Below are positions 1 through 64,000 of a stretch of 64,000 bases of DNA, one piece after another (within the stretch, counting starts at the first letter, position 1; each line of letters begins with the position of its first letter). This stretch comes from Lusitaniella coriacea LEGE 07157 (GTDB taxonomy: Bacteria > Cyanobacteriota > Cyanobacteriia > Cyanobacteriales > Spirulinaceae). Position numbers and translations under genes: made by a program. The notes under the pieces are model-generated. The model worked only from the letters and a program-made list of their open reading frames with translations. It was not told the origin of the DNA and searched no databases. The stretch spans positions 124,001 through 188,000 of the forward strand of contig NZ_JADEWZ010000001.1 in assembly GCF_015207425.1 (NCBI RefSeq), given 5' to 3'.

Positions 1-823
1 AAATCGCAGCGCATTCCTCTGTCATCTCCAATCTTTGCGCGATCGCGAGACTTTGTTTTAAAACTTCTTGAGACTCTTCAATATTCCCCACCATTTGCAT
101 CACAATCCCTAAATTGTGCAATCCCGCCACTTTAATTGAAGAGTCAGACTGTTTGCTGAGTTGGGTTTGAACATTTTCGAGCAATTTGCGCGATCGCTGG
201 AACATCCCCAAACTTTGCAAGGCTTGCGCTTGGTTGATTTGGCTGCCTAAAACCCCCGTGTCGTCCCCGGCATCGCCGTAGGCGCGTTCGGCAGTTTGCC
301 AAGTTTTAAGCGCAGCTTCTGCTTGCCCTGCGGACAGTTGCAAGCGACCTTGCACATTCAAGGCTTGACCCAAAAGGATCGCGTTGGGGTTAGTTTGCAA
401 GAGTTCTAAGCTTTTCGCGATCGCGGAACGGGCTTTTTCCCACTCTCCTAAATTTTGATACGCCAAGGAGAGATAATTCAGGGCGACCGCTTGGTTGGGA
501 ATATCCCCCACCTGTTCGTAACGCTGTGCGGCTCGCTGCCAAGTCACAACGGCTTCTGATAAACGTCCCGCATCATAACTTGCTTTTCCGCGATCGAGCA
601 GTGCGGAGAGTTCTGAGGTTGCAATGGCTTGAGATTGAGGAAAAATAGAAGATTTTGACTCAAAATGGCGCGCCGTAGCAGGTGCAGTCACCAACAAAAA
701 ACCACACAAAACCAATCCTAAAAAAGAGAGAAACTTCCGATTATTCCTGGAAAATTTACCAATCCAAAAGATTGAGAACAGTCTAAAAGGAGTGTAATTA
801 GAAATGCGTAAGTTTAGTTTCAT
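1..823 (-). CDS. TPR-repeat protein, N-terminal part (runs off window)
   Basis: The reading frame is open from an ATG at 821-823 to the left edge, so only about 274 N-terminal residues are visible. A hydrophobic segment near residues 30-47 (FLSFLGLVLCGFLLVTA) looks like a signal anchor or long signal peptide. After it come helical pairs typical of tetratricopeptide repeats (A-x-x-LN-x-LS-x-AYQNLGEWEKA; GLHNLGIVMQMVG). In cyanobacteria such exported TPR proteins often carry a C-terminal CHAT protease-like domain, but that part is outside the window, so the full function cannot be stated. It is transcribed away from the rest of the window. The TPR call is firm; CHAT is only a guess from the family. 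Confidence 0.75.
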   Translation of the reverse strand, partial: MKLNLRISNYTPFRLFSIFWIGKFSRNNRKFLSFLGLVLCGFLLVTAPATARHFESKSSIFPQSQAIATSELSALLDRGKASYDAGRLSEAVVTWQRAAQRYEQVGDIPNQAVALNYLSLAYQNLGEWEKARSAIAKSLELLQTNPNAILLGQALNVQGRLQLSAGQAEAALKTWQTAERAYGDAGDDTGVLGSQINQAQALQSLGMFQRSRKLLENVQTQLSKQSDSSIKVAGLHNLGIVMQMVGNIEESQEVLKQSLAIAQRLEMTEECAAI

Positions 824-882
824 AAGACCCGTCCAACAATAAAATCGAGTTTCAAACTTATTAATGGATTCGGTCTATTGTT

Positions 883-1689
883 CTACTCCAAATCCGCCTC
901 ATCCAGCTCGATCCCCATTTCCCTCAAGCGTTCTGCTAATCGAGTAGCTTTTTGCTCCGCGCGATCGGCACGTTGTTTCTCTTGTTCTGCACGCTGTCTT
1001 TCCACCTCCGCTTTCTCATCGCCAATCAATAACAAATTTCCTTCAAAATCCCACCACCGCAGCCATAATTGAGTTTGATTTTGGTAAGTTCCGTGCCACA
1101 GACCCAGTTCGACTCCCAAGGGCGCGATCGCGTAACGACTATTCCCATTGGGATGCAGCCGTTGATAGGAAAAATCCTGCAAGTGATATACCTCTAGTCT
1201 TCCCGTTTTAATCTCATAAATTCCATAGTAGGGAATGCGAATAATCTGTTCGTACACCCAAAACTTTCCTGGTCGAGTCGTTTCCCCTCCCATCGAGACA
1301 GATAAAGGGGTTGCATCCCGCTCCGGGGAACCATCGCCACTGGCAAATTCCAAAGCAATCAAAGGCGCTCTCAGCTCTCGCCAGAAGACGTAAGAACGGC
1401 GAATTTCCCCATTCAGCAAAGGGGGGACGTTGGGAACGTAAAACCAATCTGGAGCTTCTGCACCTCGCTCTGGGGGATCGGTTTGTCGCCAATAAATGCC
1501 GCAGTCTTGACCGATCGCGTACTGACCGTCAGGATGGCATTGTTGCAAAATTGAGCCGATCGAATCGGTTAATAGAATACTTTGAGGATGCTCTTGAAAA
1601 TTTTTCACGAACGTACCGTCTGATTCTGGCAATTGGGTATGATCCAGAAGGGGAGAAAGCGACTCAATAGGGGTTGCAATTTCTGTCAT
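883..1689 (-). CDS. Uma2 family endonuclease-like protein (DUF820) with coiled-coil tail
   Basis: 268 residues, ATG start. The core resembles the Uma2/DUF820 family, a PD-(D/E)XK-type nuclease fold greatly expanded in cyanobacteria: AEAPDWFYVP near residue 78, then LIALEFASGDGSPERD and KFWVYEQIIRIPYYGIYE, where the acidic residues and the E-x-K-like strand would form the metal site. The last ~45 residues are a charged heptad-repeat coiled coil (EVERQRAEQEKQRADRAEQ), a common appendage in this family. The cellular role of the family is not known; nuclease activity is inferred from fold. It stands alone with about 250 bp of non-coding DNA upstream. A second family member lies at 61276-61902. 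Confidence 0.85.
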   Translation of the reverse strand: MTEIATPIESLSPLLDHTQLPESDGTFVKNFQEHPQSILLTDSIGSILQQCHPDGQYAIGQDCGIYWRQTDPPERGAEAPDWFYVPNVPPLLNGEIRRSYVFWRELRAPLIALEFASGDGSPERDATPLSVSMGGETTRPGKFWVYEQIIRIPYYGIYEIKTGRLEVYHLQDFSYQRLHPNGNSRYAIAPLGVELGLWHGTYQNQTQLWLRWWDFEGNLLLIGDEKAEVERQRAEQEKQRADRAEQKATRLAERLREMGIELDEADLE

Positions 1690-1942
1690 GGCGAGAATTT
1701 AGATGAATATAGCTGAATGTTTGCTACACAGAATTATTGGCAAACTATCAGGTCGGCTTTCTTCATTTTATTGCAGAATATTTGAAGCATTCAGCTATTT
1801 GCCATATCCAATCACGTAAAATTGCAAGTGTCATTGCGCGATCGCGAAAACTTAAGCATTTCTTGGACTCATAGGGTGCATTTTCTATTCCCTATCCTCT
1901 TAAGCTGTAAGTTGTGTACCTCACCAGATAAGGGAACGCTAT

Positions 1943-2965
1943 ATGTATAGATTCAGAATACAGATTGTCAGCAAGTCTGCATTGATTCGTTTGGCGAAAC
2001 TCCTTGGTATTTTGCTAATTCTGGTAATTGGGGTATGGTTCCTCATGTTTCAGATGCCAGGACAAAACTATTCAGGACAGCTTCTACCCCTGCAAGAAGA
2101 GGAAATTACTCTCCAAAAATCCCTGCAACAAGATATTCAAACTATTGCGGTTGATCTTGGCATACGCAATATTACTCACTACGAAAATCTCAATAAAACA
2201 AGAAATTTCTTAGAAAATTCTTTGACTCAAGCTGGCTATGAAGTGAAACGACAAACCTATAAAATCAATGACCAGTCTTTCTATAATTTAGCAGTTGAAA
2301 GATTGGGAACCGAACACCCCGAAGAAATAGTATTGATTGGCGGTCATTATGATTCAGCCTTTAGCAGTCCCGGTGCGAATGATAATGCAACAGGAGCAGC
2401 AGCCACTCTTGAATTAGCAAAGCTCTTTGCTCAAAAATCTGCCAAACGAACAATTCGTTTTGTTGAATTTACTAATGAAGAGCCTCCTTTCTTTCAGACA
2501 GAAAATATGGGTAGCTTAGTCTATGCCGAGCAATTACATCAAGATAAAGAAAAGATAGTGGCGATGTTAAGCCTAGAAACAATGGGTTATTTCTCCAATA
2601 TTGCAGGCAGTCAAAAATACCCCTTTCCTCTCGATTTGTTGTATCCCAATCGAGGTGATTTTATTAGTTTTGTTGGTAACCTCAACTCTAGAAAATTAGT
2701 CCGAAGAACGATTAAGTCATTTCGCGATCGCGCTCGTTTTCCATCGGAAGGAGCCGCTCTACCCAGTTGGATTCCTGGCGTTGGCTGGTCGGATCAATGG
2801 TCTTTTTGGCAGCAGGGAAATCCAGGAATTATGATTACGGATACAGCTCCTTACCGCTATCCGTACTACCACACCGAGCAAGATACTCCCGATAAAATTA
2901 ATTTTGATAAGTTGGCGAGAGTTGTTGCTGCTTTAGCAGAAGTTATCTCCGATCTAGCTGAATAA
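1943..2965 (+). CDS. M28 family zinc aminopeptidase-like peptidase
   Basis: 340 residues. An N-terminal hydrophobic helix (LLGILLILVIGVWFLMF, about residues 19-36) anchors it in or exports it across the membrane. The catalytic domain shows the M28 metal signature: GGHYDS (His and Asp ligands), GANDNATGAAATLELA (bridging Asp), and EFTNEEPPF (general-base Glu and metal Glu); a later HTEQDTPD supplies the last His. M28 enzymes are co-catalytic two-zinc peptidases that remove N-terminal residues or act on small peptides. The ATG at 1943 is preceded by AAGGGA. Its sequence is AT-richer than the neighbouring operon. Substrate unknown. Confidence 0.88.
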   Translation: MYRFRIQIVSKSALIRLAKLLGILLILVIGVWFLMFQMPGQNYSGQLLPLQEEEITLQKSLQQDIQTIAVDLGIRNITHYENLNKTRNFLENSLTQAGYEVKRQTYKINDQSFYNLAVERLGTEHPEEIVLIGGHYDSAFSSPGANDNATGAAATLELAKLFAQKSAKRTIRFVEFTNEEPPFFQTENMGSLVYAEQLHQDKEKIVAMLSLETMGYFSNIAGSQKYPFPLDLLYPNRGDFISFVGNLNSRKLVRRTIKSFRDRARFPSEGAALPSWIPGVGWSDQWSFWQQGNPGIMITDTAPYRYPYYHTEQDTPDKINFDKLARVVAALAEVISDLAE

Positions 2966-3141
2966 AAGAATACAGAGGAAAAACGCATCTCATTTGTCTA
3001 ATACGCTTCGATCGAAGGACGGTATCTCTGTATGATTAGCTCGAAGAAGCGGAATTATTATTTTTCTAAGTGTGTTTGTTTTCGCACCCTGTACCCTAGA
3101 CGATGGTAAAGTAGCCACAAGAATCCACTTGGGGGACAAGT

Positions 3142-4662
3142 TTGCCCCAAATTCCCGAACTTATGACCCTAACCAAACTCCCAGCAACAAAAACGAACAA
3201 AAGACCCAACAGAAACCTTTTGTTTGAACGCATCATGGCACTGTTGGCGACGCTCAACTATCTTTTGGTGCTGTTCGACTTAACCTATATTCCATTGCGA
3301 AATTTCTGGTTGCAGGGGAGAGTTCAGGGGTTTGTGAAACTGGGGAATACTGAGTGGACAATTCCCAAGGAACCTTTGATCCTTCCGATGCTTCCGATTA
3401 CGGATTGGTACGATTGGGTCAAGGGAATCGAACCCAACCAAGATACCGAAGCTTATCTGAATCAAGTCGATACCCTCGAAAAGGCAGTGGTGGGCAAACC
3501 GTTACAATCTCCAGAAATTGAGGCGATTTTGGCGGATTTGCGCCGTCAGAGCGTCGAGATGATCGATACAAATCCGTTTCAGGTTGCCAATAAAACCGGG
3601 ACTCTAGAAAAGGTTAAAAATGAGATGCGCGATCGCGTCTTTGGGACAGAACAAGCTTCTTCTAAAGATGCTTTCGAGCAGTTCTGGAGTCTTGACAACT
3701 TAAATGGCGAAAGCTACGGGGATGAAATTGCCTTTTTTAATCGCAAAATTCGCCCCCTAATGGAAACGAACTACTACCGTCCCATTGGTGAAAATGGCGA
3801 ACCTGTCAATAATTTTGGCTTGCTGGACTTTCCCTTTTTCTTGATTTTTGCCCTAGAATTTCTCGGACGCACTTGGTTCATCAGTCGCCATCGCACGGGG
3901 GTTAGTTGGCTGGATGCCATGACCTGGCGTTGGTACGATGTTCTTCTGCTCATTCCCGTATTCCGTTGGTTGCGAATTATTCCCGTTGTCATCCGCCTCA
4001 ATCAAGCCCAATTGATCGATCTTCACAAAATTCAACGTCAAGCCAGCCAAGGATTTGTGGCGGGGATTGCTGAAGATGTCACCGAAGTTGTGGTGGTCAA
4101 TGTCCTCAACCAAGCTCAAGCGGCAATTCACCAAGGAGACGTTGCCAAATTCCTTTCTGAAAGCACCCGGAAAACCTACATCGACCTCAACGATATCAAT
4201 GAAACCGCAGAAATTGTCAAACTGCTGTTGCAACTCACCGTCAATCAAGTTCTCCCCACCATTAAGCCCGATCTCGAAGCGCTCTTGCAATACAGCATTG
4301 GCAAAGCCATCTCCGATAATCCCGCATACCAAGGCGCGCAAGTCCTTCCCGGTGTCGAATCGTTAAAAATCAATCTCAGCAAGCAACTCGCCCAAGGACT
4401 CTACCAAGCCCTTTACGAGGGTGCAAAAGGACTAACCCAAACCGATCCCGTCTTTGACGAACTCCTTCAGCGCCTCACAGACAATCTTGCAGAGTCCCTC
4501 AGTTCGGAAATGCAGGCGCAACAAAGCCTAGACCAATTGGAATATTTATTGAATGCTTTGATTGAAGAGGTGAAAGTCAACTACGTTCAACGCTTATCTG
4601 AAGAAGACATCGAAGCGCTGCTCGACCAAACCAGAGCGCTGCGTCAAGTCAAGCAAACCTAA
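3142..4662 (+). CDS. Conserved membrane protein with voltage-sensor-like helices, unknown function
   Basis: 506 residues from a TTG at 3142; an in-frame ATG at 3163 is the alternative start, and neither has a strong ribosome-binding site. Hydrophobic segments lie near residues 30-56, 225-245 and 265-285. The last one (LLLIPVFRWLRIIPVVIRL) has spaced arginines after a D-V-L-L-L-x-P motif, which resembles the S3-S4 paddle of voltage-sensor proteins, but I see no pore selectivity filter. The rest is a long soluble helical region with many Gln, Leu and Glu. It precedes the rimP-nusA operon in the same direction, separated by a hairpin. I do not recognise a named family and assign no function. Confidence 0.7.
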   Translation: MPQIPELMTLTKLPATKTNKRPNRNLLFERIMALLATLNYLLVLFDLTYIPLRNFWLQGRVQGFVKLGNTEWTIPKEPLILPMLPITDWYDWVKGIEPNQDTEAYLNQVDTLEKAVVGKPLQSPEIEAILADLRRQSVEMIDTNPFQVANKTGTLEKVKNEMRDRVFGTEQASSKDAFEQFWSLDNLNGESYGDEIAFFNRKIRPLMETNYYRPIGENGEPVNNFGLLDFPFFLIFALEFLGRTWFISRHRTGVSWLDAMTWRWYDVLLLIPVFRWLRIIPVVIRLNQAQLIDLHKIQRQASQGFVAGIAEDVTEVVVVNVLNQAQAAIHQGDVAKFLSESTRKTYIDLNDINETAEIVKLLLQLTVNQVLPTIKPDLEALLQYSIGKAISDNPAYQGAQVLPGVESLKINLSKQLAQGLYQALYEGAKGLTQTDPVFDELLQRLTDNLAESLSSEMQAQQSLDQLEYLLNALIEEVKVNYVQRLSEEDIEALLDQTRALRQVKQT

Positions 4663-4692
4663 GCTGATTTTAATTTGGTAGAATGAACAAAG

Positions 4693-4718
4693 CAACAGAC
4701 TCCCTCGCGAGTCTGTTG
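4693..4718 (+). promoter_or_regulatory. Perfect 10-bp hairpin in the leader of the rimP-nusA operon
   Basis: CAACAGACTC at 4693-4702 pairs perfectly with GAGTCTGTTG at 4709-4718 around a 6-nt loop. It lies 30 bp after the upstream stop codon and 67 bp before rimP. There is no run of T directly after it, so it is either a weak terminator for the upstream gene or part of an operon leader where NusA-dependent pausing could act. The structure is seen; the role is inference. Confidence 0.45.
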
Positions 4719-4785
4719 AGGTTTGTTGAGACATCACTTTTCGTGGAAGTGGGGAAATAACCCGCTTTTTTTGTTGTTTGCCGTA

Positions 4786-5247
4786 ATGACTCATCCTTTA
4801 ATTCCAAAAATCATCGAACTCGCAGCACCAATTGCCGAACAACTGGACTTGGAATTGGTTGATGTTGTGTTTCAGACGAATAAAAGACCTCCCGTACTGC
4901 GGGTTGATATTCGCAACCGGGCGACAGATACCAGCTTGGAAGATTGCGAACGGATGAGTCGGGCCCTAGAAGAACATTTAGATGCAACGCAAGCGATCCC
5001 CGATGCTTACGTGCTGGAAATTTCTAGTCCTGGGGTTTCTCGGCAACTCACAACCGAACGAGAATTTATCGCTTTTAAAGGATTTCCGGTGTTGGTGAAG
5101 ACCTACGGTCCTTATGAAGGCAAGAAGGAATGGCGAGGGAACCTCAAGGGTCGAGATGAGGAAGCCGTACATCTCAATCAAAAAGGGCGCGCGATCGCGA
5201 TTCCCCGTAATATCGTTGCAAAAGTCCAACTGGACGACTCTCGTTAG
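4786..5247 (+). CDS. rimP: Ribosome maturation factor RimP
   Basis: 153 residues from ATG 4786. The frame is open further upstream, but the family normally starts with a short leader before the first helix, and MTHPLIPKIIELAAPIAEQL fits. RimP is needed for late maturation of the 30S subunit, binding the S12 region. Family marks seen: LELVDV, VLRVDI, DCERMSRALEEHLD, and the highly conserved YVLEISSPGVSR (about residues 82-93), followed by the Sm-like C-terminal domain with NIVAKVQLD. First gene of the rimP-nusA-ylxR-infB cluster, an arrangement conserved across bacteria, which supports the call strongly. Confidence 0.95.
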   Translation: MTHPLIPKIIELAAPIAEQLDLELVDVVFQTNKRPPVLRVDIRNRATDTSLEDCERMSRALEEHLDATQAIPDAYVLEISSPGVSRQLTTEREFIAFKGFPVLVKTYGPYEGKKEWRGNLKGRDEEAVHLNQKGRAIAIPRNIVAKVQLDDSR

Positions 5248-5349
5248 AGGACAAAACCAGACGCACCGCTGTCAAAACAGCTTCAGCCCACAGCAAGCGT
5301 CTCGATTCCCCAACGAGTTATTCATTATCGAATTTTAGGAGGTTTGGTT

Positions 5350-6600
5350 ATGTCACTGGTGAGCTTACCGGGTTTAAAAGAGATGATCGACGAAATAAGT
5401 AGGGGTCACAACCTACCGAAATCTGCGGTTCAAGAAGCGCTGCGAGAAGCGCTGATCAAAGGATACGAGCGCTATCGTCGCTCCCAGCAAATGAACAATC
5501 GTCAGCCCTTTAGCGACGACTATTTTGAAAACTTTGAGGTCGAACTCGATACCGAAGAAGAAGGATTCCGCATTCTCTCGAAAAAATTGATCGTAGAGGA
5601 AATTGCCAACACCGACCATCACATTGCCCTCAAAGAAGTTCAGGAAGTTACCTCCGAAGCGCAAGTCGGCGACTCGGTGGTTCTTGATGTCACTCCAGAT
5701 CAAAAAGAATTCGGACGCATGGCAGCAATTCAAACCAAACAAGTTTTGCTGCAAAAACTACGAGATCAACAGCGCAAAATCATTCAAGAAGAATTTCAAG
5801 ACCTCGAAGGCACGGTTTTGCAAGCGCGGGTGCTGCGTTTCGAGCGACAATCGATCATCATGGCAGTCACAAGCGGCTACGGACAGCCAGAAGTAGAGGC
5901 AGAATTGCCCAAGCGGGAACAACTGCCCAACGATAACTATCGCGCCAACGCTACCTTTAGGGTTTTTCTCAAAAAAGTGCGAGACGGTTCTAATCGAGGT
6001 CCCCAACTGATTGTTTCCCGTGCGGCTGCGGGTTTGGTGGTCTATTTGTTCGCCAATGAAGTTCCCGAAATTGAAGATGAAGTCGTGCGGATTGTTGCGG
6101 TTGCTCGCGAAGCCAATCCCCCTTCTCGCTACGTGGGTCCTCGCACGAAAATTGCGGTCGATACCCTTGAGAGAGATGTAGACCCCGTGGGTGCTTGTAT
6201 CGGAGCCAGGGGATCGCGCATTCAAGCAGTGGTCAACGAACTGCGAGGGGAAAAAATCGATGCCATTCGCTGGTCTCCCGACCCCGCAACCTATATTGCC
6301 AATGCCCTTTCTCCCGCTCAAGTCGAACAAACCCTTTTAATCAATCCCGAAGAGCGGCAAGCCCTGGTTTTAGTGGCAGAAAATCAACTGAGTTTGGCGA
6401 TTGGGAAAGAAGGGCAAAATGTTCGTCTTGCGGCTCGTTTAACGGGATGGAAAATTGATATTAAAGATGCAGCAAAGTATAATCCGCAAACTGAGGAACA
6501 AAAGCCCGAGGAAGTTCCTCTGGGGGAAGTCGATTTGGTCTTAGAGGAGGAACAAAAAGGGGACGAAGAGATTAAACTAGAAACAAGGGAAGAAGAGTAA
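5350..6600 (+). CDS. nusA: Transcription termination/antitermination protein NusA
   Basis: 416 residues. The ATG at 5350 is chosen because AGGAGG ends 7 bp before it; the TTG at 5344 would sit on top of that site. NusA binds RNA polymerase and nascent RNA, promoting pausing and Rho/intrinsic termination or antitermination. Domains in order: N-terminal polymerase-binding domain (about 1-125), S1 domain (about 130-205), and KH1-KH2 (about 225-350) with GARGSRIQAVVNELRGEKID and AIGKEGQNVRLAARLTGWKID. The protein then ends in an acidic tail rich in Glu; the E. coli-type C-terminal repeats are absent, as is usual in cyanobacteria. The gap to rimP is about 100 bp, so a second promoter is possible. 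Confidence 0.96.
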   Translation: MSLVSLPGLKEMIDEISRGHNLPKSAVQEALREALIKGYERYRRSQQMNNRQPFSDDYFENFEVELDTEEEGFRILSKKLIVEEIANTDHHIALKEVQEVTSEAQVGDSVVLDVTPDQKEFGRMAAIQTKQVLLQKLRDQQRKIIQEEFQDLEGTVLQARVLRFERQSIIMAVTSGYGQPEVEAELPKREQLPNDNYRANATFRVFLKKVRDGSNRGPQLIVSRAAAGLVVYLFANEVPEIEDEVVRIVAVAREANPPSRYVGPRTKIAVDTLERDVDPVGACIGARGSRIQAVVNELRGEKIDAIRWSPDPATYIANALSPAQVEQTLLINPEERQALVLVAENQLSLAIGKEGQNVRLAARLTGWKIDIKDAAKYNPQTEEQKPEEVPLGEVDLVLEEEQKGDEEIKLETREEE

Positions 6601-6662
6601 GAGGGCGTGGAAATTTGAATTTCGCGCGCCAACTCCTTGAGAATTGACCGCTTCCCCTTTAC

Positions 6663-6932
6663 ATGAAACCCAATTATCGGCGTTGCATCAGTTGCCGCAA
6701 GGTAGCCTCTAAAGAATTCTTCTGGCGAATTGTCCGGGTCTATCCATCTCGAAAGGTACAATTAGACCAGGGGATGGGGCGCTCGGCTTACCTCTGTCCT
6801 CAAGAGACTTGTCTGAGAGCAGCTCAACAAAAAAAACGCTTGAGTCGCTCCCTCAGAACAACAGTACCCGACGAGGTGTATCAGCAATTGTGGTTGCGGC
6901 TGAGGGCAATCGAGAATAACCCGGACAACTAA
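6663..6932 (+). CDS. ylxR: YlxR family RNA-binding protein (DUF448)
   Basis: 89 residues. Carries the YlxR signature RRCISCRKVASKEFFWRIVR near the start, then GRSAYLCPQETCL; the conserved cysteines and basic patch fit the RNA-binding fold of the family. YlxR proteins are encoded between nusA and infB in most bacteria; roles in RNase P modulation and transcription have been proposed for homologues. It lies 62 bp after nusA and about 150 bp before infB on the same strand, so it is part of the translation/transcription operon. Confidence 0.92.
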   Translation: MKPNYRRCISCRKVASKEFFWRIVRVYPSRKVQLDQGMGRSAYLCPQETCLRAAQQKKRLSRSLRTTVPDEVYQQLWLRLRAIENNPDN

Positions 6933-7085
6933 AAAATCTCTTAGAAAGAAAAAGTTAGCGGTAAACTAATAAGCGCGATCGCGATTTTCATCAACTCTTA
7001 AGGAACTCAATTGTAGCTTAATTATTTTTCAAGCAAATCGCTACCAAAAAAACACCAAACAGATCGACAACATGGGGCATAGTGG

Positions 7086-10000
7086 ATGAACAACGGAAAA
7101 ACTAGAATTTACGAATTATCAAAGGAATTGAATCGAGATAACAAGGATATTTTGGAAATCTGCGAGCGGCTCAACATTGCCGTCAAAAGTCATAGCAGTA
7201 CGATCACCGACGCTCAAGTCGAACGGATTCGAGCAGAAGCCAAGCGTTACCCAGCGAGCAAAAATCATGGCTCTTCGAGCGCGGCAACTGAAGAAAAAAA
7301 ACCCTCTTCGGTGAAGGCAAAGCGACCTTCAGGCTCTCGCAAGCCTCAAATCCGAGAAATTCTCAAATCCAACGACCCGCGTTCTTCAAGGGATTCCCAA
7401 ACCGGAGGGAAGGCAACAACATTGGCAACTCCCCCTCGTCCGCCCGTCAAACCCCAAATCGTTTCTCCCTCCGCCGCCAGCAACCCGCCTGAAGTCGATC
7501 AACCCTCAGACAACTCTGAATCTAGCTCAGAAACAAACTTGACTCAAATTAGCAAAACTCAACCTCAAACATTGGTCACCGAGCGAGAGGAAGTCGATTC
7601 CCCTCAACTCCTTTCTCCTCCCCCAAGACCCTCTAAGGGGAAACCTCCGCTTTCTCGAGAAGACCGACCCACCATCAAAAAACCCAAGAAAAAATCTCAA
7701 ATCACCGCTTCTGACAAAGGTGAAGCGAGCAGTGAGGTAGTGGGGACTCCCTCCGGTTTAACAACCAACAAACCACAACCGCCCAGGAAACCGATCCTGT
7801 CCCCACCGCCAAGACCCAATAATGCCGGCAAACCAGCAGTAGCAGACTCCTCTGACCTAGAACAAGAAGACGGCGCTAGTGAAGAAAATGGCACCATCGA
7901 GTTAGCGGAAAAACCCAAACTCAAGCGACCTACTCCGCCTCGCCAAAGCAAGCGGAAAGATTGGGAAGAGGAAGAAGAGGAAGACAAAGACATCAAGGGC
8001 AAATCCGGTAAGGTCAGCAAAGTCTCTAAATCCGGAAGTAAGACCAAACGTCGCTCTCAGCAAGTCGTATTTGAAGATGATGACTTTGATAGCGAGTCGA
8101 GCGATCGGACTGCATCGCCGACAGCCGCAAGTTTATCCGTGGCTCGACCGCCCAAACCCCCCTCTCTCTCGCGCGCGACAGCGCCATCCGGGAGCAGTCC
8201 GAGTAAAGTAAAAAGACCTACTCCGAAAGGAGAAGGCAGTTCGGGACGGAACGATCGTCAAGACAGACGGCGCGGGGAGAAAAAGCCCGTTGCGCCCAAC
8301 GTTCCAGAACTGATTGAGCTTCCTGAAAGCTTGACGCTGCGGGAATTAGCAGAGTTGCTCAATACCCCAGAAACAGAAATCATTACGAAACTGTTTATCA
8401 AAGGAATCGCGGTTAACATCACCCAAACCATCGACCGCAACACAGCAAAAGTCGTTGCAGAAGAATTGGGAGTAGCCGTTGAAATTCCCGAAACAAAATC
8501 GGCAGCGACGAAAACCACAGAAATGCTGGATGAAGCAGACTTAGAAAGCCTGCAACGCCGTCCTCCCGTTGTTACGATCATGGGACACGTCGATCACGGT
8601 AAAACGACCCTGCTCGACTCCATTCGCAAAACCAAAGTGGCTCAAGGAGAAGCCGGAGGCATCACCCAACATATTGGGGCGTACCATGTGGATGTGGAAC
8701 ACAACGGTAAAGACGAGCAGATTGTTTTCCTCGACACTCCCGGTCACGAAGCTTTCACCGCTATGCGAGCCAGGGGAACGCGAGTCACGGATATTGCAAT
8801 TTTGGTAGTGGCAGCAGATGATGGCGTTCAGCCGCAAACCAAAGAAGCCATCAGTCACGCCAAAGCGGCTGGCGTGCCGATTGTCGTTGCGATCAACAAA
8901 ATTGATAAAGCCGAAGCAGAACCCGATCGCATTAAGCAAGAATTAACCGAACAGGAGTTAATCTCTGAAGAATGGGGGGGCGACACAATTATGGTTCCCG
9001 TCAGTGCGATTAACGGAGAAAACCTCGACTCTCTTTTGGAGATGATTCTGCTGGTTGCAGAAGTGGAACAACTTGAAGCCAATCCCAATCGCCTTGCCAA
9101 AGGAACCGTGATCGAGGCGAATTTGGATAAGGCAAAAGGGCCGGTGGCGACGCTTCTGGTTCAAAATGGAACGTTGCGCGTCGGCGATAGTATTGTTGCG
9201 GGATCTGCTTTTGGTAAGATCCGGGCAATGATTGGCGATCGCGGCGATCGCGTAGAAGTGGCAAGCCCCTCTTTTGCCGTTGAAATTTTGGGCTTAAACG
9301 ATATTCCCGGCGCGGGAGACGAGTTCGAGGTCTTTGATAGCGAAAAAGTGGCCCGCACAACCGCAGACAAACGGGCGGCAACACAACGGGAAAGCCGCTT
9401 GCAGCGCGCGATGACCTCTCGCCGCGTAACCTTGAGCAGCTTGTCTGCCCAAGCCCAGGAAGGAGAACTCAAAGAACTCAATTTGGTGATCAAAACGGAC
9501 GTACAAGGATCTCTCGAAGCCATCCTTTCCTCGCTCCAACAACTGCCCCAAAATGAAGTGCAGATTCGCATTATCTACGCTTCTCCAGGCGAAGTCACAG
9601 AAACGGATGTGGATCTCGCCGCCGCGAGTGGCGCGATCGTTGTCGGCTTTAATACCGCCCTCGCCAGTGGCGCTCGTCAAGCAGCCGATCGCGAAGGGGT
9701 TGATATTAACGAATACACGATCATCTACAACCTCCTAGATGAAATCCAGGCGGCAATGGAAGGTCTGCTCGAACCCGAACAGGTGGAAGAACCATTGGGA
9801 ACGGTGGAAGTTCGCGCGGTATTCCCCGTTGGGAAAGGATCGGTTGCAGGCTGCTATGTGCTTTCTGGAAAAGTCGTGCGCAACAAGCGCATGCGCGTGC
9901 GCCGCGGCAAGGAAATTGTCTACGAGGGAACCGTTGATTCTCTCAAGCGGATGAAAGAGAACGAACAGGAGGTGAAAACGGGCTTTGAATGCGGTATTGG

Positions 10001-10088
10001 CGCGTCGAAGTTCAGCGATTGGAAAGTCGGCGATATCATTGAGGCGTACCAAATGGCGTTCAAGCGTCGCACCCTGTCCGCTAACTAA
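7086..10088 (+). CDS. infB: Translation initiation factor IF-2
   Basis: 1000 residues. IF-2 is the GTPase that delivers fMet-tRNA to the 30S subunit and promotes subunit joining. Order of domains: an IF2_N helix module at 1-55 ([18 protein letters not shown]), a long low-complexity Pro/Ser/Lys-rich linker (about 60-400) with repeated PPRP motifs, a second IF2_N module (about 415-475, [14 protein letters not shown]), then the G domain with G1 GHVDHGKT (about 498), [12 protein letters not shown] and SAING, followed by the IF2-specific domains ending near VGDIIEAYQ. The long linker is typical of cyanobacterial IF-2 and explains the length. It ends the operon; a hairpin follows 15 bp after the stop. 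Confidence 0.97.
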
Positions 10089-10103
10089 GTAAAGACAGCA
10101 AAA

Positions 10104-10125
10104 AACGAGGATGGTTTTCCTCGTT
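10104..10125 (+). terminator. Hairpin after infB
   Basis: AACGAGGA (10104-10111) pairs perfectly with TCCTCGTT (10118-10125) around a 6-nt loop, 15 bp after the infB stop and preceded by a run of A. There is no downstream T tract, so it is a weak or non-canonical terminator at the end of the operon. Confidence 0.5.
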
Positions 10126-10153
10126 CTGCTCCCCTCTCACCTATCAATTACCC

Positions 10154-10753
10154 ATGTCTTTTCGTTCAGAGCCGTTTTTGTGGATTCATCTCGCCGGGTT
10201 AGCGGTTTTACCGTTGTTTTTGGAGCTAACTTGGTTGGGATTGGCGATCGCGGAATCCCTCGTTCCCGTTTGGTTGGAGTTGATTTTACTCGCTATTGTG
10301 GGGATCGTTCCCATCGCTTGGATGCAGTGGCAAAAGCCTTTTGATATTTTCAGCTTGCTTTTTGTCGCCTTGCAACCCCAACAACTCACGTCCCAACAAC
10401 GGCAAATTCTCCGCCTCTTCAAAACGCGCAAACATCGCGTCCTAACCCTTTTTGCAGTCTTAGCAATGGGGTGGGCGCTGTGGAAACTGGCTGTCTTTGC
10501 CCCCTTAGCCGCCCCAGCCGCCGCTCGGTTGACTCAATCGCGCGGATTGGGTTTGGGGTTAGCGATTGTGGGGTTTTTGGGAAGTAATTTGTTCTTGCAG
10601 GTTCCCATCAGCGTTTTGGGGGTGCTGCTGACGAGCAACGGACAATTTGAAGTAACCGAACCCCTAACTCCAGAAGAGGTTTCTCAATCCGTAACGGTTC
10701 TGGGTTTTCGGGTGGGTAACATTCTACCGACGGTCGCGAGCAACAATCTTTAA
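10154..10753 (+). CDS. Low-complexity-tail membrane protein (cyanobacterial family)
   Basis: 199 residues, ATG start. The opening SEPFLWIHLAGLAVLPLFLE is, from memory, characteristic of a cyanobacterial family annotated as low-complexity tail membrane protein. Hydrophobic segments lie at about 8-28, 35-55, 95-115 and 130-165; the C-terminal part (PLTPEEVSQSVTVLGFRVG) is soluble and here short, so the low-complexity tail that names the family is reduced or missing. Function unknown. It follows infB by 65 bp in the same direction and could be read through the weak hairpin. Confidence 0.65.
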   Translation: MSFRSEPFLWIHLAGLAVLPLFLELTWLGLAIAESLVPVWLELILLAIVGIVPIAWMQWQKPFDIFSLLFVALQPQQLTSQQRQILRLFKTRKHRVLTLFAVLAMGWALWKLAVFAPLAAPAAARLTQSRGLGLGLAIVGFLGSNLFLQVPISVLGVLLTSNGQFEVTEPLTPEEVSQSVTVLGFRVGNILPTVASNNL

Positions 10754-10841
10754 TTTGCAACCTGGTTTACATAATTTAATAGGAAACTGGGCTATTCTTG
10801 GAATTAGAGTATAGATTAATATCAAAAACTGGAGGTTAACT

Positions 10842-11036
10842 GTGCCGAGTTCAATCCCAACTCAGTTTCCCCAAGATCGCGAGGTTTGGGAGAATTTGCA
10901 ACGCGCGATCACGCAAAGTTCGGGTTTCCAACGCTGGCGACTCGAACAACAATTTGAAAATGCCCTACAAGCGCCCAACCTAGAAACCTTAGTCCGCCGC
11001 TATCTTAGAGAAACCCTCGAAACCTTAGCGTATTAG
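10842..11036 (+). CDS. Small conserved hypothetical protein
   Basis: 64 residues from a GTG at 10842, chosen because GGAGGT lies 5-10 bp upstream. It is predicted helical and charged (REVWENLQRAITQSSGFQRWRLEQQ; LETLVRRYLRETLETLAY), without signal peptide or membrane helix. I recognise the general look of a cyanobacterial orphan family but no function. The strong ribosome-binding site and intact short frame make it a likely real gene. Confidence 0.65.
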   Translation: MPSSIPTQFPQDREVWENLQRAITQSSGFQRWRLEQQFENALQAPNLETLVRRYLRETLETLAY

Positions 11037-11092
11037 ACGCGACATACTCCCGACGCTGATTCTACGAATACAGCACGACGGGGCGTACAAGC

Positions 11093-11629
11093 TCAAAAGG
11101 GCCAATCTGGCAATCCTCCCAAGACTCGATCGATTTGCCCTGCAATCTCAGCAATGCGGTCGCCATTAATATTAACGGTGGAAGTTGGGTAATTTTGGAT
11201 TGCCTCTAGCAATGTTACCTTTCCATCGGGGAGAGCAGAGCTAACAATCGCAGCTCGGAGCGCTTGGCGACTAGTGCGAGTGCTGGGAGCTTGAATAATC
11301 TCCCCAATCCGATCGAGCAAAAACTCTCCTGGCAAACTATTGAGGACTCGATATAGGACAACCCCATCAATTTCCACCTCTTGGGTGAGAGCGCGCCGCA
11401 GTTCTTCGGGTTCTCTGTTTGCCATCTTCAAATAAGTTTTTAAAGAAGAAGATGCTTCTCCGGTTTCAGCGAGTTCTGCAAGGTCTGCCACGGCAATCGA
11501 TTCCTGAAAAATACTGTAGCGCAGAACCACATGATCCGCAGCGCGCGATCGCGCGGCAGAAAACAAAACCACCGCACCAACGAATACCCCACCCATCCAA
11601 TGCAATACACCTGACCGATTCTTTAACAT
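11093..11629 (-). CDS. DUF1400 domain protein (alpha/beta-hydrolase N-terminal module alone)
   Basis: 178 residues with a signal peptide or N-terminal anchor (VFVGAVVLFSAARSRAA, about 13-30). The remainder matches DUF1400: VVLRYSIFQESIAVADLAELAETG, then FLLDRIGEIIQAPS and SRQALRAAIVSSALPDGKVTLLEAIQNYP. In cyanobacteria this module usually precedes an alpha/beta-hydrolase domain; here the protein ends after the module, and the final DRVLGGLPDWPF does not lead into a hydrolase. It is therefore a stand-alone or C-terminally truncated version. It is convergent with the gene before it and 26 bp downstream of the pentapeptide gene on the same strand. Confidence 0.8.
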   Translation of the reverse strand: MLKNRSGVLHWMGGVFVGAVVLFSAARSRAADHVVLRYSIFQESIAVADLAELAETGEASSSLKTYLKMANREPEELRRALTQEVEIDGVVLYRVLNSLPGEFLLDRIGEIIQAPSTRTSRQALRAAIVSSALPDGKVTLLEAIQNYPTSTVNINGDRIAEIAGQIDRVLGGLPDWPF

Positions 11630-11655
11630 TTCGATCTACCCATATCCTGTAAAAT

Positions 11656-12249
11656 TCAGGGCGCAAAACGACCGTCGGGAAGCGTTGCACCGCTTAATTG
11701 AGCCGCAGACAAAGCACCGGGTTCGACCTTAGCGCCTCGTAAATCCGCACCGCGAAAATTGGCTCCCCCCAGATTAGCATTTCCCAGTTCTGCATCCCAA
11801 AATAATGCACCTCGCAAGTCCGCTTCCCCCAAATTTGCCTCAAGCAGTTTTGCGCGACTCAAATTCGCTCCCGTTAAAATTGCACGAGTGAAATTCGTGC
11901 GAACCAAGCTCGAAACTTGCAAATTCGCTCTGGTTAGGTTGGCTCCCGTGAGGTTGGCATACATTAAACTCGCTCCCGCCAAATTTGCGCCTTGGAGATT
12001 GGCATTTCTCAAATCCGCGCGACTCAAATCCGCTCCTGCTAAGTTTGCACCGCGCAAATCGGTATTACTCAAGCGAGCGTCAATCAGAACGACACTACTG
12101 AGATCGCAATGGGTACAGCGTCCTGTTTGCCGCAATCGTGCCAAGTGGGTGTTATTCCACGCCCTTGCAGTCGGAGAAAACCCGCACCAAACAAGGGGAA
12201 TTAGGAAGAGGAACAAGGTTTTGTATTTTTTCTCGAACGGCTGACTCAT
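11656..12249 (-). CDS. Exported pentapeptide-repeat protein
   Basis: 197 residues from the ATG at 12247-12249 (the frame is open further upstream, but this start gives a clean signal peptide, TLFLFLIPLVWCGFSPTARA). A CTHCDLSS segment precedes about 25 tandem pentapeptides of the A(D/N)Lxx type (ADLSRADLRNANLQGANLAGAS), which fold as a right-handed quadrilateral beta helix. The family is abundant in cyanobacteria, mostly in periplasm or lumen, and its functions are mostly unknown. The two close cysteines before the repeats could bind metal or form a disulphide. The DNA is a degenerate 15-bp repeat because of the protein repeat. Confidence 0.88.
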   Translation of the reverse strand: MSQPFEKKYKTLFLFLIPLVWCGFSPTARAWNNTHLARLRQTGRCTHCDLSSVVLIDARLSNTDLRGANLAGADLSRADLRNANLQGANLAGASLMYANLTGANLTRANLQVSSLVRTNFTRAILTGANLSRAKLLEANLGEADLRGALFWDAELGNANLGGANFRGADLRGAKVEPGALSAAQLSGATLPDGRFAP

Positions 12250-12611
12250 ATTGATTTGGGGAGACGGGTATTGCAGGAGTATTGACCCTCTCAAGAAAGT
12301 ATAAGTTTCTTGATATCGCGCCAATTTCGATCGGCATTTTGTCCAACGTTCCACTTATATCGCAAGTTAGAGAGCTAACCCAGAAAGTAGTCTGGTTTCC
12401 TTCAGTCGATAGATGTTTCACCCCCCTCTACTTTGCCCTAATGAAAAAGAAGAAGCCAGCAGGGAGGAATACAACCAGAGGGACTTTTAAATCAATATAG
12501 GCTCCCTCCTTCTTCCGCAGTTGGGAGAGGTCAGAATGCCTTCAAGGAGATGGTGCAAAACCCCTTCCCTAGAAAATATTACAAGTTCTTTGGGATTGGA
12601 CAAAATGCCAT
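12250..12611. other. Non-coding stretch between two minus-strand genes
   Basis: About 360 bp with no frame of coding character. It presumably holds the promoter of the pentapeptide gene and the 3' region of the YdcF-like gene. I see no clear terminator, repeat or RNA structure. Confidence 0.5.
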
Positions 12612-13403
12612 TCACAGCCATCCACGCTGGCGATAAACGACTAACCCGATATATTCTTTAATTGCCTTTGTCGTTCGTTCCAAGCGGTCGATTTCCGGTA
12701 GGAGATTGAGCAGTGTGCCTTGGGGAGTTGTACTGGGTTCTCCAATCAGTTGCTGGGTAACGAGAAAATCTGTGGGTGCGGGGATGGCATCGATCCCTTG
12801 GCGTTTGAAGATGAGAAAGGATCGCGGCATATGAATGGCAGAGGTGACGAGTAGAATTCGTTTGAAGTTACGCTCCTTCAAAATTTTCCCGACATTTACG
12901 GCGTTTTCGTAGGTGTTGAGGGAGTCGGGTTCTTGAATAATGGCAGAAGCAGGAACGCCAATATCCGTGAGAAAGATTTCTGTATCAGAAGCTTCGGAGG
13001 GCCCGCCCCCGCGCCATTGTACGCGCCCCCCAGAGGCGATAATGTAGGGGGCTTTTTTTTGTCGATAGAGGTGCGCGGCATAGAGCGCGCGATCGCCTTG
13101 CTCGCTGACTTCTACGGTTTGGCGGGGTGCTGAGATGGGTCTGAGAGAGCCGCCAAGGAGGACAATAGCATCTGCTTGGGGGAGTTCTCCTTGGGGAAGG
13201 TGTTTCCATTCAAGGGAGCGCACGAGGGTATTGCTAACCCAACCATTGCTGGCAACGAGGAGAATCATTAAGGCAAAGGCGACGGGAAATGCGGTCCAAC
13301 GGGGTTTAAACCACAGCAAAACGAGAGAAAGCAAAAGTAGGATGCAACTCAATCCTAGGGGATATAAAAAGAGGGGGAGGAGTTTGGAGAGAAAGAGAAA
13401 CAC
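12612..13403 (-). CDS. YdcF/ElyC family protein (DUF218)
   Basis: 263 residues from a GTG at 13401-13403. Two N-terminal membrane segments (about 1-32 and 35-58) are followed by the DUF218 domain: ADAIVLLGGS, RALYAAHLYRQKKAPYIIASGG, EASDTEIFLTDIGVP, SLNTYENAVNVG, ILLVTSAIHMPRS. This two-helix plus DUF218 layout is that of ElyC-type envelope proteins linked to lipid-carrier and peptidoglycan homeostasis in enterobacteria; the biochemical reaction is not established. It stands as a single gene with a divergent gap of about 200 bp to the next gene upstream. Confidence 0.85.
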   Translation of the reverse strand: MFLFLSKLLPLFLYPLGLSCILLLLSLVLLWFKPRWTAFPVAFALMILLVASNGWVSNTLVRSLEWKHLPQGELPQADAIVLLGGSLRPISAPRQTVEVSEQGDRALYAAHLYRQKKAPYIIASGGRVQWRGGGPSEASDTEIFLTDIGVPASAIIQEPDSLNTYENAVNVGKILKERNFKRILLVTSAIHMPRSFLIFKRQGIDAIPAPTDFLVTQQLIGEPSTTPQGTLLNLLPEIDRLERTTKAIKEYIGLVVYRQRGWL

Positions 13404-13602
13404 TTGAACCTCAATTTCAGCGTGTTGATGGACAAAGTTACGATCGAACTACCTCTATCTAGCCCCATTGTTGAGTTTTTTTCTCGAACGCGAGGAATTT
13501 AACTGTGCTGATTCGTTCGTTCGCCAGATTCACGCATGAGGACCCAGAATAATCATGAATTTGCATCCCAAGTGCCGAGATTCCCTGGTATAAATTCCTC
13601 AA

Positions 13603-14391
13603 TTAATAAGGCTTCTGTCCCCGAAAATTACCAGGAGGATTGTAGTTGCAAACCCAAATCTCTTTATTATTTCCGCGCGCCATCCCGCACCCCACTTCCG
13701 TTGTATTTTGCCAGACGATTTGGGTGTAGTGACCGCAGACTTTTCCCGTTGCACAGCGATTGGTGGCATAGTTGTAGTCCCTCGCTTCGCTTCCCCACAT
13801 TTCAACAACTCGTTGGGGACTAAATTGCTGACCGCCAGCAAAGGCTAAATTCTCGCCGTAGGAGGAGTTAGAGCGGTGTTCAAATTTATCCTCCCGCAGG
13901 AGTTTTTCTGCCCATTCTTGGGCGTAACTCGCCAGTTGCGGCGACCATCGCAGGGGAGCAACATTGACGTTTGCACGCAATTGGTTGTGTGCGGCGAGCA
14001 TTTGCTCGACTCCTGTCGAACTGGAGAGATCGTAAACATTAGTCGCAATTCCCGCCTGTTGAGACTCCTTTAAGGAACGGACGCGATCGCGCGCTACACT
14101 TTGTTCGATACGATTATCCTCCAAATAGAGAACTTTATAGCGCTCTCCGCCATGACGACTCCAATTCCAACCCATCAAGCGAGCTTCGCGCCATTCACCG
14201 TCGCGCAAGACATAAACGGGTTTGCCATCTAGGGAGAAGGTCGGTTGCTGAGTCACGAGGGTTGAGGGACGACTATTGATTAAAGGGAGGAGGGTCGGAT
14301 TTTGGGCGCAAGCCAAAGGGGTTAGAACCAAACCTAAACCCAGAACGGCGAAGGAAGCGGTTAATTTTTCGAGCATTTTGCAAGTTTTCAT
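13603..14391 (-). CDS. CAP domain (SCP/PR-1-like) secreted protein
   Basis: 262 residues with a signal peptide ending near LTPLACAQ (about residue 29). A middle region with beta-rich character (YVLRDGEWREARLMGWNWS) precedes a CAP domain from about residue 125: LAAHNQLRANVNVAPLRWSPQLA, WAEKLL, HRSNSSYGENLA, CGHYTQIVWQNTTEVGCGMA, and WVCNYNPPGNF. The His and Glu of the CAP cavity (the His in GHYTQ and the Glu in YGEN) are present, as are cysteines for disulphides. Bacterial CAP proteins are extracytoplasmic; their activity is unsettled. Single gene. Confidence 0.92.
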   Translation of the reverse strand: MKTCKMLEKLTASFAVLGLGLVLTPLACAQNPTLLPLINSRPSTLVTQQPTFSLDGKPVYVLRDGEWREARLMGWNWSRHGGERYKVLYLEDNRIEQSVARDRVRSLKESQQAGIATNVYDLSSSTGVEQMLAAHNQLRANVNVAPLRWSPQLASYAQEWAEKLLREDKFEHRSNSSYGENLAFAGGQQFSPQRVVEMWGSEARDYNYATNRCATGKVCGHYTQIVWQNTTEVGCGMARGNNKEIWVCNYNPPGNFRGQKPY

Positions 14392-14592
14392 CCATAATCG
14401 GGGGTTTTAAAGCGTGGTAGTCGCACCCACGAACGATCGCAATTCATGGAAAACCCCGGTAAGGATGATATTTATTCTGTCCCTACGCGAGGATTGTCGG
14501 GTCGCCGGCTCGCGAATTTTTGCCTGCTGACCCTAAATGATGCACCCCGGCATAGACGAATATCGGAATACTGCAATCCAGTACTCGCATTA

Positions 14593-16140
14593 TCAATTAT
14601 GAAGCTTTTTGCGGCGTTTGTGTTTCGCGATTGCCCCAGTTCCTACAATACCAAACACCAATAACCCCAACCCAGTGCCGGGTTCGGGTACGGATTCAAC
14701 GGTGAAGGAGCCAACGGTAACGCCGCCATCGCCATCGGAAACGCGCACCTTCACGTCGTATAAGCCCGGTTTAGCGAAGGAGAATTGACCGGATTGACCC
14801 ATAAAGTCATCAAATAGACCGTCGCCATTCAAATCCCAGTCGAAGCTGAGTAGGTCGTTAATACCGGGGTCGGTGGCATCGGCAAAAAAGTCAAAGAGGG
14901 TATGGCGTTTGACTCTTAAGGGTTCGGTGAGTTGGGTAATGGTGGGTGCGACGTTCAGCACCGTGAGGGTTTGGTTAGCGAGATTGCTAAATGCACTGTC
15001 CTTGTCTTGGGATTGAGCAGTAAAAGTGAAGGTGCCTTCGTCGTTAAAAATCCCCAGGTTGTGGGTGGCATTGCGCGTGCCGGATAGCGTGCCATCTGTA
15101 GCAATATGAGCGCCGTTGAGGAAGAATGCCAGGGAATCGGCTCCAGGGTCGGTGGCCGAGAGAAAGGCGGTGGCGAGGTCGCCTTCGTTGATAACATTGC
15201 TCGATAGGCTGAAGTTGGTGAGGGTGGGGGCAACGTTCTCTACAATCAAATTTTGCGCGATCGCGTTACTGATTGCACCCGTGACATCCTGCGCTTGGGC
15301 GGTATAGGAATGTACCCCATTATCCGCAAAAAACCCTAAACCCGTCGCTACAGAGCGAGTTCCCGTCGTTCTGGGGTCGGTTCCCACAAAGCCGCCATTG
15401 AGGAAAAAGGAGAGGGGTTGGGGGTTGGGGTCGTTCGCCGATAAAAAGGCGGTTGCCGATTGTCCCTCAAAAATTCGGGGGATATTTAACCCAACCAGGG
15501 AAGGGGGAGTATTCGGGGGAACGGGCGGTGGAGGCGGCGGCGGAACGGGATTTCTCGGTCGAACGGGGTCAAAAGTTGTTCCACTATCGGTATCGGCAAG
15601 GAAACCCATATTTCCCCGGAATCCGCCATCCCAGAATAAGGAAAGTCGCCCAAACAAATCGCCGTTGGAGATGTCGATGGGAACGTCATAGTTGTGGCGG
15701 CTCGGACCAAGACCAAAGTCGGTTTCAAATGCCCACCCATCTGCCGAGCCAGGGGTTTGCCTCGGTCCCCTGACATCGGGGAAAATGTCAAAGACGGTAT
15801 TGCCGGGAATGGCATCGATAATTAGCGCAGCAACGCTGCTTCCCCCGGAGTAACTGAAGTTCCAAGGATTATCAAAGGAACCGAAGGTATTGCCGGATTG
15901 CGTAAGGGCCCAACCGCTCCCAAATGCGCCCCCAGAAGAGCCTCCGGTTGCATTCCAAATGGCACTTTGGGACGTGCCATCAAAGAGGTTGACTGTGATT
16001 TGCATTCCTCCCATGTCCCCACCATCGGTTTCAAATCCGGTGAGGGTCGTTGCTTGAGCGGGAGCGGTTAAGGTGGCGAACAGCGTAAGAGTCGTCACAC
16101 TGAGGAAGTGGGTTGGCGTTTTTTTCCAAAAGTCTTTCAT
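14593..16140 (-). CDS. PEP-CTERM sorting-signal protein with PKD-like domain
   Basis: 515 residues. A signal peptide ends near ATLTAPAQA. The N-terminal third is a Gly-rich beta domain. Residues about 200-395 hold two similar Ig-like units (FEGQSATAFLSANDPNPQPLSFFLNGG and INEGDLATAFLSATDPGADSLAFFLNG). A PKD-like domain follows (FDWDLNGDGLFDDF, VRVSDGDGGV). The C-terminus has VPEPGT at about 484, a hydrophobic helix and a basic tail (KHKRRKK), the PEP-CTERM signal processed by exosortase. Such proteins are exported and released to the surface or matrix. A proline run (PVPPPPPPPVPP) links the domains. No exosortase gene is in the window. Confidence 0.9.
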   Translation of the reverse strand: MKDFWKKTPTHFLSVTTLTLFATLTAPAQATTLTGFETDGGDMGGMQITVNLFDGTSQSAIWNATGGSSGGAFGSGWALTQSGNTFGSFDNPWNFSYSGGSSVAALIIDAIPGNTVFDIFPDVRGPRQTPGSADGWAFETDFGLGPSRHNYDVPIDISNGDLFGRLSLFWDGGFRGNMGFLADTDSGTTFDPVRPRNPVPPPPPPPVPPNTPPSLVGLNIPRIFEGQSATAFLSANDPNPQPLSFFLNGGFVGTDPRTTGTRSVATGLGFFADNGVHSYTAQAQDVTGAISNAIAQNLIVENVAPTLTNFSLSSNVINEGDLATAFLSATDPGADSLAFFLNGAHIATDGTLSGTRNATHNLGIFNDEGTFTFTAQSQDKDSAFSNLANQTLTVLNVAPTITQLTEPLRVKRHTLFDFFADATDPGINDLLSFDWDLNGDGLFDDFMGQSGQFSFAKPGLYDVKVRVSDGDGGVTVGSFTVESVPEPGTGLGLLVFGIVGTGAIAKHKRRKKLHN

Positions 16141-16754
16141 AATTTCTCTACCTTGATGACGATAGGATCCACCCTGAAAGGATCGATTAATAAAGAAGGA
16201 ATATGAGGTTTTGTTGGCGTTAAGAACTGTTCTGTTTTCGAGGGGTTAGTCGAAATGAACGAGTATTCTATGGACAGCTAAAAAACGAGCTGAGTGCAAT
16301 AGAATAAAAAGTTTTTAACTTACAAAACTTTTATAGCGTTTCTCGATTGGTAAGGGACGGATTATTTTCCTGACATCTCAGCCTAGTGGTCTGTCAGTTT
16401 TCAGGTTGTGAGCCAAAAATCTCCCCGTATCACCCTTAGCTCGCAAAATCGAGATTGACTAACCCCTGGGTCGGTGTGCCTTACCCGACCGGGAATTACT
16501 ATTGGTAATTGGAAAGGATCGATGTGCTGTTTAACTTAACAGCAGAAACTTAAGGGAGGATTAGTCCAATCTGAAAAGAAATCGGTTTTTACGCTAAAGC
16601 GCGATTGCGCTTCGATTGGCAATAAACCTTAAGATTACCATCACCTAAAGAAGAGAGATGTGTTTCAAAGACGCACCGGGAAAGGAGATGTTCCCTGAGA
16701 ATGGATAAGCGACCCTTTCCGCTATCGGGTGTCAGCTCGTGCCGTAACGGATTG
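16141..16754. other. 614-bp intergenic region, possible structured element at its distal end
   Basis: No coding frame. It holds the promoter of the PEP-CTERM gene and the 3' side of the DUF4230 gene. Two imperfect stem-loops are visible: GGTCGG/CCGACC around 16472-16490, and a larger foldback at about 16670-16725 with GGAAAGG and CCTTTCC arms. I cannot assign either to a known RNA family. Confidence 0.4.
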
Positions 16755-17549
16755 CTAGAAGTTTAGGTTTTCCTGGGGTGTTGCTCCGACAATGGGAGCG
16801 GGATTTTCTTCAGTTTGCCAATCATGAAATTCCATGTCATTTGCTTGACAAAGTTGCGGATCTGGTTCTTGAGTGACGACTTCTACAGTTGCAAATCCGG
16901 TGGTGGAAAGTAATTGACCCACTGCGAGTTCTGCACGTTGGTTCGCCTCTTCTAACAACCCTTTCTCGCAAGCAGTGGCAACAATTTTTTCGAGGGTTTC
17001 TCGCTGCGCTAAGGTTTGGAGTTGGGGTGCTGCGTCGGGTCCTAGGTTCAAAAATCCGCGATTGTAATCGTAAACCTGCGAGCGATTGACATCAATTTTG
17101 CTGTCAAGAATTTGCGGGGGGGGAAGTTGAATTTGAACGGATTCTTCGCTAACGGTGACATCTTCCGGGTTGAGTTGGCTCAAATCGACTCCTGCCCGAA
17201 CTTCTCCGTGAGCAATGTAGAGCAAGGTGGTCGAACCGACGACTAATTTTCCCAATTTGCGGTCTTTGCGCGTGGGAACGACTGCTTCCATTGCAAACAC
17301 TGCGGTGGTGAGTTCGCTGGCGCTGCGGATTTGACGAATAATGAGGGTGGAGGTGTCAATTTCGGGACGCGCTGAGGAGGCATTAAAAAAGGAACCGATG
17401 CCTTGAGCAAACTGATTCCCCGTTCGCCAAACCCCCAAGAGTGCGAGGAGTGCCATAATTGTCAGACTGCCCGTTGCAATCTGAGTAATGCCTTTGAAGA
17501 GGAGGAGAGGAATGCGCGTACAGGGGTTTTTGGAAGAGCGGTCGCTCAT
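16755..17549 (-). CDS. DUF4230 family membrane-anchored protein
   Basis: 264 residues. One N-terminal membrane helix (about 22-42) is followed by a soluble domain with DUF4230 features: IRSASELTTAVFAMEAVVP, LLYIAHGEVRAGVDLSQLNPEDVTV, SVQIQLPPPQILDSKID, then a helical tail (AQRETLEKIVATACEKGLLEEANQRAE). Members resemble SPFH-like small membrane proteins; function unknown. The gene lies 130 bp downstream of the large ammonium-sensor gene on the same strand, so co-transcription is possible but the gap is long. Confidence 0.85.
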   Translation of the reverse strand: MSDRSSKNPCTRIPLLLFKGITQIATGSLTIMALLALLGVWRTGNQFAQGIGSFFNASSARPEIDTSTLIIRQIRSASELTTAVFAMEAVVPTRKDRKLGKLVVGSTTLLYIAHGEVRAGVDLSQLNPEDVTVSEESVQIQLPPPQILDSKIDVNRSQVYDYNRGFLNLGPDAAPQLQTLAQRETLEKIVATACEKGLLEEANQRAELAVGQLLSTTGFATVEVVTQEPDPQLCQANDMEFHDWQTEENPAPIVGATPQENLNF

Positions 17550-17681
17550 AGTTAATGTTCCTCGTATCGCTATGCCGAATTTGAACGCCAGTGGGATCTT
17601 ACTGCAATTTCGTTGCAGTAAACTGTAAACCTTTTTCTATTTTGGCATCTGCGTACTCCGATTGCGTTTAGTCTATCCGAT

Positions 17682-20600
17682 TTAGCGATCGCGCAGAACC
17701 CGACGCAGATAAATTTTCGCCACGCTATCGCCGGGATTTTTTTGCAGGCAAGTTTCAAAGCACTGCGTGGCAGCACGGTAGTTTTTTTGATGGTAGTAGA
17801 CCAATCCCTGTTCAAAAATCGTCCTCGTGGCTGATTTGCCCGCTCGCAAAGCAGGAGGGTCTGCATCAAACACTTCAAACACCGAGACTTTTGAGGACTT
17901 GCCTTTGACTTGCACGCGATCGATAAAACGAATATTGTAGTGAATGGGCTGCTCTAAACTCAAAAACGTGCGATCGCTAATCAGTAAAGACACGCCGTAC
18001 TGTTTGGTTAACCCTTCCAAGCGCGAGGCTAAATTCACCGCATCTCCAATAACAGTTCCGTCCATGCGCGACTGTCCCCCCACAGTACCAAGGGTCAAGT
18101 CTCCAGTATTAATCCCCACGCCAATCTTTAAGGGCGGGCGTTCCGGTCGCTGGCGCGTCTTATTATATTCATTGAGGGTTTTCTGCATAGCAATTCCGGC
18201 ATTGAGCGCATCGTCAGCATTCTTGCCAAATAGCGCCATAATCGCATCGCCAATATATTTATCGATAAACCCTTGATTCTCTAAAATCGCGGGTTCCATG
18301 CGGGATAGATAACCATTGATAAATCGGAAATTATCCTCCGGGGTCATCTGTTCCGATAGAGTGGTGAAGTTGCGAATATCGGAGAATAGAACCGACATTT
18401 TCTGCCGAACTTGGTCGCCGAGAGTCACATCAATAATGCTGTCCTTATTCAAAAATTGCAGGAATTGACGCGGGACAAAATGACCGTAGGCGTTATTCAG
18501 TTGGGATAAACTGAGATGGGTTTTGAGTCGAGCCAGGAGTTCAGGCTTGTTGATAGGTTTGGTGAGATAGTCATTTGCGCCAGAAGTTAACCCCTCTACA
18601 AGGTCTGCCACTTGATTTTTCGCTGTCACCAGCAGAATGGGAAGTTCGTTGGGGGGAAACGTCTGGCGAAGTTTTTGAGTGACTTCATACCCCGTCATTC
18701 CCGGCATCATCACGTCAAGGAGGATTAAATCCGGCTTGAAGCCATGCTCGATAACTGCTAAGGCTTCCATGCCGTTATTCGCCTGCGCCAGTTGGTAGTC
18801 TTGCATCGAGAGCAAGTTCATCAACACTTGCAAATTGACGGGTTCGTCATCGACGAGCAGAATTTTAAATTGTTTAGCGTCGGGGTTTACAGCGCGAGCA
18901 TCTCCACTCTTCGCCGGGATGGGAGAGATGTTATCGGGAACGGAAAGGAGGCGTTTTAAGGATTGTGGGGATTGTATTTCAGCCGCGTCCGCCATCCTGT
19001 TAGAGATTTGTCCTTGATAGCGCGCTGGCTCCGACGTAACGGGTAAAGTAAAGATAAACCGCGACCCTACACCCACCTCCGATTCAACCCAAATCTTGCC
19101 GCCGTGCAGTTCCACCAACTGCTTCGTCACCGCCAACCCCAGTCCCGTTCCCCCATATTGGCGCGCTGTCGAACCGTCTCCCTGTTCAAAGGACTCAAAC
19201 ACGCGCTCTAACTTATCTTCCGGAATCCCAATCCCCGTATCGGCAACCGCAATTGCCAGCAATGCGTTTTCTCCATCTTCTGCTAAAACTTCACTTGCAG
19301 ACACCTCCACCGTCCCCGAATCCGTGAACTTAATCCCATTGCCAATCAAATTGTAGAGAATTTGTTGTAAGCGATTTTCATCCGCCTTCACCGCAGGCAA
19401 ATGTGTCGGAATTCCATTGACCAATTGCACGGGTTTCTTTCCGATTAAAGTAGAGCTAAGTGCCAGCACCATTTCCGTTAAAGTGCGAACCGCAACGGGT
19501 TTGAGTTGCAACTCGATTTCGCTCTCCTTGAGTTTGGAAAAATCGAGAATATCGTTCACCAAATTGGATAGGCGATGTCCGCTGTGAGCAATCATGCGCA
19601 AATTTTGACACTGTACCGGGGATAATTGACCCGTTGCTCCTTCTAACATGGATTCTGCAATCCCAATCATGCCATTAAGGGGCGTGCGCAGTTCGTGGGA
19701 GGTATTTGCCAGAAATCGGTCTTTGAGTTTATCAACCTTTTTCAACTTTTCATTGGCTGTTGCTAATTCGGCCACGCGATCGCGCACCTTTTGTTCTAAA
19801 TTACTATTTAAGCTCTCAATGCGCTCTGCATAGCCTTCCAAAGAATCCATTACCTGGTTATAGCGGCGAGCAATCTTCCCCACTTCTGTATAAGGCTCCT
19901 CCGGTACGCGCAAACTAAAATCCTGCGTTTCCGCCTGTTCGTCCATCACTCGAAATAACTCGTACACCTCCGTCTTCGCGCGATGTTCCGAAACGTTCAA
20001 CCCCAAATCCTCCTCCTCCGGAGTCACTCGCAACGGGAAGAAATGATTAATCGAGCGCAGCAACAGATACGTTACGCCAAACGCCCACAAAAACGCCACC
20101 GCAATTCCCAACAACTGCACCAACAACTGCTCGACGGGACTCAACCCCGTCCCCAAAAACTTCGGATTGCCAAACAACGCCACCGCCAACGTTCCCCACG
20201 CGCCGCAAACCCCGTGAATAGCAACCGCATCAACCCCATCATCAATGCGCCAGCGTTCCAACCAATGGGTTGCACAGAGCATGAGAATTCCCCCAATCGC
20301 ACCAACCAACGCCGCTTCCCCCGTCGTCACCGCATTGCAACAAGCCGTAATCGACACCATCCCCGCCAAAGAACCGTTAATTAACTGTTCTGCTTCGAGC
20401 AATTGGCGATGCCACCAACTCACCACTGCGGTCATAACCATTCCCGTCGCGCCGGAGAGAATCGTATGGACGACAATTTTGGGAATTTCATCGTTAAACG
20501 CCAACGTGCTGCCGCCATTGAAACCCAACCACCCCAACCAGAGCAGCATTGCCCCTAGAACAGAGAATGAGAGGTCAGAACCGTGGATTTTCTTTGAAGA

Positions 20601-21167
20601 GCCATCCGGCAAGAATCGCCCCGTGCGCGGCCCTACAACCAGCAATGCGGCAAGGGAAACCCATCCCCCAATACTGTGAACCACCGTTGACCCGGCAAAA
20701 TCCGCGAACCCCAATCGACCCAACCAACCGAACAATTCTCCCGTACCGAGTCCGTTCCACGCCCAATGTCCGAAGAAAGGATAGATTAAACCAGAGGTAA
20801 TAAAAGCAATAATCAGGTATGCCGGGAACTTAAGGCGTTCTGCAACCGCTCCCGATACGATGGTGGTTGCCGTACCGCAAAACATCACTTGGAAGATAAA
20901 AAAGGCGGCAAGTTTCGGTTCGGATTCAATGCCGAGAAAGAATCCCGTAGACCCAATCAATCCCGCTTGGGACGCGCCAAACATCAAGGCATAGCCAAAA
21001 CTCCAAAATAGGAGAATCGACGTACCGACATCGGCGAGGTTTTTAATGGCAACATTAATACTATTTTTAGAACGGGTTAAGCCACATTCTAAACACATAA
21101 ATCCGGGCTGCATCAGGAACACCAAACCCGCACAACCAATCATCCAAGCCACATCAAGATCGAGCAT
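17682..21167 (-). CDS. Ammonium transporter / histidine kinase / receiver / adenylate cyclase fusion
   Basis: 1161 residues, ATG at 21165-21167. Residues 1-385 are an Amt/Rh-type channel with eleven or so membrane helices and the twin pore histidines (VVHSIGGW near 162 and AIHGVCG near 317). A HAMP-like and coiled-coil stretch (about 400-485) leads to HisKA (SHELRTP near 490), HATPase (GTGLGLAV near 676), a receiver (LILLDVMMPG, Asp near 816) and a class III cyclase domain (FSDIR near 927, DKYIGDA near 972, VIGDAVNLASR near 1041) whose Lys and Asp pattern is that of adenylate cyclases. A short TPR-like tail ends the protein. It most likely senses ammonium and signals through phosphorylation and cAMP; this is inference. 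Confidence 0.93.
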   Translation of the reverse strand: MLDLDVAWMIGCAGLVFLMQPGFMCLECGLTRSKNSINVAIKNLADVGTSILLFWSFGYALMFGASQAGLIGSTGFFLGIESEPKLAAFFIFQVMFCGTATTIVSGAVAERLKFPAYLIIAFITSGLIYPFFGHWAWNGLGTGELFGWLGRLGFADFAGSTVVHSIGGWVSLAALLVVGPRTGRFLPDGSSKKIHGSDLSFSVLGAMLLWLGWLGFNGGSTLAFNDEIPKIVVHTILSGATGMVMTAVVSWWHRQLLEAEQLINGSLAGMVSITACCNAVTTGEAALVGAIGGILMLCATHWLERWRIDDGVDAVAIHGVCGAWGTLAVALFGNPKFLGTGLSPVEQLLVQLLGIAVAFLWAFGVTYLLLRSINHFFPLRVTPEEEDLGLNVSEHRAKTEVYELFRVMDEQAETQDFSLRVPEEPYTEVGKIARRYNQVMDSLEGYAERIESLNSNLEQKVRDRVAELATANEKLKKVDKLKDRFLANTSHELRTPLNGMIGIAESMLEGATGQLSPVQCQNLRMIAHSGHRLSNLVNDILDFSKLKESEIELQLKPVAVRTLTEMVLALSSTLIGKKPVQLVNGIPTHLPAVKADENRLQQILYNLIGNGIKFTDSGTVEVSASEVLAEDGENALLAIAVADTGIGIPEDKLERVFESFEQGDGSTARQYGGTGLGLAVTKQLVELHGGKIWVESEVGVGSRFIFTLPVTSEPARYQGQISNRMADAAEIQSPQSLKRLLSVPDNISPIPAKSGDARAVNPDAKQFKILLVDDEPVNLQVLMNLLSMQDYQLAQANNGMEALAVIEHGFKPDLILLDVMMPGMTGYEVTQKLRQTFPPNELPILLVTAKNQVADLVEGLTSGANDYLTKPINKPELLARLKTHLSLSQLNNAYGHFVPRQFLQFLNKDSIIDVTLGDQVRQKMSVLFSDIRNFTTLSEQMTPEDNFRFINGYLSRMEPAILENQGFIDKYIGDAIMALFGKNADDALNAGIAMQKTLNEYNKTRQRPERPPLKIGVGINTGDLTLGTVGGQSRMDGTVIGDAVNLASRLEGLTKQYGVSLLISDRTFLSLEQPIHYNIRFIDRVQVKGKSSKVSVFEVFDADPPALRAGKSATRTIFEQGLVYYHQKNYRAATQCFETCLQKNPGDSVAKIYLRRVLRDR

Positions 21168-21679
21168 TTTTGATTTGTAATAGGAATATAAAACGCTAAG
21201 ATCGCACCCGTATCAGATTTTAAATTAAGGTTTTTAGTTTTTTTACTGAAGCAGTATAACAAAACCTTGTGAAGAAAATATGAAGGTCAGTATTCTCTAC
21301 TGAAAACCTACAATCTTCTTGATGGTAGCAGCGCGAATGGGTGAGGAGGAGACTATTGTTGAGGGTTTTCTTACTATTTGGCGACGGGGATTTTAAGAGA
21401 ATCTATCTAACTCATATAGCATTTTAAAGTGAGATATGAAAAAGCATTTTTTCTTCAACAGACTTCACTTTCGAGAAAATCTTCGGTTCAGAGCAAAGTT
21501 AAAGATAAGCTAACACGTATTTAAATTAGGTTTTCTCACACCCCACACCCTTGACAAGGATTTTGATGTCACAGTTTAAAAGTTCAACAGCTTATCTTGA
21601 TTGGTTTTCTAAACGCTTTGCTCTAAAACTATAACAATGAGGATAATGAAAATGCCATCTTCATGGGTGTAATTGAATA
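21168..21679. other. 512-bp divergent promoter region
   Basis: Lies between the ammonium-sensor gene (minus) and bioF (plus), so it should carry both promoters. It is AT-rich. I looked for an NtcA box (GTA-N8-TAC) because of the ammonium sensor and saw no convincing match. Confidence 0.5.
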
Positions 21680-22891
21680 ATGACGATCGATCCTTATAGT
21701 TGGCTTGCGCGATCGCGCGACACAATTCACCGTGCGGGTTGGTATCGCGCGGTACAGACGATCGAAGGGCGCGGGGGGGCGGTTGTCATCTTGGAAGGGC
21801 AAAGGGTTATTAACTTTGCCAGTAACGATTATTTAGGCTTGGCGGGGGATTCTCGCTTAATTGAGGCGGCGGTTTCGGCGACGCGGGAATATGGGGCGGG
21901 AAGTACGGGTTCTCGGCTGTTAAGCGGACATCGAGAGATTCATCGGGAATTGGAACGCGCGATCGCGCGACTCAAACAAACCGAAGACGCAATCGTTTTT
22001 AGTTCTGGCTATCTCGCCAATATCGGCACAATATCTGCATTAGTGGGATCTCGCGATCTGATCCTCGGCGATGATTACAATCACTCCAGTCTCAAAAACG
22101 GTGCGGTTCTGAGCGGGGCAACCGCGATCGCGTACAATCATTGCAATCTTGCAGACTTACGCCACAAACTCCAACAAAACCGTCCCAACTACCGTCGCTG
22201 TCTAATTGCCACCGATAGTGTTTTTAGCATGGATGGTGATTTATGCCCCCTCCCCGAACTCCTGGAGATCGCAGAAGAATTTGAGAGTATGCTACTCGTA
22301 GACGAAGCCCACGCCACAGGAGTCTTAGGGAAAAACGGTGCGGGGTGCGCAGAACACTTCAACTGTACGGGAAGACCCCTCATTCAAATGGGAACCCTGA
22401 GTAAAGCCTTGGGAAGTTTGGGGGGTTATGTTGCAGGATCGGCAAGCCTCATCGACTTCCTGCGCAATCGCAGCCCTAGCTGGATTTATACCACGGGACT
22501 CTCCCCAGCCGATACGGGGGCGGCACTTGCTGCGCTTCAAATCCTGCGTAGCGAACCGGAACGACGCGCGCGATTATGGAATAACGTCCAATTTCTCAAA
22601 CAGCAACTGTCTGACCTTTCAATTGAGTTATTCCCTTCAGAATCGCCCATTCTCTGCCTGGGTTTGAGCAATCCAACAGAAGCCCTCAAAGCAGCGCAAA
22701 CCCTCAAAAAAGCGGGGATTTTCGCCCCCGCCATTCGTCCGCCAACCGTTCCCACCAGTCGCCTGCGCCTGTGCGTCATGGCAACTCACGAAATCGATCA
22801 TTTAGAACAGTTGGTTGAAGTGTTAACCCAACAGTACCGAAGAGAGAAAAGCAACTCCCGCGCCACAGAGGGCAAACCCGGCGAAGCGTAG
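21680..22891 (+). CDS. bioF: 8-amino-7-oxononanoate synthase
   Basis: 403 residues. PLP enzyme of the alpha-oxoamine synthase family that condenses pimeloyl-ACP (or -CoA) with alanine in the first committed step of biotin ring assembly. Seen: [62 protein letters not shown], and the PLP lysine motif [14 protein letters not shown] (Lys near 241). The length is usual. Its last 69 bp overlap the end of the convergent transporter gene. No other bio genes are nearby, so the assignment to bioF rather than another family member rests on overall similarity; kbl-type enzymes are the alternative. Confidence 0.88.
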
Positions 22892-23479
22892 GGTGAGAGT
22901 GGGTTGCTCGCTGGCTTGCGAAATTGCCAATTTGCCCGCTTGTAATGCCAACAGGGCAATTCCTAATTGAATCGTTGCAAACCCCAATAAATAAGAAACC
23001 AAAGGGGTTATTTCCGCACCCACAATCGCTTCTCCATAGGCATAACCGTGGAAAATCCCCGCGATTCCCGCCAAAAGGATTAACAAAAGACTCTTGGGAC
23101 TTTTTTTCATTGCCAGGATCGTCCCAAAGACAACCACAGAGGCTGAAATGACAATCTCAACCATCGGTAAATCGACACCCAACAAATGGATTCCCGTTCC
23201 GCCGAGGGTTGTCAAAATAAAGGCAATGGGGATTAAAATTGCCCTTTGAGGTTGCAGTGCGGCGAGTAAGCCAATCGTCACCACAAAGGCAAAATGATCG
23301 GCACCAATCACCGGATGTCCCAAACCCGATAAAAATCCTTCAAATCCATTACTGGGAAGTTTTCCCCCGAAAGGATGATGTGCAAAAGCAGGCTGGGTAA
23401 TGAAAAGCGCAAGCAGCAAACTGAGGCTACCCGCGCGCAGGAGTGGAGAAAGGGAATTTTTAAGTTGTAATTTCTTCAT
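22823..23479 (-). CDS. HupE/UreJ family metal permease (probable cobalt or nickel)
   Basis: 218 residues. After a signal peptide ([17 protein letters not shown]) come six or so membrane helices. The family signature is clear: HHPFGGKLP, then [19 protein letters not shown] with the conserved His/Asp metal ligands, and FHGYAYGEA in a later helix. HupE/UreJ proteins import nickel or cobalt. Here a cobalamin riboswitch lies directly upstream (23530-23650), which argues that the metal is cobalt needed for B12 synthesis. The 3' end overlaps bioF by 69 bp in the opposite direction. Confidence 0.92.
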
Positions 23480-23499
23480 AAATCATCTGTGCCTCGCAG

Positions 23500-23655
23500 A
23501 CGTGTCAGTATGGATATCGATGTTATTTTCCATTGGCGGGCATCCTGGCTTAGACCGCGCGATCGCGCTCATTACAGTTGCGGGACAGCGCCAGATTTGC
23601 ACTGGACTTTCCCCCTTACATCCGATCGCTGCTCCCGATCGGAACCAACAGAGTG
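23500..23655 (-). promoter_or_regulatory. Cobalamin riboswitch
   Basis: Read on the minus strand, the region has the conserved cobalamin-aptamer blocks in order: GGGGGAAAGTCCAGTGCAAA, then CTGTCCCGCAACTGTAATG (about 23575-23593), a variable stem carrying a HIP1 site, and the B12 box AAGCCAGGATGCCCGCC (about 23536-23553). It ends about 50 bp before the HupE/UreJ start, and the region next to the start can pair with neighbouring sequence to hide the GAGG site. High cobalamin is expected to switch the transporter off. Ends are approximate. Confidence 0.92.
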
Positions 23656-23945
23656 AATTTAATGTATCACGCTTTTGGGCGCAGGCTGCTACGATATTTC
23701 TCCGGGGCGCGATTCTGCAAAGAAGAAAGGGAAGACACAGAGCAAAAAAAACGCTGTATCTCTAAAGGAATAATTTGTCTGTATTAACGGTTATATTCTT
23801 TCATTCTTAAGATTGATTTTTGTCCTTCTGCTTTTTCCTAATATTCTGTATAGCGCTCTAAATTGGGTTTTAAAGGTTTGCAAAAATACTAAATCCAAAA
23901 CAAATTATTAGAGTTGCTGTGTACGCCTAAATATTGAGGAAACAT

Positions 23946-24305
23946 ATGAAATCCACACTCTTATCTTTAGATTTCTTCCGTCCCGTTCGATTCTTAATTG
24001 CAGCATTTGTTTGTACTATTCTGTTTTTCGGTAGTGCTTTTCCTGCTGTAGCTGCGACAAGTAGCCCTACCCAAGGCGAAGCGAGTCTCAATCAAGTTCA
24101 AAAGGAAACCGATAAGTTTTCCACCAAAAGTCCTCGTGAAAGACAACCCCGCAGCGTCCAAGAGACTGCTGCTGATGCAAAAGGACTTAATGCCGTTCAA
24201 GGACGCGCAGATAAAGAGAAAATGAACACTCCTGAAAATTCCCAAGATGCAAACTCTGTAGAAGATATGGTTAAGTCTGGGTATCAAAAAGTATTTGGTA
24301 ACTAA
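23946..24305 (+). CDS. Small exported protein of unknown function
   Basis: 119 residues from ATG 23946, chosen because GAGGA lies 5 bp upstream; the frame opens 12 bp earlier at a TTG. A signal peptide is evident (FLIAAFVCTILFFGSAFPAVAA, cleavage near residue 37). The mature part is short, hydrophilic and low in hydrophobics (SLNQVQKETDKFSTKSPRERQ; GRADKEKMNTPENSQDANSVEDMVKSGY), with no cysteine. I do not recognise a family. A strong terminator follows about 100 bp downstream. Confidence 0.7.
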   Translation: MKSTLLSLDFFRPVRFLIAAFVCTILFFGSAFPAVAATSSPTQGEASLNQVQKETDKFSTKSPRERQPRSVQETAADAKGLNAVQGRADKEKMNTPENSQDANSVEDMVKSGYQKVFGN

Positions 24306-24407
24306 TTTAAAGCGTTACAACTGCTTAAAGATTAGTTGGTAAAAGGCAGTGAGTTAGAGTGCAGCAATCTATACAGAAGCGCTCTAATACTAAATCCCTG
24401 CATAAGG

Positions 24408-24449
24408 AAAAGCACTACTGGGCGTTCAGTGGTGCTTTTCGTTGTTTTT
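24408..24449 (+). terminator. Rho-independent terminator
   Basis: AAAAGCACTACTG (24408-24420) pairs with CAGTGGTGCTTTT (24427-24439) with a single G-T wobble and a 6-nt loop, followed by GTTGTTTTT. This is the best canonical terminator in the window and closes the small exported-protein gene. Confidence 0.85.
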
Positions 24450-24471
24450 GACGTTTGGAATGCCAGCGTTT

Positions 24472-24571
24472 AAGCTAAAACACATTCAAATTGGGTATTG
24501 AGCGCTCTGTATCAAAGCCGTCAATCTCTCGCCACCTCACCCTAAGTCACAATTTCAATACATAGCAGCTT
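24472..24571 (-). repeat. Dispersed repeat, copy 1 (MITE-like)
   Basis: This 100-bp block is the reverse complement of the block at 59442-59565 over most of its length, with an internal deletion. Shared segments include AAGCTAAAACACATTC at one end, AGCGCTCTGTATCAAAGCCG in the middle and CACCCTAAGTCACAATTT towards the other end. The ends AAGCT...AGCTT form imperfect inverted repeats. It lies in the intergenic gap before comM. Confidence 0.8.
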
Positions 24572-24675
24572 ATTTTTTTGTGTCAGTCAAGGTTGATGAT
24601 TTCTAAAATACCAAACAACAGTTTCTCTCTTTTGAGCGAGGCACTATACTAGCAAGAGGTTTCAAGGAAAAAGAA

Positions 24676-26205
24676 ATGCTCGCTAGAGTTTGGAGTGCGT
24701 CAATTGTAGGAGTTGATGCAGTTAAGGTTGGGGTTGAGGTGGATGTATCGGGGGGACTGCCCAAAACGATTATTGTGGGGTTGCCCGATGCGGCAGTCCA
24801 GGAGTCGCGGGAACGGGTGAAGTCTGCGCTGAAAAATTCGGGATTTGGGTTTCCAGTTCGCCAGATTGTGGTGAATTTGACCCCAGCAGATTTGAGAAAA
24901 GAAGGACCGAGTTTCGATTTACCCATTAGCGTGGGAATTCTTGCGGCATCGGAACAGGCAAACGCGCAGTTGTTGGGGGATCATTTGTTTTTGGGAGAAT
25001 TATCCCTTGATGGGAGTTTGCGCCCCATTGCAGGGGTTTTACCGATCGCGGCAGCCGCCTATAAGATGGGAATTACTGGGTTGGTGGTTCCAGCAGACAA
25101 TGCTCAAGAAGCCGCAGTGGTAGAAGGGTTAGCGGTGTATGGATTCAAGCATCTTTCGGAGGTAAACGACTTTCTGGATCGCCCGGAGGCTTATACTCCG
25201 GTGGTTTTGGATGTAAAAAAGGAGTTGGCGCGATCGCCATTGAATATTCCCGATCTCAAGGATGTGAAGGGGCAGTCTCACGCTAAACGGGCATTAGAAA
25301 TTGCAGCATCGGGAGGACATAATCTCATATTTGTAGGGCCGCCTGGCAGTGGGAAAACCATGCTAGCGCGGCGTTTGCCGGGAATCTTGCCCCCCTTGAG
25401 TTTTTCGGAAGCCTTGGAAGTTTCGCAAATTCACTCCGTTGCGGGTTTCCTAAAGGATAAAGGAACATTGGTGAAAGTGCGTCCTTTTCGCAGTCCTCAC
25501 CATTCTGCATCGGGCCCTTCTTTGGTGGGAGGCGGGAGTATTCCGCGTCCTGGGGAAATTTCCCTCGCCCACAGGGGTATTCTTTTCCTCGATGAACTCA
25601 CCGAATTTAAGCGTAACGTGTTGGAGTTCCTACGCCAACCTTTAGAAGACGGTTTTGTAACCATTTCTCGCACCCGTCAATCGGTGGTTTTCCCTTCTCA
25701 ATTTACGTTGGTTGCCAGTACAAATCCCTGTCCGTGCGGCTATTTTGGCGATCCGATTCAAGCCTGTGCCTGTTCTCCTCGCCAGCGACAGCAGTATTGG
25801 GCAAAATTATCGGGTCCTTTGATGGATCGTATCGATTTACAGGTGGGGGTCAATCGCCTCAAACCCGAAGAAATGATGCATCAGGGGATGGGGGAGGAGT
25901 CGCAACCCATACGAGAGAGAGTAACAGTAGCGCGCGATCGCGCCCATCGCCGTTTTCAACAAGAACCCTCGGTGCGCTGCAATGCAGAAATGAAAAGCCA
26001 CCACCTGCGCAAGTTTTGTCAATTGGACGATGCCAGTCGCAATTTACTCGAAGGGGCAATTCGCAAGCTAGGACTTTCTGCAAGGGCAATGGATCGAATC
26101 TTAAAAGTTGCTCGCACCATTGCAGATTTAGCCGGGGAGGATTCATTACAACCCTCCCATGTTGCCGAAGCCATTCAGTACCGCACGATCGATCGAATGC
26201 AGTGA
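24676..26205 (+). CDS. comM: YifB/ComM family AAA+ Mg-chelatase-like ATPase
   Basis: 509 residues. The N-terminal ChlI-like domain (MLARVWSASIVGVDAVKVGVE; GLPDAAVQESRERVKSAL) is followed by an AAA+ core with Walker A GPPGSGKTMLARRLPGILPPL (near residue 217-237), Walker B ILFLDELTEF and sensor regions (STNPCPCG), and a C-terminal helical domain (LSARAMDRILKVARTIADL). A CPCGYFGD...CACSP cysteine cluster is typical of the family. ComM is a hexameric branch-migration helicase that aids integration of transformed DNA. Many cyanobacteria are naturally competent, which fits. Single gene. Confidence 0.93.
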   Translation: MLARVWSASIVGVDAVKVGVEVDVSGGLPKTIIVGLPDAAVQESRERVKSALKNSGFGFPVRQIVVNLTPADLRKEGPSFDLPISVGILAASEQANAQLLGDHLFLGELSLDGSLRPIAGVLPIAAAAYKMGITGLVVPADNAQEAAVVEGLAVYGFKHLSEVNDFLDRPEAYTPVVLDVKKELARSPLNIPDLKDVKGQSHAKRALEIAASGGHNLIFVGPPGSGKTMLARRLPGILPPLSFSEALEVSQIHSVAGFLKDKGTLVKVRPFRSPHHSASGPSLVGGGSIPRPGEISLAHRGILFLDELTEFKRNVLEFLRQPLEDGFVTISRTRQSVVFPSQFTLVASTNPCPCGYFGDPIQACACSPRQRQQYWAKLSGPLMDRIDLQVGVNRLKPEEMMHQGMGEESQPIRERVTVARDRAHRRFQQEPSVRCNAEMKSHHLRKFCQLDDASRNLLEGAIRKLGLSARAMDRILKVARTIADLAGEDSLQPSHVAEAIQYRTIDRMQ

Positions 26206-26219
26206 TAGAGCCATCAGCC

Positions 26220-26300
26220 AAACTGTTGTGCATTTAAATTTTGACTTAGGGTGACGCTCTTGATGACACGGAGAAATGGAGACACGGAGAACGGTCAGAT
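26220..26300 (+). repeat. Dispersed repeat, copy 2 (partial)
   Basis: AACTGTTGTGCATTTAAATT and GACTTAGGGTGA, then GGAGAAATGGAGACACGG, match the left half of the copy at 59442-59565 in the same orientation. The right half (the CAAAGCC...AGCTT part) is missing, so this copy is truncated. It sits in the gap after comM. Confidence 0.75.
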
Positions 26301-26305
26301 ATATC

Positions 26306-26941
26306 TCAATTAAACCGAATAGAACTTTGACGCTGACTCAGATGAGAGGTATCGCCGTTCAACTCCATTTCCCACCCCTCAGCACAGCAAACCAATTTCA
26401 CCAAACAGCACAACGTTGCATTCACCGTCGGTTGTCCCCCAACCAATCCGGTAGTCGTTCCCACAACCGATGCGCCGTGACCCACAAGTAAAATATCCTC
26501 AGAAAACTCAGCCACTAAACGCCTTGCAATTTCCCCCGTTCGAGTCATAACTTGTTCATCATTTTCCGGGTATTGGGGAACGACACGCGAGGTATAACTC
26601 AAATCAATGGGGTATTTTTCGGCTAAAACCTCAATGGGAAGGCGTTCGGGCATTCTAGGCATCCAATCGGGATTCAACCACTCGCTCAATCCCGCTTCCA
26701 ATTTAATTGGTAAATTCAGGACTTTGGACACTTCAGTCGCAGTTTGTACGGTACGCAGAAAAGGAGATGCAAAAATATGGGCGATCCGCTCTGAGGTGAG
26801 TCGTTGTCCCAATTCCCGCGCTTGAATGACCCCATCTTCTGATAAAGGGGGATCGTAGGGGCGTTCTGCTCGTTTGAACCAGTCGGGGTTTACAAAATCC
26901 AAACGATTTCCGTGCCTTGCAATCCAAACGGTTTGACCCAT
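26306..26941 (-). CDS. Histidine phosphatase family protein
   Basis: 211 residues. The branch-1 histidine phosphatase core is visible: VWIARHGNRLDF (phospho-accepting His after the Arg, near residue 9), LSEDGVIQARELGQRL, IFASPFLRTVQTA (second Arg), an acid-containing loop GLSEWL, and LLVGHGASVVG (second His). It is related to phosphoglycerate mutase-like and SixA-like enzymes, with a DFVNPDWFKRAERPYDPP insert seen in the UBASH3/TFIIIC-type subgroup. Substrate is unknown; sugar phosphate, protein or nucleotide are all possible. Confidence 0.87.
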   Translation of the reverse strand: MGQTVWIARHGNRLDFVNPDWFKRAERPYDPPLSEDGVIQARELGQRLTSERIAHIFASPFLRTVQTATEVSKVLNLPIKLEAGLSEWLNPDWMPRMPERLPIEVLAEKYPIDLSYTSRVVPQYPENDEQVMTRTGEIARRLVAEFSEDILLVGHGASVVGTTTGLVGGQPTVNATLCCLVKLVCCAEGWEMELNGDTSHLSQRQSSIRFN

Positions 26942-27111
26942 TGTAGTTAGGAAATATCTTGTTGATTATTGCGTAGGATAACAAAAACTGTTATTTCGCT
27001 GCGCTAACCCAGACTCTTTCTTGCGGTTGACATTGACAAAAACTTGTTGCTGCGAGTTGAGGAGAGAAAGACAAGTAAAGTAAATGGTGAAGTGATTCAG
27101 TCGCAAAATTT

Positions 27112-27405
27112 ATGTCCGAACAATCAGAGAAAACCACTGGCGCTCAAGCTGTCGATCGCGCGATTACTCGCGGTATAGACTTAGATGGAACGGTTATTCC
27201 TCCTGCAAAGCTCGATCTTTATCATCAAGTTATGGCATTGGAAGGCGATCGCCAACGGAGTGGGGTGAGCAATACAATGCGATCGCGGATCGTGCGAATT
27301 GGCGTTAAACATATTTCTCAAGACAAGCTCGACGAAATGTTAGTTGAGGCTGATTTTGCTCCCCTCAAGGATAAAGAAGTTGCGTTTTACTACGGCGATA
27401 AATAA
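27112..27405 (+). CDS. DUF4090-like small conserved protein
   Basis: 97 residues, hydrophilic, no signal. Conserved-looking stretches are ALQ-free GAQAVDRAITRGIDLDGTVIPPAKLDLYHQVMALE, then RQRSGVSNTMRSRIVRIGVKHI and FAPLKDKEVAFYYG. From memory this matches the cyanobacterial family DUF4090, of unknown function. The gene has its own upstream region and precedes the Crp/Fnr regulator by 120 bp in the same direction. Confidence 0.7.
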   Translation: MSEQSEKTTGAQAVDRAITRGIDLDGTVIPPAKLDLYHQVMALEGDRQRSGVSNTMRSRIVRIGVKHISQDKLDEMLVEADFAPLKDKEVAFYYGDK

Positions 27406-27525
27406 CTCTCAGGTAATTCCTGGGGGGTGATTAATGACTGAAATGGGTTTCGGCTCTCGCCGTTTGTTACAAATCCTCTTCGCGTGTCAGGATGAAAGGC
27501 AAAGATAATTCGCTGATACTCAAAA

Positions 27526-28278
27526 ATGCAAGCAACAGCCGAGCAGTTGTCGCACCTTTCGATTTTTACCGTGCTTCACACCGAAGCATTATCCCTGTTA
27601 GCGCGACAGACTCAGATTAAAGGTTTTCAGCGAGGGGAAATTGTATTCAACGAAGGCGATTATCTCCCGCCGAAACTCTATGCAGTTTTAACCGGAGAGA
27701 TTCAGATTCAAAAAGTGTCTGTATCGGGGAAAGAAACCGTGTTACGTTGGCTTCCTCCTGGAGAACTGTTTGCAGCACCCGCTCTCTTTGGGGATGGGAT
27801 TGCGCCTGCAACCGCGATCGCGCTACAAGATTGTGAAGTCGTCACCCTAGAAAAATCTGCATTGTTAGAGGCGATTCAGTCAACCCCAGAAATTGCCTTA
27901 CAAATTTTGCAGTGTTTTAACCAGCGCTTGCAAGAAATGCACCAAACCATTCACGGACTCGTTTCCGAGCGAGCGATTGTCCGCCTTGCTCGCACCCTAC
28001 AATACACCGCCCAACGATACGGTACAAAAAAAACGAAGCAAGGCGTTTGCTTAACCGTAAAGCTCCCTTATCAGCAACTCGCGCGCAGGATTGGAATTAC
28101 CTATGAGGAGTGCGTTCGTTTGACGAACAAGGATCTACGCGCGATCGTTTCCTATCAACGAGGCGGTATAATTGCCATTCTGGATGCGTCTGCCTTGGAC
28201 GCGATCTCACAGAGATCTGCCGAAGGGCAGTGCGCGTCCGAATCTTCTACAGCGATGCCCTCTCTACCAAAGCTTTAG
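27526..28278 (+). CDS. Crp/Fnr family transcriptional regulator
   Basis: 250 residues. A cyclic-nucleotide-binding-type beta barrel (about 10-125: IFTVLHTEALSLLARQTQIKGFQRGEIVFNEGD) leads through a dimerisation helix (about 125-155) to a winged helix-turn-helix (LPYQQLARRIGITYEECVRLTNKDLRAIVSYQRGGI, about 185-225). The cNMP phosphate-binding loop residues are not the classical RAA pattern and there is no N-terminal Fe-S cysteine set, so the ligand is uncertain. It converges on, and overlaps by 32 bp, a globin gene, which suggests a role in NO or oxygen response; this is inference from neighbourhood. Confidence 0.9.
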   Translation: MQATAEQLSHLSIFTVLHTEALSLLARQTQIKGFQRGEIVFNEGDYLPPKLYAVLTGEIQIQKVSVSGKETVLRWLPPGELFAAPALFGDGIAPATAIALQDCEVVTLEKSALLEAIQSTPEIALQILQCFNQRLQEMHQTIHGLVSERAIVRLARTLQYTAQRYGTKKTKQGVCLTVKLPYQQLARRIGITYEECVRLTNKDLRAIVSYQRGGIIAILDASALDAISQRSAEGQCASESSTAMPSLPKL

Positions 28279-28702
28279 GCTGTAACAGCTCTGGTGGATA
28301 CTCGCTCCCCTCCAACATAATTTGAGCAATGATTGAATAGGCATTCGCCCAAGCCCATTCCACCTCAGAAGTCCAGTCTTCCTGCAAAATATTGGCGAAG
28401 GCTTGAAGCAGAGTAGCGCCAACTGCCGGATAGTGGGCTGGCACAGCACCGTATTGAACGTGGCGAGTTCCCAAACCCTTCAACGGTTCCATTAAGGCTT
28501 CTGGATTCCGCAAACCCCTAACCACAAGCGCCAGAGAGTCAAATAGTTTCTTGGATTGATCGTCCATCGACACATGGGCAAACAATGGCTTAACGTCAGG
28601 GTAATCTTTAAACAGAATGGCGTAAAAACAATCGGTAAAGTCTGTTTGGCGCTCTTTGATACGAGCAAAGCTCGCTTCTAGCAGTTCTACTTGCAAAGCC
28701 AT
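28247..28702 (-). CDS. Single-domain globin
   Basis: 151 residues. Classical globin fold: SFARIKERQTDFTDCFYAILFKDYPDVKPLF (helices A-B and the CD Phe), LALVVRGLRNPEALMEPLKGLGTRHVQYGAVPAHYPAVGATLL with the proximal His in the GTRHVQYG segment (about residue 95), and WTSEVEWAWANAYSIIAQIM for the last helix. It resembles the haem domain of flavohaemoglobins (Vitreoscilla-type) without the reductase part. Such proteins bind O2 or NO. Its 3' end overlaps the convergent Crp/Fnr gene. Confidence 0.92.
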   Translation of the reverse strand: MALQVELLEASFARIKERQTDFTDCFYAILFKDYPDVKPLFAHVSMDDQSKKLFDSLALVVRGLRNPEALMEPLKGLGTRHVQYGAVPAHYPAVGATLLQAFANILQEDWTSEVEWAWANAYSIIAQIMLEGSEYPPELLQPKALVERASL

Positions 28703-28838
28703 GAGTATTTTGAATCCTTGTTCTATCTCTTTGTTGGACTCCTAGTTTGCCAAGATTGCCTCGCAAGTTCTATGAGGTAGCTCATAGAGCGCTCAAAAGC
28801 GATTGTTCCATTCCCAACCCAAAGGGAAATTTTGAAGA

Positions 28839-28917
28839 TTAGGTAATCTGTCGTGCAACAACAAGATAGCGGAAAAGATATTCGGCAATTTCGAGATAGT
28901 TCTGTGCGACTGTGGGA
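28839..28917 (-). pseudogene. Duplicated 3' end of mtnB (direct repeat, left copy)
   Basis: 28843-28917 matches 33016-33090 at 74 of 75 positions (difference at 28878 versus 33051). Read on the minus strand it encodes the last ~26 codons of mtnB. Beyond the shared block the copy still has a synonymous Thr codon and a stop (TAA here, TAG at the intact gene), so the reading frame end is kept while bases differ. It lies exactly on the far side of the 4.2-kb insertion, as an attachment-site duplicate or a scar of recombination would. Confidence 0.9.
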
Positions 28918-28952
28918 AATATCGAGACGTTATCTGCAGCAATACAAGTTTC

Positions 28953-29149
28953 TATAGCAGTCCTCAATGATTTGTAATATTTTTGATCTTAGAAGCCTTG
29001 ATGTATAAGGATTTTGTATTTTCACTTTTCTGTATAGCGGTATGTAGTTGGGTGAAGCACCCTAGCATAGCTGTAATACCCTTAACGAAAGAATTTATCT
29101 GTATCTCACTTCAAACGAACACCGCCATAACTGAAATAGGACTGCTATA
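28953..29149. mobile_element. IS630-type MITE (197 bp)
   Basis: TATAGCAGTCCT (28953-28964) and AGGACTGCTATA (29138-29149) are perfect 12-bp terminal inverted repeats. If TA is the target duplication, the repeats proper are TAGCAGTCCT, the pattern expected of IS630/Tc1-mariner elements. The interior is AT-rich and encodes nothing. It lies between the mtnB fragment and the 1260-residue gene. Confidence 0.75.
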
Positions 29150-29204
29150 TGTGTAGTAATAATACTGAAGAACTATTTTTTCCTGATTCAGAGAAGATAT
29201 ACTT

Positions 29205-32200
29205 ATGATTCCTCCCAATTGGATTGATGCAACCGATCTAAATTCATGGGCGAACAGAAGAGATGCTCAAGGAAAACTACCACAGTTGCTACGTCGTTTG
29301 ATTCATGCGACTGTCCCACGACTTCAAAGAATTAGATTTCCAGCAGGGGAGAGTGTCCAAATGGGAGGCTGGGATGGAATTATAGAAACATCCGAAGGTA
29401 ACGCTTTTGTTCCTGATGGTTGTTCAGTCTGGGAATTAGGAGTAAACAGAAAGGTTAAAGGAAAAGCAGACGATGATTATCAAAAACGTTGTGCTGATTC
29501 TTTGGGATTGACCTCTTCTGAGACTACATTTGTTTTTGTAACTCCACGGCGCTGGGGAGGCAAAGATGATTGGATCAGAGCAAAGAATTCTGAAGGAATT
29601 TGGGCTGAGGTAATAGCATACGATGCAGATGACATAGAACAGTGGCTAGAACTCGCCCCAGCAGTTCATATCTGGTTAGCTCTATTGCTCGGAAAGTGGT
29701 CAGAGAATGATCAAGATATCGGTAGCTTTTGGGATGAATGGGTTAACGTAACTACACCATGCCTAACCTCTACATTGCATTTAGCTGGTAGAGAACAAAA
29801 TGTGGAAAAAGTGAAAAACTGGCTGAATGAACCGCCTTCAAAACTGACTATTCAGGCAAATTCTATTGAAGAAGCGATCGCGTTTTTTACGGCAATAATC
29901 TACGATCTGCCAGAGGATGAGCGAGTTCAATTCCTTTCTCGATGTGTTCTGGTGAAAAATGAGTCTTCATGGAGATATTTTGCTAGTTCTCAAGATTCAC
30001 TAATTTTGATACCTACATTCGAGCGACTTAAATCAATCCCCCAGGAACATCATGTTCTAGTTTCTGTTGGAAGAGAGATTAGTCCATCCAAAGACACCTT
30101 ACAGCTTTCAAGGCTATCTAGAGAAGGTTTTAGAAAAGCTCTGGCGAGCATGGGCTTCTCCTTGGAACGGGCTGATGCTTTATCCCAGGAATCTAAGAGA
30201 AGTTTGCTGGTACTACGTCGTTTGCTTGCATCTAATCCTGAAATACATACCCCTGATTGGGCGAAGCCTGAAAATGCGCGATCGCTTATCCCGGTATTGC
30301 TAGCTGGCGCATGGGATGAAACTAGAGAAGCTGACAAAGAAGCAATTGCTGCACTTGCTCGTAAAACTTATCAAGAAGTCATCAATGATATTTTACGTTG
30401 GCTAAACACTTCCGATCCACCCATTCGTAAGTTGGGGAATGTGTGGCAGCTAGTTTCTCGTGAAGTTACATGGCATTTTATCTCTCACTCTCTAGTTCGA
30501 GATGACTTTGAGATTCTTGAGACAACTGTATTGTCAGTTTTAGGAACACTCGATCCAAAGTATGAATTACCTATCGATCAGCAATTTGCTGCCAGTGTAT
30601 ATGGGAAAAACCTCCCTCATTCAAATTTTCTGCGAGAAGGATTAGCAGAGACTCTTGCGATCCTAGCAACGAGAGGAATACCGTCAGAAATTCAGGATAT
30701 AACAACAGCGCAAAGTAAAGTCAATGTAATTATTCGCAAGTTGCTAAATACTGACTCTGATTGGCAACAATGGGCTTCTCTTTCATACCTTCTACCTACG
30801 CTGGCTGAAGCTGCCCCCGAAGTATTTTTAGAAGTAGTAGAGCAAGAGCTTCAAAGTGATTTTCCTACTTTACTGGGTTTATTCCAAGAAAGTAGATGGG
30901 CATTGGGAGGTAGCCCCCATACAGGACTACTTTGGGCGCTTGAAACATTTGCTTGGAAACCCATCTATCTCTCACGAGTGACTTTGATTCTAGCAAAGCT
31001 ATCCAGGCTCGACCCTGGTGGTCATTTAGTCAATCGTCCGTTCAACAGTTTATGCGAAATATTTTTTTGCTGGAAACCTCAAACATCTGCTCCCCTCCAG
31101 CAAAGATTACGAGTCATTGATACTTTGTTGATTCGTGAGCCAGAAGTTGCATGGAATTTACTATGTAATCTGCTACCAAAAATTACTGGCGAACTCTCAC
31201 ATCCAATCTACAAACCTCGCTGGCGAGAATGGTTGATTGAATCTAGATCAAAAGTTACTTGTACAGAATATTGGCAGAATATTGAAGCTTTAATTCAACG
31301 GATTTTGACTCATGTAGGAAGCAATAGTAATAGATTATGTGATGTGATCGAACGGATAGAGTCTCTTCAGCCGAGCCTGCGAGATCGAGTTATTGATTTT
31401 ATTGCTTCAATTGACACTGCTAATATCCCAGATAGAGATATTGTAAAAGCTTGGGGTAGCCTTAGAAAAATCATCCAAAAACACAAAAAATACTCCAACG
31501 CCAAATGGGCAATGCAAACAGAGGTCATTGAACAGCTTGAATCTATTTATGAAAATTTGGAGCCTCATAGTCTAATTTTTAAATATGCTTGGTTATTCTC
31601 TGTTAATCCTCCTCTTTCAGACAGCACTGGTTTTGACTGGAAAACTAGGGACAAGAAAATAAAACAAGTTAGACATGAAGCTGTTAAAGAAATTTATTTT
31701 AAACTTGGTATCTCTGCTTTATTAGATCTGGCAATTCATGTTAAAGAACCAGGTCTACTCGGCGCTTCCATTGGTTGGCTCGAAGCGATAGACAAAGATG
31801 AAATACAGCTACTCAATAACTCATTGGGGCAACACAGCAAAGTATTACATGACTTTGGAATTGAATTTATTCGTGGTCGTTTAGGAGTTTCAGGATGGAG
31901 TTGGGCAGAAAAAGTCATATCTCTTGCAAAATCTGGAAATTGGCCGAAGAAACAGTTACTCAATTTCTTTCATGGTTTACCCTTTGAACAGGGTAGTTGG
32001 GATTTACTGTCTCTATTTGATGAGAAGTTCAAAACAACTTACTGGCAGACAATTTCAGCAATTGGGGTCAAATTAGATGATTGTAAAACAGCAGTGTGTA
32101 GATTGCTTAGTGTCAATCGTCCCTATGCTGCTTTAAATCTGGCTGCTTTGTATTTGAATAATCAATCTGGAGTTGTTTCTATACAGCCCAGAATCCTGGT

Positions 32201-32987
32201 AGAAATTCTTGAAAAAGCAGCTCTTATCGATCCACTGACAGAAATACCAACACCAGGTACACAACTACTTGACCACTATATCGAACAAATATTTTATGCT
32301 TTGGACGCTTCAGAATCAGTTGAAGAAAATGAGATTGCTAGACTGGAGTTGATTTATTTTTACTGGCTTCGTAATAGCAAGCGACAACCGAAGTTGCTCC
32401 ATCAAGAATTAGCTAGTAATCCGTTATTTTTTGCTGAAATTGTAAAGCTTGTATATAAATCAGAGGATAATCAAGAAGAATCAGTGAAATTCGATGAAGC
32501 AACGGTAGAAAGAGCTAGAATGAACTACGAGTTGCTTGAATCACTATATCAAGTACCTGGTCTTACTGAAGACGGGAATATTGACTCCACAAAACTCAGA
32601 GATTGGGTTCTAAAGGCACGAGAGGCTTGTCAGGAAAGTGGGAGAGGCGCAATTGGAGATCATCATATTGGCGAGCTTTTAGCATATGCACCAAAAGCAT
32701 CGGATGGACTCTGGCCTGATATAGCAGTCAGAGAGATTATTGAGGAGATTGCAAGTCGAGATATTGAACTAGGAATAGAAACTGGTGTTTATAATCTCCG
32801 GGGAGTTTGGAGTAAATCAATTGGTGAAGGAGGTATCCAAGAAAGACAACTGGCTGAAACTTACCGAGACTATGCTGATGCTATCGTAGATACTTATCCT
32901 CAAACTGCTTCAATGCTGTACAGAATAGCGAACGATTATGACTCTGTTGCTCATGGAGAGGATATTCAAGCAGAACTTAGAGATTAA
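29205..32987 (+). CDS. 1260-residue protein with nuclease-like N-terminus, possible defence gene
   Basis: ATG at 29205. Residues 1-155 look like a PD-(D/E)XK-type domain: GGWDG (Asp57), a strand with VWELG (Glu77), then KADDDYQKR (Lys87, Tyr92) and a core strand VFVTPRRW. Residues about 190-360 have the secondary-structure rhythm of a STAND/AAA-type core (REQNVEKVKNWL; SLILIPTFE as a Walker-B-like strand; HHVLVSVGRE), but no GxxxxGK[ST] loop is present, so nucleotide binding is doubtful. The remaining ~900 residues are helical repeats. No signal peptide. The DNA is AT-richer and poorer in HIP1 than its surroundings, and the gene sits inside a duplication of mtnB's end. Nuclease-plus-repeat architecture in an insertion suggests anti-phage defence; this is inference. 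Confidence 0.75.
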   Translation: MIPPNWIDATDLNSWANRRDAQGKLPQLLRRLIHATVPRLQRIRFPAGESVQMGGWDGIIETSEGNAFVPDGCSVWELGVNRKVKGKADDDYQKRCADSLGLTSSETTFVFVTPRRWGGKDDWIRAKNSEGIWAEVIAYDADDIEQWLELAPAVHIWLALLLGKWSENDQDIGSFWDEWVNVTTPCLTSTLHLAGREQNVEKVKNWLNEPPSKLTIQANSIEEAIAFFTAIIYDLPEDERVQFLSRCVLVKNESSWRYFASSQDSLILIPTFERLKSIPQEHHVLVSVGREISPSKDTLQLSRLSREGFRKALASMGFSLERADALSQESKRSLLVLRRLLASNPEIHTPDWAKPENARSLIPVLLAGAWDETREADKEAIAALARKTYQEVINDILRWLNTSDPPIRKLGNVWQLVSREVTWHFISHSLVRDDFEILETTVLSVLGTLDPKYELPIDQQFAASVYGKNLPHSNFLREGLAETLAILATRGIPSEIQDITTAQSKVNVIIRKLLNTDSDWQQWASLSYLLPTLAEAAPEVFLEVVEQELQSDFPTLLGLFQESRWALGGSPHTGLLWALETFAWKPIYLSRVTLILAKLSRLDPGGHLVNRPFNSLCEIFFCWKPQTSAPLQQRLRVIDTLLIREPEVAWNLLCNLLPKITGELSHPIYKPRWREWLIESRSKVTCTEYWQNIEALIQRILTHVGSNSNRLCDVIERIESLQPSLRDRVIDFIASIDTANIPDRDIVKAWGSLRKIIQKHKKYSNAKWAMQTEVIEQLESIYENLEPHSLIFKYAWLFSVNPPLSDSTGFDWKTRDKKIKQVRHEAVKEIYFKLGISALLDLAIHVKEPGLLGASIGWLEAIDKDEIQLLNNSLGQHSKVLHDFGIEFIRGRLGVSGWSWAEKVISLAKSGNWPKKQLLNFFHGLPFEQGSWDLLSLFDEKFKTTYWQTISAIGVKLDDCKTAVCRLLSVNRPYAALNLAALYLNNQSGVVSIQPRILVEILEKAALIDPLTEIPTPGTQLLDHYIEQIFYALDASESVEENEIARLELIYFYWLRNSKRQPKLLHQELASNPLFFAEIVKLVYKSEDNQEESVKFDEATVERARMNYELLESLYQVPGLTEDGNIDSTKLRDWVLKAREACQESGRGAIGDHHIGELLAYAPKASDGLWPDIAVREIIEEIASRDIELGIETGVYNLRGVWSKSIGEGGIQERQLAETYRDYADAIVDTYPQTASMLYRIANDYDSVAHGEDIQAELRD

Positions 32988-33011
32988 TGAGGCAACTGAG
33001 GCTTAGGTAAA

Positions 33012-33626
33012 CTAAGTAATCTGTCGTGCAACAACAAGATAGCGGAAAAGGTATTCGGCAATTTCGAGATAGTTCTGTGCGACTGTGGGAGAAGAACCCC
33101 ATACGGTAACGCCGTGGTTGCGGATGAGTAATGCCGGAATATCGGGAGGTGCGGCTTGAAAACGATCGCGCACTTCAGTCGCAATGTCCCGAACCGCTAG
33201 ATGGTTCTCGAATACAGGAATTTTTACTTCCGGGTTTTCTTGCCAAATTCCCAACCCTTTAATCATTTCCAAAGGCGGAAGAGGGAGGTATCCGTCGCGA
33301 CTAAAATTAGCAGCGATATTCGCCTCGACGGAGTGGACGTGATAGCACGCGCAAACATCGGGAAAAAGGTCGTAAATGGTTTGGTGGATGCTGGTTTCTG
33401 CCGAGGGACGGTTATTGGGGTTGGGGGATTCGATTACCGTACCATTGGGGTTAATCCGAACAAAATCGCGATCGCGCAAGTCTCCCTTTTGTTTCCCACT
33501 CGCCGTAATCCAAAAACTACTATCTTCCAAGCGCACCGATAAATTTCCCGCAGTTCCCACCATCCAACCCAGTTGATAAAATTGGCGCGCAGCAGCAATA
33601 ACAGCAGAACGAGGATCGGAAGTCAT
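33012..33626 (-). CDS. mtnB: Methylthioribulose-1-phosphate dehydratase
   Basis: 204 residues. Class II aldolase-like zinc enzyme of methionine salvage that dehydrates 5-methylthioribulose 1-phosphate. Seen: WMVGTAGNLSVRLEDSSFWITASGKQKGDL, SAETSIHQTIYDLFPDVCACYHVHSVEANIAA with the zinc His pair and catalytic Glu, and LLIRNHGVTVWGSSP with the third His. Transcribed with mtnX, which ends 26 bp upstream. Its stop codon lies at the boundary of the inserted 1260-residue gene; the last 75 bp or so are repeated at 28843-28917. Confidence 0.93.
   Translation of the reverse strand: MTSDPRSAVIAAARQFYQLGWMVGTAGNLSVRLEDSSFWITASGKQKGDLRDRDFVRINPNGTVIESPNPNNRPSAETSIHQTIYDLFPDVCACYHVHSVEANIAANFSRDGYLPLPPLEMIKGLGIWQENPEVKIPVFENHLAVRDIATEVRDRFQAAPPDIPALLIRNHGVTVWGSSPTVAQNYLEIAEYLFRYLVVARQIT
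33016..33090 (-). repeat. Direct repeat within mtnB 3' end (right copy)
   Basis: 75-bp block that is 74/75 identical to 28843-28917, in the same orientation. Start-to-start distance is 4173 bp. This copy belongs to the intact gene. Confidence 0.9.
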
Positions 33627-33651
33627 GGGAATCTATAATTTAGGAAAGGAC

Positions 33652-34335
33652 TCAAGCAGCGATAAATTGCTGTACGCGATCGCGGATATCAAAAAAGTCA
33701 TTCCAGGGAATATAAGGTTTACCTTCCCCTTCGAGATAGTCCTGCAAACGATCGCGCGCAAACACAATTTCAGCCTCCAGCGCCATATTAATATCCGTCA
33801 AAGAGTCCCCAATCGCAATGCGCGTTTGAGCGGGATACTGCGCCATAACCCGAACTTTTCCCATTAATTCCGTCTCCCCTTCAAAATCTTGAGATGGAAC
33901 GCGCAAATTTCCCGAACTTGTCTCGACTTCAACCGCCGCAATTGCACTCACCCGTTCGATTAGAGGCGATTCTCCCCCCTCCGAGCGACGCAACACCCGT
34001 TCCACCATATCTCGCAACCCTCCCGAAACCACAACAAAAGGAATCTCCCACTTTTGACAATCCTCTAGCAATTCCCGCAAACCGGAACGAGTGGGTTTAT
34101 CGTCGGCGAAAGCAATCATTTCAGGATAGCGTTCGGAAGGAATCGACTCTAACATCTGTCGTACCCCTTCCCGCAGCGTCAAGCGACGCGCATAAAGTTC
34201 TGGCATGATTTTTGCCGACAATTCGGGTGCAAAAGCTTTGAGCATTCCGGCAAAAGTTTCAACAGCCGTAATCGTGCCGTCAAAATCACAGAAAATAGTG
34301 TAGGGATTGGATTTAACCTTCGCTGGAGATGACAA
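33652..34335 (-). CDS. mtnX: HAD phosphatase of methionine salvage (HK-MTPenyl-1-P phosphatase)
   Basis: 227 residues from a TTG (34333-34335) with AGAGG 7 bp upstream; no better ATG is available. HAD motifs: CDFDGTIT (nucleophile and acid Asp), VVVSGG (motif II Ser), and IAIGDSLTDINMA (motif IV acids). The cap region (GMLKAFAPELSAKIMPELYARRLTLREGVRQML) matches MtnX-type phosphatases, which act on 2-hydroxy-3-keto-5-methylthiopentenyl-1-phosphate. Position directly upstream of mtnB supports this over a phosphoserine phosphatase call. No mtnA, mtnD or mtnW in the window. Confidence 0.88.
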   Translation of the reverse strand: MSSPAKVKSNPYTIFCDFDGTITAVETFAGMLKAFAPELSAKIMPELYARRLTLREGVRQMLESIPSERYPEMIAFADDKPTRSGLRELLEDCQKWEIPFVVVSGGLRDMVERVLRRSEGGESPLIERVSAIAAVEVETSSGNLRVPSQDFEGETELMGKVRVMAQYPAQTRIAIGDSLTDINMALEAEIVFARDRLQDYLEGEGKPYIPWNDFFDIRDRVQQFIAA

Positions 34336-34608
34336 ATCAAACCTCTTGTACGTTATAAATCATCTTGAGGGTACATAACTTTCCGACCTTTAGAACAACA
34401 CATCATCCCATGAACGAGAAAGTAATTTCAGCTTGGCACATTACCCCTTGAGTAAGATAAAGCGCGATCGCGCCCCAAACCATCCAAAATTTCCATCAGC
34501 CCTTGCCAGACCCTAGGACTCCGCTACAATAGCTCCAAGGTTAATGATAAGATGAGGCTCGTCTGCTTCTTTAGTATCGCGCGCGCAGATAATGGTGGTG
34601 AGGTTAAC

Positions 34609-36609
34609 ATGAAAGATCGCAAATTACTCAATCGTTCATCCGCTATTGGGACTGCGCGACCGCAACCCCCGAATGCCGCTCCCCCCTTCAATCCTATCTA
34701 TGAGTGGCAAGAACCCACCATTACCGAAAACGAAGAAACCCAACGCACTTCTCGGTGGAACTTTTCTTGGTTGATCAAATGGCAATTTTGGGCAACGATT
34801 GTCATTGCCATTGCTGGAACTACGGGCTTTTTTGCCACAGCGATGCTACTAAAACTTCCCGCGTTACCCAGTTGTCCCACCCTATTTGTACCAATGGCTT
34901 CCGCCTCGGTACGGCTCTATTGCGCTCAACTCTCCGCAGACAAACAAAGTTTAGAAGGATTGTTGCACGCGATCGACTTGGTGAAAGAATTACCCCTCGA
35001 TCATCCCATGCGCGAAGAAATCGAGCGGAATATCGAACAATGGGCAACAGAAATTTTGACCCTAGCAGAAGATAAATTTCAGGCGGGTAAACTTTCCAAA
35101 GCCATCGGAATGGCGCGCAAAATCCCCCAAAATACCGATGCTTACAAACTGGTAGACGAGCGGATTGCCCGATGGCAGTCCATTTGGTCTAAGGCAGAAG
35201 CCATCGTAGCAGAAGCCGAGAAATTAATGGTCGATTCCAGATGGGGATTGGCATTCCGCGAAGCCGCAAAACTCTTTACCGTCGGCAACAAACACTGGGC
35301 AACCACGCGCTACGAGCAATTAGTAGACACGATTCGCCTCGCTCAAGAAGAAAGTGGCAAGTTGGACAAAGCCTACGCTGCAATGCGCCGGGGAGGATCG
35401 GATAATCTCTTCAAAGCAATAGAACTTGCAGAGCAAATCAAACCAGAGAGTACTGCCTATAAGGAAGCCCAGAAATTGGTTAAAGAAGCGGGCGAAAAGC
35501 TGTACGAACTCGCGATGACTCAGTTGGAACGGGGAGATTGGTCTAGCGTCGCGCAAATCATCAATCGCTTGCCTGCTGCGATTAATAAACAAGAAGAAAT
35601 TAACGATCTAAATAGTTTAGCGGATGCGGGTTCTCAGGCAGGAATGGGTTCGGTGGCGGGTCTGGAAGCTGCGATTCGCGCCGCGCAAGGAATTCCGCCC
35701 GGTCGTCCCTTATACGATCGCGCTCAGAAATTGATCGGTCGCTGGCAACTGGAAATTCAGGATATCAATCATTTGACGAGAGCAGAAGAGTTAGCCAATT
35801 CAGGCGGACTGAATTACCTCACCGCAGCCATTGCTCAAGCACAATTGATTCCCCGTTCCAATCCTCGCTATTCCCAAGCTCAAAAACGGATTCGAGAGTG
35901 GACGGGTCAAATTGAGATATCGGAGGATCGACCCATTCTCGATCGCGCCCAGAGCTACGCTGGCAATGGAGATGATGCGAGTTTGCGCAAGGCAATTCAA
36001 GAAGCGCGATCGATTCGTTCCGGTCGCGCCTTATATCGAGAAGCGCAGCAGAAAATTGGTCAGTGGCGCAGTACTCTCCAACGCAACCAGGACGCACCCT
36101 ACCTCAACGAAGCGAGAGGGTTAGCCAGTTCGGGAGATTTACCCCAAGCGGTTGAATCTGCGCGTCGCATCCGTCCGGGACGTGTATTGTACGACGAAGC
36201 TCAGTCGGACGTTCGCCGTTGGCGCGATGAAATTCAGGGGAGAACGAATTTGGATCGCGCTTACCAATTGGCGAAAGAAGGAACCCCCGACGGGCTAGCG
36301 GCTGCGATTAATGCGGCGAAAAGCGTTCCTTCAGACAGTGATTCTTATAACCAAAGCGTCCAAGTGGCGAATAGTTGGAGCGAGCAACTGCTGGAAGCGG
36401 CACGACAGCGCTCTAGTTACGATCTCGGCGAGGCGATCGCGATCGCGCGGAAAATCCCCCCCGGAACCTCAGCTTATCCAGCCGCGCGATCGCACGTCGA
36501 GGTTTGGAAACAGCGTCTCGAACCCCAACTCCCGGAAAGCGCTCCGGAGTTGAATAATGAGGCTTCAACTTCACCTTCACCGCCCGATCTCACCCCTTTA
36601 ACCCAGTAG
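34609..36609 (+). CDS. Membrane-anchored helical-repeat protein, unknown function
   Basis: 666 residues from ATG 34609, with GGTGAGG about 5 bp upstream; the frame opens earlier at 34552. A cytoplasmic Pro-rich leader is followed by one membrane helix (WATIVIAIAGTTGFFATAMLL, about residues 62-85). The outer part consists of about ten repeats of roughly 45-70 residues with the pattern A-x-x-IP-x-x-x-x-x-Y-x-x-A-Q-x-x-I-x-x-W (for example IPPGRPLYDRAQKLIGRWQ; IRSGRALYREAQQKIGQWR). Such proteins occur widely in cyanobacteria and are sometimes mislabelled as chromosome segregation ATPases; no ATPase motif is present. A Pro-Ser tail ends it. Function unknown. Confidence 0.75.
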   Translation: MKDRKLLNRSSAIGTARPQPPNAAPPFNPIYEWQEPTITENEETQRTSRWNFSWLIKWQFWATIVIAIAGTTGFFATAMLLKLPALPSCPTLFVPMASASVRLYCAQLSADKQSLEGLLHAIDLVKELPLDHPMREEIERNIEQWATEILTLAEDKFQAGKLSKAIGMARKIPQNTDAYKLVDERIARWQSIWSKAEAIVAEAEKLMVDSRWGLAFREAAKLFTVGNKHWATTRYEQLVDTIRLAQEESGKLDKAYAAMRRGGSDNLFKAIELAEQIKPESTAYKEAQKLVKEAGEKLYELAMTQLERGDWSSVAQIINRLPAAINKQEEINDLNSLADAGSQAGMGSVAGLEAAIRAAQGIPPGRPLYDRAQKLIGRWQLEIQDINHLTRAEELANSGGLNYLTAAIAQAQLIPRSNPRYSQAQKRIREWTGQIEISEDRPILDRAQSYAGNGDDASLRKAIQEARSIRSGRALYREAQQKIGQWRSTLQRNQDAPYLNEARGLASSGDLPQAVESARRIRPGRVLYDEAQSDVRRWRDEIQGRTNLDRAYQLAKEGTPDGLAAAINAAKSVPSDSDSYNQSVQVANSWSEQLLEAARQRSSYDLGEAIAIARKIPPGTSAYPAARSHVEVWKQRLEPQLPESAPELNNEASTSPSPPDLTPLTQ

Positions 36610-36650
36610 GGATGCAGGCAATAGCGAATCGTTCTATAATTGAGGGATGC

Positions 36651-36722
36651 GCGGGTATAGTTCAGTGGTAGAACGTCAGCTTCCCAAGCTGAATGTCGTC
36701 GGTTCGAGTCCGATTACCCGCT
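36651..36722 (+). tRNA. tRNA-Gly(CCC)
   Basis: Full cloverleaf: acceptor arms GCGGGTA (36651-36657) and TACCCGC (36715-36721), discriminator T, D arm GTTC...GAAC, anticodon stem TCAGC/GCTGA around the loop TTCCCAA (anticodon CCC), and T arm GTCGG-TTCGAGT-CCGAT. No CCA is encoded. It is the anchor of the scarred integration region that follows. Confidence 0.95.
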
Positions 36723-36784
36723 TCTTAAAAGACGCACCGCACAAAGGTTTCAATAAGTATCCCCTTGTAATAGTGCCAATATTT

Positions 36785-36919
36785 TGAACCCGAAATGAGT
36801 CCGGTGGGAGTGCCTTAAACCCGCATGACTTCGTAGGGGGTGAACCCGAAATGAACCCGAAATTGACCCCTGATTTTGAACCCGAAATGACCCCGAAATC
36901 CTCAAAAATGAACCCGAAG
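36785..36919. repeat. Short direct repeats between tRNA-Gly and the recombinase
   Basis: TGAACCCGAA occurs at 36785, 36841, 36876 and 36909, with further near copies (ATGAACCCGAA at 36851, GACCCCGAA around 36890). The block lies between the tRNA 3' end and the recombinase stop, where arm-type integrase sites of an attP would be. The repetition is seen; the role is inference. Confidence 0.7.
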
Positions 36920-36920
36920 T

Positions 36921-37790
36921 CTATTCAGCCGGGGTCAATGAGGGCAAGCTACTTTCGCCTAAATAGTATTTCTCGATAATCTCGGTGGAGGTGTCGCACC
37001 ATTGAGCGACGATCGCGAGAGGAATGCCTTTGATAACCTGTTCGCTAATGAAGGTGTCGCGACAGTTGTAGGGAGTCGTGCCAGATTTGATGGGGTCAAC
37101 GATCGTATTCCAGGCGCGATTAGAGAAATTACCGTAGTTGATATCTTTGCCCCTTGGTGAGGGGAACACCCAATCAGAGGAAAGGGCATCAACGGGCTTT
37201 GTTTCCTCAAGCAGTGCCTTCAACTTGTCATTACAAGGAAATAGCCGCTTCTTGTTGTTTTTGCTGCCTGCGGTCTTAAATCGCTGGCTTCCATGTCGAT
37301 AAACGCTGCCATTGAAAACAATGGTTTCTTTGAGAATATCTCCCCAACTCAGCGCGATCGCTTCCCCCGGTCGGCAACCCGTGAGGAAAAGAAAACTAAC
37401 GAAAGGGTAGTAATAGCAGTAGGCGTGTCCCACAAAATTCTTGCCATTCCATCTCCCTCGATGTTCCTCAAAAGCTCGAAGCACCAACTCCTTCTCTTTG
37501 GTTGTAAAGGGATTTGGCTTCAATTCCTTTTCCCAATTGTGCTTGAATTCTTTCGCCATTTCCGCCCAAGGATTGGGGGGAATGACCTTGTTGTGGAGCA
37601 GCGCCCACTTGAATGCCGCGTTAATCTGCTGTAGGACGCGCTTGGTCATTGATTCGGTCGTGTTTTCAAAAGCCATTGCCGCATCTCTAGGCTGCTGTAA
37701 GGGGAGCCAATGCCCGCTCTCTCAATCAGGGGGGAGACTGAAGTCCTCATGTAGTGAATAGTGGTGGGCTTGAGAATCGCCGATTTGTAC
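36921..37790 (-). pseudogene. Tyrosine recombinase/integrase, frameshifted and N-terminally truncated
   Basis: The C-terminal 251 residues are open from 37676: TGCRPGEAIALSWGDI supplies the first catalytic Arg, KTAGSKNNKKR the Lys, YNCRDTFIS the second Arg, and EIIEKYYLG the Tyr; the usual box II His is not visible. Upstream, a shifted frame reads SAILKPTTIHYMRTSVSPL and LIERAGIGSPYSSLEMRQWL, an obvious SAM-like core-binding domain, and runs out at about 37645. The frameshift therefore lies between 37645 and 37675, near TTTTGAAAA. The arm-binding N-terminus is missing and the frame abuts a Cas12k fragment near 37790. Located next to tRNA-Gly, the usual target of such enzymes. Confidence 0.85.
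37134..37361. repeat. Direct repeat within recombinase (left copy)
   Basis: About 228 bp of the recombinase catalytic domain recur at 40570-40797 in the same orientation at roughly 93-95% identity with a single-base indel. The two copies bracket the Cas12k, integron-like and IS remnants. Confidence 0.9.
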
Positions 37791-37919
37791 TTGACAGAGT
37801 TGTTCGTCGCTTTTGAGCATTCCCAGCCAACGCACCTGTCCTTCGAGTTGGCGTTGTCGGCGTTGTTGGAGTTTGAGCCAAGATTTGTAGATGTATTCTA
37901 CAAGCGCGATCCTCGAATC
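37791..37919 (-). pseudogene. Cas12k fragment (type V-K CAST effector remnant)
   Basis: Translating the minus strand of this gap gives IALVEYIYKSWLKLQQRRQR followed by QLEGQVRWLGMLKSDEQL. From memory this matches the region around residues 90-130 of Cas12k proteins, where the Anabaena and Scytonema effectors read ALVDYVYKSW...RR..RQIEG..RWL..LKSD..L. Only about 40 codons survive, with no start, no catalytic region and no neighbouring tnsB, tnsC or tniQ. It is fused on one side to the broken IntI-type gene and on the other to the recombinase. Type V-K CASTs commonly insert next to tRNA genes, which fits the place. Confidence 0.8.
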
Positions 37920-37924
37920 AGCAG

Positions 37925-38391
37925 TTAATTTTGGGCAAAATCTACATCCTTAACTCGTAAACTCAACGCTTCCTCCAGCCTCAAACCACTACCATAGAGC
38001 AGTTGTACAACCAACAAATTAACGCCATTGAGATGTAGCATGACGGCGGACACTTCTTCTTTCGTTAAGACTGTCGGCAAACCCTTGGGACGCTTCGCTC
38101 GCATGAATGCAGAGATATTGCCTAACTCAACATGAAGAACCTCTCGATACAAAAATAGTAAAGCACTCAAGGCTTGGTTTTGAGTAGAAGCTGCAACTTG
38201 GCGATCGACGGCAAGATGGGTTAAGAAATCTTGAATTTCCTGCACTCCCATATCGCGTGGATGATTTTTGTTGTGGTAAAGCAGAATCGTTTAATCCAAT
38301 CGAGATAAGCTTGCTTGGTGCGGTAGGAATAATGCTTAAGGCGAAGGATCTCGCGAACCACATCCAGCAACTTTTTAGGGGGAGTAGTCAT
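37925..38391 (-). pseudogene. IntI-type integron integrase, frameshifted and truncated
   Basis: Starts with an ATG at 38389-38391: MTTPPKKLLDVVREILRLKH then [16 protein letters not shown], followed by a frameshift at about 38277-38295 into [20 protein letters not shown] and [20 protein letters not shown], then [14 protein letters not shown] and [22 protein letters not shown]. These segments track the N-terminal half of integron integrases such as IntI1 ([41 protein letters not shown]). A TAA then replaces the expected Gln codon (FAQN-stop), and the catalytic C-terminal half is gone, replaced by Cas12k sequence. It is divergent from the two genes at 38594 and 39104, the normal orientation of an integron integrase and its cassettes. 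Confidence 0.82.
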
Positions 38392-38417
38392 TGAGAAGCA
38401 AAAAATCCGGATATAAT
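38391..38417 (+). promoter_or_regulatory. Candidate promoter for the cassette-like genes
   Basis: TTGAGA (38391-38396) and TATAAT (38412-38417) are spaced by 15 bp, slightly short for a sigma-70 promoter. It starts at the IntI-type start codon and points to the SnoaL-like gene, where an integron cassette promoter would be. Confidence 0.35.
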
Positions 38418-38426
38418 ACTTATGGA

Positions 38427-38457
38427 GGTATTATACGGAAATTTCCTATATAATACC
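38427..38457. promoter_or_regulatory. Nested palindrome, operator-like
   Basis: GGTATTATA (38427-38435) pairs perfectly with TATAATACC (38449-38457), and the interior holds a second perfect palindrome GGAAATTTCC (38437-38446). ATAATAC at 38413-38419 adds a third half-site. Either an operator or a recombination site of the divergent IntI-type gene. Confidence 0.5.
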
Positions 38458-38593
38458 CTAAAAGAGGGATTAAACTGATTAAATTTAGGTAAAATGCCTG
38501 TAAGGGTGAATATCTTGAAAAAATCCGTCTAACTAAATATATAGTTATCCGACTGAGATCTCATTCTTTTACGCGTTGAACAGGGACGACAGA

Positions 38594-38959
38594 ATGACAC
38601 ACCCCCCCGACGAAACTATTCGGCATCTACGCGATGCCTACGCAGCTTTCAACAATCGCGATGCTGACGCCGTTCTGTCACTAATGACCTCGGACGTTGT
38701 ATGGCCTCGTGCGTTCAAGGGTGGCTTTGTCGAGGGACCGGACGCAATCCGGGCCTATTGGACGGAACAATGGGGCGAGATTGACGGGACCGTTGATCCC
38801 GTGTCGTTTGAAACCGACGAAACCGGACGGATTAACGTCACGGTTCATCAAGTCGTGCGAGACCTTGATGGCAACGTTCTAGCTGACAATCACGTTTGTC
38901 ATAGATTTACAATGGATCGCGACTTGATCGCGAAAATGGACCTCCCTGATGCACCATAG
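38594..38959 (+). CDS. SnoaL-like/NTF2-fold protein, cassette-like gene
   Basis: 121 residues from ATG 38594; the frame opens at a TTG 18 bp earlier, which coincides with the presumed cassette boundary. NTF2-like features: ETIRHLRDAYAAFNNRDADAVLSLMTSDVVWPRAFKGGFVEGPDAIRAYW, a polyketide-cyclase/isomerase-type helix-turn-strand pattern, followed by beta strands INVTVHQVVRDLDG and NHVCHRFTM. The fold often binds small hydrophobic ligands; function here is unknown. Base and codon use is GC-richer than the flanks and HIP1 is absent, which suggests transfer. It is followed by an attC-like inverted repeat. Confidence 0.82.
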   Translation: MTHPPDETIRHLRDAYAAFNNRDADAVLSLMTSDVVWPRAFKGGFVEGPDAIRAYWTEQWGEIDGTVDPVSFETDETGRINVTVHQVVRDLDGNVLADNHVCHRFTMDRDLIAKMDLPDAP

Positions 38960-38976
38960 CGTTGGTCCTTGGCGAA

Positions 38977-39080
38977 AACGCAACACGGCGGATACCATCG
39001 CATGCACCGGAGCCGGGCTTGCGAACGTTTTCTGATGGTTGACTTTACTCTCCCAGCCCGGTGATGCGGGACGTTATGCG
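38977..39080 (+). repeat. attC-like recombination site
   Basis: Downstream of the SnoaL-like gene the DNA is partly self-complementary: CCGGGCT (39013-39019) with AGCCCGG (39055-39061), flanked by CATGCACCGG and CCGGTGATGC, and it ends in GACGTTATGCG, close to the integron core GTTRRRY. Comparable cores are GTTGAAC at 38575 and GTTAGGC at 39889. The similarity to a canonical attC is moderate. Confidence 0.5.
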
Positions 39081-39103
39081 TTTATAAACTAGAGGACTGC
39101 CAC

Positions 39104-39880
39104 TTGATTAGAAGCAACGCAACAACTGAAAGACTTTTCAGAACCGCAGGCCTCTCGGTAGGTATGTCTATTCTTGAATTGGGATGTGGCCCCGGTGAGG
39201 TCACAGAACTTCTCAGCGAACTAGTTGGTCCAGCCGGTCGTGTGCTAGCCGTTGATCGTAGCGATGAGATGCTAGCTCGCGCTGAAACTAACCTCAAGAA
39301 GGCTGGAAAGAAGAACGTTCGCTTTGTCCGTGCAGATTTGAGCAATGCGCCTGAGTACTTAAATAACGTGGACCACCCTTCGTTCGATGCTGTGGCTGGT
39401 CGTCGAGTTCTAATGTACCTGGCTAGTCCTGATCGAGTACTCGCAGGTCTACTGCCCTGGTTACGAGAAGGCGGTTTGGTTGTTTTTGAAGAGGCTGACT
39501 CTACTATCTGCCCAGGGCACGTCGCGGCCATGCCTGCTCATGAACGAGGCGCATTCTTACTCGGCAAGTTGCTTAGCGAAGAAGGCGTTGACCAGTCTAT
39601 GGGGTTCCATCTTCCTGCCACATTATCAAATGCAGGACTTCGATTCGAGCGAATTTGGGCCGAAGCCGTCATAGATGGGCAGGGTGACCAATACACCCTT
39701 GGCGAGCTATTGCAGTTGCTTAAGCCCCGTTTTGAATCATCAGATGTTGCGACCATTTCCGAGATTGAATCCCTGCTTCCGCAGATCGAAATGGAGAGAG
39801 AACCCATAAACGTCTTTGTGAGTGGAATGCGGTTCTGCGCCAAGGCGAGAAAGGTCAATGAGTCGGGCGCCGACGCATAA
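39104..39880 (+). CDS. Class I SAM-dependent methyltransferase, cassette-like gene
   Basis: 258 residues from a TTG at 39104, accepted because AGAGGA lies 7 bp upstream and no ATG is available before the first motif. Rossmann methyltransferase motifs: MSILELGCGPGEVTELLSEL (motif I), GRVLAVDRSDEMLARAE (acid of motif II), VRFVRADLSN (motif III) and FDAVAGRRVLMYLASPDRVL. Resembles ubiquinone/menaquinone-type or small-molecule methyltransferases. Substrate unknown. GC-richer and HIP1-free like the gene before it. It ends in sequence ATAACGTGGGCGTTAGGC, which contains a GTTRRRY integron core. Confidence 0.87.
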   Translation: MIRSNATTERLFRTAGLSVGMSILELGCGPGEVTELLSELVGPAGRVLAVDRSDEMLARAETNLKKAGKKNVRFVRADLSNAPEYLNNVDHPSFDAVAGRRVLMYLASPDRVLAGLLPWLREGGLVVFEEADSTICPGHVAAMPAHERGAFLLGKLLSEEGVDQSMGFHLPATLSNAGLRFERIWAEAVIDGQGDQYTLGELLQLLKPRFESSDVATISEIESLLPQIEMEREPINVFVSGMRFCAKARKVNESGADA

Positions 39881-39959
39881 CGTGGGCGTTAGGCTTCGCT
39901 TTAAATCAAATTCTTCAGGCTCCGAGTATGAGTAATTAGTCGTCCCTGAAAAACTGAAA

Positions 39960-40569
39960 TTAAGCAGGAGCCTCAGAGGAGAAAAAGAATCGGAAAAGTT
40001 TGCGTAAATTGAAACCACAACCCGCCAAAAGCGCATTAATACGGTCGCCCTGTTGACCCTTAAGGTAATTGCGCTTCAGACAATGGTCTTGCTTCGCATG
40101 ACCAATCACGGGTTCAATGGCACTACGACGTTTGATGAGTTTCTTTTGAGTTCCTTTGAACTTCCTTGTCCCCGCAACACAAACCTCCACATCATCAGGA
40201 TGATAAACTTGACCGCGAAAGCCCTTGTCAACAAACACTTGTTTGGGGTGAATCTCGCTGAGCTGCTCCACTTGAGACAGTGCGGGGATGAGTGTTGCTC
40301 CATCGTAGGGATTGCCATGCACCGCATCAATTCCTACAATCCAATTACTCTTGTTTGTGCTGACCATCACCACCTTACAACCAAACTCGTAGCGCTTGTG
40401 AGATTTTCCTTTGGCGATGCATTCCACTTCTGGAGCATGGACGCTGTAGACTTTGGGTGAATCCTGCCGTTTTTGCTGATGAATGCGCTGGCTTCTCTCG
40501 AGTAAATCTTTTATGGCTGCTGGGGGTGAAGGCAGTTTTCTCTTCAGTTCGCGAATCACTCTTCCCAAG
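39960..40569 (-). pseudogene. IS5-type transposase, C-terminal part only
   Basis: Reading from about 40569 to the stop at 39960: RVIRELKRKLPSPPAAIKDL, SVHAPEVECIAKGKSHKRYEFGCKV, GNPYDGATL, VFVDKGFRGQVYH (DDE Asp), and KRRSAIEPVIGHAKQDHCLKRNYLKG with the family Glu in the Y/R-x2-I-E-P-V-IGHAK motif. This is the second half of an IS5-group (IS1182/ISL2-like) DDE transposase. The first half is missing; the frame runs straight into duplicated recombinase sequence at 40570, which produces an accidental fused N-terminus. It is not expected to be active. Confidence 0.85.
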
Positions 40570-40797
40570 GTAGTTGATATCTTTGCCCCTTGGTGAGGGG
40601 AACACCCAATCAGAGGAAAGGGCATCAACGGGCTTTATTTCCTCAAGAAGTGCTTTCAATGTGTCATTACAAGGAAAGCAGTCGCTTCTTATTGTTTTTG
40701 CTGCCTGCGGTCTTAAATCGCTGGCTTCCATGTCGGTAAACGCTGCCGTTGAAAATAATGGTTTCTTTGAGAATATCTCCCCAACTCAGCACGATCT
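40570..40797 (-). pseudogene. Second partial copy of the recombinase
   Basis: Matches 37134-37361, covering the segment from TTGCCCCTTGGTGAGGGG to CTCCCCAACTCAGC. A one-base insertion near 40679-40682 shifts the frame relative to the first copy. It lies between the truncated transposase and the VOC gene and marks the right edge of the disturbed region. Confidence 0.88.
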
Positions 40798-40843
40798 CTC
40801 GCTCAAACCCAATTTCCTACCAGATGAGGAAACGCTACAAACT

Positions 40844-41251
40844 TTAGCTAATCAAAACATCAGTCATTTGCTCTAGCTCGATCAAGTTGTTATCTGGATC
40901 GCGAAAACAAGTAGAAATAAAGCCTCGATCTGGATAATTGGTTGGCACATTTAGCATTTCCACGCCGTGAGTTTGGAGATAGGCGACTGCCTCTTCTACA
41001 TTACTGACCTGAAATGAGAGGACAACGCGGGCGCTGTGAGAATCATAGGTTAAAGATTCGTCCCTTGAAATAAAATCAGTGAGTTTTTCGCGGTTAAACA
41101 GGGTAATGCGAATGGAACCCGCGTCGAATTCCACATATTCATCCCGTTCATCTTCAAACTTTACGCTCAGGTTCAAAACATCTCGGTAAAATGCTTTGCA
41201 GGTTTGGAAGTTTTCAACGTTCAGCCGGGTGTAGACATATTGAAAATTCAT
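40844..41251 (-). CDS. VOC family (glyoxalase/bleomycin-resistance-like) protein
   Basis: 135 residues. A vicinal-oxygen-chelate fold with two beta-alpha-beta-beta-beta modules: FQYVYTRLNVENFQTCKAFYRDVLNL, EYVEFDAGSIRITLFNR, ARVVLSFQVSNVEEAVAYLQTHGVEM, and FISTCFRDPDNNLIELEQM, where the final Glu is a usual metal ligand. Substrate cannot be predicted; fosfomycin or bleomycin resistance should not be assumed. It lies 87 bp downstream of the cNMP-kinase on the same strand and may be read with it. Confidence 0.87.
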   Translation of the reverse strand: MNFQYVYTRLNVENFQTCKAFYRDVLNLSVKFEDERDEYVEFDAGSIRITLFNREKLTDFISRDESLTYDSHSARVVLSFQVSNVEEAVAYLQTHGVEMLNVPTNYPDRGFISTCFRDPDNNLIELEQMTDVLIS

Positions 41252-41338
41252 GAATAGACCTCTCTATTTGAAAAAAATGCGAACGCCCTCAACCGTTACC
41301 TGGGGAAGCGATCTCAAAAGAACTCTAGCTTAAAAGAG

Positions 41339-42739
41339 TCAGGTTTTATCTGGAATTGGCAAACAGACTATCAAACGGGTTTGTCCCGGATTAGAAGTCA
41401 GGGTCACTGTGCCTTGATGTCGATTTGTAACAATGCGATTGACTGCATCGAGTCCCAATCCAGATCCTTTTCCCATGTCTTTAGTGGTAAAAAATGGCTC
41501 AAAAATACGGCACTGAATCTCAGGGGGAATGCCACTTCCAGAATCGACGATCTCAACGCGAACGTAGTTTCTGTCCCGACAGGTGAGGATTTCAAGCACT
41601 CCTTTCTCATCCATCGCATCAATCGCATTATCAATGAGATTTGTCCAGACTTGATTGAGTTCGCTGCCGTAGGCAAGAATTTTAGGCAAGGTGCGATCGT
41701 ACTTGCGGCAGACTTTTATGCCGTGTTTGAGCTTATAGGAAAAGAGCTTAAGGGTGTCTTCGAGTCCGTCATGCACGTCTACAAACTGCTGCGCACCTCG
41801 ATCTAGATGGGAGTAAGACTTCATTGAGCCAACCAACTCGGCAATGCGATCGGCTCCCCGCAATCCATTGTTGAGCATCGACATCATATCGAAGGAAAGT
41901 GCTAACCAGCGAACACCCATGTCTCGCAACTCGGTGGAGTTGTCGCGCCAGCGCTCCGTGAGCCGCTCTAGGGCTGAAATTTCGGTTCCTGCCGCAGCTA
42001 AGGGTTCGGTGAGCTTCCAGGCATCGTTAACGCCATAATCTTCGAGCCAATCGAGCAGTTCGTCTTCGCGATCGCTCAAGGTCATGGCATCTACGGTCTG
42101 ATTCAAAATGGCATCGTAGCCGCGATCGCGCGTATCCTGCCAATCTTGGGTATGCTTCGGGTCGGGATTTTGCTGTCCGTAGGTCAGGTTCATTCGCTCT
42201 AGCTCGCGAATGGTGGGGACGACATCCCGCAAGGCTCGCACGAGAGCGGAGGCTGGGTTATTCAGTTCGTGGGCGAGTCCTGCTGAGAGAGTGCCTAAAG
42301 CCGCCATCTTTTCTCGACTGCGAATAAAAGATTCCAATCCGCGCGATCGCTGTTGGACGACCCGAAAAATACTGCGCTCAAAGCCCCGACATTCGTGCAA
42401 CAAGGTAAGAAAGTCGCAACAGTCGATTTGATAGAGACAGCAATCGGTTAGCGTTCGTATCGATACCAATACGGGAGCCTCCATCAGCACCGGAATTTCG
42501 CCAAAAAAAGCGGGTGCTTCGTGTTGTCCGATGGGCATTTCAACCCCTTCGCTCATGCGGGTGATGCTGACGCGTCCTTTGAGCAAGAGGAAGAAACCGT
42601 TCGGATCGTCTCCTTCTTCAACGATGGTCTTTCCCTCTGGAAGTTGGAGTTCCTTCGCGCGATCGCACGCCCACTCCAGTCTTGCTTGGGGAAGTTCCTG
42701 GAAGGGTTCTAGGGTTAATAGTCCTTCAATACATTTCAC
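41339..42739 (-). CDS. Histidine kinase with N-terminal cyclic-nucleotide-binding domain
   Basis: 466 residues from a GTG at 42737-42739. Residues about 8-125 form a cNMP-binding barrel (EGKTIVEEGDDPNGFFLLLKGRVSI; FFGEIPVL). The kinase core follows: GTLSAGLAHELNNPASALVRAL with the phospho-His near residue 157, then the N box LNQVWTNLIDNAIDAM, G1 VEIVDSGSGIP, and GSGLGLDAVNRIV. No membrane helix, so it is cytoplasmic. The gene starts 17 bp after the receiver/thioredoxin-reductase-like gene ends, indicating one transcript and a dedicated pair. Confidence 0.92.
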   Translation of the reverse strand: MKCIEGLLTLEPFQELPQARLEWACDRAKELQLPEGKTIVEEGDDPNGFFLLLKGRVSITRMSEGVEMPIGQHEAPAFFGEIPVLMEAPVLVSIRTLTDCCLYQIDCCDFLTLLHECRGFERSIFRVVQQRSRGLESFIRSREKMAALGTLSAGLAHELNNPASALVRALRDVVPTIRELERMNLTYGQQNPDPKHTQDWQDTRDRGYDAILNQTVDAMTLSDREDELLDWLEDYGVNDAWKLTEPLAAAGTEISALERLTERWRDNSTELRDMGVRWLALSFDMMSMLNNGLRGADRIAELVGSMKSYSHLDRGAQQFVDVHDGLEDTLKLFSYKLKHGIKVCRKYDRTLPKILAYGSELNQVWTNLIDNAIDAMDEKGVLEILTCRDRNYVRVEIVDSGSGIPPEIQCRIFEPFFTTKDMGKGSGLGLDAVNRIVTNRHQGTVTLTSNPGQTRLIVCLPIPDKT

Positions 42740-42756
42740 GATTGATTATCCTCAGA

Positions 42757-44403
42757 TCACAAATTACTGAGATAGCGGTGAACAAATTGCACGCAAATAC
42801 TCCCTTCTCCCACCCCCGATGCTACCCGCTTAACCGAGCCGTGGCGCACGTCACCCACAGCAAAAATTCCGGGAACGTTGGTTTCTAATAGATGGGCATC
42901 CCTCTCTAGCATCCAACCTTTGGAGTGTATATCTGACCCAGTGAGGATAAAGCCTCTGTCATCGCGCTCTACTAACCCATCCAGCCAATCTGTCCTGGGA
43001 ACTGCTCCAATAAAAATAAACAGGGACTTGGCTGGAAAGGTTTGCGCCTCATCCGTTTTGGAGTTTTTAATGACCAGTGATTCAAGGCGATCGTCACCTT
43101 GAGCTTCAATGACACTGGAGTGATTCCACACCTCAATATTATCCGTTTCATCAATCTGATCGATGAGGTATTGAGACATACTTTTGGTGAGGGACTCGCC
43201 TCGCACGAGCATCGTGACCTTGCTTGCAAAGCGGGAGAAATACATCGCAGCTTGCCCCGCCGAGTTAGCTCCCCCCACAACAAACACCTCTTCGCCCTCG
43301 CAAGCAATTGCCTCTGTCTGAGCGGCTCCGTAGTAGACCCCTGCCCCGGTAAAACGCTCGATCCCCGGAACTCTCAGCCGTCGCCACGCCACGCCTAAAG
43401 CCAAAATTACGGCATGACCCGTTAGTTCGCTGCCCTCTCGCAAAGTGACAATGCGATAGTCATTTTCCATGCGAATGCTAGTGGCTTCTTGGGGGGTGAG
43501 AATTTCAACCCCAAACCGTTTTGCCTGGGTGACCGCCCGCCGTGCCAAATCTCCCCCGCTGAGTCCCACCGGAAAGCCCAGATAGTTTTCAATGCGCGAA
43601 CTGGTTCCCGCTTGACCTCCGGGTGCTTCGCTTTCAATCATTACGGTGCGTAGCCCTTCTGATGCGCCGTAAACGGCTGCCGCCAATCCACTGGGGCCGC
43701 CTCCAATGATAATTAGATCGTAGAAGGGGTTGGTTGCTTGGGTTTGCAGCCCAATTTTTTCGGCAATTTGCAAATTAGTGGGTTTCGGTTGATGCTCGCC
43801 ATCGGCAAACAAAACGAGGGGCAGACAAGGCGTTTCGACTTTGGCTGAATCCAGTAACTTTTGCGCGTTGGCGTTTTGCTCGATATCCAGCCAGCGATAG
43901 GGAATCTGGTTGCGAGCCAGAAAGTCTTTGATGCGATGGGAATCGGCTGACCAGCGATCGCCCACGACCCGAATCCCCTGAAATTCGGGATGAAAATGGG
44001 CGTACCAATCGTTTACCAGATCGTCCAGGACGGGGTAGAGTTTTTCTTCGGGCGGGTCCCAAGGTTTGAGTAAATAGTAGTCTAGGCTAGCGACATTGAT
44101 GGCGCGAATGGCAGCATCGGTGTCAGCATAGGCAGTGAGCAGTACGCGCTTCGCTTCGGGAAAGATTTGGGTTGCTTGCTCTAGAAACTCTACTCCCATC
44201 ATCTGGGGCATCCTCTGATCCACCAGAAATAGAGCAACGGTATCATTGCGCAGGGTCAACTGTTGCACAACATCCATCGCAGCTTGTCCTGAATCGGCGC
44301 GAATAATGCGAAACTGTTTAGCGTACTGTTGTCGAAGGTCGCGCGCGATCGCGCTCAAAACTTCAGGATCGTCGTCAACGGTGAGAATTACGGGCTTATT
44401 CAT
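42757..44403 (-). CDS. Receiver domain fused to thioredoxin-reductase-like flavoprotein
   Basis: 548 residues. Residues 1-130 are a response-regulator receiver (ILTVDDDPEVL; FLVDQRMPQMMG with the phospho-Asp near 62; LLTAYAD; YYLLKPWDP). After a thioredoxin-fold-like linker (about 145-215), an FAD/NAD(P) module begins: LIIIGGGPSGLAAAVYGASEG (near 230), PGGQAGTSSRIENYLGFP, and AIACEGEEVFVVGGANSAGQAAMYFS (near 378). Thioredoxin reductases carry CxxC at the last place; here it is GANSAGQ, so the redox disulphide is absent. The C-terminal FAD motif GIFAVGDVRHGSVKRVASGVGEG is intact. Partner of the kinase downstream; output is unknown. Confidence 0.92.
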   Translation of the reverse strand: MNKPVILTVDDDPEVLSAIARDLRQQYAKQFRIIRADSGQAAMDVVQQLTLRNDTVALFLVDQRMPQMMGVEFLEQATQIFPEAKRVLLTAYADTDAAIRAINVASLDYYLLKPWDPPEEKLYPVLDDLVNDWYAHFHPEFQGIRVVGDRWSADSHRIKDFLARNQIPYRWLDIEQNANAQKLLDSAKVETPCLPLVLFADGEHQPKPTNLQIAEKIGLQTQATNPFYDLIIIGGGPSGLAAAVYGASEGLRTVMIESEAPGGQAGTSSRIENYLGFPVGLSGGDLARRAVTQAKRFGVEILTPQEATSIRMENDYRIVTLREGSELTGHAVILALGVAWRRLRVPGIERFTGAGVYYGAAQTEAIACEGEEVFVVGGANSAGQAAMYFSRFASKVTMLVRGESLTKSMSQYLIDQIDETDNIEVWNHSSVIEAQGDDRLESLVIKNSKTDEAQTFPAKSLFIFIGAVPRTDWLDGLVERDDRGFILTGSDIHSKGWMLERDAHLLETNVPGIFAVGDVRHGSVKRVASGVGEGSICVQFVHRYLSNL

Positions 44404-44493
44404 TGTATGAGTGGGCGAGGCGAGCTGAACTCTTAAACTCTAGTTTAGACAGTAACGAGCCACTTGGTATGTTACAGCCAGTTCTGTGTGGCG

Positions 44494-45384
44494 CTACATA
44501 TACTCTGATGCCACAATCATCGAGCCAATCCCCTCATCAGTAAAAATTTCGAGCAAGAGGGCGTGGGGAATGCGACCGTCAATAATGTGCGCCGCACGAA
44601 CGCCTTGGGCAAGGGAGCGCACGCAACACTGGACTTTGGGAATCATTCCCCCAGACACAATCCCCTCGTCAACTAAGGTTCTCAATTGCTGGATATCGAG
44701 TTTGGCGATGATACTGGAGGGGTCTTGATAATCTCGCAAAATTCCTGCTGTATCTGTGAGTAAAATCAGTTTTTCTGCCCCCACTGCTGCCGCAATTTCT
44801 CCTGCAACGGTATCGGCATTGATATTGTGGGCTTGTCCGGTTTCATCGGCTGCAACGCTGGAAATAACCGGAACATAACCGCTATCAATCAGTGCTTCAA
44901 TGGCTCTAGTATCGATACTGCTCACCTCGCCAACAAATCCAACTCCTTCTTTTCCCACAGGACGCGCGACGATGGAATTGCCATCTTTGCCACACAATCC
45001 AACCGCCGAACCGCCTGCTCGATTGATCAGCGTTACCAGTTCTTTGTTGACGCGACCCACTAAGACCATTTCGACAACATCCATCGTGTCGGCATCGGTG
45101 ACTCGCAACCCATCTTTAAACTGCGGTTCGATGTTGAGCTTGATTAACCAATTATTGATTTCGGGGCCGCCTCCGTGAACGACAACGGGACGCAAGCCGA
45201 CGCAGCATAAGAAGACGATATCGCGAATGACTTTATCTTTGAGCGCCGCTTCTTTCATTGCTGCTCCGCCATATTTGACGACGACGGTTCGCCCTCTGAA
45301 TTCCTGGATGTAGGGTAAGGCTTCGCTGAGAACCCGAACGCGGGTTGCTTCTGTTTGTTTGATATATTCGCTCTCGCTGCTCAT
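44494..45384 (-). CDS. argB: Acetylglutamate kinase
   Basis: 296 residues. Phosphorylates N-acetyl-L-glutamate in arginine synthesis. Seen: [78 protein letters not shown], and [10 protein letters not shown]. The protein has the N-terminal extension (residues 1-20) typical of hexameric arginine-sensitive enzymes; in cyanobacteria the enzyme is controlled by PII binding. Single gene, 90 bp from the receiver fusion on the same strand. Confidence 0.96.
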
Positions 45385-45509
45385 TAGATGTCAAGTTTCA
45401 AAATGAAGGTGAAAGGGAAGTCCCTGTGGTAGCAGGTTAAACGATTTTGCGCGCGGAAAAGTGTTCGGTGTTAGCGATTTTCGAGATCGTTCGCTGCTAT
45501 GGGGTATTT

Positions 45510-45545
45510 GAGTTCAGAATTAAGGGAATAGGGAATAGGGAAATG
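45510..45545 (+). repeat. GGGAATA heptamer repeat
   Basis: AAGGGAATAGGGAATAGGGA lies in the gap between aroK and argB. The same short tandem unit recurs near 52893-52910. Such GGGAATA/heptamer repeats are common in cyanobacterial intergenic DNA. Confidence 0.6.
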
Positions 45546-45583
45546 TATAATCTCTCCCTTTATCTCCGCTCCCTTCGATCCCA

Positions 45584-46144
45584 TTACGATTTGCTGGGAG
45601 GGATGGGTTTGGATTTTAATACGGTGGGGATGCGTTTAATAATGGTATCCGCGATCGCGTCTGGGGTTCGATCGGCTTCAATCTCAAGTCTTAAGTCGGC
45701 TTGGGCATAAAGGTTGCGTCGCGATTCGAGCAATTCGGTTAAGGTGTCGGTGAGGTTTGGCGTGTCGAGGAGGGGACGGGTTGTATCTTCTCTCAAACGT
45801 TCGACGATTAAGGGAACGGGCGCATCGAGCCAAATAATTAAACCTTGGTGCAAATAGCTCCAATTCATGGGTTTGAGGACGATTCCTCCTCCTGTCGCGA
45901 TCGCGCTTCTGGTTAGAGTGGATAATTCGGCGAGAACTTTGGTTTCCAATTCCCGGAAATCGGACTCTCCGTACTCCTCGAAAATTTCCCGAACGGTTTG
46001 ATTTGCAACCCGTTCGATCGACTCGTCGGTATCAAAAAAGCGATAACCGAGCTTCTTGGCTAAACTTTTCCCTACCGTTGTTTTCCCTGTCCCCATCATG
46101 CCAACGAGGAAAATGCTCAGTCCTTGCAATAGATTCGCGCTCAC
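45584..46144 (-). CDS. aroK: Shikimate kinase
   Basis: 186 residues from a GTG at 46142-46144. Converts shikimate to shikimate 3-phosphate in the chorismate pathway. Walker A GMMGTGKTTVGKSLAKKLGYRFFDTDESIE (with the shikimate-binding Asp), then FRELETKVLAELS and IATGGGIVLKP (Arg/Gly lid motifs), and LREDTTRPLL. Length is standard. The gene lies downstream of tRNA-Leu on the opposite strand and is isolated by short gaps from argB. Confidence 0.94.
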   Translation of the reverse strand: MSANLLQGLSIFLVGMMGTGKTTVGKSLAKKLGYRFFDTDESIERVANQTVREIFEEYGESDFRELETKVLAELSTLTRSAIATGGGIVLKPMNWSYLHQGLIIWLDAPVPLIVERLREDTTRPLLDTPNLTDTLTELLESRRNLYAQADLRLEIEADRTPDAIADTIIKRIPTVLKSKPIPPSKS

Positions 46145-46241
46145 TTTTAACTTTCGATTTCCTTTAATAATTCCAGCAAAAAAGTTGCAGGAATATGATA
46201 CATTATATTTCTGGTCGTTTTGACCGGGTTAATTTTCAAGC

Positions 46242-46323
46242 GCGGATGTGGTGGAATTGGTAGACACGCACGCTTGAGGGGCGTGTGGGCTTGCCCTTGC
46301 GAGTTCGATTCTCGCCATCCGCA
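46242..46323 (+). tRNA. tRNA-Leu(GAG)
   Basis: 82 nt with a long variable arm. Acceptor GCGGATG (46242-46248) with CATCCGC (46316-46322), discriminator A. Anticodon stem CACGC/GCGTG around the loop TTGAGGG gives anticodon GAG. T arm GCGAG-TTCGATT-CTCGC. No CCA is encoded. Confidence 0.95.
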
Positions 46324-46345
46324 TTTTCTAAGAAGTAGAATGTCC

Positions 46346-46377
46346 CCCCTTTCAATCGCGGTTGGAAGGGGTTTTTT
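46346..46377 (+). terminator. Terminator after tRNA-Leu
   Basis: CCCCTTTCAA (46346-46355) pairs with TTGGAAGGGG (46362-46371) with one wobble, followed by TTTTTT. It lies 22 bp after the tRNA and also faces the end of the M50 gene. Confidence 0.75.
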
Positions 46378-46388
46378 ATCGCGTTATA

Positions 46389-48116
46389 TTAGGTTCGATC
46401 CGATCGCGAAGGGATGAGTTTTTGAAATAAGGGATGCTCGCGAATCTCATCAAAATCGGAATCGGTTCGGGCGGCGTTGCGGAATTTTTTGGGGTTGAAG
46501 TCAATGGCTTGTTGCAAGGATTCGATCGCGGAATAAACTTCTTCCTGTTGCGCGTAGCAGCAGGCTTTGTTATACCAAGTATCGGGATCGTCCGGCTCGA
46601 TTTGTAGGGCGTAATTATAAGTCGCGATCGCGTCGTCGTAGCGTTGCAGTTCCATGAGTGCAATGCCTCGCCGTGCGGAAGCTAGGGGAAAGTTGGGTTG
46701 GAGTTCGATCGCGCGATCGTAAGCGGCTAAACTCTCTTCATGGCGTTGGAGTTGACACAGCGCATCCCCTTTTCTCACCCAAATCAAATGATTATCGGGC
46801 TTGAGGCAGAGGGCTTCTTCGTAGGAAGCGAGTCGTTCTTCGTGACGATTGAGGGAAGAGAGGGCATCGCCGCGAAATAGCCAAAAAATCTCAGTGTTGG
46901 GTTGGAGTTGAATCGCGCGATCGTAGGCTTCGATTGCTTTTTCGTACTTTTTGAGTCCGGCAAGGGAACTCCCTTGATAATACCAAGCATAAGCGGTTTG
47001 CTCGGTTTTAGAGTCATATTTCCGCGCTTTCTCAAAAGACGCGATCGCGTCCTCGTACCGTTCCGACTTCATCAACACGATTCCCCGACAAAACCAAGCC
47101 ACTCCCCAATTGGGTTGCAATTCCACCGCGCGATCGTAAGCTTCAATGGCTTCTGTGTCCCGGTGCTGTTCCGCCAACAGCGCACCTTTTTGATACCACG
47201 CAACCGGGCGATTTCCTTGGAGTTGAATCGCCTTGTCATACGCCTCTAGCGCCTCTGCGGTTCGTTCTGTTTGTGAGAGAACCCAAGCCTTTGCCAACAC
47301 AGCTTCGTAGTAGTCTGGCTTGATTTCTAAGGCTTTGTTGTAGCAATTGAGCGCCCGTTGATAGCGCTTCACGCCCATCCAGCTATTACCTTTGTCGTAC
47401 CACCTTCGCTCTTTGTTGCCAAACAACCACATTATTCCCACTAACCCGATGACTAAAATCATCGAATTCTTGCGAAATAATTCGCCTCCCATTAATGCTG
47501 CAATAGGTGGAACGCTTAAGGAATTACTGATGGCAAAAGTACAATCCCAAAGCAAGCGATTAAAGGGTTCGACAAACCACAGCAAGCCAATCAGCACCCA
47601 AATGCCATATTTGCCAAATTTGTTGAATTGACGCTGTAGGTGAGGCGGCAACCACGGGGAAATGATGCCGTATCCATCCAGGGGGGGAATGGGCAGCAAG
47701 TTGATTAGAACCACAAAGATTTCTAGCAGAACTAAGAATGCCACGCTATAGCCCAACCAGTCGTCACGTCCTACCGTCCACCCCAATTGAAAGGGAATGG
47801 CAAGCAGCAGTAAAAGGATGATGTTTGCAAAGGGTCCTGCCGCAGACACAGCGCTGTGCCACCAGCGATGTCGCAATTGGGCGCGATCGATATAAACCGC
47901 CCCTCCCGGCAGCGCAATCCCCCCAATTAACAGGAAAAATAGGGGTAAGATCAAACTGACTCCCGGTTCGGTATATTTGAGCGGATTTAAGGTTAAATAG
48001 CCTTTTTCCTTAACAGATTTGTCCCCACCCCAATAGGCTACGATCGCGTGACCAAACTCGTGCAGACACAAGGAAGCCACCCAACCCGCACAAACTACAA
48101 CTGCAACTTGCCACAT
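46389..48116 (-). CDS. M50 site-2-type protease fused to TPR domain
   Basis: 575 residues. The N-terminal ~225 residues are a membrane metalloprotease: HEFGH at residues 19-23 in the first helix gives two zinc His and the Glu, and INLLPIPPLDGYG near 145 gives the third ligand Asp, as in the M50B (SpoIVFB/S2P) group. Several membrane helices follow. From about residue 245 there are nine or so canonical TPRs (KAWVLSQTERTAEALEAYDKAIQLQ and similar). S2P enzymes cut membrane proteins such as anti-sigma factors; the TPRs probably dock a partner. Domain layout is seen; the substrate is unknown. Confidence 0.92.
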   Translation of the reverse strand: MWQVAVVVCAGWVASLCLHEFGHAIVAYWGGDKSVKEKGYLTLNPLKYTEPGVSLILPLFFLLIGGIALPGGAVYIDRAQLRHRWWHSAVSAAGPFANIILLLLLAIPFQLGWTVGRDDWLGYSVAFLVLLEIFVVLINLLPIPPLDGYGIISPWLPPHLQRQFNKFGKYGIWVLIGLLWFVEPFNRLLWDCTFAISNSLSVPPIAALMGGELFRKNSMILVIGLVGIMWLFGNKERRWYDKGNSWMGVKRYQRALNCYNKALEIKPDYYEAVLAKAWVLSQTERTAEALEAYDKAIQLQGNRPVAWYQKGALLAEQHRDTEAIEAYDRAVELQPNWGVAWFCRGIVLMKSERYEDAIASFEKARKYDSKTEQTAYAWYYQGSSLAGLKKYEKAIEAYDRAIQLQPNTEIFWLFRGDALSSLNRHEERLASYEEALCLKPDNHLIWVRKGDALCQLQRHEESLAAYDRAIELQPNFPLASARRGIALMELQRYDDAIATYNYALQIEPDDPDTWYNKACCYAQQEEVYSAIESLQQAIDFNPKKFRNAARTDSDFDEIREHPLFQKLIPSRSDRT

Positions 48117-48213
48117 AAATTTTGTAAGTGCCTCAGCGATATCGCTATTTTAACGAGTTATGCCTTTTCCTTGCTGACGGCTATAACACCTCATTTAGGA
48201 TTGACTTTTTTCA

Positions 48214-48546
48214 ATGAAACTCATCCAACTTCAAGATTTAACGCCGGAAAGCGTTTCTCATAACCGAGAAATCAAGAAAAGGGTTCTGTTGCGTTCTGGA
48301 GATTTGCCCCATTTAACCAACTTCTCTCAAGCGTATCTGTCTCCGGGGCAAGCAACAACGCCTCACGCCCATTCGGATATGGGTGAGGTTTTTTTTGTTG
48401 AAGCGGGGGAAGGGACTATCGAAATTGACGATCGCGCGTATCCTCTTTCTCCGGGAAGTTGTATCGCCGTTCAACCGGGAGAAACCCATAAAATCGAGAA
48501 CATTGGAGCGACGGATTTGGTTTTAACTTATTTTGGTATCGCTTAA
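48214..48546 (+). CDS. Small cupin-domain protein
   Basis: 110 residues. Single double-stranded beta-helix with cupin motif 1 [20 protein letters not shown] (His, His, Glu ligands) and motif 2 [19 protein letters not shown] (His ligand). Metal-binding residues are complete. Small single-domain cupins act as isomerases, dioxygenases or sensors; no substrate can be given. It ends 4 bp inside the end of the convergent kinase gene. Confidence 0.9.
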
Positions 48547-50192
48547 TTGCCTTTGAGAACGGGGAGTTGAAAGAGGGGAACGGTAAAAGTCACCGTCGAA
48601 CCTAACTCTTCTCCCATACTGAAAAAGTCGATTTTTCCGCCCATCACTTCCAATAACTTCTGGGAAATTGCTAACCCCAAACCCGTACCGCCATAGGATT
48701 TGGTGCGGGAACCATCCACTTGAGAAAAGTTTTGGAAAAGTTTGTCGAGTTTTTCGATGGGAACGCCAATTCCAGTATCCGCGACTCGAATTAAAACCGT
48801 ACCGGGAAACGTTTGCTCGTTGACAATACTGGGTTTTTTGGTGACTTCCGCACTAATCGTCACGCCGCCTTCGTGGGTAAATTTGATCGCGTTGCCCACG
48901 AGGTTTAACATGACTTGCAATAAGCGTTGATAGTTGCCGTAGATCAGAATGGGTTCGCGGGAAGCGGGGGTTTGAAACTCAAAACTCAGATTCTTTTGTT
49001 GGGCAAGAGAGCGCGTTTTTTTATCCACATCCTCAAAGAGTTCGTTGAGGGGAAAATCTTTAAAATCCAACTCCATTTTTCCCGCTTCAATTCTGGCGAC
49101 ATCGAGGATGTCGTTAATCAAATTGAGCAGATGCAGGGCGGATTTGTGGGCTTCTTCTAAAAATTCTCGCTGTTCTTTGGGATCGTCGGTTAAGTCATCG
49201 AGAATCAAGCGCAAAAAGCCAATGATGCCGTTGAGGGGGGTTCGCAGTTCGTGGGAGGTGCTTGCGAGAAATTCGCTTTTGAGGCGAGAGGCTTCTTCTG
49301 CGAGTTTTTTGGCTTGTTCGAGTTCTTTGTAAAGGCAAGCGTGCGCGATCGCGGTACTGACTTGCGGTGCGAGTTCTTGTAAGAGTTTAACTTCTGCTGG
49401 AGTCCATTCTCGCGCGCGATCGCACTGTTGCAAATAAATCAGGGCGTTGCGTTGATTTTCATAAAACGTCGAAACCACCAACGCCGACTGCTGTCCAAAT
49501 GTGGGATGGGAGACATTCTGTAACGCGATGGGCTGACCCTGACTCAATGCCTGTTTAAGATAGGGTTCTCGTTCTAAATTCAGCCGTTCCCCCAACATCG
49601 ATTTGAAGGGACGCTGGCAATACTCCACTTCAACTTTTAATTCTTCATTCTGGGGATTGAAAGAGACAATCAAACAGCGAGAAACTTTGAGTGCGGTTCC
49701 CAAACTATCTACGGTTTGCTGCCAAATTGTTGCTAAATCTAGGGTTCGGCGAATATTGCGGGCAATCTCCGATAGCAGGGAACGATAAAGATTGCGTGGG
49801 GATTTAGGCAAGGAGGGTAACTTTTGATTCTTCTCCTCGATCCGATGCCCCATGACCAATACCGATGATATCTTGCCGTTGGGTTGCAAAATCGGACTGA
49901 GGATCAAAGCAAAGGGAACTGATTCTCCAGAACACTTGAATCGACAATGATAGCGTTCGGGAATTCCCCATTCTAGGACTTGTTGTATTTTTTCTCTGTA
50001 GGCTTTGGCATTCTCAGGAATGAAGCTTTCTTCTAGAGTTCGTCCCGGCGGTTGCTCTACCGTTAGTCCGTACTCCTGTGCCATATTCCAATAAAAAGAA
50101 TGGCACCTTCCCGACCGATCTTGGGTAAAGACTAATTCAGCCCCCAAGCCCTGGCAAGCTGCAAATTCTATTGATGCAGGAGCAAATTCCAT
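48543..50192 (-). CDS. PAS-GAF sensor histidine kinase
   Basis: 549 residues from ATG 50190-50192 (a GTG sits one codon earlier). Residues about 15-125 form a PAS-like domain ([21 protein letters not shown]), about 145-290 a GAF domain ([34 protein letters not shown]) and then HisKA with [21 protein letters not shown] (His near 315) and HATPase ([35 protein letters not shown]). GAF lacks an obvious bilin Cys in the usual place, so phytochrome function is not indicated. It has no receiver domain and no adjacent regulator, so it is an orphan kinase. Confidence 0.92.
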
Positions 50193-50530
50193 CACGATTG
50201 ACTCAAATCACAATTGACTGACAACTGAAAATGGCACTGTGTCTTAAGTTTCATTCGCAGAAAACCTAAGTGTATTGTTTCGCCAAGGCGCGATCGCGAA
50301 CCCTTAACGATGCGCCCGATTAAAACTTAAAAACTCAAGACACGAGTGATTCGATTGAGGACTTATCCAGCAGCGTTATTTAAAATTCTTAATGCCATTC
50401 CCTGATGCGATCGGATCGATTCAGTCGATTAACCGAATCGCTGCCAATACTAACTTTTGAGTTAACTTGGGATATTTTGTCGTCTTTTGAGCAAACATTT
50501 TGATAACTTTTTGAGGAGGCATTGTCCTCA
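50193..50530. other. Non-coding stretch
   Basis: About 340 bp between the PAS-GAF kinase gene and the RHH gene, AT-rich, with one HIP1 site. It probably holds the kinase promoter. I see no repeat or RNA structure. Confidence 0.5.
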
Positions 50531-50761
50531 TCAATCGTTCCATTCGCCCCTAGGCGGAACGGGCGGATTTCGTCTAAAAGTGCGGGTTAGGTCTTCGTCT
50601 TGCTCCCGTTCCCCTCTCAACCACTGTTTGATCGCAGTTTCAATCACTCGACTCGGATCGTTGGTCAAATGTTTAATTTGCTCTAACAAATCTGAATCAA
50701 GATGAATAGAGACTTCGACTTTATCCGCAGATCGCGGAATTTGCATGGTATCTTCGTTCAT
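50531..50761 (-). CDS. Ribbon-helix-helix-type small DNA-binding protein
   Basis: 76 residues. KVEVSIHLDSDLLEQIKHLTNDPSRVIETAIKQWLRG shows the beta strand followed by two helices of MetJ/Arc/CopG regulators, including the alternating strand residues. A charged tail follows (EQDEDLTRTFRRNPPVPP). Often such proteins are antitoxins, but no toxin gene is adjacent; the kinase gene is 340 bp away. It may be an orphan regulator. Confidence 0.65.
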   Translation of the reverse strand: MNEDTMQIPRSADKVEVSIHLDSDLLEQIKHLTNDPSRVIETAIKQWLRGEREQDEDLTRTFRRNPPVPPRGEWND

Positions 50762-51039
50762 AGCGTCGCCTCAGTGGCAATATTTCCCATTTAAAATTAC
50801 CGAGAACTTCCACTATTATAACTTTGAGAAGGAACGGGGAAGAAAAGCCTTGCAGACCATTGAGCAAGAAACATGAAAATTCCTAACCTTTAGACGATTA
50901 ACCTCCTCTGCAAACACCCTAAAGTATTAAGCTATCCCGATAAAAACAGAACTCGATCGAAGCTGATAACTACAGTTTCGAGAAAAATATTAAAATACTT
51001 TAAGTTATTCTGCTCTCGGCTCGCTGCTTGTAATCTATT

Positions 51040-52845
51040 ATGACTGACGTTTCCGTATCCCGCATTCGTAATTTCTCGATCATCGCTCACATCGATCACG
51101 GTAAATCCACCCTAGCCGATCGCCTCTTACAGGTGACAGGAACGGTCGAGCAACGCCAAATGAAAGAGCAATTCCTCGACAATATGGACTTAGAACGCGA
51201 ACGAGGAATTACGATTAAGCTACAAGCCGCGCGGATGAACTATCAGGCGCAAGATGGGGAAACTTACGTTCTCAACCTCATTGACACGCCGGGACACGTG
51301 GATTTTTCCTATGAAGTCTCGCGATCGCTCGTGGCTTGTGAAGGGGCATTATTAGTGGTGGATGCGTCCCAAGGAGTTGAGGCGCAAACCCTGGCTAATG
51401 TCTATCTTGCCTTAGAAAACGATCTAGAAATCATTCCAGTCCTCAACAAAATCGATCTCCCTGGTGCAGAACCGGAACGAGTGATTGAAGAAATTGAAGA
51501 AGTCATCGGTTTAGATTGCAGCAATGCCATTCTCGCCTCTGCTAAAGCCGGGAAAGGAATTGATGAAATTCTCGAATCGATCGTTCGTTTAATTCCACCG
51601 CCTCAAGATACCGTTGATGAACCTTTGCGAGCCTTGATTTTTGATAGCTATTACGACACCTATCGCGGCGTAATTGTTTATTTCCGGGTGGTGGATGGCA
51701 AAGTGAGAAAAGGCGATCGCGTGCGCTTGATGATCTCTAAAAAAGAATACGATATTGATGAATTGGGCGTTCTCTCCCCCAACCAAATTCAACTCGACGA
51801 ACTCCATGCGGGGGAAGTGGGCTATTTTGCGGCGGCGATTAAAGCAGTGGAAGATGCTCGCGTCGGCGATACGATCACCCTCGCGCGTCAACCCGCAGAG
51901 GAACCGCTTCCCGGCTATACCGAAGCCAAACCGATGGTATTTTGCGGTTTGTTTCCCATCGATTCCGACCAGTATAAAGATTTGCGAGATGCCTTAGAAA
52001 AACTGAAACTCAGCGATGCAGCTCTTTCCTACGAACCGGAAACCTCCAGTGCAATGGGTTTTGGCTTCCGTTGCGGCTTTTTGGGATTGTTGCACATGGA
52101 AATCGTCCAGGAGCGCTTGGAGCGGGAATATAATCTCGATCTCATTGTTACGGCTCCTTCGGTGATCTATCGCGTTACAACCACTGTAGGGGAGGTGTTT
52201 GAGATCGATAACCCCAATCAACTCCCGCCTCCAGGAAACCGCGAAAGCATTGAAGAACCTTACGTTCGCGTAGAGATTCTCACCCCTGAAGCCTATGTGG
52301 GAACGCTGATGGAGTTGTGTCAAACGCGACGCGGCATTTTTCAGGATATGAAGTATTTCACGCCGACGCGCACGAATTTGATTTATGAGATTCCCCTCGC
52401 GGAGATGGTCACAGACTTTTTCGATCGCATGAAGTCGCGATCGCGCGGTTATGCCAGTATGGAATATCATTTACTGGGTTACCGCCAGGACAATTTGGTG
52501 AAGTTGGATTTGTTGGTCAATGGCGATCCCGTGGATTCCCTCTCCACTATTGTTCACCGAGATAAGGCGTATCCCGTGGGACGCGCGCTAACAGAGAAGT
52601 TGAAGGAGTTGATTCCGCGCCATCAATTCAAGATTCCCATTCAAGCCGCGATCGGGTCTAAAATTATTGCCAGCGAACATATTCCCGCACTACGTAAGGA
52701 TGTTTTGGCGAAGTGTTACGGCGGCGACATCAGTCGGAAGAAGAAGCTTTTGCAGAAGCAGGCGAAGGGGAAAAAGCGCATGAAGTCGATTGGGACGGTG
52801 GATGTGCCGCAGGAAGCGTTTATGGCGGTGTTGAAGTTGGATTAG
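51040..52845 (+). CDS. lepA: Elongation factor 4 (LepA)
   Basis: 601 residues. Ribosome-bound GTPase that affects elongation and initiation under stress. G1 AHIDHGKST, switch [21 protein letters not shown]4 NKIDLP, and the LepA-specific C-terminal domain ([71 protein letters not shown]) are all present. Length is standard. Preceded by about 280 bp of non-coding DNA with its own promoter presumably. Confidence 0.97.
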
Positions 52846-53158
52846 AGTTAATTTATGCCTGATGCGAACACCCTAAAACCATTGCTAGGGCGAGGGAATA
52901 GGGAATAGGGAAGAGTAAGAAGAAACAGCGATGCGATAAGGGTTTGAGCGACTAATCTGCATTAGGCGTAATTTAAAAATTGTCTCTTCCTAATCCTGCA
53001 AATTCAACCGGATTCCTCTCAATTCGTCGCGCGATCGACAAACTTGCACAAAAATCCGAAATGGGTAAGTGAGATTAAGTAGACAAACTATAGAGGTTAG
53101 CGATATTGAATCACTCAATCGCGATCGCCTCGTCTCACCAATAGAGGAGAATTTGAAG
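52846..53158. other. Intergenic region with GGGAATA repeat
   Basis: AGGGAATAGGGAATAGGGAA lies near 52891-52910, the same unit as at 45525. Otherwise no structure is visible; the promoter of the small exported-protein gene is expected here. Confidence 0.55.
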
Positions 53159-53545
53159 ATGAATCCGAAAGCCCTAGCACTAGCAACGTTTATCGGTTTA
53201 GCAACTCCCGCGATCGCGGATATTGCCCTAACACCACCTGTAATGGCTCAGGTTCCCGTCCCTACGGGGTATTTTCAAGATCGCACCTGGGCGGTTAGCG
53301 TGGGATTTGACGGTCAGTCGTTCAGTTATTACGGTCGCAACAAGCAAACGGGAGACGCGATCGAACTATACGGCGATCGCGTGACAGGAACCCCCCAACG
53401 TCGCGTCTATATTTGGAATAACAACGGTTATATCTATCAGGTTGCTTGGCGACCCAGCGACCCGGATCTGATTCGCGTTCAAGTTTTTAATCCCAACGGT
53501 CGCGAAATTCTCAATCGCTTGCTCAACCGCAATTGGGATATTTAA
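53159..53545 (+). CDS. Small exported protein of unknown function
   Basis: 128 residues from ATG 53159, preceded by GAGGAGA at about 8 bp; the longer upstream frame contains HIP1 and has no ribosome-binding site. A signal peptide (ALALATFIGLATPAIADIALTPPVMAQ) leads to a compact beta-rich domain (TWAVSVGFDGQSFSYYGRNKQTGDAIELYG; RRVYIWNNNGYIYQVAWRPSDPDLIRVQVF). Unrecognised family; probably periplasmic. Confidence 0.7.
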   Translation: MNPKALALATFIGLATPAIADIALTPPVMAQVPVPTGYFQDRTWAVSVGFDGQSFSYYGRNKQTGDAIELYGDRVTGTPQRRVYIWNNNGYIYQVAWRPSDPDLIRVQVFNPNGREILNRLLNRNWDI

Positions 53546-53596
53546 GCACAATTTTAGTTCCCTTTGGCTGCGCGATCGCGAATCAATAAGTTTGAG

Positions 53597-54214
53597 TTAT
53601 TTTTCAGAGAAGTAACCCAAGTTAGATCTCTTCACAATGTTTTCTAACTCTGTAAAAATCCTTTCATTAGGTAAGACTATTGTATGAGTTCTGAGTTCGC
53701 GATTGCGAAGGCTTAGAGTATATTGTGAATACAAATCGCGATCGGGCGATCTCAGCTTAATCATATCTTTAATAGAAACAAACGTTTCGCCGTAAATAAA
53801 TAAAGAAATGCTTAAACCTTCTGGATATATTTTCCAAGTGCAAGAAGGTACTATCCCTTTTCCATTTTGAGAAAATCCACAAAAATCTTCATGATATTCA
53901 AAAAGCACTTTTTCTGCGGGTGGAGATATTTTCTTGTTTCTACCAAGCAAGCTATATTGAAAATCGAATAGTGTAAGATTGGGTACAAAAACGATTACTA
54001 CTAGAAACATTGAGATGGTTGACATACAAGCAATCCACCAAGAATTCTTGATTTTTGTTAACGATATAAATACAGGCAAATAAGTTAATACGATTAACAG
54101 GAAAAGCAGACATCTAAAAAATAAATAAAGTGAGTTTTCGTTAGAAACCATCAATAACAGGAAAATGAGGGGTCGTAAACAATGTGTAATGATAAACTCA
54201 TTCGATCGTAACAA
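53597..54214 (-). CDS. Hypothetical membrane protein
   Basis: 205 residues from a TTG (54212-54214); an ATG at 54151 would shorten it by 21 residues and neither has a clear ribosome-binding site. Two or three hydrophobic segments lie at the N-terminus (LYLFFRCLLFLLIVLTYLPVFI; ACMSTISMFLVVIVFVPNL), then a soluble domain with two cysteines (DFCGFSQNGKGIVPSCTWKIYPEG). AT-rich and without HIP1 inside most of its length, unlike the neighbours. Divergent from the next gene by about 60 bp. Function unknown. Confidence 0.6.
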   Translation of the reverse strand: MLRSNEFIITHCLRPLIFLLLMVSNENSLYLFFRCLLFLLIVLTYLPVFISLTKIKNSWWIACMSTISMFLVVIVFVPNLTLFDFQYSLLGRNKKISPPAEKVLFEYHEDFCGFSQNGKGIVPSCTWKIYPEGLSISLFIYGETFVSIKDMIKLRSPDRDLYSQYTLSLRNRELRTHTIVLPNERIFTELENIVKRSNLGYFSEK

Positions 54215-54275
54215 ATTTCAAGTATTCAATCGCGCAATTGCCTAAGTTTTATTACTCGTTTCTCAATTTCTTACA

Positions 54276-54896
54276 ATGGATCGAAACCTTAGAAAAAAAC
54301 TGATTGCAGGAATATTAATCGCTTTTGCAGCAACTCTCGCATCCCTCTCGCTTCTTTTAGGCGCGATTGGTTATTTTTGGTCTGAATATCTTCCCGCAAT
54401 TCCCTATCAAAATAGCAGCGCGAATAAAATCGCACAAATTGAGGCAACTTTCCCTCTGATTGAATCGTTGCAAGCCAGTTATTACCACTATCAAGATTCA
54501 CGATCAGGCGGTTGCAAAACTTTGGAATATCAAGAGGGAAACTATCGCTACAATCCCATTGATAATTTTAATTGCTATCTTGATGTGAGTTTTGTTCGGG
54601 ATTATCGAGATAAGGAAACCCTAACTTATCAAGAATTCAACGAGAAAAGTCTCGCGGACTTTGAGAAGATCGAGAAAAAGATGGATTCTATTGGAATCGA
54701 TCGATTTAATGCAAACTTTGACGAACAGGGAAACGTTATTTCTGGCTCATTTGGAAAAATTTGTAATTTTTGTCGGACTGTTTTCAATTACGAACCCAAT
54801 TACCGAATACTTCCTGAAACAATCCCCCACGAAATGGAATTTTATCGGATGGGTGAGAATCAAAATTGGTTTAGAGAAGAAGTGGATTGGAATTAA
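54276..54896 (+). CDS. Hypothetical exported or anchored protein
   Basis: 206 residues. One N-terminal membrane helix (LIAGILIAFAATLASLSLLLGAIGYFW, about 9-35) and an extracytoplasmic domain with several Cys (SGGCKTLEYQEGNYRYNPIDNFNCYLD; GKICNFCRTVFNY), which could form disulphides. No family recognised. Divergent from the gene at 53597-54214; shared style (short membrane anchor plus Cys-containing domain) hints at a related role but this is weak. Confidence 0.65.
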   Translation: MDRNLRKKLIAGILIAFAATLASLSLLLGAIGYFWSEYLPAIPYQNSSANKIAQIEATFPLIESLQASYYHYQDSRSGGCKTLEYQEGNYRYNPIDNFNCYLDVSFVRDYRDKETLTYQEFNEKSLADFEKIEKKMDSIGIDRFNANFDEQGNVISGSFGKICNFCRTVFNYEPNYRILPETIPHEMEFYRMGENQNWFREEVDWN

Positions 54897-54926
54897 AAAA
54901 ACGTAAGCATTCAGCCTTCAGTGTAG

Positions 54927-55038
54927 GGTGGGTATTGCCCACCAGCTATAGGTTATGGCTTGTAAGATTGTGTACTCTTAACTTTGTAGTGCTATAACCA
55001 TTGTGTTGGGTTTCGCTCTCGCTCAACACCAACCTACG
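54927..55038. repeat. Two intergenic hairpin repeats
   Basis: GGTGGG/CCCACC around 54927-54943 and GTGTTG/CAACAC around 55013-55029 are members of short cyanobacterial intergenic repeats of the types GTAGGGTGGGC...GCCCACC and TTGGGTTTCGC...CTCAACCC. They lie between the hypothetical gene and the acsF terminator. Confidence 0.6.
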
Positions 55039-55072
55039 AAAACATCAGGATTTAGCGAAGGCTAATTGCTCA

Positions 55073-55100
55073 TAAAAAAACCTCCTGAAATCAGGAGGTT
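55073..55100 (-). terminator. acsF terminator
   Basis: On the minus strand, AACCTCCTGA pairs perfectly with TCAGGAGGTT (55079-55100) around a 2-base centre, followed by a run of seven or so T. It lies 24 bp after the acsF stop. Confidence 0.88.
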
Positions 55101-55123
55101 CAGATGTTCTTTTTGGAGTTGAG

Positions 55124-56200
55124 TTAACGTGCAACGCCGTGGGTTGTCGTTACATCAATGGGTTTCATGAAATACAACTTCAGACCTTGCCAACCGTTGG
55201 AGAGGTAGTAAGGGAGTTTTTGCGCGAATTGCAAAACTTTTGGCGTATTGGAGTTCGCGATCGCGCTCAGTTTTTCGTTATTCTGAATGCAAGTCTCTAA
55301 ACGCTCGTAAAATTCCGGTTTACTCACATCCAAAACAACCGGGAAGACGCGACCTGCGGTGTCATTGGTTTTCTCAATCACGTACTTATCGTACTCCCGC
55401 GCATCCAAACCAAGGGAAGCGTAGAAGTCCTTGCGTTGAATGTCATTGAGATACATCGTTGCAAACACCGACAGCAGGAAGAAGCGACACCACAATTTCG
55501 CTTTCCAGTCGTTGAGAGTTTCCGGCGCTGCGCGCATTACTGCGTCGAAGAAGTCGCCGTGGCGGTTTTCGTCCTGACACCAATTTTCAAAGAAGCGGAA
55601 AATGGGATAAATCCGATCTTCAGGATGCGCTTCTAAGTGGCGATAAATCGTGATATAGCGCCAATATCCAATCTTTTCAGAAAGGTAGGTGGCGTAGAAA
55701 ATAAATTTAGGCTTGAAGAAGGTATATTTGTGATTTTTGGTCAAAAAGCCCAAATCCAGCGACAATTTGAAGTCAGACATCGCTTTGTTGAGGAATCCTG
55801 CGTGACGCGCTTCATCCCGCGACATCAGCGTGAAACATTCCGCAAGAAGGGGGTTGCGATTCTTCAAACGCCGTCCCAATTCTTTGTAGAGTAAGAAGCC
55901 GGAAAATTCCGCAGTGCAGGAACGTTCTAGGAACTCTACGAACAAGCGGCGCGTTTCCCCATCAATATGATCCCAGGATTGATTGAACTCTTCATCCCGA
56001 ACAAAGTGTTTCTGATTATAATCGGCGCGAAACTCTTCTAGGATGGCGCGAAGTTCGTCTTCATTGGGCGCGAGATCCATTTCCGCGATCGCGTCAAAAT
56101 CTGTAGTATAAAACCGAGGAGTCAGCAAGTTCTCTTTTGCTGGCGCTTTAACCCCCGGACGCAGTTCTTCAAATTCGGGTTTTTTAACAGTTGTTACCAT
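55124..56200 (-). CDS. acsF: Mg-protoporphyrin IX monomethyl ester (oxidative) cyclase, aerobic
   Basis: 358 residues. Di-iron oxygenase that forms the fifth ring of chlorophyll. Iron ligands are visible in [13 protein letters not shown] (about residues 126-138) and [12 protein letters not shown] (about 212-223), with earlier Glu in [17 protein letters not shown]. The N-terminal [20 protein letters not shown] and C-terminal region fit the cyanobacterial enzyme. In cyanobacteria two paralogues (high- and low-oxygen) exist; I cannot tell which this is. Single gene with strong terminator. Confidence 0.96.
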
Positions 56201-56623
56201 AATTACCTGCTTTGCCTTTCTTTCTTCTGCTTCTCAAGTTGCTCCTGCGATCTTCTCACGAGTAGCTAAGAGATGCCCCATGTTAGGCTGAACTACAGTC
56301 TACCAGGGTCTAAGGAAAGGGGTAACGGGGTTTGCATTAAGAGTTACAACAAAACGTTTTTTTTTGTGAAAATCGTTGACTTTTTCCGAGACTCGTGAAG
56401 AACTTAAGATTTTCAAATTACGCTTAATGTGAATTAGAGCCGCCAAACCCACATTCTACTGTCTCTTCACCCCTCTCCCATCTGAATGGCTGTTGACTGA
56501 AATTACGGATATCCTCACATCAAAAATTCCCCGCAGGTGCGATAGATTAAGGATTGAGGCAAATCGCTGTTCCAAAGTCGCGACAGCACTCTTGAAGCCC
56601 TAATATCCCTAGAAAATCGCAAT
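56201..56623. other. Divergent intergenic region
   Basis: About 420 bp between acsF (minus) and the DUF1517 gene (plus), containing both promoters. T-rich tracts and no obvious repeat or RNA. Confidence 0.5.
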
Positions 56624-57574
56624 ATGAAAGTCATAAAATCCTTTTTAAAATCGCTGCTCCTATTGAGTCTCGTGTTCGTTCTCGCCTTCGGTAACGCCAG
56701 CAGCGCCCTTGCAGCTCGCAGTGGCGGACGAATTGGCGGCGGTTCCTTCCGTCGCGCACCCGCACCGAGTCGCACCTACGCGCCTCCTGGAGGCGGTTAT
56801 CGCTCGCCCGGTGGGTATGGTTATGGTCGCGGGATTGGATTTCCCTTCCTTTTACCCTTTTTCGGGTTTGGGGGATTTGGCAGTTTATTTAGTATCTTAA
56901 TTTTTATCGCGATCGCGAACTTTATTGTCAACGCCGTTCGTAGTGGCGGAATCGGTGGCGGCGACAGCGCCGGAAGCGGTTACAACTCCTCCAAAGTTTC
57001 TGTCGGACGAGTTCAAGTGGGCTTACTCGCCGATGCGCGCGACTTGCAAAACGAACTCAACGAACTCGCACAACGTGCTGATACCGGAACGGCTGAAGGT
57101 CGCGCCAAAGTTCTCCAGGAATCAACCCTTGCCCTTTTGCGCCATCCCGAATACTGGGTTTACGGTTCCGCCGAATCCAAACGAACCGACCTCGATTCCG
57201 CCGAGGCGCAATTCAATCAATACGCTCTCTCAGAACGAAGCAAATTCACAGCAGAAACCCTTTCCAACGTCAACAATCAATTGGAAGGAAGTTCTAACCC
57301 CGCTCTGACTGCTGCGGTGGATAAACTCTCAAAAGACCTCAAACAGGACAATAGCGGTTACATCATTGCAACCTTAGTTGTCGGTGCGACGGGCAAACTG
57401 GAACTTCCTGCCGTTAACGACTCCGCAGATATGCGTCAGATTCTACAGCAGATTGGTGGCATTGGGCGCGATCGTCTCCTCGCAATCGAAATCCTCTGGA
57501 CACCCCAAGCGAAAGGGGATACTTTGACCCAGGATGACTTGTTGGCAAACTACCCCAATCTCAAACTTATCTAA
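56624..57574 (+). CDS. DUF1517 family exported/membrane protein
   Basis: 316 residues. Signal peptide (SLLLLSLVFVLAFGNASSALA), a Gly/Arg/Pro-rich linker with GGR-GGG-PGG repeats (about 33-75), a hydrophobic segment (FLLPFFGFGGFGSLFSILIFIAIANFIV), then the DUF1517 domain (SVGRVQVGLLADARDLQNELNELAQRAD; TLALLRHPEYWVYGS; SGYIIATLVVGATGKLELP; ILWTPQAKGDTLTQDDLLANYP). The family is conserved in cyanobacteria and plant plastids; function unknown. A terminator follows 13 bp after the stop. Confidence 0.9.
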   Translation: MKVIKSFLKSLLLLSLVFVLAFGNASSALAARSGGRIGGGSFRRAPAPSRTYAPPGGGYRSPGGYGYGRGIGFPFLLPFFGFGGFGSLFSILIFIAIANFIVNAVRSGGIGGGDSAGSGYNSSKVSVGRVQVGLLADARDLQNELNELAQRADTGTAEGRAKVLQESTLALLRHPEYWVYGSAESKRTDLDSAEAQFNQYALSERSKFTAETLSNVNNQLEGSSNPALTAAVDKLSKDLKQDNSGYIIATLVVGATGKLELPAVNDSADMRQILQQIGGIGRDRLLAIEILWTPQAKGDTLTQDDLLANYPNLKLI

Positions 57575-57586
57575 CGTTTTAGGGAA

Positions 57587-57620
57587 GTGCGCGATCTGCC
57601 TTTGAGATCGCGCATTATTT
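57587..57620 (+). terminator. Terminator after DUF1517 gene
   Basis: TGCGCGATCT (57587-57596) pairs perfectly with AGATCGCGCA (57604-57613), then TTATTTTG. The hairpin contains HIP1-like sequence. Confidence 0.75.
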
Positions 57621-57648
57621 TGAGAAAATATCTTCACTCTTCCCCCAA

Positions 57649-57957
57649 ATGAAAACCCCCGATCGATGCGAAAATATGACAGATATCCGAGCTGAAATCG
57701 ATCGGCTCGATCGTCAAGTCATTTCTCTACTAAGTCAGCGTTTTGACTACGTTAAAGCCGCCGCAAAATTCAAAAATAGCAAAACTAGTGTTAGAGCGCC
57801 CGAACGCTTTAAAGCAATGCTAGAGCAACGTCGGGTTTGGGCGGAGGAGGAAGGATTAAATGCCGATGCGATTGAAAAAATGTATCGAGATTTAGTCAAT
57901 CATTTTATTGAGGAAGAGTTGAAGCATTGGAAATCATCATCTCATTATGTGAATTAA
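57649..57957 (+). CDS. Chorismate mutase-like protein (PchB type)
   Basis: 102 residues; a second ATG at 57676 may be the true start. AroQ-class all-helical fold: IRAEIDRLDRQVISLLSQRFDYVKAAAKFK with the active-site Arg and Lys, then VRAPERFKAMLEQRRVWAEEEGLNADAIEKMYRDLVNHFIEEEL. The V-R-A-P-E-R-F and L-V-x-H-F-I-x-x-E features resemble isochorismate pyruvate lyase PchB and short chorismate mutases, which are closely related. No pch or salicylate genes are near, so chorismate mutase is the more likely role, but I cannot separate them. Confidence 0.8.
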   Translation: MKTPDRCENMTDIRAEIDRLDRQVISLLSQRFDYVKAAAKFKNSKTSVRAPERFKAMLEQRRVWAEEEGLNADAIEKMYRDLVNHFIEEELKHWKSSSHYVN

Positions 57958-57963
57958 GATTTT

Positions 57964-57992
57964 GTAGGTTGGGTTGAAGAATGAAACCCAAC
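57964..57992. repeat. Intergenic repeat hairpin (GTTGGGTT family)
   Basis: GTAGGTTGGGTT at 57964 and AACCCAAC at 57985-57992 form a stem; this is the common cyanobacterial repeat resembling GTAGGTTGGGTTGAGCGAAACCCAAC. It also relates to the 55013-55038 copy. Confidence 0.65.
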
Positions 57993-58139
57993 ATCGAAAA
58001 GGGTTTCGCTCGCGTTCAACTTTTTTCCAAAGGCAAATAAAAAAGCGTTATTTTGAGCTTCTAATACACATTAAGCATCATTACTAAACCCTAAGCGTGC
58101 TAACTAAAAGATACAAAGTGACTGGCAAATCAAAATATT

Positions 58140-58835
58140 ATGCTTAAAAAAATCAGTTGGGTTCTTCTCATTCTCGCCCTTAGCAGTTTTGCGACCCTTT
58201 ATTACTACTGGAGACAACTCACGCGAGTTCCTGAGTGGTATTCTGCCCAAACTATCGAATCAATAGAAATACCACAAACAGAAGCCCAACCCATCAACTT
58301 CTCAAACATCCGTAGCAAAGTTCGGCAAAAAATTGCTCAGTCTCCTAAAAACAGCGAACTTGAATTGCAATTGAACGCTCAACAGATTAATGAATTAGTT
58401 GTCAGTAGCATTGCAGAAAATCCCAAAGGACGCGAACTATTAAAAGCAGCGAAAGGTATTAACACGACTATCAATGAAGATAACGTGGAAATTGGGATGA
58501 TTGTTAATACAACGGAATTACAAGCAAGTCCTTTTGGCAGTAAAGAAAAAGTCGCATTGAACAAAATTCTGCAAGATATTCCCACCCTTCAAAATAGAGA
58601 CATTTATATTGGAATAGAGAGTCTTCCCCAGGTTGAAGGAGGTCGCCTGCAAGTTGACCCTAATACACAAATTAAAGTGGGGAATTTAAGCTTTTCTATT
58701 GCAGAAATTTCTCAAAAACTTGGCGTTTCACCAGAAAAAATTATCGAAAAAGTCAACCAAAACTTAGACAACTTAACGGTAAATGACCTGACATTAGAAG
58801 AAGATACAGTTCGGATTACGGGTTCTGTGAATTAG
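58140..58835 (+). CDS. Hypothetical anchored protein, unknown function
   Basis: 231 residues. A single N-terminal helix (WVLLILALSSFATLYYYW) with a short cytoplasmic lead, then an extracytoplasmic alpha/beta domain (SELELQLNAQQINELVVSSIAENPKGRELLKAAKGI; VEIGMIVNTTELQ; LQVDPNTQIKVGNLSFSIAEISQKLG). I do not recognise it. AT-rich, no HIP1. The repeat of I-x-x-L-N/D and short motifs suggests a lipid- or polymer-binding extracytoplasmic fold, but this is only an impression. Confidence 0.65.
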   Translation: MLKKISWVLLILALSSFATLYYYWRQLTRVPEWYSAQTIESIEIPQTEAQPINFSNIRSKVRQKIAQSPKNSELELQLNAQQINELVVSSIAENPKGRELLKAAKGINTTINEDNVEIGMIVNTTELQASPFGSKEKVALNKILQDIPTLQNRDIYIGIESLPQVEGGRLQVDPNTQIKVGNLSFSIAEISQKLGVSPEKIIEKVNQNLDNLTVNDLTLEEDTVRITGSVN

Positions 58836-58849
58836 CAGTTCGCTCTTAA

Positions 58850-59326
58850 TTAATACTCAATTTTATCGGGTTTTGTTGCCCATTCTTGGAAAGCGGTTAA
58901 GGCTTCGTCACGCATAAGTTGTTGTAGAGAAAATGTGCGTGCTGTCTGTGGTAATGCAAACTCATTCCAAATGAAGCGATCGTCAAAGCCAATTGCCGCA
59001 GCATCTTCCTTCGTATTAGCATAATACACGCGATCGAGCCTCGCCCAATAAATTGCTCCCAAACACATGGGACAGGGTTCGCAACTGGTATAAAGTTCGC
59101 ACCCTTTCAAGCTGAAGGTTCCGAGAATTTGGCAGGCGGCGCGAATCGCTGAAATTTCCGCGTGGGCGGTAGGATCGTTAGTGGAGGTGACTTGGTTGTG
59201 TGCTTGGGCGATTATCTCATCTCCTTTCACCACCACAGCGCCAAAGGGTCCTCCTTTTCCCGAACGAACGCTTTGCAAGGATAAGGCAATTGCGGCTTGC
59301 ATCCATTGACGATTGGGTTCAATCAT
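58850..59326 (-). CDS. Nucleoside/base deaminase (CMP/dCMP-type zinc fold)
   Basis: 158 residues. The zinc motif DPTAHAEISAIRAAC (His ligand, proton-shuttle Glu) and CEPCPMCLGAIYWARLDRVYYANTKEDAAAIGFDDRFIW (two Cys ligands) are complete. The FDD..I..E feature after the second motif resembles guanine deaminases of the GuaD/CDA fold; tRNA-specific adenosine deaminase TadA is the alternative. Protein C-terminus ends EWATKPDKIEY. Close to and facing the dispersed repeat. Confidence 0.88.
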   Translation of the reverse strand: MIEPNRQWMQAAIALSLQSVRSGKGGPFGAVVVKGDEIIAQAHNQVTSTNDPTAHAEISAIRAACQILGTFSLKGCELYTSCEPCPMCLGAIYWARLDRVYYANTKEDAAAIGFDDRFIWNEFALPQTARTFSLQQLMRDEALTAFQEWATKPDKIEY

Positions 59327-59407
59327 GGGTTGAATTTATTGCGAGTTTCGTTAATAATTTACGTCTGATGCGTATTACCCACAAGCCCTGAAAGCCCTCT
59401 CCCCCAG

Positions 59408-59433
59408 CCCCTCTCCCAACCCTGGGAGAGGGG
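59408..59433. repeat. Perfect 11-bp hairpin repeat (CCCCTCTCCCA)
   Basis: CCCCTCTCCCA (59408-59418) pairs with TGGGAGAGGGG (59423-59433) around a 4-base loop. It is a common cyanobacterial intergenic repeat and can act as a terminator-like structure. It lies next to the dispersed repeat at 59442. Confidence 0.75.
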
Positions 59434-59441
59434 AGATGGAT

Positions 59442-59565
59442 AAGCTGTTGTGCATTTAAATTGTGACTTAGGGTGATGCGGAGAAACGGGGAAATGGAGA
59501 CACGGTGAGAGATTTACGGCTTTGATACAGAGCGCTTGATACCCAATGTGAATGTGTTTTAGCTT
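59442..59565 (+). repeat. Dispersed repeat, copy 3 (full-length, MITE-like)
   Basis: 124-bp copy from AAGCTGTTGTGCATTTAAATT to the end ACATTC-like AATGTGTTTTAGCTT. The ends are imperfect inverted repeats (15 of 22 positions agree with AAGCT......CATT.A.ATTG). It contains TGACTTAGGGTGA and CTTTGATACAGAGCGCTTGA, seen also at 24472-24571. This is the most complete of three copies. Confidence 0.8.
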
Positions 59566-59601
59566 ACAGTAGAATATGGGTTTGGTGACAAGAAATTCTC
59601 T

Positions 59602-61155
59602 TCAGAAACACGCACCTCCTCGTCTCGAATCCCCCGATCCTATCAAAGTTCCTTCTGGGGTTTGTCCGACGGCGTGAACGCCTCCAAAAAACATATTTTT
59701 AGCTTGCCAAAACAATACTTCAGTGTCCTTTGGAAGTTCGTTTAAATTGATATTTTTTGCGGAATAAGGGGGTTCAATATTTAATAGATTATTCTCCCAA
59801 TGAATTCGCGGACTTTCCACCGCGCGATCGATGGGAAATTGAAAGTCAATGAGATTGGAAATGACTTGTAAAATTGCCGTTCTAATTCGATTCGATCCGC
59901 CGGAACCCAAAACAAAAATAGGTTTTCCATCTTGTAATACAATTGTTGGTGACATCATTGAAGAAATGCGTCGATCGCGCGACCAATTGTGAAACCCCAA
60001 CGGGTTTAAATCTTCTTCCCCCAGCATATTATTTAACATGATATTTGTACCGGGAATAACGTAGGAAGATCCTTCGCCATTGGATGTTGTAACACTTGCG
60101 GCATTGCCATCACAATCGATCGTGCTAATATGCGTCGTGCTTCCCCATTTATTAATCGTATTTTTTAACTGTTCTTGATAAGGTTTTAAATGCTCGTTAG
60201 AAAGGAAAGAATCGATAATATTATTTTTATATAAATTAGAATTATAACCATCTTCCCGCGCATCATTGGTTAAACTCATGACCTGTACGAGAAGTTGTTG
60301 ATGTTGGGGACTGCCAAACTCAATTTCAGACAGATCGATGGTTGACAATAATTCTAAGGCAAAGGCAATTAAGATACCGCCGGAACTGGGAGGGGGATTG
60401 GTAAGGATTTCGCGATCGCGGTATTTCATTCGCAAGGGTTTTCTCTCAATCACTCGATACTGCCTTAAATCCTCTAAGGTCAAGTATCCTCCCTTTTCCT
60501 GGCAATCCTTAACAAATTGGCGAGCAACATCCCCTTGATAAAATTCCTGTACTCCAGATCGCGCGATCGCGCGCAGGGTTTCCGCAAAATCTTTCATGTA
60601 AAACCGCTCCCCTTCTCTCAGCAACTTCCCTTCAGGCGCATAAATAGCACACGATTCCGGTAAAGCGAGTAGGATTGGGTGCAGGAGTTGATTGATACAA
60701 AAATCCTGAAAAGAACTGAGGTTGACTCCATTTTCTGCGTAATGAATGGCGGGTTGAACGATTTCTTGGAAAGGGAGTTTTCCTAGTTTTTCATGGACGG
60801 CAAAAACCCCCGCAAGATTGCCTGGAACCGCAATCGAACCTAATCCAATATGAAAGGCTTGAGTTGCATCGCCAAAATTAATATCAACCGGATAAAAATC
60901 AATCTCGGAAAGCGCTCTTTTTTGACGTGGCGTTTGCGTAAAAAAGTCAAATAAAATATTGCGTTTATCTTGGGTATGCGCCAACAAAAAACCCCCACCA
61001 CCCGCTGAGGTTAGAGTGGGTTCGATGACAAAAGACGCTAAAATTGCGGCAACCGCAGCATCAAAAGCATTACCGCCCAATTCAAACATTATTTTGCCCG
61101 CTTCAGCCGTTTTTGGATCGCCCGCCGCGATCGCGCCGCGTAAATTTTGAGTCAT
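59602..61155 (-). CDS. ggt: Gamma-glutamyltransferase
   Basis: 517 residues. N-terminal nucleophile family enzyme that cleaves gamma-glutamyl bonds of glutathione-like peptides. The active-site region is seen near residue 340: STTHISTIDCDGNAASVTTSNGEGSSYVIPG with the catalytic Thr that becomes the new N-terminus, and NNMLGEEDLNP. The N-terminal domain (GGNAFDAAVAAILASFVIEPTLTSAGGGGFLLAH) matches. No obvious signal peptide, so it may be cytoplasmic, as some cyanobacterial members are. Also MRISSMMSPTIVLQDGKP in the small-subunit half. Confidence 0.93.
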   Translation of the reverse strand: MTQNLRGAIAAGDPKTAEAGKIMFELGGNAFDAAVAAILASFVIEPTLTSAGGGGFLLAHTQDKRNILFDFFTQTPRQKRALSEIDFYPVDINFGDATQAFHIGLGSIAVPGNLAGVFAVHEKLGKLPFQEIVQPAIHYAENGVNLSSFQDFCINQLLHPILLALPESCAIYAPEGKLLREGERFYMKDFAETLRAIARSGVQEFYQGDVARQFVKDCQEKGGYLTLEDLRQYRVIERKPLRMKYRDREILTNPPPSSGGILIAFALELLSTIDLSEIEFGSPQHQQLLVQVMSLTNDAREDGYNSNLYKNNIIDSFLSNEHLKPYQEQLKNTINKWGSTTHISTIDCDGNAASVTTSNGEGSSYVIPGTNIMLNNMLGEEDLNPLGFHNWSRDRRISSMMSPTIVLQDGKPIFVLGSGGSNRIRTAILQVISNLIDFQFPIDRAVESPRIHWENNLLNIEPPYSAKNINLNELPKDTEVLFWQAKNMFFGGVHAVGQTPEGTLIGSGDSRRGGACF

Positions 61156-61275
61156 TCAACCTTAAAAAACAAGAGGGAAACCGTTCCCAAATAGTACATG
61201 GAAAGGCGAGCGCGATCGCGCACATCCGCCTTGTTATCATTGCAACTAGCGGTTGAAAAAGGGAGTTTTCCTATC

Positions 61276-61902
61276 GTGTTTGCCCTCATCTCACCAGAAA
61301 AAATTCAATTGCCTGCGGGTTCTGTCGTGCGCTTACCTGCAACATGGCAAGAATATCAGAGTTTGCGCGATCGGCGAGGAGACGGTTCGATTCCGCGTTT
61401 GAAGTATCGCAATGGAGAAGTGTTGCTGATGTCGCCTTTTCCCGTACATGGAAGAGACGCTCATTTAATTGCCGATATTGTGAAAGCGCTTTTAGATTCC
61501 GATGAGCGAGAATACGATGCATTTACACCTGTCACGATGACAGTACCCGAAGAAAGTGGCATCGAGCCAGACTATTGCTTTTACATTAATAATTGGCAAG
61601 CGGTTTCAGGCAAAAAACGCATTGACTGGCAAAACGATCCGCCACCAGATTTGGCAATCGAAATTGATGTCACCAGTTACTCTGACGTGGAGGATTATCT
61701 TCCCTATCGGGTTCCGGAAATTTGGCTATTTAAAAAACAGCAACTCTTGATTTACCAGTTGCAGGGTGCAACATACCAACTGCAAACCCATAGCCTGTAT
61801 TTTCCTGACTTTGATTTACATTCCGCGATCGCGCGATGCGTAGATATAGCCTACCAACGCAACACCAGTGCCGCTATCCGGGATTTAAAACAGCAACTCT
61901 AG
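61276..61902 (+). CDS. Uma2 family endonuclease-like protein (DUF820)
   Basis: 208 residues from a GTG at 61276, with GGGAG about 10 bp upstream; the frame is open to an ATG at 61198 and that longer start cannot be excluded. PD-(D/E)XK-type features: RLKYRNGEVLLMSPFPVHGR, ALLDSDEREYDAFTPVTMTVPEES, EPDYCFYINNW, DPPPDLAIEIDVTSYSDVEDYLPYRVPEIWLFKKQQLLIY, where D and the E-x-D/K strand form the site. Second family member in the window; function of the family unknown. Confidence 0.88.
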   Translation: MFALISPEKIQLPAGSVVRLPATWQEYQSLRDRRGDGSIPRLKYRNGEVLLMSPFPVHGRDAHLIADIVKALLDSDEREYDAFTPVTMTVPEESGIEPDYCFYINNWQAVSGKKRIDWQNDPPPDLAIEIDVTSYSDVEDYLPYRVPEIWLFKKQQLLIYQLQGATYQLQTHSLYFPDFDLHSAIARCVDIAYQRNTSAAIRDLKQQL

Positions 61903-62068
61903 CAGCAGAGATGAGAACTTTCCACCGAAAAAGCTAAAATAGCTCAAAATCAGCAGATAAAGGATATTTTTCTCAATATCTCTTTTGCCATTGTTTTGTT
62001 AAATTGATAGATGCGGCACCGCCTGCCCAACTATTGCATCAACATCACTCTTGAGGAGGACTCCCCCA

Positions 62069-63085
62069 ATGCTGGCATACATCCTAGCAATCGCCGTCGG
62101 TCTTGGTAGCTTTGCGTTTCTTATGGCAGCGTTCTTTTTCACAGAAGTCCATCGAAAAATTGACTTTCTTTGGAGTGGTGTCGGACTGTTTTACGCTTTA
62201 GTCCTGTGGATTTGTGCCGGACGCATGACAGGGGGCGTTTTATTGGGGCAAACCGCAGCAGTCTCCCTTATCGTTGCATTAGGTTGGCAACTCCTCACCT
62301 TACGCCGCGCCAAAACCCCTAGCGCAGAACAAACCGAAATTTCGCCGGAAGTCGAAGAAAAAGTCAAAGGATTTACCCCCGCTTCCATTTTTTCTCCGGT
62401 TACAAAACTTTTTCGCAAACCTAAACCCACCTCAACACCTGCCGAACCCGTACAATCCGTTGCAACTCTCGTAGAACCCGAAATGGCGACAGAAGTTAAA
62501 CCTGCGGATGTAAAAGAAGAGACGGCTGAATTCCCCGTAACCGAAACATTTGGTGCAGAGGAAGAAGCAATTGCAGAAAGCGACAGTCCAGAAATGACTG
62601 AATCCCCCGCAATCGAAACATTTGGTACAGAGGAAGAAGCAATTGCAGAAAGCGACAGTCCAGAAATGACTGAATCCCCCGCAATCGAAACATTTGGTAC
62701 AGAGAATGAAGTCATTGCAGAAAGCGACAGTCCAGAAATAGCCGAATCCCCCACAATCGAAACATTGGGTGCAGAGGAGGAGATAGAAGCAGAGAATACG
62801 ATAACTGAACTCCCAGAGTCCGAGGAAGATAAAACTTCAGCCTCGCCAGAAGAAATAGAAGAATCAATCCCAGAAGGCGTTGTGTCTTCCGCAACGCACT
62901 CTTCTCCCAATCCCCCCAAACCCCCAGCCGCCGATTTACTGGAAGCATCCCAAGAAGACAAAAAGCAAGGCAGCAGTCAGGGAACGCCAGTTGAGGAATT
63001 TGCCCCCGAAGTTGAACTCGCACCCTTTGCCGAACCGCCAGAGATGAACGACGCGGTTCCCAACGGTAAAGATGAGGAAAATTAA
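62069..63085 (+). CDS. Membrane-anchored acidic protein with 24-residue tandem repeats
   Basis: 338 residues from ATG 62069 (GAGGAGGA 8-15 bp upstream; the TTG at 62051 lies inside that site). Three membrane helices at about 5-27, 32-50 and 57-75 in an Ycf66-like arrangement (LAYILAIAVGLGSFAFLMAAFFFTEVHRKIDFLWSGVGLFYALVLW), then a long acidic, Pro/Glu/Thr/Ser-rich tail. Three near-identical 24-residue units (E-T-F-G-x-E-E-E-A-I-A-E-S-D-S-P-E) are encoded by 72-bp tandem repeats starting at 62543, 62615 and 62687. The Ycf66 assignment for the membrane part is moderate; Ycf66 is a cyanobacterial and plastid protein of unknown function. Confidence 0.72.
   Translation: MLAYILAIAVGLGSFAFLMAAFFFTEVHRKIDFLWSGVGLFYALVLWICAGRMTGGVLLGQTAAVSLIVALGWQLLTLRRAKTPSAEQTEISPEVEEKVKGFTPASIFSPVTKLFRKPKPTSTPAEPVQSVATLVEPEMATEVKPADVKEETAEFPVTETFGAEEEAIAESDSPEMTESPAIETFGTEEEAIAESDSPEMTESPAIETFGTENEVIAESDSPEIAESPTIETLGAEEEIEAENTITELPESEEDKTSASPEEIEESIPEGVVSSATHSSPNPPKPPAADLLEASQEDKKQGSSQGTPVEEFAPEVELAPFAEPPEMNDAVPNGKDEEN
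62543..62790 (+). repeat. 72-bp tandem repeats inside coding region
   Basis: GAAACATTTGGTGCAGAG-type units begin at 62543, 62615 and 62687, with a partial fourth at 62759. Units 1 to 3 are almost identical at DNA level; the second and third share runs of dozens of identical bases. The period is a multiple of three, so the frame is kept. Confidence 0.9.
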
Positions 63086-63291
63086 CACATCAGTAGATTA
63101 GGATATTGCGTAGAGCGGACAATGCCCGTTAGCTAAAGATTATCGCTTTTTGAATTGCGTATTTCTGGCGGCGTAACGTGATAAAAGGGAACGGATTGAC
63201 CGTTCCCTAATTTACGCATTTGCTACCCGTGAATCCCAACAATTTAAAGATCGGGAGTTCTCATTTGTAGCGCTTGTTTTGCGATTTCACA

Positions 63292-63831
63292 CTAATTGAA
63301 GCGATAGCCTACACCCGCTTGGAAACTTACCGCATCCGCAGGGCTATTTTCGTAGGCATTGATGCCCCACTTCGCATCGCCGTAGACAACAACGCTGTCA
63401 AAAAATTCAGCTTCGCCACCAACAACAATAACGGGTGCATCGTCATTTCCCAGAGGAGTGGGTTGACCGTTTGCTTCGACAAAAGAATACCCCGCACCCA
63501 CGTAAACGTTAGCATTATCAGCAACTGCTTGGTCGTAGGACACAATGGGCATAATTGCGCTGGTTTCATCGCTAAAGAGAACCGCACCTCGAACAGAAAC
63601 CGGGGCATTAGGAATCGCAACGCGCCCTTGAATATTTCCGCCAAAGGTAGCTGCGTCTCCGGTTTGTCCGCCATTGGTTACGCCGGCAGAAACTCCCGCG
63701 CCAATATAGCTTGCATCGGTTCCAGGTTTATCCGCTTCCACTCTATAGGGATTTGCTGAAGCGGTTCCTGCCGATAAGACAATAGCAGAAAAAGCAGAAA
63801 GCGCGATCGCGGACTTTAGAAAACTCTTCAT
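63292..63831 (-). CDS. Small exported beta-rich protein (outer-membrane-barrel-like)
   Basis: 179 residues from ATG 63829-63831, with GAGG 9 bp upstream; two earlier in-frame starts sit on or before that site. Signal peptide (SFLKSAIALSAFSAIVLSAGTASA). The mature protein is rich in Gly, Ala and alternating strands (YIGAGVSAGVTNGG; ATFGGNIQGRVAI; NVYVGAGYSFVEANG; VIVVGGEAEFFDSVVVYGDAKWGIN) and ends in GVGYRFN, a terminal Phe-containing strand typical of outer-membrane barrels, here with Asn last. Family not named. Confidence 0.72.
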   Translation of the reverse strand: MKSFLKSAIALSAFSAIVLSAGTASANPYRVEADKPGTDASYIGAGVSAGVTNGGQTGDAATFGGNIQGRVAIPNAPVSVRGAVLFSDETSAIMPIVSYDQAVADNANVYVGAGYSFVEANGQPTPLGNDDAPVIVVGGEAEFFDSVVVYGDAKWGINAYENSPADAVSFQAGVGYRFN

Positions 63832-64000
63832 AATTTCCATCCTCAATAAGTAATATGTCTCAGATCGTTTGTTCCGTTTACAATGTCGTTTTCTGTCTCA
63901 ATAAGTTTCCAGATTTTTTGAGAACATAGAAACGAATCCAAAGAATCAAATTCATCCTCAATCATTCAAACAAGAGCAACTCTCTCAACTATTTAAGTGA
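63832..64000. other. Upstream region of the last gene, no feature seen
   Basis: AT-rich sequence reaching the right edge; it should carry the promoter of the exported beta-rich protein. No frame, repeat or RNA is evident. Confidence 0.4.

Follow-up and report, generated by a model that had tools for sequence, protein, structure and literature searches.

A probable insertion of a single foreign-looking gene beside a duplicated mtnB 3′ end in a cyanobacterial genome, and its possible origin by integrase-free capture

Introduction

Prophages and genomic islands that integrate at the 3′ ends of genes restore the end of the gene they enter, as e14 does in icd. Anti-phage proteins of the STAND/Avs-like kind are large, and their NTPase core carries Walker motifs. 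By what means single defence genes spread when no integrase or transposase is at hand is still debated in the field. Here we describe a locus of Lusitaniella coriacea LEGE 07157, lying in a window of 64,000 nucleotides (contig NZ_JADEWZ010000001.1, positions 124,001 to 188,000), in which a single foreign-looking gene stands between two copies of the 3′ end of mtnB. Like integration of the e14 type, the locus shows a substitute 3′ end and a direct repeat; unlike it, there is no integrase, element ends do not recur, and duplicated 5′ ends are found as well.

Closer counterparts come from integrase-free recombination. In a study of Escherichia coli conjugation with linear DNA homologous at one end, 56 of 60 clones had part of the anchor duplicated, over lengths of 109–950 bp (14 sequenced), and the authors read these as single crossovers of shortened circles (PMC3240628). 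The same study assigns 4 of the 60 clones to true homology-facilitated illegitimate recombination (HFIR), three of them without homology at the joint, and describes strict HFIR as usually producing deletions, not duplications, and usually using 3–10 bp of microhomology (PMC3240628). The insertion-duplication of a re-circularised fragment resembles our locus in that a partial duplication of the anchor end flanks foreign DNA and no integrase is involved, whereas the E. coli system is experimental and concerns lacZ with duplications of 109–950 bp, and the present cases are natural, span 55–167 bp, affect several genes and enclose defence-type cargo (PMC3240628). HFIR has also been proposed, in a Vibrio cholerae report, for the displacement of T6SS effector-immunity genes (PMC5361080). 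Displaced 3′ gene remnants, one homologous end and, in our proposal, one illegitimate end are common to both situations; the Vibrio anchor is itself part of the module family that is acquired (PMC5361080), whereas here unrelated housekeeping genes serve as anchors. Capture of this kind is known from the laboratory, and that it should recur within one genome around single genes of immune type seems less described; a narrow literature search found no report of gene-end scars around defence genes.

Results and Discussion

A probable insertion at the mtnB 3′ end

The features of the locus, in window coordinates, are as follows.
28247–28702, minus strand: globin gene, which presumably followed mtnB as its native neighbour until the insertion; this adjacency is unmatched in the relatives' loci examined
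28839–28917, minus strand: displaced mtnB 3′ end (left copy) with the native end ACC TAA, from repeat and alignment
28918–28952: left end of the foreign DNA, with no other copy in the 2.06 Mb scanned
28953–29149: MITE-like repeat with 12-nt terminal inverted repeats TATAGCAGTCCT, from repeat comparison
about 29029–29130: second MITE nested in the first, with 89–90% copies on contigs C9 and C34
29205–32987, plus strand: cargo gene, an open reading frame of 1260 aa with 40% GC
32988–33011: 24-nt spacer from the cargo stop to the mtnB stop, the two genes being convergent
33012–33626, minus strand: intact mtnB (methylthioribulose-1-phosphate dehydratase, TIGR03328), whose last 78 nt (33013–33090) form the right copy and end in ACT TAG

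The direct repeat (28840–28917 and 33013–33090) is 97% identical over 78 nt, and the 74 of 75 identities counted in the initial annotation between 28843–28917 and 33016–33090 were reproduced. A search of the whole 5.86-Mb genome gave two matches, the weaker with an E value of 1.2e-31, and no third copy; the repeat is therefore neither a chance match nor an interspersed repeat. The left copy consists of the last 78–79 nt of mtnB, encodes MtnB residues 179–204 and keeps its own in-frame stop. Together with the match of the right-hand gene to TIGR03328 (202 bits, cut-off 137 bits), the repeat alignment confirms the layout first suggested, with intact mtnB on the right and a displaced 3′ fragment on the left. 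Over the last 26 codons in frame the copies differ at three, all synonymously (TAT/TAC, ACC/ACT, TAA/TAG), among them the Thr codon and the changed stop that had already been pointed out. Since the last codons and the stop of the right copy differ from those of the left, the end of the intact gene would have arrived with the insert. The repeat itself is real and its edge is softer than had been claimed, as similarity continues in a gapped alignment for about 14 nt beyond the mtnB stop, with a 9-nt indel. Insertion at the mtnB end is very likely, and we propose that 28917/28918 is an illegitimate joint.

Between the mtnB copies lie one long open reading frame (29205–32987) and the two nested MITE-like repeats, the inner of which has copies on C9 and C34 that carry TATAGCGGT ends. 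Because this sole long frame does not encode a recombinase, the earlier statement that the insert holds no integrase stands. The GC content of the insert is 40.2% against a genome mean of 47.2% (SD 2.6; 297 blocks of 4.1 kb), a value as low being found in 5 of the 297 blocks, and its gene looks foreign.

For comparison we examined the mtnB loci of 12 relatives, the genus itself being represented by one genome in the sample. mtnX adjoins mtnB in nine of the 12 loci of at least 55% identity, which indicates that the mtnX-mtnB pair is old, and a globin gene stands beside mtnB in none of the 12. A cargo-profile search of the 388-genome order sample found no donor-type arrangement for mtnB.

Further along, window positions 36651–40796 contain a tRNA-Gly(ccc) gene, then an open reading frame at 36921–37676 and then a partial copy (94%) of the middle of that frame at 40570–40796. 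This stretch is a decayed element; its open reading frame, 3.8 kb from mtnB and beside the tRNA gene, is presumably tyrosine-recombinase-like.

A candidate defence protein family

Searches of Pfam, NCBIfam and PADLOC with the 1260-aa cargo protein gave nothing above cut-off, PDB sequences gave no match, and PADLOC models run against it and four relatives assigned no family. Counting its own genome, relatives occur in 7 of 386 genomes of a phylum sample and, by profile search, in 9 of 388 genomes of the order sample. Four loci of the family lie in genome contigs, those of Scytonema, Spirirestis and Plectonema (57–58%) and of Spirosoma (36%), and relatives are present in 22 plasmid records, 18 of them with at least 80% cover. 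Viral contigs yielded no relative of the cargo and no match to the core of the mtnB repeat.

In a structure model the C-terminal 921 residues form an all-helical solenoid (pLDDT 83, pTM 0.60) that matches only generic solenoids (TM at most 0.29). The N-terminal residues 1–420 are poorly modelled (pLDDT 44). A GWDG...WE...K pattern in the N-terminus is conserved across relatives, from which motif we presume that this part may be PD-(D/E)XK nuclease-like; distant relatives have a different N-terminus, which resembles the situation in modular immune proteins. The large size, the predicted helical solenoid C-terminus, the differing N-termini and the defence neighbourhood recall STAND/Avs-like proteins, whereas the cargo differs from them in having no sequence match in the libraries named above.

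Neighbouring genes point in the same direction. The Spirosoma homologue (L044:9954–13937) adjoins the PRTase_III-A and RT_III-A of a type III-A retron; HmaC is among the neighbours of the Plectonema homologue, type I restriction genes are among those of the Acetobacter homologue, and a Rhizobium plasmid homologue is accompanied by an RT, a SLATT protein and a Shedu-like domain. As counter-examples, a HigBA-like pair is the sole defence-type neighbour of a Shewanella plasmid copy, and the Spirirestis copy stands alone between two genes (which we take to be sir and rsmE) with no defence neighbour. Judged by neighbourhood and predicted architecture, the cargo is most likely a defence (anti-phage) protein with a helical sensor region. 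The family, present in cyanobacteria, the Bacteroidota genome of Spirosoma and the 22 plasmid records and nameless in the libraries searched, is a candidate defence protein. A DUF3800-like gene also adjoins the Spirosoma homologue.

Twenty-four loci were scanned for repeats, of which 19 contain a cargo homologue; L098 and L099 hold a piece of about 60 residues only, and L042 and L087 appear identical in place. Gene scraps stand at the homologue in L041 (a modBC end), in L095 and L097, and in L102. Those in L095 and L097 are an internal gene piece and a gene end, which we take to be from plsY and a HicB-like gene, respectively; the plsY scraps were rejected as gene-end scars, being internal pieces and not ends. 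In L102 a duplicated small open reading frame (5891–6415 and 12603–13058, 82%) surrounds a distant homologue together with three other genes, and in L094 a repeat pair of 77% lies on both sides of the homologue. No scrap attributable to a gene end was found at the remaining homologue loci among the 19, which means that the cargo family does not always come with such scars. In the loci compared its members occupy unrelated sites without common ends, and most of these loci have no gene-end repeats.

Other gene-end duplications in the genome

We scanned 2,060,874 of the 5,864,958 bases of this genome for direct repeats of 35–600 nt with at least 80% identity, 400–20,000 bases apart. Of the resulting 154 pairs, 33 had at most three copies, and most of these were paralogous or internal repeats. 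Besides mtnB, three pairs duplicate the end of one gene around unrelated genes (two 3′ ends and one 5′ end), and their cargoes are not homologous:
G000:C6:164868–166160: 5′ end of a gene that we take to be mutL, 96% over 64 coding nt counted from the listed start and 37 nt upstream of it
C9, 40624–45490: 55 nt (93%) from the 3′ end of a HEAT-repeat gene that encodes 408 aa
C5, 46068–47290: 3′ end of a presumably CPBP-like gene, 110 alignment columns, 83%

The mutL scar encloses an 80-aa open reading frame and a PIN toxin (PF01850), the HEAT scar an ATPase (AAA_16 below cut-off), a TPR protein and a DUF5131 protein, and the CPBP scar a Uma2 gene (PF05685; PADLOC candidate PDC-S03). Toxin-antitoxin or defence-type cargo is present in four of four counted scars, a raw count from a small set. 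The 5′-end scar at mutL argues against an integrase specific for 3′ ends. At mtnB and HEAT, the two cleanest 3′ cases, no more than about 15 nt separate the stop codon from the outer end of the duplication. Among the relatives' loci returned, neither feoA beside mutL nor a squalene-hopene cyclase gene beside the HEAT gene was found, these names being in part our own assumption.

Two further pairs were not counted: in C7 107063/109145, around a PIN gene and one that is Abi-like, the repeat does not coincide with a gene end, and in C8 42782/48260, around an ATPase-TPR pair, the repeat lies inside a gene and not at the edge of the cargo. A two-gene layout of a P-loop ATPase gene and a TPR gene occurs twice (G000:C9:40758–44167 and G000:C8:43577–47282), the C9 copy being the one flanked by the HEAT-gene end.

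A broken fragment in Scytonema

In the Scytonema locus L041 the cargo homologue (58%) adjoins a copy of the modBC 3′ end that is 167 nt long and 96% identical. A sister species (G422) has the order NB-ARC/TPR gene (1341 aa), 167-aa gene, DUF393, modBC; for these loci we presume the names modBC (molybdate transporter), mop and DUF393. From the modBC-end copy to the intact modBC, the L041 segment is colinear with the sister locus in pieces of 96.5%, 93.0%, 94.3% and 94.0%. The NB-ARC gene is cut mid-frame in L041 and fused directly to the modBC-end copy, with no microhomology at the joint when the sequences are compared by eye. The match breaks off at the same base against G422 and against a second genome, G496, as the NB-ARC gene is unbroken in both. 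Since the colinear piece starts mid-gene and reaches into modBC, a broken fragment of the sister locus would have been added beside modBC, whose end was thereby duplicated. Such DNA, broken at one side and extending as far as its own anchor gene, is a fragment and not a defined element. We infer that entry of the NB-ARC fragment into a cargo-modBC locus fits equally well as, or better than, the reverse, in which cargo and modBC end entered an NB-ARC locus. The modBC copies have a single codon difference, which is synonymous, and five of their six differences lie outside the coding part.

A reading in which L041 consists of two cassettes flanked by att sites was given up, because G422 carries the NB-ARC/TPR gene natively at this locus and L041 has it in truncated form. 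The Scytonema homologue is flanked by inverted fragments of one transposase-like open reading frame, presumably ISAzo13-like (L041:5733–6023 and 9805–9907).

How the insertion may have arisen

The reading that we prefer, with a probability of roughly one half, is that a linear donor fragment ending in mtnB circularised and was integrated by one crossover, with no integrase. In the donor strain the cargo gene would have lain just downstream of mtnB, an arrangement whose counterpart for L041 exists in G422. A linear fragment, terminating on one side in about 80 nt of the mtnB 3′ end, would have been taken up by the cell, probably through natural transformation; joining of the fragment's two ends would have produced the joint at 28917/28918, and one homologous crossover within the shared mtnB end would have integrated it into the chromosome. 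The recipient's mtnB end would thereby be displaced to the left, and an intact mtnB with the donor's last codons would stand on the right. The same product could arise in one step by homologous recombination at the mtnB end and illegitimate recombination at the other. Perhaps only short repeats survive, longer ones looping out again. With this HFIR variant included, integrase-free capture is the explanation we favour, at slightly better than even odds.

Several observations count in favour of integrase-free capture: (i) Ku is absent from this genome (99.96% complete) and ComEC is present; (ii) the L041 fragment begins within the NB-ARC gene and ends in modBC; (iii) scars occur at both the 5′ and the 3′ ends of other genes; and (iv) the E. 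coli experiments yielded a product of this kind (PMC3240628). Moreover, all four codon differences between the mtnB and modBC copies are synonymous (3/3 and 1/1), and these copies differ at 7 of 82 non-coding positions against 4 of 180 coding positions (Fisher p 0.04), a pattern that fits donor and recipient alleles. Adding the HEAT duplicate to the test gives p 0.07, and its four codon differences, all nonsynonymous, resemble decay and speak against the two-allele reading. Also on the opposite side, neither an empty site nor a donor was found for mtnB itself in the relatives' loci compared, the outer ends at mtnB and HEAT lie closer to the stop than the model demands, homology of 55–110 nt is a poor substrate for RecA, and strict HFIR usually leads to deletions. 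A single crossover predicts a duplication instead of a deletion, at either gene end, with arbitrary joints and two alleles; duplications at both kinds of gene end are indeed found, an arbitrary joint is seen in L041 only, and two alleles are supported for mtnB and modBC and not for HEAT. Of the three origins first suggested, namely a mobilised satellite, a transposon-free recombination product and a decayed element, the second fits best. The accompanying idea of an element integrating site-specifically at a gene's 3′ end is not supported, given the missing integrase, the 5′ scar at mutL, the unshared ends and the mid-gene start in L041.

A satellite-like element that is mobilised by a tyrosine integrase in trans, enters at the mtnB 3′ end and brings a substitute end is in our view unlikely. 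The layout matches integration at a gene's 3′ end, the direct repeat restores the end of the target gene, two of the three duplicated 3′ ends terminate about 15 nt or less from the stop, and the presumed tyrosine-recombinase-like frame beside tRNA-Gly (36921–37676) is 3.8 kb away; however, the insert encodes no integrase, a 5′-end scar exists in the same genome, homologous cargo elsewhere mostly has neither common ends nor gene-end repeats, and the repeat core is missing from the viral contigs. tRNA-Gly was considered as a partner site for mtnB and rejected, as the two regions share no core (best local match about 20–29 nt, gapped).

We are similarly doubtful of a long target-site duplication, in which foreign DNA would have been trapped at a staggered double-strand break, with 55–110 nt on both sides copied by fill-in. 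Such a process accounts for duplicated 5′ and 3′ ends and for the missing integrase. Its copies would start identical and the freed one would drift randomly, whereas the mtnB and modBC differences are synonymous in codons and cluster outside coding sequence; Ku is absent, and the Scytonema insert is a fragment of the sister species' neighbouring locus and not random DNA.

Strict HFIR of a linear fragment, homologous at mtnB and illegitimate at the other end with no circle, appears improbable: it is documented in competent bacteria and was put forward to explain how gene ends came to be displaced at T6SS loci of Vibrio (PMC5361080), but deletions and 3–10 bp of microhomology are usual (PMC3240628), and duplications and a blunt joint are seen here. 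Transposition of the cargo by the nested MITEs or an unrecognised IS is very improbable, for although MITEs lie within the insert and inverted, presumably ISAzo13-like fragments flank the Scytonema homologue, the MITE ends lie inside the left arm and no terminal repeats enclose the cargo.

A wider proposal would be that cyanobacteria have a so far undescribed route by which single immune or toxin-antitoxin genes come to lie, time and again, at housekeeping-gene ends; the route would be integrase-free (a circularised fragment and one crossover) or, more boldly, would depend on an enzyme acting in trans with gene ends as its targets. We regard the proposal as speculative, with the odds against it. 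If true, gene-end scars would let the turnover of immune genes be read genome-wide. The duplications are a legible trace: they show polarity (native versus donor end), and their number could be compared between genomes. At mutL, where the 5′ duplication surrounds a PIN toxin-antitoxin pair, the mismatch-repair gene may have acquired a new upstream region.

Follow-up and report, generated by a model that had tools for sequence, protein, structure and literature searches.

STAND proteins of the NLR/Apaf-1 type are active nucleotide-binding switches that carry animal effector domains, and the Avs proteins, in which an N-terminal effector, a STAND core and a long C-terminal sensor follow one another, have an intact NTPase. 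For NLR and Avs sensors alike, nucleotide binding is regarded as a requirement for switching on. A similar arrangement is present in PD-lambda-4 A (PADLOC model PDLC03991), a protein of about 1280 amino acids with a PD-(D/E)XK-like head, a STAND-type core and a helical C-terminus. PD-lambda-4 was named in a study whose systems were validated by phage challenge (Vassallo 2022, PMC9519451). A precedent for an inactive STAND domain is the iSTAND domain of MoxR-vWA ternary systems, a bacterial conflict system in which the N-terminal domains vary (Kaur 2020, PMC7159879). Here we describe a cyanobacterial protein that shares the core fold and layout of NLR/Apaf-1 and Avs proteins, but whose family lacks both Walker motifs, and which probably has no need of the usual ATP switch to detect invaders.

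The gene resides in a 64,000-nucleotide stretch of the Lusitaniella coriacea LEGE 07157 genome (contig NZ_JADEWZ010000001.1, positions 124,001 to 188,000), the whole of which is called the window. As originally predicted, positions 29205-32987 of the plus strand form an uninterrupted open reading frame (ORF) with an ATG start, zero internal stops and a product of 1260 amino acids (P0001). This intact frame and the conservation of the family rule out a frameshifted or decayed gene. P0001 has no significant match in Pfam, NCBIfam, PADLOC or PDB sequence searches; profile searches against PDB sequences returned only weak, unrelated-looking matches (e.g. ribosomal uS13), and a promoter and terminator scan around the gene gave no informative signal. 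Modelled by AlphaFold2 at a pLDDT of 87.6, the protein consists of a nuclease-like head, a STAND core devoid of a P-loop, a winged-helix-like region, a HEAT-like solenoid and a C-terminal cap. A viral structure library added nothing new beyond AAA+ and restriction-endonuclease matches.

The gene had been described as alone in an AT-rich, HIP1-poor insertion. It is indeed the sole gene of a 4.2 kb insertion bounded by 78-bp direct repeats that are 97% identical and spaced 4173 apart. The left copy (28840-28917) is a partial mtnB 3' end, and the right copy (33013-33090) belongs to the intact mtnB (33012-33626, minus strand), of which it forms the 3' end. Immediately upstream of the gene lies a MITE-like element (28953-29149) with a 12-bp terminal inverted repeat, TATAGCAGTCCT / AGGACTGCTATA, whose internal part recurs in four more partial copies elsewhere in the genome. 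GC content is 40.6% (GC3 29%) for the gene versus 47.7% outside, and about 1% of 3.8-kb stretches in the window are equally AT-rich. The scarcity of HIP1 is a weaker signal than had been supposed, since 2 sites against a median of 4 per 4.1-kb stretch correspond to about the 5th percentile. No comparable direct repeat flanks the relatives at loci L002, L003 and L004.

The head (residues 5-165; 29217-29699, plus strand, as are all protein features below) adopts a restriction-endonuclease fold in the AlphaFold2 model, with pLDDT mostly about 90, and VIA-align superimposes it on the FokI cleavage domain (residues 399-560) with a Z-score of 7.9 and an rmsd of 4.2 over 138 aligned residues. Absence of a nuclease fold, one of the two outcomes that would have refuted the original prediction, is thus not what the model shows. 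The motifs GGWDG, VWELG and KADDDYQKR, previously read as resembling a nuclease site, do belong to a predicted active-site stretch (residues 54-95; 29364-29489) and are not a chance resemblance. Within it, D57 (29373-29375), E77 (29433-29435), G79 (29439-29441), K87 (29463-29465), D91 (29475-29477) and K94 (29484-29486) show no variation across all 26 homologues, whose overall identity falls as low as about 29%. D57 and E77 supply the two acidic active-site residues expected of a PD-(D/E)XK enzyme in every homologue. The lysine of (D/E)xK is absent, its position being taken by G79 in all 26. The proposed D57/E77/K87 site thus holds in that all three residues are invariant, but not in the placing of K87, which is an alternative invariant lysine outside the canonical position. 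Because that position is glycine and K87 lies elsewhere, DNA cutting by the head is plausible rather than proven.

The core (residues 176-345; 29730-30239) had been thought to keep the rhythm of a STAND domain whose phosphate loop was lost, and both parts of that description are borne out, first by the fold predicted and second by aligning its profile with that of a sister family that retains the P-loop. Foldseek places Avs5 (9nc9, 1.7e-6), Avs4 (8dgf, 1.9e-6) and Apaf-1 (3shf) among the top matches, together with Dark, NLRP2 and NLRC4, and VIA matches model residues 165-345 to AAA+ domains at Z-scores of 8-9. PADLOC Avs models match no member at the sequence level. In the hhalign alignment, residues 217-227 (QANSIEEAIAF; 29853-29885) stand opposite GLSGVGKTRL of PD-lambda-4 A. 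None of the 26 members checked retains Walker A or Walker B. The site where GK is expected is occupied by an acidic residue and Ala/Val; the pseudo-P-loop has E or D at 223, A, V, T or G at 224 and F227 in each of them. Across the members checked, the strand at the Walker B position (LILIPTFE, residues 267-274; 30003-30026) keeps no conserved acidic residue. With both motifs lost, the switch would need neither to bind ATP nor to hydrolyse it.

What had been noted as repeats and a long helical body is a HEAT/karyopherin-like alpha-solenoid (residues 451-1100; 30555-32504; pLDDT 87.4), for which Foldseek returns karyopherins and SCC2. It follows the winged-helix-like region (residues 346-450; 30240-30554) and contains a conserved block at about residues 574-627, TGLLWALE..DPGG..NRP..SL..IF..W.PQT, where PDLC03991 matches relatives. 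The cap (N-R-G...GG..ER..A..Y, residues 1101-1260; 32505-32984) has a mean column conservation of 0.54, and N1197, R1199, G1209, G1210 and E1213 are invariant.

In profile comparison by hhalign, the family and PD-lambda-4 A align along their whole length, over more than 1000 columns (probability 99.7, E 2.6e-26), and the active-site stretch of the head aligns with the D and QxK residues of that protein. Of 25 members, six reach the PADLOC PD-Lambda-4_A model, the best of them at 1.1e-7. Such homology might suggest an ordinary PD-lambda-4 member, a reading that we disfavour and consider very improbable: identity is only about 14-15%, P0001 matches no PADLOC model at E up to 10, and the window family forms its own clade with a support of 0.99. 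Moreover, nine of nine PD-lambda-4 A relatives keep the P-loop GxxGxGK[ST] and Walker B [VI]D[NE]C, both absent here, and their nuclease motif is QxK, whereas the window family has ExG and an invariant lysine downstream. The "little-described type" of the original prediction is better worded as an undescribed branch without a P-loop, related to PD-lambda-4 A.

The winged-helix-like region, from residue 346, begins a module that includes the solenoid and is common to relatives with different N-termini, in which it is joined to another nuclease-like domain, or to a short motif accompanied by the partner gene gapS6a (NCBIfam antiphage_GapS6a, E 5e-40 and 5e-41). A sister branch of the window family is encoded beside gapS6a, a gene of GAPS6 (GapS6a/GapS6b), and has the short QNHtGtGhNvaG motif in common with it. 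By NCBIfam the module is not GapS6b, and that identity lacks support for the sister group as well, cyanobacterial matches to the model being short and below the cut-off. The partner is confined to the sister group: no gapS6a-type ORF of 60 or more amino acids occurs in 28703-29204, a stretch made up of the repeat and the MITE-like element. Many proteobacterial members, and many plasmid-borne ones, have an extra N-terminal HTH (Pfam HTH_3, 9.3e-6 and 7.6e-9; HTH_17, 7.8e-10) that would probably serve gene repression or DNA targeting, and none was seen in the cyanobacterial and Bacteroidota members examined. For the window copy a missed HTH was rejected, because a stop-to-stop frame of merely 1266 amino acids leaves no room for a further N-terminal domain. 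In the tree, groups 2 and 3 fall inside group 1 with weak support (0.07-0.24), and any order of NTPase loss read from it would be tentative.

Members come from Cyanobacteria, Bacteroidota, Actinomycetota and Proteobacteria, and are patchily distributed and borne by plasmids and prophages (23 plasmid records; the E. coli relatives lie within or adjoin prophages, the closest being the gapS6a pair and a group 2 protein of 1180 amino acids). The window gene occurs once in its genome and is matched in 3 of 59 relatives and in 5 of the 292 genomes that represent the cyanobacterial phylum; a housekeeping gene, which would have undermined the original prediction, is rejected on these counts. Comparison of L002 with L003 gives a dN/dS of 0.34, indicating purifying selection. 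The homologues lie in variable or defence-rich regions. By keyword labels, 27 of 161 neighbouring genes are defence, toxin-antitoxin or restriction-modification genes, whereas control stretches taken from the same plasmids have 7 among 152 (Fisher P 4e-4). In this count one AbiE neighbour is common to three rhizobial loci, and the enrichment remains when two of these loci are dropped (P 0.001). In Plectonema, homologue L004 has a complete HmaABC system next to it, and AbiEi/AbiEii and RES/Xre pairs adjoin others. The window copy itself is surrounded by globin and mtnB/mtnX genes, with no defence gene among them. The window locus also has no adjacent MoxR or vWA gene, and the genes beside homologues are varied; iSTAND proteins are partnered by MoxR and vWA, whereas the window protein carries its own nuclease-like domain.

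We judge, with a probability of roughly 0.6, that the window gene encodes a defence sensor complete in one protein, whose effector is a nuclease and whose "pseudo-STAND" switch is independent of nucleotides. The earlier proposal of a single-gene defence system is supported as a reading, its defence function being suggested by homology and neighbourhood. Such an anti-phage (or anti-plasmid) sensor-effector would have an Avs/NLR-like build within one protein. The solenoid would bind a cue specific to the invader, for which a conserved phage protein is the likeliest candidate, and binding would rearrange the winged-helix and STAND-fold scaffold so that the N-terminal domains are brought together. 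The joined domains may then cut DNA and so halt the phage or kill its host. As for the switch, it could be thrown by a conformational change that the ligand drives, or oligomerisation alone could suffice.

Several departures from this scheme can be weighed against the same data. The core may still have a non-canonical way of binding a nucleotide or some other small ligand, such that its switch is modified and not lost, and the conservation of E/D223 and F227 gives this proposal some appeal; we regard it as a minority possibility, given that the Walker A lysine and a conserved Walker B acid are missing from every member checked and that the region is apparently absent altogether from relatives of groups 2 and 3. 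Somewhat less probable is that the same sensor has a non-cutting head that binds DNA or a partner, acting through a separate effector or by DNA binding or blocking. The glycine in every member where PD-lambda-4 A carries K81 allows for a non-cutting DNA-binding fold, and some relatives have a partner gene in place of the nuclease-like domain, but D57 and E77 are retained throughout, and the invariant K87, D91 and K94 share one face of a helix (residues 84-97 of the AlphaFold2 model), as expected of a lysine that has migrated to the next helix. An addiction or regulatory element of mobile DNA, whose HTH-fused members autoregulate and which stabilises plasmids in a toxin-antitoxin-like manner with no phage sensing, would accord with the plasmid records, the extra HTH domains and the adjoining AbiE and RES/Xre pairs. 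We consider it unlikely, since the cyanobacterial and Bacteroidota members noted above have no such HTH, and a sensor-like solenoid with PD-lambda-4 homology is better explained by defence.

Returning to the defence sensor, a tentative extension is that the family represents a branch of NLR-like immunity freed from nucleotide control, in which a conserved acidic motif replaces the P-loop and a mechanical relay links the HEAT sensor to interchangeable effectors. Equally tentatively, groups 2 and 3 may have dispensed with the NTPase domain, their sensor being wired directly either to a nuclease or to an adaptor of the GapS6a type. One solenoid sensor module ties together PD-lambda-4, gapS6a and unannotated plasmid and prophage proteins of more than 900 residues, and the family provides a searchable set that the PADLOC defence library misses. 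A widespread family that has lost both Walker motifs in every member checked, across four phyla, yet retains the STAND scaffold together with a nuclease-like effector, makes the dispensability of nucleotide binding for such sensors directly testable.

Computational analysis established the fold of the P0001 family, its loss of Walker motifs, its homology and its modularity. The gene itself was correctly placed by the original prediction, at 29205-32987 on the plus strand (1260 amino acids), and is present as one copy only in its own genome. It is flanked by a globin gene (28247-28702, minus strand) on one side and on the other by mtnB (33012-33626, minus strand) and then mtnX, names that come from reading the translations. 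A 78-bp direct repeat corresponding to the mtnB 3ʹ end brackets the gene (28840-28917 and 33013-33090; 97% identical, 4173 bp start-to-start), and a genome-wide search found no copies beyond these two. The GC content of the gene is 40.6% (GC3 29%) versus 47.7% outside. This value and the repeat bear out the proposal of a gene alone in an AT-rich insertion, which is also HIP1-poor as claimed (2 sites versus a median of 4 per 4.1 kb), although that depletion is weak. The one-gene insertion between mtnB 3ʹ-end repeats resembles the capture of a single defence gene by an att-type or homology-mediated route.

The bracketed segment carries no integrase. Directly upstream of the gene is a MITE-like element of 197 bp (28953-29149), which is bounded by inverted repeats of 12 bp and has partial relatives at other places in the genome, and a few kb downstream are a tyrosine-recombinase-like ORF (36921-37676, minus strand) and a transposase-like ORF (39960-40628, minus strand). 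Small integrases also occur near the homologue L004 (Plectonema) and near L050.

An AlphaFold2 model of residues 2-600, built on an 11-sequence alignment (pLDDT 87.6, pTM 0.81), gives the head a restriction-endonuclease-like fold. VIA-align matches model residues 1-152 to the FokI cleavage domain (399-560; rmsd 4.2, 138 aligned) with Z 7.9, which is just below 8 and weak if taken alone, but the profile alignment, which pairs this region with the D...QxK head of PD-lambda-4 A, agrees with it. Residues D57, E77, G79, K87, D91 and K94 are invariant in all 26 family members checked. In the profile alignment, E77-x-G79 of the predicted PD-(D/E)XK-like head lies opposite Q79-x-K81 of PD-lambda-4 A, so that the canonical lysine position is occupied by an invariant glycine. 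K87, D91 and K94 share one face of the following helix. Active-site residues are known to migrate within the PD-(D/E)XK superfamily, and the head may plausibly catalyse with a migrated lysine.

The adjoining region is the STAND core without a phosphate loop that had been anticipated. The best Foldseek matches of residues 2-600 in the PDB are an Avs5 filament (E 1.7e-6) and Avs4 with phage portal (1.9e-6), followed by Apaf-1 (4.7e-4), Dark (6.5e-4), NLRP2, NLRC4, NLRP3 and clamp loaders; AAA+ folds align on model residues 165-345 with Z 8-9 (VIA-align). Walker A is absent from 26/26 family members and the family has no conserved acid at the Walker B position, whereas PD-lambda-4 A proteins carry G-x-x-G-x-G-K-T/S (9/9). 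A stretch such as A-N-S-I-E-E-A takes the P-loop position, with E/D223 opposite the last glycine and A/V/T/G224 opposite the lysine in a profile register that is possibly off by one. Conservation of E/D223 and F227 in every member suggests that the replacement motif is functional rather than decayed. The long helical body of repeats is likewise recovered: residues 340-1260 (pLDDT 87.4) are all helical past the winged helix, and their structural matches include karyopherins and further HEAT proteins. Because this fold is common, we call the tail a HEAT-like solenoid and no more.

Searches of Pfam, NCBIfam, PADLOC and PDB sequences with P0001 gave no significant match. Six of 25 relatives match the PADLOC model PD-Lambda-4_A, at the block TGLLWALE..DPGG..NRP. 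This model represents protein A of one of the 21 systems validated by phage challenge by Vassallo et al. 2022 (PMC9519451). Compared by hhalign with PD-lambda-4 A, represented by a true cyanobacterial relative (L052, E 1.8e-268 to the PADLOC model) and eight more sequences, the P0001 family aligns over >1000 columns (probability 99.7%, E 2.6e-26). In a tree of the common module, the family forms one clade (support 0.99) separate from PD-lambda-4 A. On a Rhizobium gallicum plasmid, a truncated P0001-type gene has as neighbours a gene resembling PD-lambda-4 A and a restriction island (methylase/Z1/Vsr).

Homologues are patchily distributed (3/59 relatives; 5/292 genomes of the cyanobacterial phylum). 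Scytonema, Spirirestis and Plectonema proteins share 57-58% identity in the best segment, and a Spirosoma protein 36%. Plasmids supply 23 records (18 with at least 80% query coverage), at 27-35% identity, from Rhizobium, Cupriavidus, Acetobacter, Adhaeribacter, Thalassospira, Arthrobacter, Shewanella and others, and 15 IMG/VR contigs carry homologues. An extra N-terminal HTH of ~90 amino acids, drawn from different HTH families and absent from P0001, is present in the Arthrobacter protein and in many of the proteobacterial ones. For loci L002 and L003, whose proteins are closely similar in different surroundings, dN/dS is 0.34 both overall and in the STAND-fold core.

Defence, toxin-antitoxin or restriction genes, labelled by hand from annotation, make up 27/161 neighbours in 15 annotated plasmid loci versus 7/152 in four control regions taken from these plasmids (Fisher P 4e-4, or 0.001 when two redundant rhizobial loci are removed). 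Individual plasmid homologues lie beside Shedu and SLATT, beside type I RM, near SIR2, AbiEii and RES, or near Abi and superinfection exclusion genes. In three loci on rhizobial-order plasmids (L087, L088 and L089), a divergent AbiEi/AbiEii pair is directly upstream of HTH-fused homologues, a possible conserved association. The Plectonema homologue adjoins an integrase and complete HmaA, HmaB and HmaC (E 2.5e-200, 7.8e-143 and 5.6e-127; L004:14131-23838), with an RmrA-like XRE/ImmA protein on its other side.

The module at about residues 350-1250 is also found behind other N-termini, a pattern shared with Avs/NLR proteins, in which effectors are interchanged on one sensor. Group 2 relatives (L029-L033, L039, L043, L044, L047; genes at L031:5218-8757, L047:4128-7691 and L044:622-4158) have a different nuclease-like head (NPFSTGGGG...DTDDLIV...QxK) and apparently no STAND core. 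Their ~1180-amino-acid proteins, with head DTDDLIV...QIKHS, occur in E. coli, Shewanella and one genome of the cyanobacterial phylum, and were unnamed by every library used. Group 3 proteins (L035, L048, L072) begin with the short motif QNHTGTGHNVAG, and the gene before them hits the antiphage_GapS6a model (E 8e-38 to 5e-41; pairs at L072:745-3902, L048:4570-7661 and L035:5564-8694). The gapS6a product ends in a similar QNHsGtGdNvgG-type motif, and this likeness suggests an adaptor interaction. By the NCBIfam model, the HEAT-module partner is not GapS6b. In E. coli the pair is flanked within a P2-like prophage by an ogr-like gene on one side and late-control gene D on the other; the pairs, carried by P2-like prophages and one plasmid, constitute a GAPS6-like system that lacks annotation. 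At L051, in another cyanobacterium (G021 C1:334000-345000), a P-loop-less core follows a short motif without the nuclease head, and an inserted stretch breaks the gene into two frames.

A precedent for inactive STAND domains exists in the iSTAND ternary systems, whose other components are MoxR and vWA (PMC7159879). P0001 is not such a system, but given this precedent we rate its family as a variant within antiviral STAND/PD-lambda-4-like proteins and not as categorically new. For the family we infer a defence role, DNA cutting, a trigger and independence from nucleotides. On the best explanation, P0001 would be a one-gene immune sensor, in which the HEAT solenoid may detect the invader and a STAND-fold relay, operating without nucleotide chemistry, would activate the PD-(D/E)XK-like nuclease.
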